A stretch of DNA of 33,536 nt, from positions 1 to 33,536 of the forward strand of contig JAFTYI010000043.1 of the NCBI GenBank assembly GCA_017464815.1, written 5' to 3'. A model generated the notes under the pieces. That model worked only from the letters and a program-made list of their open reading frames with translations, was not told where the DNA came from and did not search any database. A program made the position numbers and the translations under genes. This document shows, piece after piece, positions 1 through 33,536 of this stretch. The first letter of the stretch is position 1. The number at the start of each line of letters is the position of its first letter. Source of the stretch: Bacteroidaceae bacterium (GTDB taxonomy: Bacteria > Bacteroidota > Bacteroidia > Bacteroidales > Bacteroidaceae).

Positions 1-2
1 CG

Positions 3-101
3 GTAAAAGTGGCAATGATTGCGGTTGCGAACAAACTTTTGAAGCAAATTTTTGCCATCGTGAAAAATAATCAGGCGTATAGTGAAATTTATGCTATTTA
101 A
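3..101 (+). mobile_element. C-terminal end of a probable IS110-type transposase, cut by the window edge
   Basis: An open frame runs in from the left edge and stops at TAA 99-101, giving 32 residues that include VAMIAVANKLLKQIFAIVKN. The pattern of a small-residue and hydrophobic helix followed by KLLxxIxAIVK resembles the last helix of IS110/IS116-type transposases, which ends the Transposase_20 domain. Only the tail is visible, so neither the catalytic DEDD residues nor the element ends can be checked. The call rests on resemblance alone; another helical C-terminus is possible. Confidence 0.42.
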
Positions 102-119
102 TTTGGTTTTTAACACAGT

Positions 120-206
120 TCATTCTGAACGCAGTGAAGAATCTGAATACGTCAGCATTATAGTATTCTGCTTGCGTTTACAGATTCTTCACTGCGTTCA
201 GAATGA
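120..206. repeat. 87-bp palindromic interspersed repeat (copy 1)
   Basis: Arms of about 27 bases face each other: the left begins TCATTCTGAACGCAGTGAAG and the right ends CACTGCGTTCAGAATGA, with a less symmetric centre. A diverged copy lies at 33447-33536, sharing the centre (GAATCTGAATACxTCAGCA) and the right arm. No coding capacity is seen. The rest of the gene-free stretch 102-348 holds only the trpB2 promoter. Confidence 0.85.
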
Positions 207-289
207 CACAGAGACGGCATAATTTGCAACTGAATTTTTGGACTGTCCCGTTTTTTAGAATCCCTGTGAACAAAATATTACTGTTTTTC

Positions 290-320
290 TTTGTTTATAT
301 AGCAAAATTATGTACTTTTG
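290..320 (+). promoter_or_regulatory. Bacteroidales-type promoter of trpB2
   Basis: TTTG at 290-293 and TACTTTTG at 313-320 are separated by 19 bases. This matches the -33/-7 consensus of the Bacteroidetes primary sigma factor. The trpB2 ATG lies 28 bases after the -7 box. Confidence 0.75.
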
Positions 321-348
321 CGGCTTCAAATAACAAAATGAAAGAGAT

Positions 349-1710
349 ATGAGCGTAAAACAGAAAAGATTTTTCCTCTCGGAGGACGAAATACCCCGTT
401 ACTGGTACAACATACAGGCCGACATGGTGAACAAGCCCATGCCGCCACTGAATCCTCAGACGAAGGAACCGTTGAAGCCCGAGGACCTTTATCCCATCTT
501 TGCCAAGGAACTTTGTCATCAGGAGCTTGACCAGGAGAATGCCTGGATTGAGATTCCCGAGCCCGTGCGCGAGTACTATAAGTATTGGCGTTCGACTCCG
601 TTGGTGCGTGCCTATGGCTTGGAGAAGGCGCTGGGGACTCCTGCACACATCTATTTCAAGAATGAGAGCGTGAGCCCCATCGGTTCACACAAGCTCAACT
701 CGGCCATCCCACAAGCCTACTATTGCAAGCAGGAGGGGGTGACCAACGTCACCACCGAGACGGGTGCCGGTCAGTGGGGAGCTGCTCTCTCCTATGCGGC
801 CAAGCTCTTTGGCCTCGAAGCCGCTGTTTATCAGGTGAAAATCAGTTATAACCAGAAGCCCTATCGCCGCAGTATCATGCAGACGTTTGGCGCACAGGTG
901 ACCCCGTCGCCCTCCATGTCTACCCGTGCGGGCAAGGACATCCTGACACAGACGCCCAACCACCAAGGCTCCCTCGGTACCGCCATCTCTGAGGCAATCG
1001 AACTGGCCCGCACAACGCCCAATTGCAAGTATACACTCGGCTCGGTGCTCAGCCATGTCTCTTTGCATCAGACGGTTATCGGCCTTGAGGCCGAGAAACA
1101 GATGGAGATGGCAGGCGAATACCCCGACATTGTTATCGGATGTTTCGGAGGTGGTTCGAACTTTGCCGGAATCTGTTTCCCCTTCATGCGTCACACCATC
1201 AAGGAGGGGCGCAAGACACGCTTCGTCGCCGCCGAGCCGGCCTCGTGTCCCAAGCTCACCCGTGGAAAGTTCCAATACGACTTTGCCGACGAAGCCGGCT
1301 ATACTCCCCTGCTTCCCATGTACACGCTCGGCCATAAGTTTGCTCCTGCCAACATCCATGCCGGAGGTCTCCGCTTCCACGGCGCAGGCGTCATCGTGTC
1401 CCAGTTGTTGAAGGATGGCCTGATGGAGGCCGTTGATATCCCCCAGCTTGAGACATTCGAAACGGGGTGCCTCTTTGCACAAGCCGAGGGCATCATCCCC
1501 GCACCCGAGTCGTGTCATGCCATTGCGGCCGCCGTGCGCGAAGCCAAGAAGTGTATCGAGACGGGCGAAGAGAAGGTCATCCTCTTCAACCTTTCGGGTC
1601 ACGGACTTGTCGACATGGCTTCCTATGACCAATATCTGGCCGGCAACCTCATGAACTACGACCTCCCCGATGAGGTGATTGAGAAGAGTTTGGGAGACAA
1701 GCAGGCATGA
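349..1710 (+). CDS. trpB2: TrpB2-type tryptophan synthase beta-like PLP enzyme
   Basis: The 453-residue protein is a long-form tryptophan synthase beta chain (TrpB2), which condenses indole with an activated serine to give tryptophan. The PLP lysine sits in NESVSPIGSHKLNSA (about residues 102-116), and the phosphate-binding glycine loop is GCFGGGSNFAG (about 263-273). The length and the N-terminal extension (FFLSEDEIPRYWYNIQADM) are typical of TrpB2 and longer than the roughly 400-residue TrpB1. No trpA or other trp gene is adjacent, so it probably acts alone, for example in indole salvage; that role is inference. The gene overlaps the next one by four bases (ATGA), so the two are probably translationally coupled. 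The start is fixed by the promoter 28 bases upstream; a five-codon mini-frame at 338 ends at its start. Confidence 0.9.
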   Translation: MSVKQKRFFLSEDEIPRYWYNIQADMVNKPMPPLNPQTKEPLKPEDLYPIFAKELCHQELDQENAWIEIPEPVREYYKYWRSTPLVRAYGLEKALGTPAHIYFKNESVSPIGSHKLNSAIPQAYYCKQEGVTNVTTETGAGQWGAALSYAAKLFGLEAAVYQVKISYNQKPYRRSIMQTFGAQVTPSPSMSTRAGKDILTQTPNHQGSLGTAISEAIELARTTPNCKYTLGSVLSHVSLHQTVIGLEAEKQMEMAGEYPDIVIGCFGGGSNFAGICFPFMRHTIKEGRKTRFVAAEPASCPKLTRGKFQYDFADEAGYTPLLPMYTLGHKFAPANIHAGGLRFHGAGVIVSQLLKDGLMEAVDIPQLETFETGCLFAQAEGIIPAPESCHAIAAAVREAKKCIETGEEKVILFNLSGHGLVDMASYDQYLAGNLMNYDLPDEVIEKSLGDKQA

Positions 1711-2375
1711 TGCGCATCCAATGTTCGGAAGAGATAAAGCGCGCGTGCCCCGAATTCAGGGGAATGGCGCTGGAGGCAACGGTGGTGAACACGCCGTATA
1801 GCGCGGAGTTGTGGAGCGAGATAGAGCGCTTCACCACCGAGTATCGTGCGCGGTATACGGTGGATTCCATCAAGGAAATGCCCTCAATCCAAGCCACACG
1901 CACGGCCTACAAGCGGTGTGGGAAGGACCCAAGCCGTTATCGCCCCTCGGGCGAGGCGCTTTGTCGCCGCCTCTTGCGTGGCCTCGAATTGTATAAGGTC
2001 GACACCATCGTGGATTTGATAAACCTCGTCTCCATCGCCTCGGGTTACTCCATCGGAGGATTCGATGCCGACAAGTTTGCGGGCGACACGCTCACACTCG
2101 GCATCGGCCGTGCTGGCGAACCCTACGAAGGCATCGGCCGTGGTGAATTGAACATCGAAGGAATGCCCGTCTACCGCGATGCCATAGGTGGAGTGGGCAC
2201 TCCCACAAGCGACCACGAGCGCACCAAACTTTCGCTTGCCACCACCCGCCTATTGGCCATCGTCAACGGCTACGATGGCAACACGGCTCATCTGCAAGAA
2301 ACGATTGATTACATGAAGACCCTCTTGGAAAAGTATGCCGAGGGTAGTGAATTCGCAATGATAGAATTTGAATGA
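1707..2375 (+). CDS. B3/B4 tRNA-binding-domain protein
   Basis: The 222-residue protein resembles the free-standing B3/B4 domain family, which is related to the editing domain of the phenylalanyl-tRNA synthetase beta chain. Typical stretches are IKEMPSIQATRTAYKRCGKD (about 52-71), the SRYRPSGEALCRRLLRG segment after it, then VDLINLVSIASGYSIGGFD. No aminoacylation domain is present. Family members are suspected to clear mischarged tRNAs or act on aminoacyl groups, but no activity can be assigned here. The start ATG overlaps the trpB2 stop, so the two genes form one transcription and translation unit. A long hairpin follows directly after the stop. Confidence 0.82.
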   Translation: MMRIQCSEEIKRACPEFRGMALEATVVNTPYSAELWSEIERFTTEYRARYTVDSIKEMPSIQATRTAYKRCGKDPSRYRPSGEALCRRLLRGLELYKVDTIVDLINLVSIASGYSIGGFDADKFAGDTLTLGIGRAGEPYEGIGRGELNIEGMPVYRDAIGGVGTPTSDHERTKLSLATTRLLAIVNGYDGNTAHLQETIDYMKTLLEKYAEGSEFAMIEFE

Positions 2376-2376
2376 A

Positions 2377-2432
2377 TGTGACGCAAACCTACGGATTGAA
2401 AAAGAATGCCAATTCCGTTGGTTTGCGTCACA
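2377..2432. terminator. long hairpin after the trpB2 operon
   Basis: TGTGACGCAAACC at 2377-2389 pairs exactly with GGTTTGCGTCACA at 2420-2432, and the stem continues imperfectly inward (ACGGA against TCCGT). There is no U-tract after it. It may act as a 3'-end stabiliser or a terminator between the convergent trpB2 and nitroreductase units rather than a textbook intrinsic terminator. Confidence 0.6.
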
Positions 2433-2453
2433 TCCTCAATATTAAAGAGGTGA

Positions 2454-3032
2454 TTATAACTTGAACACTATCTCTTCCATCGTCTTTCTGCTTTTTTCTT
2501 TGGCTTCGTCGGCCGGATAGCCGATGGGGATGAGGGCGATGGGTTCGATGTGTTCGGGAAGGTTGAAGAGGCTTTTGCACAAGGCGGCATCAAAGGCGCA
2601 CACCCAGCAGGTGCCAAGCCCTTGTTCGGTGGCGGCCAGGCAGAGGTGCTCTACGGCGATGCTGATGTCGACGTCGGCATGGTCTTTCCCGTCGTGGCGA
2701 CGCTTCCACGATTGGGCGTGGTCGGCACAAGCCATGATGTAGAGCGGTGCGGTGGCAAACCACTCGCGGGTGTAACATTGGTGGAGCTTGCTTTTTGCTT
2801 CGGCGCTCTCTACGATGTAGAAACACCATGGTTGGAAGTTGACGGCCGAGGGAGCCATGCGCACACACTCCATGATGTACTCCAGTTTTTCTTTTTCCAC
2901 CGTTTGGCCGGTGTAGCTACGCACTGAGTAGCGGGCTTTGATGAGGTCGAGTAAGGTGGACTCTCCCCCTTGTCCCTCCCTGTGAGGAAGGGTTGTTGAT
3001 AGAGAAGATTCCTTATTGACTTTTGTAACCAT
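2454..3032 (-). CDS. nitroreductase-family FMN oxidoreductase
   Basis: The 192-residue protein has the nitroreductase fold signature. LLDLIKARYSVRSYTGQ (about 27-43) contains the RxSxRxY FMN contact. MAPSAVNFQPWCFYIV (about 58-73) follows, and AATEQGLGTCWVCAFD near 135-150 is the conserved GLGxCW segment. Such enzymes reduce nitro compounds or quinones with NAD(P)H; the physiological substrate is unknown. The first 26 residues are not part of the fold, and residues 13-26 (TTLPHREGQGGEST) are encoded by a GC-rich palindrome-like repeat at 2960-2995 that seems to have inserted at the 5' end of the gene. It lies 66 bases downstream of fbp on the same strand, with no clear promoter of its own, so co-transcription is plausible. 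Confidence 0.88.
   Translation of the reverse strand: MVTKVNKESSLSTTLPHREGQGGESTLLDLIKARYSVRSYTGQTVEKEKLEYIMECVRMAPSAVNFQPWCFYIVESAEAKSKLHQCYTREWFATAPLYIMACADHAQSWKRRHDGKDHADVDISIAVEHLCLAATEQGLGTCWVCAFDAALCKSLFNLPEHIEPIALIPIGYPADEAKEKSRKTMEEIVFKL
2960..2995 (-). repeat. in-frame GC-rich palindromic insert in the nitroreductase N-terminus
   Basis: Read on the minus strand, CCCTTCCTCACAGGGAGGG is followed by ACAAGGGGGAGAG, a partially self-complementary C-rich/G-rich pair. It is translated as part of TTLPHREGQGGEST. It resembles the element in the amidase gene (32958-33002) in base composition and in the encoded P/G/E/R-rich peptide. Confidence 0.5.
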
Positions 3033-3098
3033 AGGTTTACTGATATTGTATAGGATTGGTTATAGAGCTTGTAAATGAGAGGATTTATTGAGAGTCTC

Positions 3099-5096
3099 CT
3101 ATTTCCCTTGTTCTTTGATGAATCCCTTGCGATAGGCCACAAGCAGGCGTTTGAGGTCGGTGATTTGCTTGGCCAAGGCGCGTCCTTCGTCGGTGTCGCG
3201 CACCATCACGCGTTGTTGGCTCAACTCCACGAGCAGGGTGGTCGACTTGATGTCTTGTCCCTCTTCGATGGCTTTCTGTGTAGAGGTGAAAGGCTCGTGC
3301 TGGACAAGTTGCATACCGCGTGAGTGGTAGACGAGGGTGTAGCCGGCAATGCCTGTCTCCGGTTGGTAGGCTTTGCTGAATCCTCCGTCGATGACGAGCA
3401 GTTTGCCGTTGGCTTTGATGGGGTTTTCGCCCTTCAGAGTCTTCACCGGCACGTGGCCGTTGATGATATGGCGATGGCGACCCTCTACGCCGAATTCGTC
3501 GAGAAGCATGCCGCACACTTTTTCGTCGTTGCGCAGGGTGTAGTAGTAGCCCTTTGTCTCCTTGTGGAGGGACTTGTCCTTGATGAAGTAGCGTTCGAAG
3601 GTTGACATCTTGTCCTTGTCGAAGGGGGCGGCATCCTTTCCACACCACAGGTACCACATGTAGTCGCGGGCGAAGAGGCGCTCCTCGGGGTTGGTGTCTT
3701 CGTTGAAGGCCGAGCGGATGAGGCGTCCCACCTTTTCGAGCATGGCTTTTCCTTTGTAGTATTGGCCACCGATGTTCACCTCCTTCAGCGAACCGTCGGC
3801 GTTGAGGGGGACGGAGGCGTGGAAGAGGAGGTTGGAGTTGCAGACGTTGTACATGCATCCGTTCTTCAGCATGCATCGCATGTGTTTCTTCAGTTTGTCG
3901 CTGGTGACGAATGAGTGGTGAATCTTCTGCATGATTTCCTCCTCTTCGGCACTGAGGCGATAGGGCTCTTTCGGGTCAACGGTGGGGAAGAAGGTGTCGT
4001 TCATTTCGTACTCCTTTCCATCGAGTACGAATAAGCCACGGTCAAAGTCGATGTGATGTAGCATCAGTCGGTCATTCATGTCGAAATCCGGACGGCGTTT
4101 GATGATGGCGGCCTCCAGTTTGAACTGGATGATGCTGATGGCCTTGTGCATCTGTGCCATCAGGCGGCGCGTCTTGGCATTGTGCGTCGTGTCGTTTTCG
4201 TCAATCTTGGGGCCGAAAAGTGTGCATGGGTCGTCGGCATACGTCTCCATGGCGAAGGTGGCCAGGGGCAGGAGGTTGATGCCGTATCCGTCTTCCAGTG
4301 TGGCCAAGTTGCCATAGCGCATGCAGAGGCGGAGGACGTTGGCCATGCTGGCGTCGTTTCCAGCGGCGGCGCCCATCCACAGGATGTCGTGGTTACCCCA
4401 TTGGATGTCGAAGTGGTGATAGTCGCACAGGGTGTCCATGATGATGTGTGCACCAGGGCCCCGATCGTAGATGTCGCCCACGATGTGGAGGCGGTCGATG
4501 GTCAGTTGTTGGATGAGGTTGCACAGGGCGGTGATGAAGTCGTCGGCCCGTCGTGTCTCGATGATGGACGAGATGATGACGTTGATGTAGGCCGCCTTGT
4601 TAGGCTCCACGGATGACTCGTGCATCAGCTCCTGGATGATGTAGGAGAACTCCTGAGGAAGGGCTTTGTGAACCTTGGAGCGGGTGTACTTCGACGATAC
4701 GTTCTGACACACGCGCACCAGTTGGTTCAGCGTCGTCATGTACCAGTCCTCCAAATCCTTTTCGCGACTTTTCACCAGTTGCAACTTCTGTTCGGGGTAG
4801 TAGATGAGCGTGCACAGTTCCTTCTTCTCCGACTCGCGCAGGGTGTTGCCGAAGATTTCGTTCACCTTCCGTTTCACCGAGCCGCTGGCGTTGCGCAACA
4901 CGTGTTGGAATGCCTCGTTTTCGCCGTGCAGGTCGGCCAGAAAGTGTTCGGTGCCTTTTGGCAGGTTCAGGATGGCCTGCAGGTTGATGATTTCCGTGCT
5001 TGCATCAGCAATGGTGGGGTAGCGGTGCGCCAACAGTTGCAGGTAGCGCATGTCCTCTTGTATCTCTTCAGCGGTAATCTTGTTATAAGTATTCAT
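3099..5096 (-). CDS. fbp: fructose-1,6-bisphosphatase class III
   Basis: The 665-residue protein matches class III fructose-1,6-bisphosphatase, the large firmicute/Bacteroidetes type. It hydrolyses fructose 1,6-bisphosphate to fructose 6-phosphate in gluconeogenesis. The calcineurin-like metallophosphatase motifs are in order: FLADLHGENEAF (near residue 53), VGDIYDRGPGAH (about 200-211) and WGNHDILWMGAAAG (about 233-246), then later histidines in LLFHASVP and NGHVPVK. Length and N-terminus (ITAEEIQEDMRYLQLLA) agree with the family. The start ATG lies 31 bases after a TATCTTTG promoter box. The nitroreductase follows on the same strand. Confidence 0.95.
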   Translation of the reverse strand: MNTYNKITAEEIQEDMRYLQLLAHRYPTIADASTEIINLQAILNLPKGTEHFLADLHGENEAFQHVLRNASGSVKRKVNEIFGNTLRESEKKELCTLIYYPEQKLQLVKSREKDLEDWYMTTLNQLVRVCQNVSSKYTRSKVHKALPQEFSYIIQELMHESSVEPNKAAYINVIISSIIETRRADDFITALCNLIQQLTIDRLHIVGDIYDRGPGAHIIMDTLCDYHHFDIQWGNHDILWMGAAAGNDASMANVLRLCMRYGNLATLEDGYGINLLPLATFAMETYADDPCTLFGPKIDENDTTHNAKTRRLMAQMHKAISIIQFKLEAAIIKRRPDFDMNDRLMLHHIDFDRGLFVLDGKEYEMNDTFFPTVDPKEPYRLSAEEEEIMQKIHHSFVTSDKLKKHMRCMLKNGCMYNVCNSNLLFHASVPLNADGSLKEVNIGGQYYKGKAMLEKVGRLIRSAFNEDTNPEERLFARDYMWYLWCGKDAAPFDKDKMSTFERYFIKDKSLHKETKGYYYTLRNDEKVCGMLLDEFGVEGRHRHIINGHVPVKTLKGENPIKANGKLLVIDGGFSKAYQPETGIAGYTLVYHSRGMQLVQHEPFTSTQKAIEEGQDIKSTTLLVELSQQRVMVRDTDEGRALAKQITDLKRLLVAYRKGFIKEQGK

Positions 5097-5127
5097 GCCT
5101 TAGATTGTTTTTTCTCTTTTCGACCCA

Positions 5128-5135
5128 CAAAGATA
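5128..5135 (-). promoter_or_regulatory. fbp promoter -7 box
   Basis: CAAAGATA on the plus strand reads TATCTTTG on the minus strand, matching TAnnTTTG, 31 bases before the fbp start. Confidence 0.6.
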
Positions 5136-5189
5136 TGAAATAACCCTTGAATGGCCATGAAAATAGGGAGATTTTAATGGAAATGTAAC

Positions 5190-5220
5190 AAAAAAAGCAG
5201 TTACTCTGATGAGCAACTGC
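5190..5220 (-). terminator. intrinsic terminator of the tRNA-Ser/tRNA-Glu unit
   Basis: On the minus strand GCAGTTGCTC, loop ATCA, GAGTAACTGC forms a 10-bp stem with one G-U pair, followed by seven T residues (plus-strand A-tract 5190-5196). It sits 7 bases downstream of tRNA-Glu. Confidence 0.85.
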
Positions 5221-5227
5221 CTGTTTG

Positions 5228-5299
5228 TAGCGCCTACGGGAATCGAACCCGTGTTCCATGCGTGAGAGGCATGTGTCCTAGCCGCTAGACGAAAGCGCC
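5228..5299 (-). tRNA. tRNA-Glu (anticodon CTC)
   Basis: On the minus strand the gene starts GGCGCTTTCGTC and has the anticodon stem CATGC, loop CTCTCAC, stem GCATG, giving anticodon CTC. The T arm is ACGGG-TTCGATT-CCCGT and the acceptor 3' strand AGGCGCT pairs along all seven positions, with two G-U wobbles. The 3' CCA is not encoded. It lies 23 bases downstream of tRNA-Ser and shares its promoter and terminator. Confidence 0.93.
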
Positions 5300-5322
5300 A
5301 TTTGCATTTTGGCAGAAAGAAG

Positions 5323-5409
5323 CGGAAGCGGGGGGATTCGAACCCCCGGTACGGTAACCCGTACGTCAGTTTAGCAAACTGGTGGTTTCAGCCACTCACC
5401 CACACTTCC
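5323..5409 (-). tRNA. tRNA-Ser (anticodon GCT)
   Basis: This is an 87-base class II tRNA on the minus strand: acceptor GGAAGTG/CGCTTCC, anticodon loop TTGCTAA (anticodon GCT), a long variable arm (GTACGGGTTACCGTAC) and T arm GGGGG-TTCGAAT-CCCCC. The outermost anticodon-stem pair is a C-A mismatch. It is the first gene of the tRNA pair. Confidence 0.93.
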
Positions 5410-5449
5410 ATCGGGTTACTTAAACCGAGCATCTTTCTCAAATGCGGTG

Positions 5450-5457
5450 CAAAGGTA
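5450..5457 (-). promoter_or_regulatory. promoter -7 box of the tRNA pair
   Basis: CAAAGGTA on the plus strand reads TACCTTTG on the minus strand, 41 bases before tRNA-Ser. It stands back to back with the cupin-gene promoter at 5501. Confidence 0.65.
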
Positions 5458-5500
5458 TAGGTTTTTTTTGAATTGCACAACGTTTTCCAAAACTTTTTTC

Positions 5501-5508
5501 TACCTTTG
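5501..5508 (+). promoter_or_regulatory. promoter -7 box of the amino-sugar cassette
   Basis: TACCTTTG lies 18 bases before the ATG at 5526. It also overlaps the GTG at 5508, which argues against that codon as the start. Confidence 0.65.
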
Positions 5509-5525
5509 TGGCAAATATTTTTGCG

Positions 5526-6434
5526 ATGGAAAAGTGCGATAAAGACATAGTGGCTAATAATGAGCAGGTTATCCAACTTCCGAAGGTGGTTGACGAACGA
5601 GGCAATCTTTCCTTCATCGAAGAATTGCGTCACATTCCCTTCGCCATCGAGCGCGTCTATTGGATTTACGACGTGCCAGGTGGCGAGGTGCGCGGAAGTC
5701 ATGCTTTCCGCGAGCAGGAGGAGTTCATCGTGGCCCTTTCGGGCAGTTTCGATGTGGTGCTTCACGATGGGGTGGAGGAGCGCCGCTATCATCTCAACCG
5801 TTCCTACATGGGCATCTATGTGCCGCGCATGACGTGGCGCCGGATGGAGAACTTCTCGACGAACTCGCTCTGTCTCGTCCTTTCGTCCACCCGCTACGAC
5901 GAAGCCGACTATATCCGCGACTTCGACGAGTTTGTTTTTCTCTCCCGTGAGGAAAAACTTTTTTCCCAACGGGAGAAAAAAAATGCCGAGGCAATCCTCC
6001 CGAAGACACCCTACCAACAAAGCCGGTTGGCCGATGCTTGTCACACGATGCCGTTGCCTAAGGTGCACAATCGGGCGGGTAACCTGACGGCGATGAACAA
6101 CCTGACGGAGCTGCCCTTTGCCACGCGTCGTGTCTATTACCTTTATGACATCCCTTGTGGCGAGCAGCGTGGCGGACATGCCCATCGCCAATTGGAGCAG
6201 TTGCTGGTGGCCGTCGGCGGAAGTTTCTCCGTCACGTTGGATGATGGCCATGAACGGCGCACCGTCTTCCTCAACAGCCCCTTCCAAGCCCTCTACATAG
6301 GGCCGGGCATCTGGCGCACGCTGGAGAACTTCTCGTCGGGCGCCGTCTGTCTGGTGCTGGCTTCACACGCTTACGACGAGGCCGATTACATACGCGAATA
6401 TGACCAATTCATTGAATGCAAATGTTTGAAATAG
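5526..6434 (+). CDS. tandem-cupin FdtA/WxcM-type sugar 3,4-ketoisomerase
   Basis: The 302-residue protein consists of two FdtA/QdtA-like cupins. Family members isomerise dTDP-4-keto-6-deoxyglucose to the 3-keto sugar before amination. The second domain (from LPKVHNRAG, about 176-300) keeps the metal/catalytic HAH triad in GGHAHRQLEQLL (H218, H220). The first (about 18-137) has HAF in GSHAFREQEEFIV (H59, F61), so it has lost one histidine and is probably structural or altered. The linker (about 139-150, LSREEKLFSQREKK) is encoded by a near-perfect palindrome at 5942-5975. I chose ATG 5526 over GTG 5508 because the promoter box covers the GTG. The next gene overlaps its end. Together with the acetyltransferase and aminotransferase it forms a compact 3-amino-sugar cassette. 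Confidence 0.85.
   Translation: MEKCDKDIVANNEQVIQLPKVVDERGNLSFIEELRHIPFAIERVYWIYDVPGGEVRGSHAFREQEEFIVALSGSFDVVLHDGVEERRYHLNRSYMGIYVPRMTWRRMENFSTNSLCLVLSSTRYDEADYIRDFDEFVFLSREEKLFSQREKKNAEAILPKTPYQQSRLADACHTMPLPKVHNRAGNLTAMNNLTELPFATRRVYYLYDIPCGEQRGGHAHRQLEQLLVAVGGSFSVTLDDGHERRTVFLNSPFQALYIGPGIWRTLENFSSGAVCLVLASHAYDEADYIREYDQFIECKCLK
5935..5981. repeat. palindrome encoding the inter-cupin linker
   Basis: CTCCCGTGAGGAAAAAC (5942-5958) faces TTTTTTCCCAACGGGAG (5959-5975), a 34-bp palindrome with about three mismatches flanked by T-rich and A-rich runs. It lies exactly between the two cupin domains and is translated in frame. Confidence 0.7.
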
Positions 6435-7369
6435 TCAGATACACTCCCGAACGACATGCCGAGTGGGATACTTTTGTCCGCTCGTCGCGCAATGGCACTT
6501 TCCTCTTCGAACGTGCCTACATGGATTATCATGCCCACCGCTTCACCGATTGTTCGCTCATGTTTTTCCGCAAGGGGAAGCTGGCCGCTCTGCTTCCTGC
6601 CAATTGGGTGGAGGAGGAGCGCACCGTTTACACCCATCAAGGCCTCACCTACGGTGGCCTCGTGATGGGTGGCGAACTGACCAGCATCCGTGTGATGGAC
6701 ATCTTTGAGGCTATGCTCGATTGGATGCGCACCACACTGAATGCCGTGCGACTGGTGTACAAGCCTATACCTTATATATATAGCAGGTGTCCGTCGGAGG
6801 AAGACCTCTATGCTCTTTTCCGCCACGGAGCGGTGTTGCTTTCAAGGGGACTCTCTTCGGTGGTGGACATGAGTTATCCTCACCCCTTGAGTAAGGGGAG
6901 GAAAAGCACGGCCAGACATGCTCTCAAGTCTGGAGTGAGCATTTGCGAAAGCACCGACCTCTCTTCCTTTTGGCAGATACTCGGTCAGGTGCTTCGCGAC
7001 CGTCATCAGACCTCGCCCGTACACACGTTGGAGGAGATGCAACTCCTGCAAAGTCGTTTTCCCGCGAACATCCGCCTCTTTGCCGTGCATAGTGCCGACG
7101 GACGGATGCTGGCCGGCACGGTTGTCTACGAAATGGGGCATTTGGTTCACGCCCAATACATGGCCTCTTCGCCCGAGGGGAAAGAGGTGGGCGCCATGGA
7201 TGCCCTCTACACTTGGTTGATAGGCGAGCGCTATGCCGACAAGCGCTACCTCGACTTCGGCATTTCCACCGAGCAGGGTGGCCACGTGCTCAACGAAGGG
7301 CTTGTCCGTCAGAAGGAAGCCTTCGGCGCACGAGCCGTAGTGTATGACTCTTATGCTATAAAACTATAA
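6416..7369 (+). CDS. GNAT/FemAB-like acyltransferase of the amino-sugar cassette
   Basis: The 317-residue protein looks like the BioF2-like/FemAB acyltransferase group (double GNAT fold). [21 protein letters not shown] near the N-terminus is the usual opening. [19 protein letters not shown] with the downstream segment [19 protein letters not shown] forms the second half, and [12 protein letters not shown] is near the end. Position between a ketoisomerase and an aminotransferase suggests N-acylation of the amino sugar; that is inference. The start may be ATG 6416 or ATG 6422; both lie inside the end of the cupin gene, so the two are translationally coupled. Residues near 156-163 (PHPLSKGR) are encoded by a short palindrome (6877-6903), another in-frame insert. 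Confidence 0.72.
6877..6903. repeat. short in-frame palindrome in the acyltransferase gene
   Basis: TCCTCACCCCTTGAGTAAGG followed by GGAGGA contains CCCCTT-GAGT-AAGGGG as a perfect 6-bp stem extended by TCCTC/GAGGA. It is translated as [10 protein letters not shown] in an otherwise conserved-looking context. Confidence 0.5.
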
Positions 7370-7430
7370 TTCCTATAGGAACTATAGTCCATATAGTCCC
7401 TATAGTCCCTATAGTTCCTATAAACCTTAT
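7364..7430. repeat. 10-bp-period CTATAGTCC repeat
   Basis: The gap between the acyltransferase and aminotransferase genes is made almost wholly of CTATAGTCC/CTATAGTTCC units at about 10-bp spacing. The outer units AGGAACTATAG and CTATAGTTCCT are inverted relative to each other, so the array can fold. No other signal is seen here. Confidence 0.75.
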
Positions 7431-7443
7431 AAAAAAAGAAAAC

Positions 7444-8544
7444 ATGATTAAATTCTTGGATATACAACGCATCACCGCCTCCTTCGAACCGCAATTGTCG
7501 GCCGAGGTGCAACGGGTCGTATCTTCGGGATGGTATCTGCTTGGTGAGGAAGTTGCGAAGTTTGAACAGGCGTTTGCCGAGTATTGCGACTCCACTCATT
7601 GCGTGGGTGTGGCCAACGGATTGGATGCTCTCACTCTGATACTGATGGCTTGGCGCGAAATGTACGGGTGGGACGAGGGTGACGAAGTGATAGTGCCTGC
7701 CAACACCTACATAGCCTCCATCCTCTCCATCAGCAGGGCCGGGTTGACGCCCGTGCTTTGTGAACCGGACGAGGAGAACGCCTTGATGGATGCCACCCAG
7801 TTTCCACGGTTGATGACGCTTCGCACACGCGCTATCATGCCGGTTCACCTCTACGGACAGGTGTGCGACATGGATGCCATTCGCACCTTTGCCCGCCAAC
7901 ATGGGTTGAAGGTTGTCGAGGATTGTGCCCAAGCACACGGTGCATTGCATAGGGGGACGCGCGTAGGAGCCTTGGGCGATGCCGCCGCCTTCAGCTTCTA
8001 TCCGGGCAAAAACTTGGGTGCCTTGGGCGATGGAGGAGCCGTGGTGACGAGCGACCGCCTGCTTGCCCGCATCGTGCGCAAACTGGCCAATTACGGCTCA
8101 CAGGAAAAATATGTTCACTTGAGCAAGGGCATAAATAGCCGTCTCGACGAGGTGCAGGCCGCCGTCCTAAGTGTGAAACTCGCCCGTTTGGATGCCGATA
8201 ACGATCGTCGTCGCCAGATAGCCCGTCGCTACATCCGCCAGATGACCAATCCCTTGGTGCGCACGCCACATGTGTCTTCGTGGCTTGGTCACGTCTTTCA
8301 CCTTTTCACCGTGCGGTGCGAACGTCGTGATGAACTCCAAAAACACTTGGCCGAAAAGGGCGTCCAGACGCTTATCCATTATCCCATTCCTCCGCACAAG
8401 CAAGAGGCGTACGCCGAGTGGAGCCATCTATCGCTCCCCATTACTGAGCGCATTCATCGCGAGGTTCTCAGTCTACCCATCAGTCCTGTGATGACCAACG
8501 ACGAGGTGCAGTGCGTGATTGATGCGGTAAACTCGTTTGAGTGA
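7444..8544 (+). CDS. DegT/DnrJ/EryC1/StrS PLP sugar aminotransferase
   Basis: The 366-residue protein belongs to the DegT/DnrJ/EryC1/StrS aminotransferases, which transfer an amino group from glutamate to a nucleotide-linked keto sugar. The PLP lysine is in [17 protein letters not shown] (about residues 178-194), and [15 protein letters not shown] (about 158-172) carries the cofactor-contacting Asp and Gln. The C-terminal [12 protein letters not shown] stretch is also typical. With a FdtA-like ketoisomerase upstream, the closest functional model is FdtB, which makes dTDP-3-amino-3,6-dideoxyhexose. Substrate and position of amination cannot be read from sequence. It ends just before a bidirectional terminator. 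Confidence 0.9.
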
Positions 8545-8561
8545 GAAAAAGGTGATACCAA

Positions 8562-8609
8562 CTAAAAAAGCCTCCCAAGCAAGTGCTTGAGAGGCTTCTT
8601 CTTTTTTTT
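8562..8609. terminator. bidirectional terminator, aminotransferase / tRNA-Cys
   Basis: AAGCCTCCCAAGC (8568-8580) pairs with GCTTGAGAGGCTT (8585-8597) with one mismatch. It has an A-tract on the left and a T-tract on the right, so it can stop transcription from both sides. Confidence 0.85.
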
Positions 8610-8610
8610 G

Positions 8611-8681
8611 AGGTACCAAGCAGATTCGAACTGCTGTAGACGGTTTTGCAGACCGTTGCCTAGCCACTCGGCCATGGTACC
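8611..8681 (-). tRNA. tRNA-Cys (anticodon GCA)
   Basis: Minus-strand cloverleaf: acceptor GGTACCA/TGGTACC with discriminator T, anticodon stem ACGGT, loop CTGCAAA, stem ACCGT (anticodon GCA), and T arm AGCAG-TTCGAAT-CTGCT. U73 is the expected cysteine identity base. The 3' CCA is not encoded. Confidence 0.93.
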
Positions 8682-8710
8682 CTGTGAGGGGGATTTCCCA
8701 TTTGCGGATG

Positions 8711-8718
8711 CAAAGGTA
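8711..8718 (-). promoter_or_regulatory. promoter -7 box of tRNA-Cys
   Basis: CAAAGGTA on the plus strand is TACCTTTG on the minus strand, 30 bases before the tRNA. Confidence 0.6.
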
Positions 8719-8733
8719 CAACTTATTTTGGAA

Positions 8734-8958
8734 TCAGCAACTCTTTTCGTCTCTTTTTTTGCAGGAAGAGGTGCTTTTTGAGCATTTTTCCCCTTTTTCT
8801 TCCTCTTTCAGCTCTTGAATCAGGCGGCAATTGCAACTCGATGCGCAATGTTTGCACGGATTTTCCTCACCATTCATCGCCTTCAACGAACAGATGAGGT
8901 GATAGATGGCGGCGCTGGCGGCCAGCAGGACGATGATGATGACAAGGGCCTCTTGCAT
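8734..8958 (-). CDS. FeoB-associated Cys-rich membrane protein
   Basis: The 74-residue protein starts with one membrane helix (LVIIIVLLAASAAIYHLI, about residues 5-22), followed by a cytosolic-type tail with seven cysteines (CKHCASSCNCRL, then EKCSKSTSSC and a final KKRDEKSC). This is the FeoB-associated Cys-rich protein family found next to feoB in many bacteria, thought to help ferrous iron transport; the mechanism is not known. It lies 112 bases downstream of the 56-residue gene on the same strand, with a heptamer repeat array in the gap, so it is probably the last gene of the feo operon. Confidence 0.83.
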   Translation of the reverse strand: MQEALVIIIVLLAASAAIYHLICSLKAMNGEENPCKHCASSCNCRLIQELKEEEKGEKCSKSTSSCKKRDEKSC

Positions 8959-8989
8959 GATTCCTATTTTCCTTTAATTCCTATTACCT

Positions 8990-9059
8990 TAAACTCTAAA
9001 CTCTAAACCTTAAACTCTAAACCTTAAACCTTAAACCTTAAACTCTAAACTCTAAACCT
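8990..9059. repeat. ten perfect 7-bp units TAAACTC/TAAACCT
   Basis: Ten consecutive heptamers are present, each either TAAACTC or TAAACCT, in the order C-T-coded 1,1,2,1,2,2,2,1,1,2. They lie inside the feo operon, between the 56-residue gene and the Cys-rich gene. They resemble a telomere-type heptamer in form only. Copy-number change would alter intergenic spacing. Confidence 0.92.
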
Positions 9060-9070
9060 TGCCTCCTTGT

Positions 9071-9241
9071 TCACTTCTCGAGTCCGAGCTGATTATAGAT
9101 AAAAGCGAGAATCCAAGCCGCTATTACTATGCCGATGGTTATGATGATGGAACGTTTCAACCGGTTGCGGCCGTGTTCGAATCGGTAAGTTCTTCCAAAG
9201 ACTATCAGTATTCCGAGGATGATGAAGAGAATCGTTTTCAT
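9071..9241 (-). CDS. 56-residue membrane protein in the feo operon
   Basis: This short frame lies 65 bases downstream of feoAB on the same strand. It encodes two probable membrane helices, TILFIILGILIVFG (about residues 3-16) and SIIITIGIVIAAWILAFIYN (about 31-50), joined by a basic loop (RTYRFEHGRNRLKR). The ATG at 9241 is preceded by an A-rich leader (GATAAGAAACTT). Location between FeoAB and the Cys-rich protein suggests an accessory role in iron uptake. I do not recognise the family, so function is inference from context. Confidence 0.7.
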   Translation of the reverse strand: MKTILFIILGILIVFGRTYRFEHGRNRLKRSIIITIGIVIAAWILAFIYNQLGLEK

Positions 9242-9306
9242 AAGTTTCTTATCACTAATTTCCAGATTGTCCTTGTCCGCATCAGGTTTCTCTTCCTTTG
9301 GGAGAG

Positions 9307-11811
9307 TTAGAGGGGACTTAGCAGGCTTCCTACCTGATACACCACGAAGGAGACGAGCCAGGCGAGGGCGGTGGTGTAGAGGGCGGTGAAGATGGCCCAC
9401 TTCCATTGCCCGCTCTCTTGCCGGATGGCGGCAAGGGTGGCTACGCAGGGGAAATAGATGAGGACGAACAGCATGTAGCTGATGGCGGCCAGCGGGGTGA
9501 TGCTTTGGGCAATGCGGGCTGAGAGGGTGCTGCTTTCTCCCTCTGTGGCGGCGGTTACTTGTGCTTCGTCTTCGTGGTAGAGCACACCGATGGTGCTCAC
9601 CACCAACTCTTTGGCTCCCACGCCCGAAATGAGTCCGATGCCCAGTTTCCAGTCGAAGCCGAGTGGCTTGATGACAGGTTCGATGGCGCGTCCAATCTGT
9701 CCGATGTAGGAGTTCTCCTGTTGCTCGGCCAGCGTCTCGTGTGCTTCGTGGCGCGGATAGTAGCCGAGGAACCAAATGAGGATGGAAGCTACCATGATGA
9801 TGCCTCCCATTTTCTTCAAGTATTGCGCTCCCTTTTCCCACGTGTGGCGCAGGATGGCTTTGCTCGTGGGCATGCGATAGGGGGGCAATTCCATTACGAA
9901 TGGAGTGTCGTCACCCTTCATTAGCATGCGGCTGAAAAGGCGGGCCATGAGGATGGCCAACAGGATTCCTACGGCGTAGATGCTGAGCAGTACAAGGCTG
10001 GCATGGTCGTGGAAGAAGGCTCCCACCAACAGCAGGTATATGGGCAGGCGGGCACTGCACGACATCAGCGGATTGATGAGCATGGTGATGAGGCGGCTCT
10101 TGCGATTCTCGATGGTGCGGCCGGCCATGATGGCTGGTACGTTACACCCGAAACCCATGATGAGGGGTATGAACGACTTGCCGTGTAACCCCATTTTGTG
10201 CATCAGCTTGTCCATGATGAAGGCTGCGCGGGCCATGTAGCCCGAGTCCTCCATCAGGCTGATGAAGAAGTAGAGAATCAGGATGTTGGGCAGGAAGACG
10301 ATGACACCTCCCACGCCACCGATGATGCCGTCGATAATCATGTCCTTCAGCGGTCCTTCGGCCATGCTTGCCTCCACCATGTTGCCAATCTGCTCTACAA
10401 TCCATTCGATACCCATCATGGGATATTCGCCTAGTGCGAAGGTGCTTTCGAACATGACGTAGAGGAAGAGGAAGAAGATGGGGAATCCCCACCAGCGGTG
10501 GGTGACGATGGTGTCGATGGCCTCCGTCATGCGGTGGCGCTCCACATGGTTGTCAGTGAAGGTCTCGCGCAAGGCGCCTTGGATGAATCCATATTTGGCA
10601 TCGGTGATGGCTTGTTCGCTGTCTTCGCCCAGCACTTTCTGTAAGCGGATGGCTTCGCGGTCGCGGGTGGCCAGTATATCGATGCCGTTTGGCAGTGTTT
10701 TCACAAAGTCCTTGGCTTCCTTGTCGTTTTCCAACAGTTTGATGGCCAGAAAACGGGTGGAATATTTGTGGCGAATGCCTTCGTTACGGCTGATTTCACG
10801 CTTTACCGCGTCGATGCTTCGCTCCACTTCGGGGCCGTGGTTGATGTGTATGTGGTGATAGAATCCGCGCGGATGTTCGTGCTTCATGCTGCCTTCGTCG
10901 AACGAGTGGTCGGGCACGTACTGACGGTGCCAGTCGCTCAGGTCATCCAGTGCTTCGGTGCGTAGGTGTCCCTCTTTGTCGAGGAAATCGCCTCCTTCGT
11001 AGATGCTGATGATGGTGTGAAACAGTTTGTCGATGCCCCGTCCCGTACGCGATACGGTGGGGATGATGGGTGCACCCAACAGTTCGCCCAATTGCTTATG
11101 GTCGAGGGTGTTGCCGCTGGCTTCCAACTCGTCGTACATGTTCAGTGCAATGACCATGCGCACGTTCATGTCGATAAGTTGGGTGGTCAGGTAGAGGTTG
11201 CGCTCCAGGTTGCTTGCATCGACAACGTTGATAACCACGTCGGGTGTTTCGTCGATGATGTACTTGCGTACGTATCGCTCCTCGGGTGTATAAGTGCTGA
11301 GGCTGTAGGTGCCCGGCAGGTCGATGAGGCGGAATCGGTAGCCTTGGAATTCGAAATATCCCTCTTTGGCATCCACGGTGACACCGCTGTAGTTGCCTAC
11401 GTGCTCGTGTGCGCCACTGGCAATGTTGAACAGCGAAGTCTTTCCACAGTTGGGATTGCCTACCAAGGCAACGTTGATGGTGCGTCGCTTGCCGCGAGCC
11501 AACCTTTGCATGGCCTCTTCGTCCACCGGGACAGTTTCGGTGATGGGTGGGGCTATTGCAGGGGAGGCTTCTTGTAGGCGTGCCTCCTCTTCGCTCACTA
11601 TTTCTATCATCTCAGCTTCCTGTCGGCGGAGAGAGATTTCATATCCAAGGATTTTGTATTTGATGGGGTCCTTCAACGGTGCATTCAGGATGACCTCCAC
11701 GGTCTTCCCTTTGATGAAGCCCATCTCTACGATGCGTTTGCGGAAACCGCCATGGCCCAGCACCTTTACGATGACTCCTCTCTCACCAGTTTTCAGTTCG
11801 GATAAGCGCAT
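9307..11811 (-). CDS. feoB: fused FeoA-FeoB ferrous iron transporter
   Basis: The 834-residue inner-membrane protein imports Fe2+. Residues about 1-75 (MRLSELKTGERGVIVKV onward) are an SH3-like FeoA domain fused to the front, a known Bacteroidetes arrangement. The FeoB G domain follows with G1 GNPNCGKTSLFN (about 117-128), G3 DLPGTYSLS and G4 ALNMYDE. After about residue 430 come the GATE-type membrane segments, including GFGCNVPAIMAGRT and VGAKELVVSTIGVLY, the two pore regions. All key motifs are intact. It is the first gene of a minus-strand unit with two small membrane proteins. The promoter is at 11834-11841. I saw no convincing Fur box, so iron control is only expected, not shown. Confidence 0.96.
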   Translation of the reverse strand: MRLSELKTGERGVIVKVLGHGGFRKRIVEMGFIKGKTVEVILNAPLKDPIKYKILGYEISLRRQEAEMIEIVSEEEARLQEASPAIAPPITETVPVDEEAMQRLARGKRRTINVALVGNPNCGKTSLFNIASGAHEHVGNYSGVTVDAKEGYFEFQGYRFRLIDLPGTYSLSTYTPEERYVRKYIIDETPDVVINVVDASNLERNLYLTTQLIDMNVRMVIALNMYDELEASGNTLDHKQLGELLGAPIIPTVSRTGRGIDKLFHTIISIYEGGDFLDKEGHLRTEALDDLSDWHRQYVPDHSFDEGSMKHEHPRGFYHHIHINHGPEVERSIDAVKREISRNEGIRHKYSTRFLAIKLLENDKEAKDFVKTLPNGIDILATRDREAIRLQKVLGEDSEQAITDAKYGFIQGALRETFTDNHVERHRMTEAIDTIVTHRWWGFPIFFLFLYVMFESTFALGEYPMMGIEWIVEQIGNMVEASMAEGPLKDMIIDGIIGGVGGVIVFLPNILILYFFISLMEDSGYMARAAFIMDKLMHKMGLHGKSFIPLIMGFGCNVPAIMAGRTIENRKSRLITMLINPLMSCSARLPIYLLLVGAFFHDHASLVLLSIYAVGILLAILMARLFSRMLMKGDDTPFVMELPPYRMPTSKAILRHTWEKGAQYLKKMGGIIMVASILIWFLGYYPRHEAHETLAEQQENSYIGQIGRAIEPVIKPLGFDWKLGIGLISGVGAKELVVSTIGVLYHEDEAQVTAATEGESSTLSARIAQSITPLAAISYMLFVLIYFPCVATLAAIRQESGQWKWAIFTALYTTALAWLVSFVVYQVGSLLSPL

Positions 11812-11833
11812 AAGTTCTTTTTCAATTAGTATG

Positions 11834-11841
11834 CAAAAGTA
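11834..11841 (-). promoter_or_regulatory. feoAB promoter -7 box
   Basis: CAAAAGTA on the plus strand is TACTTTTG on the minus strand, 22 bases before the feoAB start. Confidence 0.65.
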
Positions 11842-11922
11842 CGCTTTCTTTCCGAAGTTTCCAAGCGGGAAGACTCTTTTTGTCTCTCGTGTGCGCGTAT
11901 ATACCTACATTTAGGTATTCAT

Positions 11923-13818
11923 TCAAGTGCTCCTTTTCTTCTTCTTCCATGCTGTTTTGCCCATGGGGGCTGGGTAGAGTTTGCCGATGAGGTCGGGGCG
12001 GTTCATACGGCGCAGGGCGGAGGTGATTTTCTGCTTCTCCTCCGCTTTGTACCAGAAGAAGAACATGCGTTGTGCCAACTTCTCTTGGGACGTTTTGGCT
12101 GAGAATACGGGTTGCAGGGTGTAAGGGTGTAGTCCGGTGTACCAGGCTTCAGTGCTGACGGTCATGGGGGTGGGGGTGAAGTCCTGCACCTGCTCCAGGT
12201 GGAAATCGAGACTCTTCGTGATGGCAGCCAATTCGGCCATCTCCTCTTGGGTACATCCTGGGTGTGAAGAGATGAAGTAGGGGACAATCTGTTGGTTCAA
12301 CCCTTCTTCCTTGTTGATGCGGTCAAAGATGCGCTTGAACTCGTAGAATTGTTCGAAGGGCGGCTTGCGCATCAGGTCGAGCACATGGGGGCTGGTGTGC
12401 TCGGGAGCCACTTTCAGGCGTCCGCTCACGTGGCGGGTTATCAGTTCGCGGGTGTAGTCGCGGACGGCCCGGTTGATGGCTTCGTCCTTGGCTTGGTGAA
12501 GCAGCAGGTCGTAGCGCACGCCGCTTCCGATGAAGCTCTTTTTGATACCGGGTAGTGCGTCCACGCTGCGGTAGATGTCAAGCAGGGGACGGTGGTCGGT
12601 GTTCAAGTTGGGGCATACCTTGGGATGGATGCACGAGGGACGTTTGCACCGTTGGCACAGCGCAAGGTCGTGTCCTTGCATGGCATACATGTTGGCCGAT
12701 GGTCCTCCGAGGTCCGACAGGTAGCCACGGAAGTCGGGCATGTGGGTGATGGCTTTCACCTCGCGCAAGATGCTCTCTTTGCTGCGGCTGACGATGAATT
12801 TCCCCTGATGGGCGCTGATGGTGCAGAAGGCACATCCGCCGAAGCATCCGCGGTGGAGGTTCACCGAAAACTTGATCATGTCGTAGGCCGGGATGCGTTT
12901 CCCCTTGTATTTGGGGTGGGGCAATCGGGTGTAGGGCAGGTCGAAGGAGTGGTCGAGCTCGGCTTGGGTCATAGGCGGATAGGGCGGATTTACCACCGTG
13001 TAGCGCCCGTCGACCCGTTGGATGATGCGTTGGGCACGGAGTTTGTTGCTCTCCTCCTCGATGTGGCGGAAGTTTTCGGCCTGTTTGCGCTTGTCGCGCA
13101 GGCACTCCTCGTGGGGGTGTAGCACAAGGTCTTCCTGCCCGATGCCATTGGGCACCTCCTCTTCCCTGTGGTAGAGCAACACCGTTTGAGGCATGTCGCC
13201 CACCAGTTGGCGTAGGGTAGGGCGGTCCAATGTGGCAATGCCAGCCTGTCGTAGCCGTTGGCACAAGTCGGTCAAGGGCTTTTCCCCCATGCCATACGTG
13301 ATGAGGTCGGCACCGCTGTCGCACAGGATGCACTTCTGCAGTTCGTCGGCCCAATAGTCAAAGTGGGTGAGTCTTCTCAGCGAAGCCTCGATGCCTCCCA
13401 GAATGATGGGCACATCGGGGTAAAGCTCCCTCAGTATGCGGCTGTAAGTGATGGTGGTGCGTTCGGGGCGCATGTCGTGCCGTCCGTCGGGGGTGTAGGC
13501 ATCTTCGCTGCGCAGCCGTCGGTTGGCCGTATACTTGTTCACCATCGAATCCATGCAACCGGCCGACACGGCGAAGAACAGGCGCGGACGCCCCATCTTC
13601 TTGAAGTCGCGCAAGTCGTCGCGCCAGTTGGGTTGTGGCACGATGGCCACGCGCAACCCTTCGGCTTCCAGCAGACGGCCGACGACTGCTGCACCGAACG
13701 AGGGATGATCCACGTAGGCATCGCCACTGAAGATGACGACATCCACTTCATCCCATCCGCGCAGCTTCATCTCTTTTTGCGTGGTAGGCAGCCAGTCGGT
13801 CAGTTGGTATTGGGTCAT
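11923..13818 (-). CDS. YgiQ-family radical SAM protein
   Basis: The 631-residue protein belongs to the YgiQ (UPF0313) radical SAM family. The [4Fe-4S] cluster cysteines are in HRGCFGGCAFCTISAHQGKF (CxxxCxxC, about residues 322-341). The N-terminal half begins with LTDWLPTTQKEMKLRGWDEV and includes a B12-binding-like section (about 20-110). VAPEHTSPHVLDLMRKP and QDFTPTPMTVST later on are family hallmarks. The C-terminus is basic (KTAWKKKKRST). The biochemical role of YgiQ is not established. It starts 21 bases after the stop of the 103-residue gene, so the two are likely one operon. Confidence 0.93.
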   Translation of the reverse strand: MTQYQLTDWLPTTQKEMKLRGWDEVDVVIFSGDAYVDHPSFGAAVVGRLLEAEGLRVAIVPQPNWRDDLRDFKKMGRPRLFFAVSAGCMDSMVNKYTANRRLRSEDAYTPDGRHDMRPERTTITYSRILRELYPDVPIILGGIEASLRRLTHFDYWADELQKCILCDSGADLITYGMGEKPLTDLCQRLRQAGIATLDRPTLRQLVGDMPQTVLLYHREEEVPNGIGQEDLVLHPHEECLRDKRKQAENFRHIEEESNKLRAQRIIQRVDGRYTVVNPPYPPMTQAELDHSFDLPYTRLPHPKYKGKRIPAYDMIKFSVNLHRGCFGGCAFCTISAHQGKFIVSRSKESILREVKAITHMPDFRGYLSDLGGPSANMYAMQGHDLALCQRCKRPSCIHPKVCPNLNTDHRPLLDIYRSVDALPGIKKSFIGSGVRYDLLLHQAKDEAINRAVRDYTRELITRHVSGRLKVAPEHTSPHVLDLMRKPPFEQFYEFKRIFDRINKEEGLNQQIVPYFISSHPGCTQEEMAELAAITKSLDFHLEQVQDFTPTPMTVSTEAWYTGLHPYTLQPVFSAKTSQEKLAQRMFFFWYKAEEKQKITSALRRMNRPDLIGKLYPAPMGKTAWKKKKRST

Positions 13819-13839
13819 GAGAGGGGGCTTTGTTAGGCT

Positions 13840-14151
13840 TTACTCTTCACTCTCTTCACTCTCTTCTTCCCACTTGATGTAGAGCAGAATCAGCTGATGC
13901 AGGCCAAATGCTTTCATGTCGTTGTGGTAGATGACATCGATGCACAGGTCCAGCAAATCCTTTCTGTCATCCTCTTGCGAGGCAATGAGCGAGCGGATGT
14001 TGAGACGCAGTTTCTCCAACACACTTTCGTCCACAATGCCGTTGCTGTCTATCAAGTGTTGGAAAAGCGAGTATTTCTGTATGGTTTGTAGGGCCGTTTC
14101 GGTCACATGGATGCTCCGTGTCCCCGAGGGGTTGGCTTGAATGGTATACAT
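13840..14151 (-). CDS. conserved-looking 103-residue protein, function unknown
   Basis: I do not recognise the family. The protein begins MYTIQANPSGTRSIHVTETA, is mostly helical in composition (LQTIQKYSLFQHLIDSNGIV, then LDLCIDVIYHNDMKAFGLHQ) and ends in an acidic tail (KWEEESEESEE). It has no signal peptide or membrane helix. I place the start at ATG 14151 rather than further upstream, because the -7 box at 14206-14213 would otherwise fall inside the gene. It precedes the YgiQ gene by 21 bases. Confidence 0.7.
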   Translation of the reverse strand: MYTIQANPSGTRSIHVTETALQTIQKYSLFQHLIDSNGIVDESVLEKLRLNIRSLIASQEDDRKDLLDLCIDVIYHNDMKAFGLHQLILLYIKWEEESEESEE

Positions 14152-14205
14152 AATGATGTTCTTTATATTATACGTTTTTTTGTTTAATGGATTCTTTTGG
14201 TTGCG

Positions 14206-14213
14206 CAAAGATA
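14206..14213 (-). promoter_or_regulatory. promoter -7 box of the 103-residue protein / ygiQ unit
   Basis: CAAAGATA on the plus strand is TATCTTTG on the minus strand, 54 bases before ATG 14151. It stands divergent to the lipoprotein gene. Confidence 0.55.
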
Positions 14214-14280
14214 CTGCAAGCCTGGGGAAGGACAAAATAAATTCGTCAGTTTTTCGTTATTAGGGAAAACTTACGGATGA

Positions 14281-15753
14281 ATGGATAAGATATTTCACTA
14301 CATACATGTGGCAGTCGTGTGCCTGTTGGCAGTTGTGGCGCCCACGTTGCTTGTCTCGTGTGACGATGATGAGTCGTACACCACTTCCCCCATGGCACTG
14401 CTGGAGTTCTCGACCGATACAGTGAGGTTCGACACCGTTTTCACCACCATAGGTTCCAGCACACAGGTGTTCAAGGTCTATAATCGTGGAGGTGAGTCGC
14501 TGATGCTTCCCTCAATCCGCTTGGCTGGTGGAGGGGCGACGGGCTTTCGGGTGAACGTCGACGGCATGAGTGGCACCGAGTTCGCGGATGTGGAGTTGCG
14601 CAATGGCGACAGCCTCTTTGTCTTCGTCGAAGTCACCGTTGACCCGCGTGACGAGGACAATCCTTTCCTGCTTCGCGATTCCCTGATATTTGCCTTGCAG
14701 AGTGGCCTTTACCAGCAAGTCCAGTTGGAGGCCTACGGACAGGATATGATTGTGTTGCGTGGTCAGACCTTTGCGCGTGACACCATCCTGACGGGTGAAC
14801 GCCCCTATGTGGTGTACGACAGTCTGGTGGTCGACAGCGGTGTCACCCTGCGACTGACCGAGGGCGCACGCCTCTATTTCCACAGTGGCGGATTCATGCG
14901 CGTTCACGGCACTCTCCGTGCCGAAGGCTCTTTGGAGCACCCCATTGTGTTCCGTGGCGACCGCTTGGACAATATGTTTGACTATCTGCCCTACGACCGC
15001 TTGGACAACCAGTGGGGAGGCATCATTTTGAGCGCTTCCAGTTACGACAACTACCTCGGTTATACCGACATACATAGTGGAGGGTGGGGCGTACGGTGCG
15101 ACTCGTCCGATGTGGTGCAGAACAAGCTCACCATCGAGAACTCCGTCATCCACAACGTGGCGGGCGACGCCCTCAGCGCCGTGAATGCCCGTCTGTGGGT
15201 GGGCAACACCGAACTGACCAATGCCGGCCACCATTGCCTCAAGGTGCGTGGTGGCGATGTGCAGGTGTTCTTCTCCACGCTGGCCAACTTCTACCCGTGG
15301 GCCTATCGCGGTGCTGCCCTCAGCCTGAGCAACGAATGGTGTCCGCTCACTCGTGCCGACTTCCGCAACTGCATCATCACCGGTTACTCATCCAATGAAC
15401 TGATGCTGTGGCCCACCTCCGAACCCGATTCCATCACCTTCAACTACCGCTTCGACCATTGCCTGCTGACCATTCCTGCCGATAGCATCCGGGACGACCG
15501 TTACGCAAACGTCCGATGCGATTCGGTGGAGCACGACGTGAGCCGCATTACCAACTTCCCTCTTATCGACACCGATATCTTCTACTACGACTTCTCCCTC
15601 GACTCCCTTTCGCAAGCCGTGGGAGCTGCCAGTGCCGACGATGCCCGCCTCTTCTATCCCCTCGACCGCCTTGGCTACAACCGTCTGGAGGGTGATGAAG
15701 CCCCCGATGCAGGGGCAAGGGAGCGTGCTGAAGAAGATTCGCCGGAGGAATAG
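14281..15753 (+). CDS. surface-type lipoprotein with parallel beta-helix
   Basis: The 490-residue protein has a lipoprotein signal peptide (VAVVCLLAVVAPTLLVSC, cysteine at residue 27). It is followed at once by DDDE, an acidic stretch like the lipoprotein export signal that sends Bacteroidetes lipoproteins to the outer surface. Residues about 40-150 look like an Ig-like/DUF1573-type beta sandwich (FDTVFTTIGSSTQVFKVYNRGGE). From about 185 to 390 come beta-helix rungs with GTLRAEGSLEHPIVFRGD, NQWGGIILSASS and ENSVIHNVAGDALSAVNARL. Such folds bind or cleave polysaccharides, but no catalytic residues can be named. It stands alone between a divergent unit and rlmH. Confidence 0.8.
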   Translation: MDKIFHYIHVAVVCLLAVVAPTLLVSCDDDESYTTSPMALLEFSTDTVRFDTVFTTIGSSTQVFKVYNRGGESLMLPSIRLAGGGATGFRVNVDGMSGTEFADVELRNGDSLFVFVEVTVDPRDEDNPFLLRDSLIFALQSGLYQQVQLEAYGQDMIVLRGQTFARDTILTGERPYVVYDSLVVDSGVTLRLTEGARLYFHSGGFMRVHGTLRAEGSLEHPIVFRGDRLDNMFDYLPYDRLDNQWGGIILSASSYDNYLGYTDIHSGGWGVRCDSSDVVQNKLTIENSVIHNVAGDALSAVNARLWVGNTELTNAGHHCLKVRGGDVQVFFSTLANFYPWAYRGAALSLSNEWCPLTRADFRNCIITGYSSNELMLWPTSEPDSITFNYRFDHCLLTIPADSIRDDRYANVRCDSVEHDVSRITNFPLIDTDIFYYDFSLDSLSQAVGAASADDARLFYPLDRLGYNRLEGDEAPDAGARERAEEDSPEE

Positions 15754-15759
15754 CATTGG

Positions 15760-15781
15760 TCTTATCATGCGATAAGCCGGT
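15760..15781. other. small hairpin after the lipoprotein gene
   Basis: CTTATC-ATGC-GATAAG with flanking GG/CC pairs forms a short stem directly after the stop codon. It lacks a U-tract, so it is a weak terminator candidate. Confidence 0.4.
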
Positions 15782-15785
15782 CCTT

Positions 15786-15856
15786 GGAAGTGTAGCGCTG
15801 GATTATGGAAGTGTAGCGATGGATTATGGAAGTGTAGCGATGGACTCTGGAAGTAC
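15786..15856. repeat. 21-bp tandem repeat, 3.4 copies
   Basis: Units GGAAGTGTAGCGxTGGATTAT repeat three times from 15786 to 15848 with few changes, then a partial fourth copy (GGAAGT) follows. They lie in the gap before rlmH. No hairpin or frame is conserved. Confidence 0.85.
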
Positions 15857-15902
15857 AAAACTTAATCCATGCTGTGGTTGCGGGGATTTTTCAGTTCATC
15901 TC

Positions 15903-15933
15903 TTTGTTCTTTCAGAAATATAGCGTACTTTTG
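15903..15933 (+). promoter_or_regulatory. rlmH promoter
   Basis: TTTG 15903-15906 and TACTTTTG 15926-15933 are 19 bases apart. The -7 box ends only 4 bases before the rlmH ATG, so the transcript should be leaderless or nearly so. Confidence 0.7.
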
Positions 15934-15937
15934 CGAT

Positions 15938-16411
15938 ATGAAAACGATATTGTTGGCTGTGGGGCGGACGGTGCAACCTTATTATGTGGCCGCCATTAAT
16001 GAGTATGTGGAGCGCACGAAGCACTACATACCCTTTGCCGTGGAGATAATCCCCGAACTGAAGAATACCAAGAACCTGACGGAGGAACAGCAGAAGGAAC
16101 GCGAGGCAGACCTGATACTGAAGGCGCTGCAGCCGGGTGACACGGTGGTGCTGTTGGACGAACATGGCAAGGAGTTCCGTTCGGTGGAGTTCGCCTCGTG
16201 GATGGAGCGCAAGCTGAGCACCACGGGCAAGCGGTTGGTGTTCGTCATCGGTGGTCCCTACGGATTTTCGCCACGCATCTATCAGACGGCGCAGGAGAAG
16301 ATTTCGCTCTCGAAGATGACCTTCTCGCACCAGATGATACGCATGATTTTTGTGGAGCAAATCTATCGCGCCATGACCATCCTCCGTGGGGAGCCTTATC
16401 ATCATGAGTAA
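15938..16411 (+). CDS. rlmH: 23S rRNA pseudouridine-1915 N3-methyltransferase RlmH
   Basis: The 157-residue SPOUT methyltransferase methylates pseudouridine 1915 in helix 69 of 23S rRNA. The SAM-binding knot is visible as DTVVLLDEHGKEFRS and LVFVIGGPYGFSPRIY (about 102-117), then the conserved tail MTFSHQMIRMIFVEQIYRAM and ILRGEPYHHE. The length is normal. I chose ATG 15938 because the family N-terminus MKTILLAVGR starts there and the promoter box lies just upstream; the longer upstream frame is spurious. Confidence 0.96.
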   Translation: MKTILLAVGRTVQPYYVAAINEYVERTKHYIPFAVEIIPELKNTKNLTEEQQKEREADLILKALQPGDTVVLLDEHGKEFRSVEFASWMERKLSTTGKRLVFVIGGPYGFSPRIYQTAQEKISLSKMTFSHQMIRMIFVEQIYRAMTILRGEPYHHE

Positions 16412-16497
16412 AAGGGTCGATAACTAACAAAAAGTAGTAGAAAACCTGCTTTGGCTTACAAAATTAAAGAAAAAGTAGAAAAAATATCGAAAGTTTG

Positions 16498-16528
16498 TTT
16501 GTTGATTGCGAAAATCTACTTACCTTTG
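16498..16528 (+). promoter_or_regulatory. ilv operon promoter
   Basis: TTTG 16498-16501 and TACCTTTG 16521-16528 are 19 bases apart. Transcription would begin about 16535, upstream of the leader peptide and the attenuator. Confidence 0.75.
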
Positions 16529-16561
16529 CAGTCGTTAATCGAAATAACAAGGAAAGAGAAT

Positions 16562-16639
16562 ATGATTCTGAGTACAAACATTGCACGAATTAGCAGCCTA
16601 CTACTGGTCAACGTCGTGGTGGAAACATCAAGAGCGTGA
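16562..16639 (+). CDS. ilv leader peptide (25 residues, Leu/Val/Ile-rich)
   Basis: This short frame starts at ATG 16562 after a purine-rich stretch (GGAAAGAGAAT) and ends at TGA 16637. Eleven of 25 residues are Ile, Leu or Val, with the core SSLLLVNVVVE (codons cta cta ctg gtc aac gtc gtg gtg). It sits between a promoter and an intrinsic terminator ahead of the branched-chain amino acid genes, so it is the sensor of an attenuator. A ribosome stalled at the Leu/Val codons leaves the downstream strand 16636-16646 free. A ribosome that reaches the stop covers it. It has no other likely role. Confidence 0.85.
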   Translation: MILSTNIARISSLLLVNVVVETSRA

Positions 16640-16734
16640 GAAAGGCGTGTATATATATATATGGAATGTACGAAGATATAAACGGATAAAGTAAAATCGG
16701 ATAGCCTTTCTCACAGATGTGAGAGAGGCTTTTT
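16636..16734 (+). promoter_or_regulatory. ilv transcription attenuator (antiterminator and terminator)
   Basis: The terminator is a 12-bp stem: AGCCTTTCTCAC (16703-16714), loop AGAT, GTGAGAGAGGCT (16719-16730), with T16731-16734 behind. Upstream, GTGAGAAAGGC at 16636-16646 is an exact 11-base complement of GCCTTTCTCAC (16704-16714), the 5' arm of the terminator, so the two pairings exclude each other. The antiterminator strand overlaps the leader stop codon. Hence full translation hides it and lets the terminator form, while stalling at Leu/Val codons frees it and lets transcription enter ilvD. Confidence 0.88.
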
Positions 16735-16756
16735 GAATTAAAAAGAGGAAAGACGT

Positions 16757-18562
16757 ATGAAACATCAGTTGCGTAGCGCATTCAGCACACAAGGCCGCCG
16801 CATGGCCGGAGCACGCGCCCTTTGGGTGGCCAACGGCATGAAGAAGGAGCAGATGGGAAAACCCATCATTGCCATAGCCAACTCATTCACCCAGTTTGTA
16901 CCGGGACACACCCACTTGCACGAGATTGGGCAGTTGGTGAAGAGCGAGATTGAACGGCTCGGATGCTTTGCCGCCGAGTTCAACACCATAGCCATCGACG
17001 ACGGCATTGCCATGGGGCACGACGGTATGCTCTACTCCCTGCCCAGCCGCGATATCATCGCCGATTCGGTGGAGTATATGTGCAACGCCCACAAGGCCGA
17101 TGCGCTGGTGTGCATCTCGAACTGCGACAAGATTACTCCGGGTATGCTGATGGCTGCCATGCGATTGAACATCCCCACCGTGTTCGTGAGCGGTGGCCCC
17201 ATGGAAGCCGGCGAGTGGGGTGGGCGACACCTCGACCTCATCGACGCGATGATAAAGGGTGCCGATGCATCGGTGAGCGACGAGGAGGTGGCCGAGATTG
17301 AGCGCCACGCCTGTCCCGGATGCGGATGCTGTTCGGGTATGTTCACGGCCAACTCGATGAACTGTCTGACCGAAGCACTGGGACTCTCCCTGCCCGGAAA
17401 CGGTACCATCCTGGCTACGCACGAGAACCGCATACAACTCTTCAAGGATGCCGCCGCACTCATCGTGAAGAATGCCTACAAGTACTACGAAGAGGGCGAC
17501 GAGCGTGTGCTCCCCCTGAGCATCGCCAAGCGCGAAGCGTTCCTCAACGCCATGACGTTGGACATCGCCATGGGCGGCTCCACCAACACTGTGCTCCACC
17601 TGCTGGCCGTGGCCAACGAGGCGGGAGTGGACTTCACAATGGACGACATCGACATGCTTTCGCGTCGTGTGCCCTGCCTCTGCAAGGTGGCGCCTAATAC
17701 ACAGAAATACCATATCCAGGACGTGAACCGTGCCGGAGGAATCCTCAATATCTTAGCTGAGTTGGCCAAGGGCGGATTGCTCGACACCTCGGCCGTAAGA
17801 GTGAACGGTACGACACTGGGCGAAGATATTGCCCGCTACAACATCACCCGTGCTGACGGGGCGGATGCTGAAGCAAAGCGTATCTATAGCAGTGCCCCCG
17901 CAAACAAGTTCAGCATCAAGGCCGGTTCGCAAGCCACTTACTACAAGGAACTGGATACCGACCGTGCTGAAGGATGCATCCGCGACCTGGCCCATGCCTA
18001 CTCAAAGGATGGCGGACTGGCCGTGTTGAAGGGAAACATTGCACAGGACGGTTGTGTGGTGAAAACGGCCGGAGTAGATGAAAGCATCTGGAAGTTCACC
18101 GGTCCTGCCAAGGTGTTCGACTCGCAGGAGGCTGCTTGCGACGGCATCCTGGGCGGCAAGGTGGTGAGCGGTGATGTGGTGGTCATCACCCACGAAGGTC
18201 CCAAGGGCGGCCCCGGTATGCAGGAGATGCTTTATCCCACCTCTTATATAAAGAGCAAGCACCTCGGCAAGGAGTGCGCCCTGATTACCGACGGACGCTT
18301 TTCGGGCGGCACATCGGGCTTGAGCATCGGTCACATCAGTCCCGAAGCCGCGGCCGGAGGAAACATCGGCAAGCTGGTTGACGGCGACATCATAGAGATT
18401 GACATCCCCAACCGCACGATAAACGTGCGCCTCAGTGACGAAGAGCTGGCCGCACGCCCCATGACTCCCATGACCCGCGACCGCGTGGTGAGCAAGAGCC
18501 TCCGCGCCTACGCCAGCATGGTAAGCTCGGCCGACAAGGGTGGGGTGAGAATTGTAGAATAA
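16757..18562 (+). CDS. ilvD: dihydroxy-acid dehydratase
   Basis: The 601-residue IlvD/Edd-family enzyme dehydrates 2,3-dihydroxy-isovalerate and -methylvalerate in valine and isoleucine synthesis. Iron-sulfur ligand cysteines lie in [15 protein letters not shown] (about residues 118-132) and [19 protein letters not shown] (about 190-208). [20 protein letters not shown] near 515-534 is the C-terminal signature. The start fits [20 protein letters not shown], the usual family opening. It is the first structural gene after the attenuator; ilvB follows 13 bases on. Confidence 0.97.
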
Positions 18563-18575
18563 ATAATAGAAAAAG

Positions 18576-20270
18576 ATGAACCAACAAATAACAGGAGCAG
18601 AGGCGCTGATGCGCTCGTTGGAGCACCAGGGGGTGAAGACCCTCTTCGGCTATCCGGGCGGAAGCATCATGCCTACTTTCGATGCGCTGTACGGCCATCG
18701 CGATACGTTGAACCACATACTGGTGCGCCACGAACAGGGTGCCACACATGCCGCTCAGGGCTTTGCCCGTGTGTCGGGTGAGGTAGGAGTGTGCCTGGTG
18801 ACGAGCGGACCCGGTGCAACCAACACGTTGACAGGCATTGCCGATGCCATGATTGACAGTACCCCCATCGTGGTGATTGCCGGACAGGTGCCCACGGGAT
18901 TCTTGGGCACGGATGCCTTTCAGGAGGTCGATTTGGTAAGCATTACGCAACCCATCACCAAGTGGAGCTACCAGATACGCTCGGCCAAGGATGTGGCTTG
19001 GGCCGTGGCACGTGCCTTCTTCTTGGCCAAGAACGGACGTCCGGGTCCCGTCGTCCTCGACTTCACCAAGAATGCACAGGCGGAGATGGTGGATTACGAA
19101 CCGGCAACGGTGGATTTTATCCGCAGTTATGACCCCAATCCCCTGCCTCGGGAGGGTGCTCTCGAAGAGGCTGCCGCGCTGATTAACGGAGCCAAGCGCC
19201 CGCTGGTGCTTGTGGGACAAGGCGTGGAGCTGGGCGGTGCACAAGCCGAGATGCGTGCGCTTCTCGAGAAGGCCGACCTGCCCTGCGGATGCACGTTGCT
19301 GGGTCTTTCGGCCGTCCCCTCTGACCATCCGTTGAACATGGGCATGTTGGGAATGCACGGCAACCTTGCCCCCAACGTGAAGACCAACGAGTGCGACGTG
19401 CTCATTGCCGTGGGTATGCGCTTCGACGACCGTGTGACGGGCAATTTGGCCACCTACGCCAAGCAGGCAAAGATAATCCACATGGACATCGACCCCTCGG
19501 AGTTCAACAAGAACGTAAAGGTGGATGTGGAGGTGCTGGGCAACTGCAAACTGACACTGAAAGCACTGACCGACCTTGTACACGAGGCCAAGCATACAGC
19601 GTGGATAGAGAGTTTCGGAGAGCATAAGGCGATAGAGAACAATCGCGTCATCGAACCCGAAATACATCCCACCGAAGGCTCCTTGAACATGGGCGAGGTG
19701 GTGCGTGCCGTCAGCGAAGAGAGCCGCCACGAGGCCATCCTTGTGACCGATGTTGGACAGAACCAGATGATGTCGGCCCGTTACTTCAAATATACCAAGG
19801 AACGCAGCATCGTCACCAGTGGCGGCCTTGGTACGATGGGCTTCGGAATGCCCGCCGCCATCGGTGCCACCTTCGGACGCCCCGATCGCACGGTGTGTGT
19901 CTTCATGGGCGACGGTGGTTTCCAAATGAACATCCAGGAACTGGGCACCATCATGGAACAACGGGCACCGGTGAAGATGATTCTGATGAACAACAACTAC
20001 TTGGGCAACGTGCGCCAGTGGCAGGCCATGTTCTTCGGACGCCGCTATTCGTTCACTCCCATGATGAACCCCGACTATATGCAGATTGCCGCAGCTTATA
20101 ATATCCCCGCCCGCCGTGTGACGGAGCGTGAGGAGTTGCGCGATGCCATCCGCGAGATGTTGGACACCGATGGCCCCTTCATCCTCGAAGCCTGCGTCAT
20201 CGAGGAGGGTAATGTGATGCCTATGACTCCCCCGGGAGGAACAGTGGATAAAATGCTTTTAGAGTGCTGA
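18576..20270 (+). CDS. ilvB: acetolactate synthase, large (catalytic) subunit
   Basis: The 564-residue thiamine-diphosphate enzyme makes acetolactate or acetohydroxybutyrate from pyruvate. The N-terminal TPP domain has FGYPGGSIMPTFDALY and the catalytic glutamate in RHEQGATHAAQGFAR (about 49-63). The C-terminal TPP/Mg motif is MGDGGFQMNIQELGTIMEQ followed by NNNYLGNVRQWQ (about 445-480). The central FAD domain is present. It runs into the regulatory subunit gene with a 2-base gap. Confidence 0.97.
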   Translation: MNQQITGAEALMRSLEHQGVKTLFGYPGGSIMPTFDALYGHRDTLNHILVRHEQGATHAAQGFARVSGEVGVCLVTSGPGATNTLTGIADAMIDSTPIVVIAGQVPTGFLGTDAFQEVDLVSITQPITKWSYQIRSAKDVAWAVARAFFLAKNGRPGPVVLDFTKNAQAEMVDYEPATVDFIRSYDPNPLPREGALEEAAALINGAKRPLVLVGQGVELGGAQAEMRALLEKADLPCGCTLLGLSAVPSDHPLNMGMLGMHGNLAPNVKTNECDVLIAVGMRFDDRVTGNLATYAKQAKIIHMDIDPSEFNKNVKVDVEVLGNCKLTLKALTDLVHEAKHTAWIESFGEHKAIENNRVIEPEIHPTEGSLNMGEVVRAVSEESRHEAILVTDVGQNQMMSARYFKYTKERSIVTSGGLGTMGFGMPAAIGATFGRPDRTVCVFMGDGGFQMNIQELGTIMEQRAPVKMILMNNNYLGNVRQWQAMFFGRRYSFTPMMNPDYMQIAAAYNIPARRVTEREELRDAIREMLDTDGPFILEACVIEEGNVMPMTPPGGTVDKMLLEC

Positions 20271-20272
20271 GT

Positions 20273-20830
20273 ATGGAAAAGACATTATATACAATAATCG
20301 TTCATTCAGAGAACATCGCCGGTCTTTTGAATCAAGTGACCGCCGTGTTCACCCGCCGACAGATAAATATCGAGAGTCTGAACGTGTCGGCTTCGTCCAT
20401 CAAAGGAATCCACAAATACACCATCACCGCATGGGCTACCCAGAGCGATGTGGAGAAGGTGGTGAAGCAGATAGAGCGCAAGGTGGATGTTCTTCAAGCC
20501 AACTACTTCACTGATGACCAAATCTATCAGCACGAAATAGCCCTCTACAAGTTGGCTACTCCCATCTTCCAGGCCAACCCTACGGCGTCGAAGATTATCC
20601 GTCGCCACATGGCCCGCGTGGTGGAGGTGAATCCCACCTTCTGCATTGTGGAGAAGAACGGTATGAGCGAGGAGATAACTTCCCTCTACGAAGAGTTGCA
20701 GCAGTTTGGCATCGTCCTCCAGTTTGTCCGTTCAGGACGAGTGGCCATCTCCACCAGTTGCTTCGAGCGGCTGAACGAGTATCTGGCCATGCGGGAGGAG
20801 AAGTATAATAAGGAAAAGGAGATGAAATAA
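20273..20830 (+). CDS. ilvN: acetolactate synthase, regulatory (small) subunit
   Basis: The 185-residue protein begins with an ACT domain (YTIIVHSENIAGLLNQVTAV, about residues 5-24) that binds valine for feedback control of IlvB, followed by the small-subunit C-terminal domain. I chose ATG 20273, which gives the expected MEKTLYTII start. A GTG at 20264 overlapping the ilvB stop would add three residues and cannot be excluded. The next gene begins 7 bases after its stop. Confidence 0.93.
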   Translation: MEKTLYTIIVHSENIAGLLNQVTAVFTRRQINIESLNVSASSIKGIHKYTITAWATQSDVEKVVKQIERKVDVLQANYFTDDQIYQHEIALYKLATPIFQANPTASKIIRRHMARVVEVNPTFCIVEKNGMSEEITSLYEELQQFGIVLQFVRSGRVAISTSCFERLNEYLAMREEKYNKEKEMK

Positions 20831-20837
20831 AAGAATT

Positions 20838-21578
20838 ATGACCGACAACAAAGTAGGAACATATAATTTCGTGGCCGAGCCTTTCCACGTCGATTTCACG
20901 GGGAGGCTGACGATGGGTGTGTTGGGCAACCATTTGCTCAATTGTGCAGGCTTCCATGCCGCCGACCGTGGCTTTGGCATTGCCGAGCTGAACGAGAACC
21001 ACTACACGTGGGTACTCTCCCGGTTGGCCATCGAACTGGAGGACATGCCCCGCCAGTACGAACCGTTCAGTATCGAGACGTGGGTGGAGAATGTCTATCG
21101 CCTCTTCACCGACCGTAACTTTGCCATCCTCAACAAGGAGGGCAAGCCCGTGGGCTATGCCCGCTCGGTGTGGGCCATGATAAGCATGGAGACCCGTAAA
21201 CCGGCCGACCTGCTCACGCTGCACGGCGGAAGCATCACCGGGTATGTGTGCGACAAGGAGTGCCCCATCAGCAAGCCCGGCCGCATCAAGGTGACCACCG
21301 ACATGCCCGTGGAGGTGTACGAGACACGCTACAGCGACATCGACATCAACGGCCACGTGAACAGCATCAAGTACATCGAGCACATCCTCGACCTCTTCCC
21401 CATGGAGACCTTCAAGGAGAAGTGCATCCGACGCTTCGAGATGGCCTACGTGGCCGAGAGCTACTACGGCGACACCCTCAGCTTCTATCGCGAAGAGGTT
21501 GCTCCCGGTGAGTACGACATCGAAGTGCGCAAGAATGGCACGGAAGTGGTGGTGCGTAGCAAAGTAATATTGAAATAA
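20838..21578 (+). CDS. acyl-ACP thioesterase
   Basis: The 246-residue protein matches the bacterial FatA-like acyl-ACP thioesterases, which release free fatty acids from acyl carrier protein through a double hotdog fold. The second half carries the hotdog motif SDIDINGHVNSIKYIEHILD (about 169-188), where Asn and His correspond to the plant catalytic pair. The first half has NHLLNCAGFHAADRGFG. It sits in the ilv operon between ilvN and ilvC, with short gaps on both sides. The linkage suggests a tie between branched-chain keto acid supply and branched-chain fatty acids; that is inference. Confidence 0.87.
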   Translation: MTDNKVGTYNFVAEPFHVDFTGRLTMGVLGNHLLNCAGFHAADRGFGIAELNENHYTWVLSRLAIELEDMPRQYEPFSIETWVENVYRLFTDRNFAILNKEGKPVGYARSVWAMISMETRKPADLLTLHGGSITGYVCDKECPISKPGRIKVTTDMPVEVYETRYSDIDINGHVNSIKYIEHILDLFPMETFKEKCIRRFEMAYVAESYYGDTLSFYREEVAPGEYDIEVRKNGTEVVVRSKVILK

Positions 21579-21621
21579 TTTTTTAATCTATAACTTATAA
21601 CTTTTAATTTCATAAAAGATT

Positions 21622-22665
21622 ATGGCACAATTGAATTTTGGCGGTGTTATCGAGAATGTGATGACCCGCGAAGAGTTTCCCTTGGAAAAGGCACGTGAAG
21701 TTTTGAAGAACGAGACCATCGCCGTCATCGGTTACGGTGTGCAAGGCCCCGGCCAGTCATTGAACCTGCGCGACAATGGTTTCAACGTCATCGTTGGCCA
21801 GCGTCAGGGAAAGACTTACGACAAGGCCGTGTCTGACGGATGGGTACCGGGTGAGACACTCTTCTCTATCGAAGAGGCTTGTGAGAAGGGTACCATCATC
21901 ATGTGCTTGCTCTCCGATGCAGCAGTGATGAGCGTATGGCCCACCATCAAACCCTATCTGACAACAGGTAAGGCCCTCTACTTCTCTCACGGGTTTGCCA
22001 TCACATGGAACGACCGCACAGGCGTGGTTCCTCCCACAGATATCGACGTTGTCATGGTAGCCCCCAAGGGTTCGGGTACATCACTCCGCACCATGTTCCT
22101 CGAAGGTCGTGGCTTGAACTCATCATACGCCGTTTATCAGGACCACACAGGCCGTGCCCTTGAGCGCACACTCGCCCTCGGTATCGGTGTAGGTTCAGGT
22201 TACCTGTTCGAGACAACCTTCATCCGCGAGGCCACATCTGACCTCACCGGTGAGCGTGGTTCGCTGATGGGTGCTATCCAGGGTCTGCTTTTGGCACAGT
22301 ACGAAGTGCTCCGCGAGAACGGCCACACTCCCTCTGAGGCATTCAACGAAACAGTAGAAGAGTTGACCCAGTCACTGATGCCCCTCTTTGCCAAGAACGG
22401 TATGGACTGGATGTATGCCAACTGCTCTACCACTGCCCAGCGTGGTGCGCTCGACTGGATGGGCCCCTTCCACGATGCCATCAAGCCCGTGGTACAGAAG
22501 CTTTACGCCAGCGTGAAGTGTGGTAACGAGGCACAGATCAGCATCGACAGCAACTCCAAGCCCGACTATCGCGAGAAGTTGGAAGAAGAGTTGAAGGCAT
22601 TGCGCGAAAGCGAAATGTGGCAGACAGCTGTTACTGTTCGCCAGCTTCGTCCGGAGAACAATTGA
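21622..22665 (+). CDS. ilvC: ketol-acid reductoisomerase
   Basis: The 347-residue enzyme isomerises and reduces acetolactate to 2,3-dihydroxy-isovalerate. The Rossmann glycine loop is AVIGYGVQGPGQSLNLRDNG (about residues 33-52), a variant of the usual GYGSQGHA. The cofactor loop is VGQRQGKTYDKA, and the KARI C-terminal knot includes LTGERGSLMGAIQGLL with metal-binding acidic residues around SDLTGE and NETVEELT. It is the last gene of the ilv operon and is followed by a nested inverted repeat. Confidence 0.95.
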   Translation: MAQLNFGGVIENVMTREEFPLEKAREVLKNETIAVIGYGVQGPGQSLNLRDNGFNVIVGQRQGKTYDKAVSDGWVPGETLFSIEEACEKGTIIMCLLSDAAVMSVWPTIKPYLTTGKALYFSHGFAITWNDRTGVVPPTDIDVVMVAPKGSGTSLRTMFLEGRGLNSSYAVYQDHTGRALERTLALGIGVGSGYLFETTFIREATSDLTGERGSLMGAIQGLLLAQYEVLRENGHTPSEAFNETVEELTQSLMPLFAKNGMDWMYANCSTTAQRGALDWMGPFHDAIKPVVQKLYASVKCGNEAQISIDSNSKPDYREKLEEELKALRESEMWQTAVTVRQLRPENN

Positions 22666-22672
22666 TTTTTAG

Positions 22673-22769
22673 GAGTTCGATATAAGAACGTGGAATCTAT
22701 AACTCCTCCCCCTAACTTAGGGGGAGAGTTTTAGTTACTTTTATTCGCCATGTTCCTTATATCGAACTC
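22673..22769. repeat. nested inverted-repeat element after ilvC
   Basis: The outer arms GAGTTCGATATAAGAACGTG (22673-22692) and its near-complement ending TTCCTTATATCGAACTC (22748-22769) enclose a second hairpin, AACTCCTCCCCCTAA against TTAGGGGGAGAGTT (22701-22730). The inner hairpin resembles the C/G-rich palindromes found inside other genes here. It may also end ilv transcription. The rest of 22666-22997 shows only the gapA promoter. Confidence 0.8.
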
Positions 22770-22900
22770 ATCTTAATTCCCTTTGACTTCTTCTATGTAA
22801 ATTTCCCCAAAAGGAACTCTCTTCCCTCCTCTTTTTCTCTTTTTCTCCCCATAATGGAGATTTATATTTCAATTTTGGCAGGAATATAAAAACAATTTTG

Positions 22901-22908
22901 TAATTTTG
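22901..22908 (+). promoter_or_regulatory. gapA promoter -7 box
   Basis: TAATTTTG matches TAnnTTTG. It leaves an unusually long untranslated leader of about 80 bases before the ATG at 22998, with no obvious structured element. Confidence 0.6.
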
Positions 22909-22982
22909 CACCGCGTTTGGAAACAGATGCAGCAGAAACATTGTAGAAAAAGAGATTTTAAGCTTAGTTATAACATTCTTAA

Positions 22983-24008
<1,026 letters not shown>

Positions 24009-24033
24009 TCATTAGCAGATTCTTTATAAGAGT

Positions 24034-24070
24034 TAAGGGAGGTGTGATTCACACTTCCCTTATTTTTTTT
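24034..24070 (+). terminator. intrinsic terminator of gapA
   Basis: TAAGGGAGGTGTG (24034-24046), loop ATT, CACACTTCCCTTA (24050-24062) forms a 13-bp stem with one G-U pair, followed by eight T residues. Confidence 0.93.
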
Positions 24071-24071
24071 G

Positions 24072-24172
24072 CGCAGATTTCACGGATTAACACGGTTTTT
24101 ATACTTCATTTGTATATAATTTATCCGTGAAATCCGTGGAGTTCCCTTGAGTAAAGCGAAAAATCCGTGCCT
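24072..24172. repeat. ATCCGTG-type interspersed palindromic repeat
   Basis: CAGATTTCACGGATTAACAC on the left faces TTATCCGTGAAATCCGTGGA on the right, then GTTCCCTTGAGTAAAGCGAA and AAATCCGTGCCT. The last 32 bases recur at 29843-29874 with two differences. Related elements lie at 27127-27212, 28982-29092 and 33076-33155. Confidence 0.8.
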
Positions 24173-24212
24173 AAAATTATATTATGGCACACCCCTTTTT
24201 TTTGTTAATTCT

Positions 24213-24243
24213 TTTGCGTTTATCTATTTTTGTATTACTTTTG
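24213..24243 (+). promoter_or_regulatory. miaA promoter
   Basis: TTTG 24213-24216 and TACTTTTG 24236-24243 are 19 bases apart, and the ATG follows at 24269. Confidence 0.7.
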
Positions 24244-24268
24244 TTGCCCAAATAAGAGGCAACCTGTC

Positions 24269-25183
24269 ATGAAAGCGTATAATCTCATCACCATCCTTGG
24301 TCCTACAGCTTCGGGGAAAACCCCCTTGGCTGCCGCTTTGGCTGTGCGGATGAGGAGTGAAATCATCAGTGCCGACAGCCGTCAGGTCTATCGCCGCATG
24401 GACCTGGGGACGGGCAAAGACCTGGCCGATTACACCGTGGGCGGCACGCCGGTGCCCTATCACCTGATAGACATCTGCGAGCCGGGCTACAAGTATAACG
24501 TGTTTGAATACCAGCGCGACTTCCTGCAGGCCTATGACCAGGTTGTGGCAAAGGGGAAGACCCCCATCCTCTGTGGAGGCACGGGCATGTATCTCGAGAG
24601 CGTCCTGCGTGGATACCGGCTGATACCTGTGCCCGAGAATCCGTCGCTACGCCACTCGTTGGAGCATAAGACACTGGACGAGTTGACCGGGATGCTGAGC
24701 CGTTATAAGACCCTTCACAACACCACCGACGTGGACACCGTCAAGCGGGCCATCCGCGCCATCGAAATCGAGGAATACTACCTCCATGCCGATGCCGAAG
24801 AGCGCCACTTCCCCCAGCTCAACAGCCTTGTCATAGGCGTGGACATCGACCGCGAGCTGCGGAGGGAGAAAATCAGCCGCCGCCTGCGCCAGCGCCTCGA
24901 TGAGGGGATGGTCGACGAGGTGAAGCGCCTGCTCGACGAGGGAATCCCTGCCGACGACCTCATCTACTACGGCCTGGAGTACAAGTTCCTGACCCGCCAC
25001 GTCATTGGCGAAATGAGCTATGCCGAGATGGTGGGTCAGTTGGAGATTGCCATTCACCAGTTTGCCAAGCGGCAGATGACCTGGTTCCGTGGCATGGAGC
25101 GCCGGGGCATAGCCATCCACTGGATCGACGCCACCCGTCCGTTGGACGAAAAGGTGGGGGAGATAATGGGGTTGGTGGAATAG
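24269..25183 (+). CDS. miaA: tRNA dimethylallyltransferase (MiaA family)
   Basis: The 304-residue enzyme transfers a dimethylallyl group to A37 of tRNAs reading UNN codons. The P-loop is GPTASGKTPLAAAL (about residues 10-23), then SADSRQVYRRMDLGTGKD (about 35-52) and ILCGGTGMYLESVLRG. DTVKRAIRAIEI and the late FAKRQMTWFRG are further family motifs. DLGTGKD replaces the common DIGTAKP, so this may be a divergent second MiaA; whether another copy exists cannot be seen. ATG 24269 gives the standard start; the longer upstream frame overlaps the promoter. Confidence 0.9.
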   Translation: MKAYNLITILGPTASGKTPLAAALAVRMRSEIISADSRQVYRRMDLGTGKDLADYTVGGTPVPYHLIDICEPGYKYNVFEYQRDFLQAYDQVVAKGKTPILCGGTGMYLESVLRGYRLIPVPENPSLRHSLEHKTLDELTGMLSRYKTLHNTTDVDTVKRAIRAIEIEEYYLHADAEERHFPQLNSLVIGVDIDRELRREKISRRLRQRLDEGMVDEVKRLLDEGIPADDLIYYGLEYKFLTRHVIGEMSYAEMVGQLEIAIHQFAKRQMTWFRGMERRGIAIHWIDATRPLDEKVGEIMGLVE

Positions 25184-25185
25184 GA

Positions 25186-25258
25186 GTTGAAAGTTAAAAG
25201 TTAAAAATTAAAAGTTAAAAGCTGAAAGCTGAGAGTTAGAAAAGTTAAGAGATAAAAG
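25186..25258. repeat. AGTTAAAA-type short tandem repeat
   Basis: The gap between miaA and the lipid kinase is built from 7-8-bp units such as AGTTAAAA, AATTAAAA and AGCTGAAAG. A similar A-rich tract lies at 33285-33312. No promoter is recognisable, so read-through from miaA is possible. Confidence 0.75.
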
Positions 25259-25279
25259 ATATATTCAAAATTCAAAGTC

Positions 25280-26212
25280 ATGGCTATAGAACCGAACAGA
25301 TGGGGAATCATTTACAATCCCAAGGCCGGCACCCGCAAGGTGCAGAAGCGTTGGGACGACATTCGTGGCTACATCGAGTCGCTCGGTGTCCCTTTTGACT
25401 ACGTCCACTCCGAGGGCTACGGCTCGGTGGAGCGCTTGGCACGCACGTTGGCCAACAATGGCTACCGCACCATTGTGGTCGTTGGTGGCGATGGTGCCCT
25501 CAACGATGCCCTCAACGGCATACTCTCTTCCTCGGTCGAGCAGAAGACCGACATTGCCTTGGGTGTCATCCCCAATGGCATCGGCAACGACTTTGCCCGC
25601 TTCTGGGGCATCGAGTTCGACGACTACAAGCATGCGGTCGACACCATCGTGAACCGTCGCACCCGCCTGGTGGACGTCGGCTATTGCTCCTTCTACAATG
25701 GCGACAGACACGAGCGTCGCTACTTCCTCAATGCCGTCAACGTGGGGTTGGGTGCCCGGGTGGTCAACATCACCAATGCCACCCGCCGTTTCTGGGGGGC
25801 CAAGTTCCTCTCATTTCTGGCCTCCATGTTCCTGCTGCTGTTTGAGCGCAAGCAGTTCCGCACCCATCTGAAAATCAATGGCGAGCACATCCGTGGCCGT
25901 GTGATGGCCGTCTGTGTGGGCAGTGCGCGTGGATATGGGCTCACCCCCAACGCAGTGCCCTACAATGGTTGGCTCGATGTCTCCGTCATTTATCGCCCCG
26001 AGTTGCTGCAACTCTTCTCCGGCCTGTGGATGCTGCTGCAAGGCCGCATCCTGAACCACAAGATGGTGAAGCCCTACCGCACCCGCAAGGTGAAAATCCT
26101 CCGTGCCCAGAATGCCATGGTCAGCCTCGATGGCCGCCGCATATTGCCGAAGGGATTCCCCCTCGAGGTGGGTGTGCTGCCCGAGAACATCAAGCTGATC
26201 ATACCGAAATAA
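25280..26212 (+). CDS. diacylglycerol/lipid kinase (YegS/DagK family)
   Basis: The 310-residue protein belongs to the diacylglycerol kinase catalytic-domain family, which phosphorylates lipids such as diacylglycerol or sphingoid bases. IIYNPKAGTRKVQKRW (about 10-25) is the nucleotide-binding opening, and VVVGGDGALNDALNGI (about 71-86) carries the GGDG motif. GVIPNGIGNDFARFWGI follows, and the C-terminal lobe contains VGSARGYGLTPNA. The exact lipid substrate is unknown. kdsA begins 32 bases after its stop, so the two are likely co-transcribed, both acting in envelope lipid metabolism. Confidence 0.88.
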   Translation: MAIEPNRWGIIYNPKAGTRKVQKRWDDIRGYIESLGVPFDYVHSEGYGSVERLARTLANNGYRTIVVVGGDGALNDALNGILSSSVEQKTDIALGVIPNGIGNDFARFWGIEFDDYKHAVDTIVNRRTRLVDVGYCSFYNGDRHERRYFLNAVNVGLGARVVNITNATRRFWGAKFLSFLASMFLLLFERKQFRTHLKINGEHIRGRVMAVCVGSARGYGLTPNAVPYNGWLDVSVIYRPELLQLFSGLWMLLQGRILNHKMVKPYRTRKVKILRAQNAMVSLDGRRILPKGFPLEVGVLPENIKLIIPK

Positions 26213-26244
26213 CACCGAAAAAAAAAGAAAGAATCATTCCCATT

Positions 26245-27045
26245 ATGACTATCAAGAATCTGACATCAACCGATAATTTCTTCCTGTTGGCCGGCCCTTG
26301 CGTTATCGAGGGCGAAGCGATGGCCATGCGCATAGCCGAACATGTGGTCAAGGTCACTGAGCGGTTACAGATACCCTACGTCTTCAAAGGCTCCTACCGC
26401 AAGGCCAACCGTTCGCGCCTCGACTCCTTCACGGGCATTGGCGACGAGCAGGCGCTGAAGATACTGGCCAAGGTGCGCGCCACCTTTGGCATTCCCGTTG
26501 TGACCGACATCCACACAGCCGACGAGGCCGCCATGGCCGCCGGGTATGTCGATGTCCTTCAGATTCCCGCCTTCCTCTGCCGTCAGACCGACCTGTTGGT
26601 GGCTGCTGCCCGCACGGGCAAGACGGTCAACATCAAGAAGGGCCAGTTCCTCTCGGCCGGTGCCATGCGCTTTGCCGCCGACAAGGTGGTGGAGGCCGGC
26701 AACCCGAATGTGATGCTCACCGAGCGCGGCACCACCTTTGGCTATCAGGACCTCGTGGTCGATTACCGCGGCATCCCCGAGATGCGCTCCTTCGGTTTTC
26801 CCGTCGTGCTCGACGTCACCCACTCGTTGCAGCAGCCCAACCAGACCTCAGGCGTCACCGGTGGAATGCCCCGGCTTATCGAAACCATTGCCAAGGCCGG
26901 CATCGCCGTTGGAGCCGACGGCATCTTCATCGAGACCCACGAAGACCCCTCCGTGGCCAAGAGCGACGGTGCCAACATGCTCCGTCTCGACCTCCTCGAA
27001 GGGCTGCTGGAGCGCCTTGTCCGCATCCGTCAGGCGGTGAGGTGA
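26245..27045 (+). CDS. kdsA: 3-deoxy-8-phosphooctulonate (KDO-8-phosphate) synthase
   Basis: The 266-residue enzyme condenses phosphoenolpyruvate with arabinose 5-phosphate, the first step to the KDO of lipopolysaccharide. Key segments are FLLAGPCVIEGEAMAMR (about residues 13-29), VFKGSYRKANRSR, IKKGQFLSAGAM, ERGTTFGYQDLVVDYR and FIETHEDPSVAKSDGAN. The cysteine in AGPCVIE, where the E. coli type has Asn, points to the metal-dependent class. The start ATG 26245 gives the family length; the frame extending upstream to 25969 lies over the lipid kinase gene and is not real. Confidence 0.96.
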   Translation: MTIKNLTSTDNFFLLAGPCVIEGEAMAMRIAEHVVKVTERLQIPYVFKGSYRKANRSRLDSFTGIGDEQALKILAKVRATFGIPVVTDIHTADEAAMAAGYVDVLQIPAFLCRQTDLLVAAARTGKTVNIKKGQFLSAGAMRFAADKVVEAGNPNVMLTERGTTFGYQDLVVDYRGIPEMRSFGFPVVLDVTHSLQQPNQTSGVTGGMPRLIETIAKAGIAVGADGIFIETHEDPSVAKSDGANMLRLDLLEGLLERLVRIRQAVR

Positions 27046-27126
27046 AAAAAGCGTGAGAACAATATATGCAGATAAGAGAACTTTATGAAATTCTTTTTTA
27101 TATAGATAAGACCCTTTTAGTGTTAT

Positions 27127-27212
27127 TAGGCACGGATTTCACGGAATTCACGGATTATTTACGCACATACCAAGGCATAAAGTCCGTGTTAGTCCGTGTA
27201 ATCCGTGCCTGA
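27127..27212. repeat. palindromic ATCCGTG-type repeat
   Basis: AGGCACGGATTTCACGGAAT on the left and TCCGTGTAATCCGTGCCT on the right form an 86-bp imperfect palindrome with further CACGGATT/AGTCCGTG pairs inside. The gene-free stretch 27046-27597 otherwise holds only a possible gene remnant and the promoter repeats of the next gene. Confidence 0.8.
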
Positions 27213-27335
27213 ATTTTTATACTGAATAACAAAAGCAAGAATAGATATGTTAGCTTTTCCCTTAAATACTCGTATATAAATCAAAACCCCCGCAACAGCA
27301 GGTCAAGGCGTACAGGTGGATATTACCGATGGTAG

Positions 27336-27440
27336 TATAGATACCGATTCTACCTCGATGATGTGTTGAGAGTTCCCGAAGTCACCGTCAACGACTGGAT
27401 CGAAACAGACGTAGACGGTGGTGAAGCGGAAGAGCAATAG
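27336..27440 (+). pseudogene. possible 3' remnant of a fimbrillin-like gene
   Basis: A 34-codon frame with no start ends at TAG 27440 and reads ...FYLDDVLRVPEVTVNDWIE followed by TDVDGGEAEEQ. The VTVNDWIExDVDGGEAE ending resembles the C-termini of Bacteroidales fimbrillin-type adhesins. Another frame just upstream (VQVDITDGSIDTDSTS) could be the same gene after a frameshift. The evidence is thin; this may be chance coding potential. Confidence 0.3.
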
Positions 27441-27524
27441 CCTATAGGGGTGTCCCTTGTGGCAAAGCGTTCCTTGACATACTGATACAGACGAAAGAAA
27501 AGAGTGGGGAATTGAGCATTTTGC

Positions 27525-27577
27525 TTGCCACTTTTGAGTATTTTGTTTGCTACTTTTGAGTATTTTGTGTATCTTTG
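27525..27577 (+). promoter_or_regulatory. duplicated promoter repeats of the AAA ATPase gene
   Basis: A 22-bp unit TTGCYACTTTTGAGTATTTT+GT occurs twice in a row (27525-27546 and 27547-27568, one base different), followed by TATCTTTG at 27570-27577. The second unit holds a TACTTTTG box (27551-27558), and TTTG 27546-27549 stands 20 bases before the last box. The result is two overlapping consensus-like promoters 20-30 bases before the ATG. Confidence 0.7.
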
Positions 27578-27597
27578 CACCAAAATATCAGTGAGTT

Positions 27598-28788
27598 ATG
27601 TTCAGAAGGAAGCAATTCGATGATTTGAAAGAGCGGATAGACGAGCCTCGCAATAAGATACAGGTTATCTCTGGACCGCGACAGGTTGGGAAATCCACTT
27701 TGGTGAAGCAGGTATTGCGAGAGGTGACCATTCCGCACCTGTTGCTGTCGGCTGACAATGTGCAACCGAGTAACACGGCTTGGATTGGCGAGATGTGGAA
27801 CACCGCTCGTTCGCGCATGAAAATGCAGCGGGCAGACGAGTACCTGTTGGTTATCGACGAGGTACACAAGATAGACAACTGGAGTGAAGCGGTGAAAAAG
27901 GAATGGGATGCTGACACATTTGCCGATGTGAACATCAAGGTGGTGCTGCTCGGTTCGTCGCGCTTGCTGCTCAAGGACGGACTTACCGAGTCACTTGCCG
28001 GTCGTTACGAACTGATACGTATGCCTCACTGGAGCTACAGCGAGATGAACGAGGCTTTCGGCATCGACATCGACCGTTATATCTTTTTCGGCGGCTACCC
28101 CGGTGGTGTCAACTTTATGAAGAGCGAAGCACGCTGGCGGCGCTATGTGAAGGACAGCATCATTGCACCTGCCATCGAGCGGGACATTCTGATGACCAAA
28201 TTCGTGTATAAGCCCGAACTGATGCGCCAATTGTTTGAAGTGGGATGCTCCTACTCGGGCGAAGAAATCTCGCTCACCAAACTGCTCGGGCAGTTGCAGG
28301 ACGTCGGTAATGTGACCACTTTGGCCAATTACTTGACCACGCTCGATGAGTCGCGCCTGCTGTGCGGTATGCACAAGTATGCTGCCGACACTGCCCGCAA
28401 GTACAACTCCATTCCTAAGATGATGGTCTATAATACGGCATTGCTCAGTGCGCTGTCCGGTACCACCTTTGCCAAGGCCTTCACCACACCCAAGGTATGG
28501 GGACGATGGGTGGAGACGGCTGTCGGTGCCCACCTGCTCAATATGGCTGACGAGTTGGATTTCCGTCTCTACTATTGGCGTGAGCGCAACAATGAGGTTG
28601 ACTTCATCATAGAATACAACCGCCGCTGCATAGCCATTGAGGTGAAGAGCGGTCGGCGCACTACGAACAACGGGATGAAGACCTTTTCAGAGCGATTCGC
28701 TCCGCTGCACACTTTGGTGGTCGGTTCGGGAGGCATACCGATAGAAGAGTTCCTCTCTGCCGACCTGGAACCCCTCTTAGAGGAATAG
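27598..28788 (+). CDS. AAA ATPase with C-terminal DUF4143 domain
   Basis: The 396-residue protein has an AAA_14 ATPase domain with Walker A ISGPRQVGKSTLVKQ (about 24-38) and Walker B YLLVIDEVHKID (about 83-94). The C-terminal DUF4143 part includes FRLYYWRERNNEVDFIIEYN and CIAIEVKSGRR (about 320-360), which has the E-V-D...E-V-K pattern of a PD-(D/E)XK nuclease-like fold. Bacteroidales carry many copies of such stand-alone genes; their role is not established. The gene is monocistronic, with repeated promoter elements in front and an intrinsic terminator behind. Confidence 0.9.
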   Translation: MFRRKQFDDLKERIDEPRNKIQVISGPRQVGKSTLVKQVLREVTIPHLLLSADNVQPSNTAWIGEMWNTARSRMKMQRADEYLLVIDEVHKIDNWSEAVKKEWDADTFADVNIKVVLLGSSRLLLKDGLTESLAGRYELIRMPHWSYSEMNEAFGIDIDRYIFFGGYPGGVNFMKSEARWRRYVKDSIIAPAIERDILMTKFVYKPELMRQLFEVGCSYSGEEISLTKLLGQLQDVGNVTTLANYLTTLDESRLLCGMHKYAADTARKYNSIPKMMVYNTALLSALSGTTFAKAFTTPKVWGRWVETAVGAHLLNMADELDFRLYYWRERNNEVDFIIEYNRRCIAIEVKSGRRTTNNGMKTFSERFAPLHTLVVGSGGIPIEEFLSADLEPLLEE

Positions 28789-28816
28789 TATTGTTCTCCC
28801 CCCTCTCTCTTCTTTC

Positions 28817-28856
28817 GTCCCGACAGGTTTCTCCCTGTTCGGGACGTTTTCGTTTT
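28817..28856 (+). terminator. intrinsic terminator of the AAA ATPase gene
   Basis: GTCCCGACAGG (28817-28827) pairs with CCTGTTCGGGAC (28834-28845) with one bulged base, followed by GTTTTCGTTTT. It lies about 30 bases after the stop. Confidence 0.85.
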
Positions 28857-28951
28857 GTACCGGTATTAAATTAGAGAACAGATGACAGAGAACAGATGAC
28901 AAGAGAATAATATATAAAAGATTAATGAGCACCGTCCCTCCCTGTCGAAGG

Positions 28952-29092
28952 TGTGTCAAAATGCACTCATTTCATTTTTCAGACGCGGATGACGCGGATG
29001 ACGCGGATTCTTTTTTAAACTATGGCTGTTGGCGATGGCCATAGCCATAGTAGCGAAATGAATCGCTATAGTTAATTTATACGCGTTATCCG
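28952..29092. repeat. composite repeat upstream of the toxin-antitoxin pair
   Basis: TGTGTCAAAATGCACTCATT with CAGACGCGGATGACGCGG opens the block and recurs at 33344-33390. The part 29012-29092 (ATGGCTGTTGGCGATGGCCA, then TAGCCATAGTAGCGAA and TTATCCGC) recurs in the same orientation at 29755-29838 after the toxin gene. ACTATGGC and GCCATAGT within it are inverted. The remainder of 28857-29179 shows no gene. Confidence 0.85.
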
Positions 29093-29179
29093 CATCTTCT
29101 GTGGTCCATCAAGTTTCATAAAATAAATGCACAGAAGCTTGCGCATGTCATAAAAATATTGTTTCTTTGCAACCATAAA

Positions 29180-29392
29180 ATGTCTCTAACAATGGATGGA
29201 AAAGGGAAAATATATGAAATGCCAGAGGCGGAGCCGATGATTGCAGCAGAACCAATGGCGGCCTACATGGGTGGACATCAGGCGACCCCGTTATCCCCTG
29301 TGTGCGATGTACGTAGCGATGTGGAGCGTGCCATTACGGGGGAAATGTTGTTGTCCAGACTGCGCCCCCGCATTAAAACCCTATTTGAATGA
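29180..29392 (+). CDS. putative antitoxin paired with a ParE/RelE-type toxin
   Basis: The 70-residue protein is not a family I recognise. It has a short variable N-terminus (MSLTMDGKGKIYEMPEAEPM), a middle GGHQATPLSPVCDVRSDVER and a basic helical end (GEMLLSRLRPRIKTLFE). The toxin gene starts in its stop codon (ATGA), the usual layout of type II toxin-antitoxin operons. The antitoxin call rests on that position only. I chose ATG 29180 over a TTG at 29159. Confidence 0.55.
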   Translation: MSLTMDGKGKIYEMPEAEPMIAAEPMAAYMGGHQATPLSPVCDVRSDVERAITGEMLLSRLRPRIKTLFE

Positions 29393-29709
29393 ATGTCCTT
29401 TTTGCTCCCGAAGTAGAGGATGACCTCTATGCTCTTGTTAGTGTGTTAGTGGAAAAGGGATACTTGGGCACGTATGAATTTGCTGTTTCGTATGTCGAGG
29501 ATTTGGTGAATGATGTGGTGCACAATATCAATGTCAAGTTAAAGCGGAATGCTCCCATTCATTTTTGTCGGTATGGTCAGGAGTTGAGATACATCACCTA
29601 TCAGCGCAATGCCCGCACTACATGGTATATTTTCTTTGAAACGTTGCCGGATTGTTATTTGGTGACACACATTACCAACAATCATGTGGCCGGACATTGG
29701 ATGTCGTAG
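29389..29709 (+). CDS. ParE/RelE-superfamily toxin-like protein
   Basis: The 106-residue protein begins VLFAPEVEDDLYALVSVLVE, the two-helix opening of ParE/RelE toxins. It continues with strand pairs YITYQRNARTTWYIFFETLP and CYLVTHITNNHVAGHWM, the beta sheet and C-terminal segment of that fold. Whether it targets mRNA at the ribosome or DNA gyrase cannot be told. It is translationally coupled to the small gene before it, and the pair is bracketed by two copies of an 80-bp repeat. Confidence 0.75.
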   Translation: MNVLFAPEVEDDLYALVSVLVEKGYLGTYEFAVSYVEDLVNDVVHNINVKLKRNAPIHFCRYGQELRYITYQRNARTTWYIFFETLPDCYLVTHITNNHVAGHWMS

Positions 29710-29754
29710 GTGAATTCTAAAAATTATTATTACTGTTTAGCGGGCACTAATATT

Positions 29755-29878
29755 TTTTTATAAACGATGGCTGTTGGCGATGGCCATAGCCATAGTAGCG
29801 AAGCAATCGCCATAGTTAATTTATCCGCGTTATCCGCGGAGTTCCCTTGAGCAAAGCGAAAAATCCGCGCCTGAAAAG
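29755..29878. repeat. downstream copy of the repeat flanking the toxin-antitoxin pair
   Basis: 29755-29838 repeats 29012-29092 in direct orientation (ATGGCTGTTGGCGATGGCCA and following). 29843-29874 repeats the tail of the element at 24141-24172 (GTTCCCTTGAGYAAAGCGAA, then AAATCCGYGCCT). Confidence 0.85.
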
Positions 29879-29889
29879 TCAGATATGAC

Positions 29890-32004
29890 TCACCCTCTCC
29901 CCGCCATTCTGCGTGCCGCCTCGATGTGTTCGCTGTCCAGCCGGATGACGAGGTAGCCGCGGCGGCCGGCGTGGCGCACGGCGGTGTAGCCCGCCTCCTT
30001 CATGATGCGCCCGATGTGGTGCAGGGCAGGCGGAGTCTTCAGTGCGTAGCTGATGTGGGCCACGATGTCCGCCGTGGTGAGGAACACCGCCGGCTCACCG
30101 GGGATGGGCACGCGGTAGTGCGTGTGGATGAGGTCGTACAGCAGGTCGGGCACCTCAAAGCGGTTGTTGTGGCGGTTCAGCCGGTCGTTCTCCTCCCCCT
30201 CGAACCAGTAGGGGAACCCCTCGCGCCACAGGTGCAGTGCCTGGGCATACATCCCTTCGTAGGGCAGCGTGTGGCTGTGGGGGTTGTCAATCCGTTCGAT
30301 CTCGAAGGGGAGCCAGCGTCGTTCGCCACTGGGGTCGTTCAGGAACTGGATGTTGTTGCTCGTGCCACAGAACGAGGCGATGTGCAACCGCTCCTCCTTG
30401 TAGCGGGCATAGGCAGGCCGCTCGTTGATGGTCTTGTCCGTCGTCAGCGCCTTCAGCTGGTTCAGCTCGCTCGGGCGCAGCACCTCCAGCTCCTCCAGAC
30501 AGATGAGGGCAAACTCCGCCAGCGACAGCTTGTCGTCCTTGTCGAAGTGGCGGCTGTCCGTCTTGATGCGGAAGTAGCTGCGCAGCTCGGGCGGCAACAG
30601 GCGGCCCAACCACGTCGTCTTGTAGGTGCCCTGCTTGCCCACCAACACCAGGATTTCCTCGTTCACCTTGTCGGGGTCAAACAGTCCCGCCACCAGGGCC
30701 ACTATCCACTTGCGGAAGGCCCATTCGAAGGTGATGTCGTCGGGGATGTCCGGGTCGGGCACGGTGGTGACCGTTGCCGCCACCTGTCCGATGTAGTCGG
30801 TCACCCCGTCCCAGGCGGGCAGGCTTGAGAAGTACAGCTCAAAGGGGTTGAAGGCGGATGCAAACTCCGACATCAGCAGCTGGTGCACATCCTGCACGCG
30901 CACAATCTTGAACCGCGTGGCCAGCCCCTTCCACAACGTGTGGATAAAGCGGTTGTCGATGGGGGAGAAGGGGAGATCTGCCCCAACCATCCTCCATTCC
31001 CCCTTTCCCGTAATCACATTGTAGCGGAACTCCGCCTGCTCGCGCAGGTACTGCTCCATCTCCGCCATGGTGGGGTAGGTGGGCCGGTCGTCTTCGTCGT
31101 CGCCCGTGCGCAGCTTCTTCCGTGGCAGGCGGCGGGTGTGGAACTCGTCGGTGTGGGTGTAGCACGAGCGCAGGATGGCGGGCACGTCGCCGGCGTAGTC
31201 GCTGAACTCCTCCACGGCCCACTCCGTCAGCGCCTCCAGCTCCACGCCATAGAGGTTCATCAGGTAGCCCATGCGGCTGATGTACTCGTTGTGGTGACCG
31301 GGTTTGTAGGCGATGCCCGCCTCCTCCAGCTCCGCTTTCACGACGGGGAGGGCACGGGTGAGGGGGACCTTTTCAATGCTTTTCCGCTTCTTTGTTTGTG
31401 GCAGGCTCACTTCAAAGGGGGTGGCGTCGGGATTGTAATATGCGTCGGGGTCGTGAGCCAGCCCGCACAGGCGGGTCGGATTCTTGCACTGGCGGTCGGT
31501 CTCTGCCCCCAACAGGAGGGAGTAGTGGTCATTTCCTGCCTTGAATGCAGCCTCGTAGCGCATCATGTTCGCTTTGTCCGTCGGCCGTTCCTCATTCATG
31601 GTTTCTCCTTCGGGCAATATCCAACGGTACAGGATGCGCACGCCCCTTCCGCTGATGGTGACGTAGGCCAGCAGGGTGTGTACGTCGCTTCGCACCTTCT
31701 CCATCAAGGCAGGAATATCCCCCTCCTCCACGTGGTCGATGTCCACCAGCGACAGGCCCGTCCATCCCACGATGTGCTCACGCCGCTTTCCCCCGTCGAA
31801 GCGCACGGCCACGGCAATGCAGGGCGAGGCGCTTTTCAGTGATGTGGAGGCCTTTGGATCGCCATTCTGTTTAAGGGCGATGCGGTGTTGGCGGGTGCGG
31901 TAGCACAACTTTTCGTCGTTCCGAATAATTTCAACCACCTGTTCCATTGTCATGCGGTTGGGGTGGCATTCCATGTAACCGTTGAATAATTGCAACTCGT
32001 TCAT
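29890..32004 (-). CDS. VirE/VapE-like primase-helicase-type protein (BT4734-like N-terminus)
   Basis: The 704-residue protein joins an N-terminal BT4734/VirE-N domain (about 55-190, with VGWTGLSLVDIDHVEEGDIP and AYVTISGRGVRILYRW) to a VapE-type P-loop ATPase. Walker A is LVGKQGTYKTTWLGRLLP (about 450-467), Walker B is ALICLEELEVL (about 499-509), and FCGTSNNIQFLNDPSGERRW is the sensor/arginine region. A winged-helix-like tail (LTTADIVAHISYALKTPPAL onward) ends the protein. VapE proteins serve replication in phages and phage satellites; here the role is inferred. GC content is high and the gene stands alone, divergent from a small HTH-like gene. Confidence 0.88.
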   Translation of the reverse strand: MNELQLFNGYMECHPNRMTMEQVVEIIRNDEKLCYRTRQHRIALKQNGDPKASTSLKSASPCIAVAVRFDGGKRREHIVGWTGLSLVDIDHVEEGDIPALMEKVRSDVHTLLAYVTISGRGVRILYRWILPEGETMNEERPTDKANMMRYEAAFKAGNDHYSLLLGAETDRQCKNPTRLCGLAHDPDAYYNPDATPFEVSLPQTKKRKSIEKVPLTRALPVVKAELEEAGIAYKPGHHNEYISRMGYLMNLYGVELEALTEWAVEEFSDYAGDVPAILRSCYTHTDEFHTRRLPRKKLRTGDDEDDRPTYPTMAEMEQYLREQAEFRYNVITGKGEWRMVGADLPFSPIDNRFIHTLWKGLATRFKIVRVQDVHQLLMSEFASAFNPFELYFSSLPAWDGVTDYIGQVAATVTTVPDPDIPDDITFEWAFRKWIVALVAGLFDPDKVNEEILVLVGKQGTYKTTWLGRLLPPELRSYFRIKTDSRHFDKDDKLSLAEFALICLEELEVLRPSELNQLKALTTDKTINERPAYARYKEERLHIASFCGTSNNIQFLNDPSGERRWLPFEIERIDNPHSHTLPYEGMYAQALHLWREGFPYWFEGEENDRLNRHNNRFEVPDLLYDLIHTHYRVPIPGEPAVFLTTADIVAHISYALKTPPALHHIGRIMKEAGYTAVRHAGRRGYLVIRLDSEHIEAARRMAGRG

Positions 32005-32069
32005 TGTATCTGTTTTTTTTGGTTAATCGTTGCAAATGTCGGAAGAATTTATCTACTTTGCAAATTATT

Positions 32070-32090
32070 GTGTCACACATGAGTGACGCG
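32070..32090. promoter_or_regulatory. inverted repeat between divergent virE-like and HTH-like genes
   Basis: GTCAC-ACATGA-GTGAC (32072-32087) is a perfect 5-6-5 inverted repeat in the divergent intergenic region, placed like an operator. The binding protein is unknown; the adjacent HTH-like product is the obvious candidate. Confidence 0.4.
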
Positions 32091-32146
32091 TTTTTTAATC
32101 TTTTAACAAATAAAAACATGAAAAAGAACAAAAAAACTACCCAGAC

Positions 32147-32410
32147 TTGGGTTTGTGGGCGGATAAACTCCGTCTTGGTGTGAGAGTGAAACGAGGTAAA
32201 CATGGCGATGAAGGTGTCCTCCCCATTAAAAAACTCTGTAAAGAGATAGGCATGTCGGAGCGCATCTACCGCAAGTTGGTGGAGGGTGACAGTCCGAACT
32301 TGCGCAACTACCTGCGCATCATCTTCAAGTGCATCGACTACTATCCTTCAACCCGTCGCGAACAGCTGATGCTGGAACTGGCCTTCAGGCTGAGGCAGGA
32401 GTTTGAATAG
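32147..32410 (+). CDS. HTH-like small protein divergent from the VirE-like gene (start uncertain)
   Basis: This frame encodes VRVKRGKHGDEGVLPIKKLC followed by KEIGMSERIYRKLVEGDSPN and a helical tail ending LAFRLRQEFE. The segment LPIKKLCKEIGMSERIYRKL looks like a helix-turn-helix. No ATG opens the frame; the first candidate is TTG 32147. An ATG at 32118 with a lysine-rich start (MKKNKKTTQTWVCG) lies in another frame that ends at 32181, so a -1/+1 shift near 32130-32160 (A6 run, GGG) may have split the true gene. Function is unknown; position suggests a regulator of the island. Confidence 0.55.
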   Translation: MGLWADKLRLGVRVKRGKHGDEGVLPIKKLCKEIGMSERIYRKLVEGDSPNLRNYLRIIFKCIDYYPSTRREQLMLELAFRLRQEFE

Positions 32411-32419
32411 CGCCTGTCG

Positions 32420-32543
32420 TGCCGCCGAGCCGCCTATCGCGTGAAATAGGTTGTAACACGTGCGCACACATAAGTTAAAATCGTTTAACCTATGCATGCG
32501 CACGCGTTACAACCTTTTCGCGTATATAGGCGGCTCGGCGGCA
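32420..32543. repeat. 124-bp near-perfect palindrome between convergent genes
   Basis: Two 60-base arms separated by ATCG (32480-32483) pair along nearly their whole length. The outer 18 bases are perfect (TGCCGCCGAGCCGCCTAT), an internal loop of about 7 bases follows, then AGGTTGTAAC is perfect, and the inner 32 bases have only four non-pairs. All four are A-C or C-A on the plus strand, so they become G-U wobbles in a minus-strand RNA. It lies between the HTH-like gene and the amidase gene, whose ends it separates. Confidence 0.95.
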
Positions 32544-32554
32544 AGTTGGGTGTT

Positions 32555-33055
32555 TCACTCCCCCTCATTATACTCGCTCACTGCACTGAAGCAGGGGCAG
32601 GCCTTGCTGAGGTCAAGGTCGTTGTGTCCCACCACATCCGCTGTGGGATACATCTCTCGCAACTTGTTGATGAGCGCCACCAAGGCGGCTTTCTGCAGGA
32701 GTGTGCGCGTGTCGCAGGGTCGTCCCTCCTCGTCCAGTCCCCCTTCGTAGCAGATGCCGATGGAATGGGCGTTGTAGCCCTTGCAGTGGGCACCGACTTG
32801 CGACAATGGCCGCCCCGTCCAGATGGTGCCGTCCACGGTGATGTAGAAGTGGTAGCCGATGCAGTCGAACCCCCGCTGGCGGTGCCAACGGTCGATCTCC
32901 TCCACCGTCACGCGCTGGTGGGGCAAGGTGGCCGAGCAGTGGATGATGAGGAGGTTAATCCCCCTCAGAGCCCCCTCCGGCCCCTCCCCAAGGGGAGGGA
33001 GTGGATAGTTCTGCACATTGAAAACAGGGTCGTTAAGTGTTAGTTTTTTGAACAT
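32555..33055 (-). CDS. N-acetylmuramoyl-L-alanine amidase (Amidase_2)
   Basis: The 166-residue protein is a T7-lysozyme-like peptidoglycan amidase. The zinc ligands are visible: His in LLIIHCSATL (about 38), His in SQVGAHCKGYN and Cys in GHNDLDLSKACPCFSA near the C-terminus; GYHFYITVDGTIWTGRP lies between. There is no signal peptide, as in phage endolysins that depend on another factor for export. Residues about 18-32 (PLPPLGEGPEGALRG) are encoded by a C/G-rich palindromic insert (32958-33002) placed before the first strand. The start ATG 33055 was chosen because the longer frame runs into a repeat. The smalltalk gene lies upstream on the same strand. Confidence 0.9.
   Translation of the reverse strand: MFKKLTLNDPVFNVQNYPLPPLGEGPEGALRGINLLIIHCSATLPHQRVTVEEIDRWHRQRGFDCIGYHFYITVDGTIWTGRPLSQVGAHCKGYNAHSIGICYEGGLDEEGRPCDTRTLLQKAALVALINKLREMYPTADVVGHNDLDLSKACPCFSAVSEYNEGE
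32958..33002 (-). repeat. in-frame C/G-rich palindromic insert in the amidase gene
   Basis: On the minus strand CTCCCTCCCCTTGGGGAGGG is followed by GCCGGAGGGGGCTCTGAGG, a classic Bacteroidetes palindromic unit. It is translated as PLPPLGEGPEGALRG without breaking the frame. Confidence 0.7.
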
Positions 33056-33075
33056 AGTTATTCGGGTTTTTAATG

Positions 33076-33155
33076 GCCCACGGATGAAACGGAAGGTACG
33101 GATTGGCACGGAATTTCAGTGTCTCTCCGTCTCATCCGTGTATTCCGTGGGCCAT
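33076..33155. repeat. ATCCGTG-type palindromic repeat
   Basis: GGCCCACGGATGAAACGGAA on the left and CATCCGTGTATTCCGTGGGC on the right form an imperfect palindrome between the amidase and smalltalk genes. Confidence 0.7.
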
Positions 33156-33158
33156 TTC

Positions 33159-33272
33159 TCACATGCAACTCTGCACACCAATGCTTGTCGCAATGGCTGT
33201 CAGGATGGTGATTATTACTCGGAGCACGGTGCTCCAGATGCTTTCTTTGTTGTTTTCTGTCTGATTGCTCAT
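33159..33272 (-). CDS. smalltalk protein (37-residue membrane peptide)
   Basis: This short minus-strand frame starts at ATG 33272 and stops at TGA 33159. It encodes a polar start (MSNQTENNKESIW), one membrane helix (TVLRVIITILTAIATSIGV, about residues 15-33) and the ending QSCM. These features match the 'smalltalk' proteins of Bacteroidales, tiny peptides usually found beside an N-acetylmuramoyl-L-alanine amidase. Their function is unknown. Placement before a signal-less amidase allows a holin-like or anchoring role, which is inference. A ParE-like or toxin role is not supported. Confidence 0.85.
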   Translation of the reverse strand: MSNQTENNKESIWSTVLRVIITILTAIATSIGVQSCM

Positions 33273-33284
33273 GATGTAAGAGTT

Positions 33285-33312
33285 GAGAATTAAAAATTAA
33301 AAATTAAAAGTT
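33285..33312. repeat. A-rich short tandem repeat
   Basis: AATTAAAA units repeat three times before AGTTAGCC, the same kind of tract as at 25186-25258. Confidence 0.6.
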
Positions 33313-33343
33313 AGCCCATTCGGTGCGTCAGCATCCTACTGAG

Positions 33344-33405
33344 GCTGTGTCAAAAAGCCCTCTTTTCATTTTTTAGACGCGGATGAGCGCGGATTACGCA
33401 GATAA
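33344..33405. repeat. second copy of the TGTGTCAAAA / ACGCGGATGA repeat
   Basis: GGCTGTGTCAAAAAGCCCTC, then TTTCATTTTTTAGACGCGGA and TGAGCGCGGATTACGCAGAT match the block beginning at 28952. The first part has the look of an insertion-sequence end, but no transposase is adjacent. Confidence 0.7.
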
Positions 33406-33446
33406 ATTACTCAACTTTCGCAAGTAGCTTCTCTATGCTATCTCTG

Positions 33447-33536
33447 TCATTCTGAGGACGATAGGACGAAGAATCTGAATACATCAGCACAGCTATTTTG
33501 CTTACGCTCACAGATCCTTCACTGCGTTCAGGATGA
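33447..33536. repeat. palindromic interspersed repeat (copy 2, at window edge)
   Basis: TCATTCTGAGGACGATAGGA starts a diverged copy of the 120-206 element. It shares GAAGAATCTGAATACATCAG in the left half and CTTCACTGCGTTCAGGATGA on the right. The window ends at its last base. Confidence 0.85.

Follow-up and report, generated by a model that had tools for sequence, protein, structure and literature searches.

In E. coli, the ilvGMEDA, ilvBN, and leuABCD operons for the synthesis of branched-chain amino acids (BCAAs) are controlled by leader-peptide attenuators of the enteric type, whose hairpin 1:2 sequesters segment 2 unless the leader is translated. In the Bacteroidota, the Bacteroid-trp RNA, which we take to be a Trp leader, is a cis-regulatory RNA that precedes an amino-acid operon. 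It is described in Rfam as family RF01692 (PMC2864571). Clues to leader-peptide attenuation before amino-acid biosynthesis operons come from Flavobacterium psychrophilum, also a member of the Bacteroidota (PMC9723704; its main text does not contain "ilv", and its supplement may hold an ilv case), and short ORFs are described in long 5′ UTRs of B. thetaiotaomicron (PMC7366714). The ilvB-II, ilvB-OMG, and ilvB motifs contain BCAA-rich upstream ORFs and were proposed as attenuators of BCAA synthesis (PMC10272879); compared here by description, these motifs lie before ilvB and occur in Corynebacterium, various phyla, and Leptospira. Among the open-access papers listed in our literature searches, none was seen to describe an ilv leader from the Bacteroidales.

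We examined a stretch of 33,536 nucleotides from a Bacteroidaceae bacterium (the window), whose genome assembly is 2.63 Mb long and 79% complete. An earlier note on this DNA had proposed that a leader-peptide attenuator, working as a bare two-state switch, controls its ilvD-ilvB-ilvN-thioesterase-ilvC operon. The features of the locus are listed in Table 1. The gene upstream of the leader region encodes a SPOUT methyltransferase, and an acyl-ACP thioesterase gene is placed between ilvN and ilvC. Our comparison with relatives strongly supports leader-peptide attenuation, but not the bare two-state version. Since a BCAA run, a promoter, matching antiterminator and terminator strands, and a suitable ribosome geometry occur together, the element is probably a ribosome-mediated transcription attenuator through which the ilv operon responds to charged Leu, Val, and Ile tRNA.

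Table 1. Features of the ilv leader and operon, in window coordinates
Feature	Positions	Strand	Basis
Promoter: TTTG 16498-16501, 19-nt spacer, TACCTTTG 16521-16528	16498..16528	+	Direct sequence reading and conservation in relatives
Putative leader peptide ORF: 25 codons and a TGA stop, with 11 Ile/Leu/Val codons	16562..16639	+	Sequence; BCAA leader with terminator in relatives
Predicted control codons Leu13-Val20 (LLLVNVVV)	16598..16621	+	Codon usage; stall model
P1, a 10-pair hairpin at the place of stem 1:2 that may pause RNA polymerase	16611..16637	+	Folding, codon null, half-swap
Putative antiterminator strand (segment 2), overlapping the leader stop codon	16636..16646	+	Exact complement of 16704-16714; conservation tests
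Intrinsic terminator: stem 16703-16714 / 16719-16730, U-tail 16731-16734	16703..16734	+	Sequence, fold, conservation in relatives
ilvD, dihydroxy-acid dehydratase	16757..18562	+	Pfam PF00920, PF24877
ilvB, acetolactate synthase large subunit	18576..20270	+	Pfam TPP enzyme domains
ilvN, acetolactate synthase small subunit	20264..20830	+	Pfam ALS_ss_C, ACT_AHAS_ss
Acyl-ACP thioesterase	20838..21578	+	Pfam PF01643, PF20791
ilvC, ketol-acid reductoisomerase	21622..22665	+	Pfam KARI_N, KARI_C

The putative leader, with its ATG at 16562 and TGA at 16637-16639, encodes the peptide MILSTNIARISSLLLVNVVVETSRA*. Its length, its Ile/Leu/Val content, and its LLLVNVVV core could be read directly, as described earlier. 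After the start codon, Ile, Leu, and Val account for 11 of 24 residues, compared to a background of 21.5% of residues in the 11 window genes (binomial P 0.007), and none of the 3923 nine-residue windows in these genes contains seven or more of them. Two codons within Leu13-Val20 are CTA, which accounts for 1% of the Leu codons in the same genes.

To this locus we added relatives, for a total of 176 upstream regions: the window, the best 80 ilvD loci listed from a genome collection, 35 further loci (L082-L117 minus the fragment L094), and 60 chosen to spread over genera. Among distinct regions of 150 nt or more, we called the layout where at least six of ten leader residues were Ile, Leu, or Val and a terminator of a set pattern was present. 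By these criteria, 94 of the 168 distinct regions before ilvD, all of them Bacteroidota by record title or by kinship, have a BCAA leader with a terminator. The count is a lower bound because nine loci (L035, L049, L058, L069, L070, L077, L080, L150, and L151) show BCAA leaders and received no call. Some of the 74 regions without a call were missed owing to the terminator pattern used. The Leu/Val/Ile run, whose conservation the earlier note had suggested testing in other Bacteroidales, is conserved in these 94 regions. The terminator pattern favors CCTTTCT-like arms, so that the conservation of the arms arises partly by selection; a pattern-free hairpin scan recovered the same arms in many loci among the matches listed. 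A search of 295 genomes of the order with the pattern GAGAAAGG-N45-75-CCTTTCTC matched 16, a result we did not use as evidence, as the pattern is ill-suited, being palindromic and set to a longer spacing than is usual.

The promoter, another element of the original proposal, is present ahead of the leader and is of the Bacteroidota type. It matches TTTG / TAnnTTTG, which we take to be the consensus for this phylum. TAnnTTTG occurs 15-65 nt upstream of the leader start in 84 of the 92 loci with enough sequence (two of the 94 were too short upstream), compared to 1 of 92 for a control window inside the leader. An E. coli-type promoter scan listed nothing at 16498-16528, its two matches being elsewhere. 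From the position of the promoter, transcription would start at about 16535.

The terminator before ilvD and its complement are also as first described. The stem has 12 pairs (six G-C) and a loop of AGAT, followed by the U-tail, and the 5′ arm at 16704-16714 (GCCTTTCTCAC) is matched by an exact 11-nt reverse complement at 16636-16646 (GTGAGAAAGGC). The segment 16652-16740 folds much more stably than shuffled sequences do (z -5.0), and the terminator motif has a single occurrence in the window's own genome. The terminator scan by itself, however, performs at chance level, with one site found in 1.2 kb and 1.3 expected in shuffles; conservation is therefore the real test and the main evidence. 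The scan result is what one would expect if the upstream gene's ordinary terminator lay by chance beside an unrelated short ORF. We find this scarcely credible, since the order of the elements and their matching are conserved in 94 regions, and the promoter motif sits between the upstream gene and the leader.

For each of the 94 loci, we took the strongest pairing of the terminator 5′ arm with the end of the leader or the spacer and compared it with 100 shuffles. In 80 loci the helix was better at p<=0.05, and 65 of these reached p<=0.01; in 14 loci it was no better than shuffles at 0.05. We also swapped arms between loci, with every locus re-picking its best segment for each arm. Among 44 divergent representatives, pairing with the locus's own arm averaged -17.5 kcal/mol, compared to -15.3 kcal/mol with arms of other loci (z -6.7; 0 of 10,000 permutations), and 24 representatives with variant arms gave the same result (z -5.6; 0 of 10,000 permutations as good). 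Covariation of the two segments, which had been suggested as a check, is almost absent within the Bacteroidaceae, where the helices are too invariant to show it at the level of single pairs.

The overlap of the antiterminator strand with the leader stop codon, present in the window, is common but not universal. Among 80 loci with a helix of at least eight pairs, the strand overlaps the stop codon in 50. It begins one base before the stop, as in the window, in 34. In 20, among them Phocaeicola-like loci, it begins within the ORF, 19-25 nt upstream of the stop. All 34 loci of the window's type have Val at positions -7 and -6, counted in codons from the stop. In the Phocaeicola-like loci (e.g., L003, L014, L099, L170, and L172), the leader stop lies ~21 nt further downstream and the antiterminator would thus be translated (…RGEKG…), while its distance to the Val run is kept.

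The conserved intrinsic terminator between leader and gene, with its matching antiterminator strand, also bears on whether the leader peptide acts in some other way, through an arrest that exposes or hides the ilvD start, through reinitiation, or as a small functional protein. The leader ends 117 nt upstream of ilvD, and its translation is assumed under any of these readings as it is under attenuation. Against such roles stands, besides the terminator, the great variation of the peptides of relatives in sequence and length, with the Ile/Leu/Val run as their main common feature. We judge these roles very improbable.

Another explanation is that a riboswitch, or a tRNA-binding RNA of the T-box kind, works the terminator without translation and that the short ORF is incidental. 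P1, the antiterminator, and the terminator do make up a structured RNA, and the leader nucleotide sequence is conserved in places across relatives (GTCGTGGT). However, Ile, Leu, and Val are kept in the leader peptides across lineages although leader codons and sequence diverge. Moreover, apart from three tRNAs, nothing in the window matched an Rfam family at the gathering score, the ilvD leader locus included, and 16450-16800 gave only five unrelated weak matches up to E 10. This explanation is hardly to be expected, and riboswitch and T-box families were rejected for want of a covariance-model match at the locus. The Bacteroid-trp model likewise had no match at the ilvD leader; it did identify a site elsewhere in the same genome (C6:27182-27344, L266; 56.2 bits with a cut-off of 49). 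The two elements share their phylum and their position as cis-regulatory RNAs before amino-acid operons.

The earlier note had described the switch as lacking the extra pause hairpin of enteric attenuators. We find instead that a hairpin, P1, is predicted over the control codons; its 5′ arm includes the last Val codons, and its 3′ arm extends to the first base of the stop codon. P1 has a predicted probability of 0.85-0.88 while the window RNA ends between 16640 and 16700. Across the 94 loci, the region that starts 26 nt upstream of the antiterminator and takes in its first 5 nt has a folding energy of -8.8 kcal/mol, compared to -5.8 kcal/mol when synonymous codons are redrawn (mean z -1.28), and 37 of 44 divergent representatives fall below their own null. 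When the stretch stops at the antiterminator start, the effect is smaller (mean z about -0.58 to -0.69). Joining 5′ halves to the 3′ halves of other loci worsens folding (z -6.5; 0 of 10,000), in a test that was cut at the native loop and may slightly favor the native hairpin; the codon-redraw test is independent of this choice. Of the P1 cells aligned for the Bacteroidaceae, 89.4% are paired, a share that falls to 31.6-46.4% when partners are slid by one to three columns.

These results argue against an attenuator that is otherwise the same but works as a bare two-state switch, with P1 a by-product of codon choice that has no role. In favor of such a switch, pair-level covariation in P1 is weak in the Bacteroidaceae, with two of ten pairs changed on both sides and 155 of 500 shuffles as high, and P1 shares only 2 nt with the antiterminator strand, which still pairs in the absence of a ribosome (see below). 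As P1 exceeds both the codon-preserving null and the half-swap control, we consider the bare switch unlikely and favor P1 as a putative pause hairpin. In the spacer, at 16647-16702 in the window, relatives repeatedly show a GUAUGUAU-like sequence, and they also have a weak hairpin. We did not adopt this hairpin, between antiterminator and terminator, as a pause hairpin (mean z -0.57; 14 of 43 below -1).

To model the switch, we folded partial transcripts with a masked ribosome whose assumed footprint extends 18 nt upstream and 12 nt downstream of the A-site codon's first base. For window RNA ending at 16718, the probability of the antiterminator helix was 0.97 both without a ribosome and with a stall at Leu13 and 1.00 for stalls at Val16, Val18, and Val20; a ribosome on the stop codon lowered it to 0.00. 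In these models, then, the strand that is exclusive with the terminator is covered by a ribosome at the stop. For RNA ending at 16736, the terminator had a probability of 0.99 and the antiterminator 0.00 in every ribosome state, stalled included. Since the terminator wins in all states at equilibrium, the switch must be kinetic, with the antiterminator forming first and persisting.

Half-made RNAs of 80 loci, selected for an antiterminator helix of at least eight pairs, were folded in the same way. With the ribosome at the stop, the antiterminator probability was below 0.1 in 79 of 80 loci, L140 being the exception that keeps the antiterminator. When the ribosome was placed on the run, the value exceeded 0.5 in 79 of 80 loci for the first codon and in 72 of 80 for the last, where the other eight lose the antiterminator. 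Without a ribosome, it was above 0.5 in 62 of 80.

We propose the following sequence of events. As polymerase makes the leader, a ribosome would translate it, and P1 may pause polymerase so that the ribosome keeps pace. When BCAA-tRNAs are scarce, the ribosome would stall within Leu13-Val20, its front edge just short of 16636, and 16636-16646 could pair with 16704-16714 before the terminator 3′ arm exists, allowing transcription of ilvD-ilvC. When they are ample, the ribosome would reach the UGA and occupy the antiterminator strand, and the terminator would fold and stop transcription near 16734.

The element thus resembles the enteric BCAA attenuators in its BCAA-rich leader, in the antiterminator and terminator before biosynthetic genes, and in a hairpin over the control codons at the place of stem 1:2, albeit one with weak pair-level covariation. 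It differs in its Bacteroidota promoter and in the stop codon inside the antiterminator strand. Also unlike the enteric hairpin 1:2, P1 does not hide segment 2: because it occupies only 2 nt of the antiterminator strand, the leader is predicted to allow read-through when it is not translated, with little protection against it. The ilvD leader is well supported as a leader-peptide attenuator by sequence comparison, and the element is not named in the open-access passages that we consulted.

The attenuator has an uneven distribution. Among the best 80 loci, eight of the ten records titled Prevotella or Prevotellaceae received no call (one, L026, has only 195 nt upstream), and two did (L011 and L030); in Prevotella-titled loci such as L016, L018, and L024, we did not find the attenuator before ilvD. 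It was also found in none of the six ilvD upstream regions sampled from genus g5 (L126-L128 and L155-L157). In G018, one of the genomes without an ilvD attenuator, we saw no convincing His leader (L238) or Thr leader (L260), and Bacteroid-trp is kept. Among ilvD homologues outside the order or far off, 12 of 29 have an upstream ORF with at least seven Ile, Leu, or Val in ten residues, a count based on the ORF criterion alone and without a control. Three loci from Marinifilum, Labilibaculum, and a Marinifilaceae MAG (L069, L077, and L080) have two BCAA leaders in series before ilvD, at about -400 to -70, each followed by a hairpin with a U-tract (the second terminators of L077 and L080 were read by eye). 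Possibly, these tandem leaders form a double attenuator.

In relatives, similar leaders precede leuA and hisG. Upstream of leuA (L224-L235), 10 of 12 loci have an Ile/Leu-rich leader ORF (L226 is misplaced at a contig end and L232 is weak), and a terminator-like CCTTTCTCACTTCC-type hairpin is present in three that we inspected (L225, L229, and L233); these hairpins are of the same CCTTTCTCAC type. A short ORF with a run of His codons lies upstream of hisG in seven of nine loci (L236-L244). Before thrA, four of nine genomes (L256, L258, L259, and L261) have a Thr/Met-rich short ORF followed by a conserved CCCCTNNGGGG stretch, and the six of nine regions inspected showed no clear U-tract terminator; a Met-sensing leader at this position would be unusual. 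Bacteroid-trp matched in 8 of 11 genomes, six above the cut-off, the window's own genome included.

We tentatively put forward a broader reading, whose chances we see as close to balanced: amino-acid synthesis in the Bacteroidota (ilv, leu, his, trp, and perhaps thr/met) may be largely under home-grown leader-peptide attenuators. In the ilv leader, with its UGA inside the antiterminator strand, the terminating ribosome itself would be the "off" signal, and the set may have been doubled into tandem in Marinifilaceae and lost piecemeal in Prevotella-like lineages.

If the attenuator works as proposed, BCAA synthesis in common gut Bacteroidales would be tied to tRNA charging without a protein regulator, through an element that has no Rfam family and falls below the usual gene-calling length. 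The leader codons and the UGA within the antiterminator provide defined targets for experiments on attenuation in the Bacteroidota, where descriptions of it are scarce, and the existence of tandem and lost versions opens the evolution of these switches to testing.
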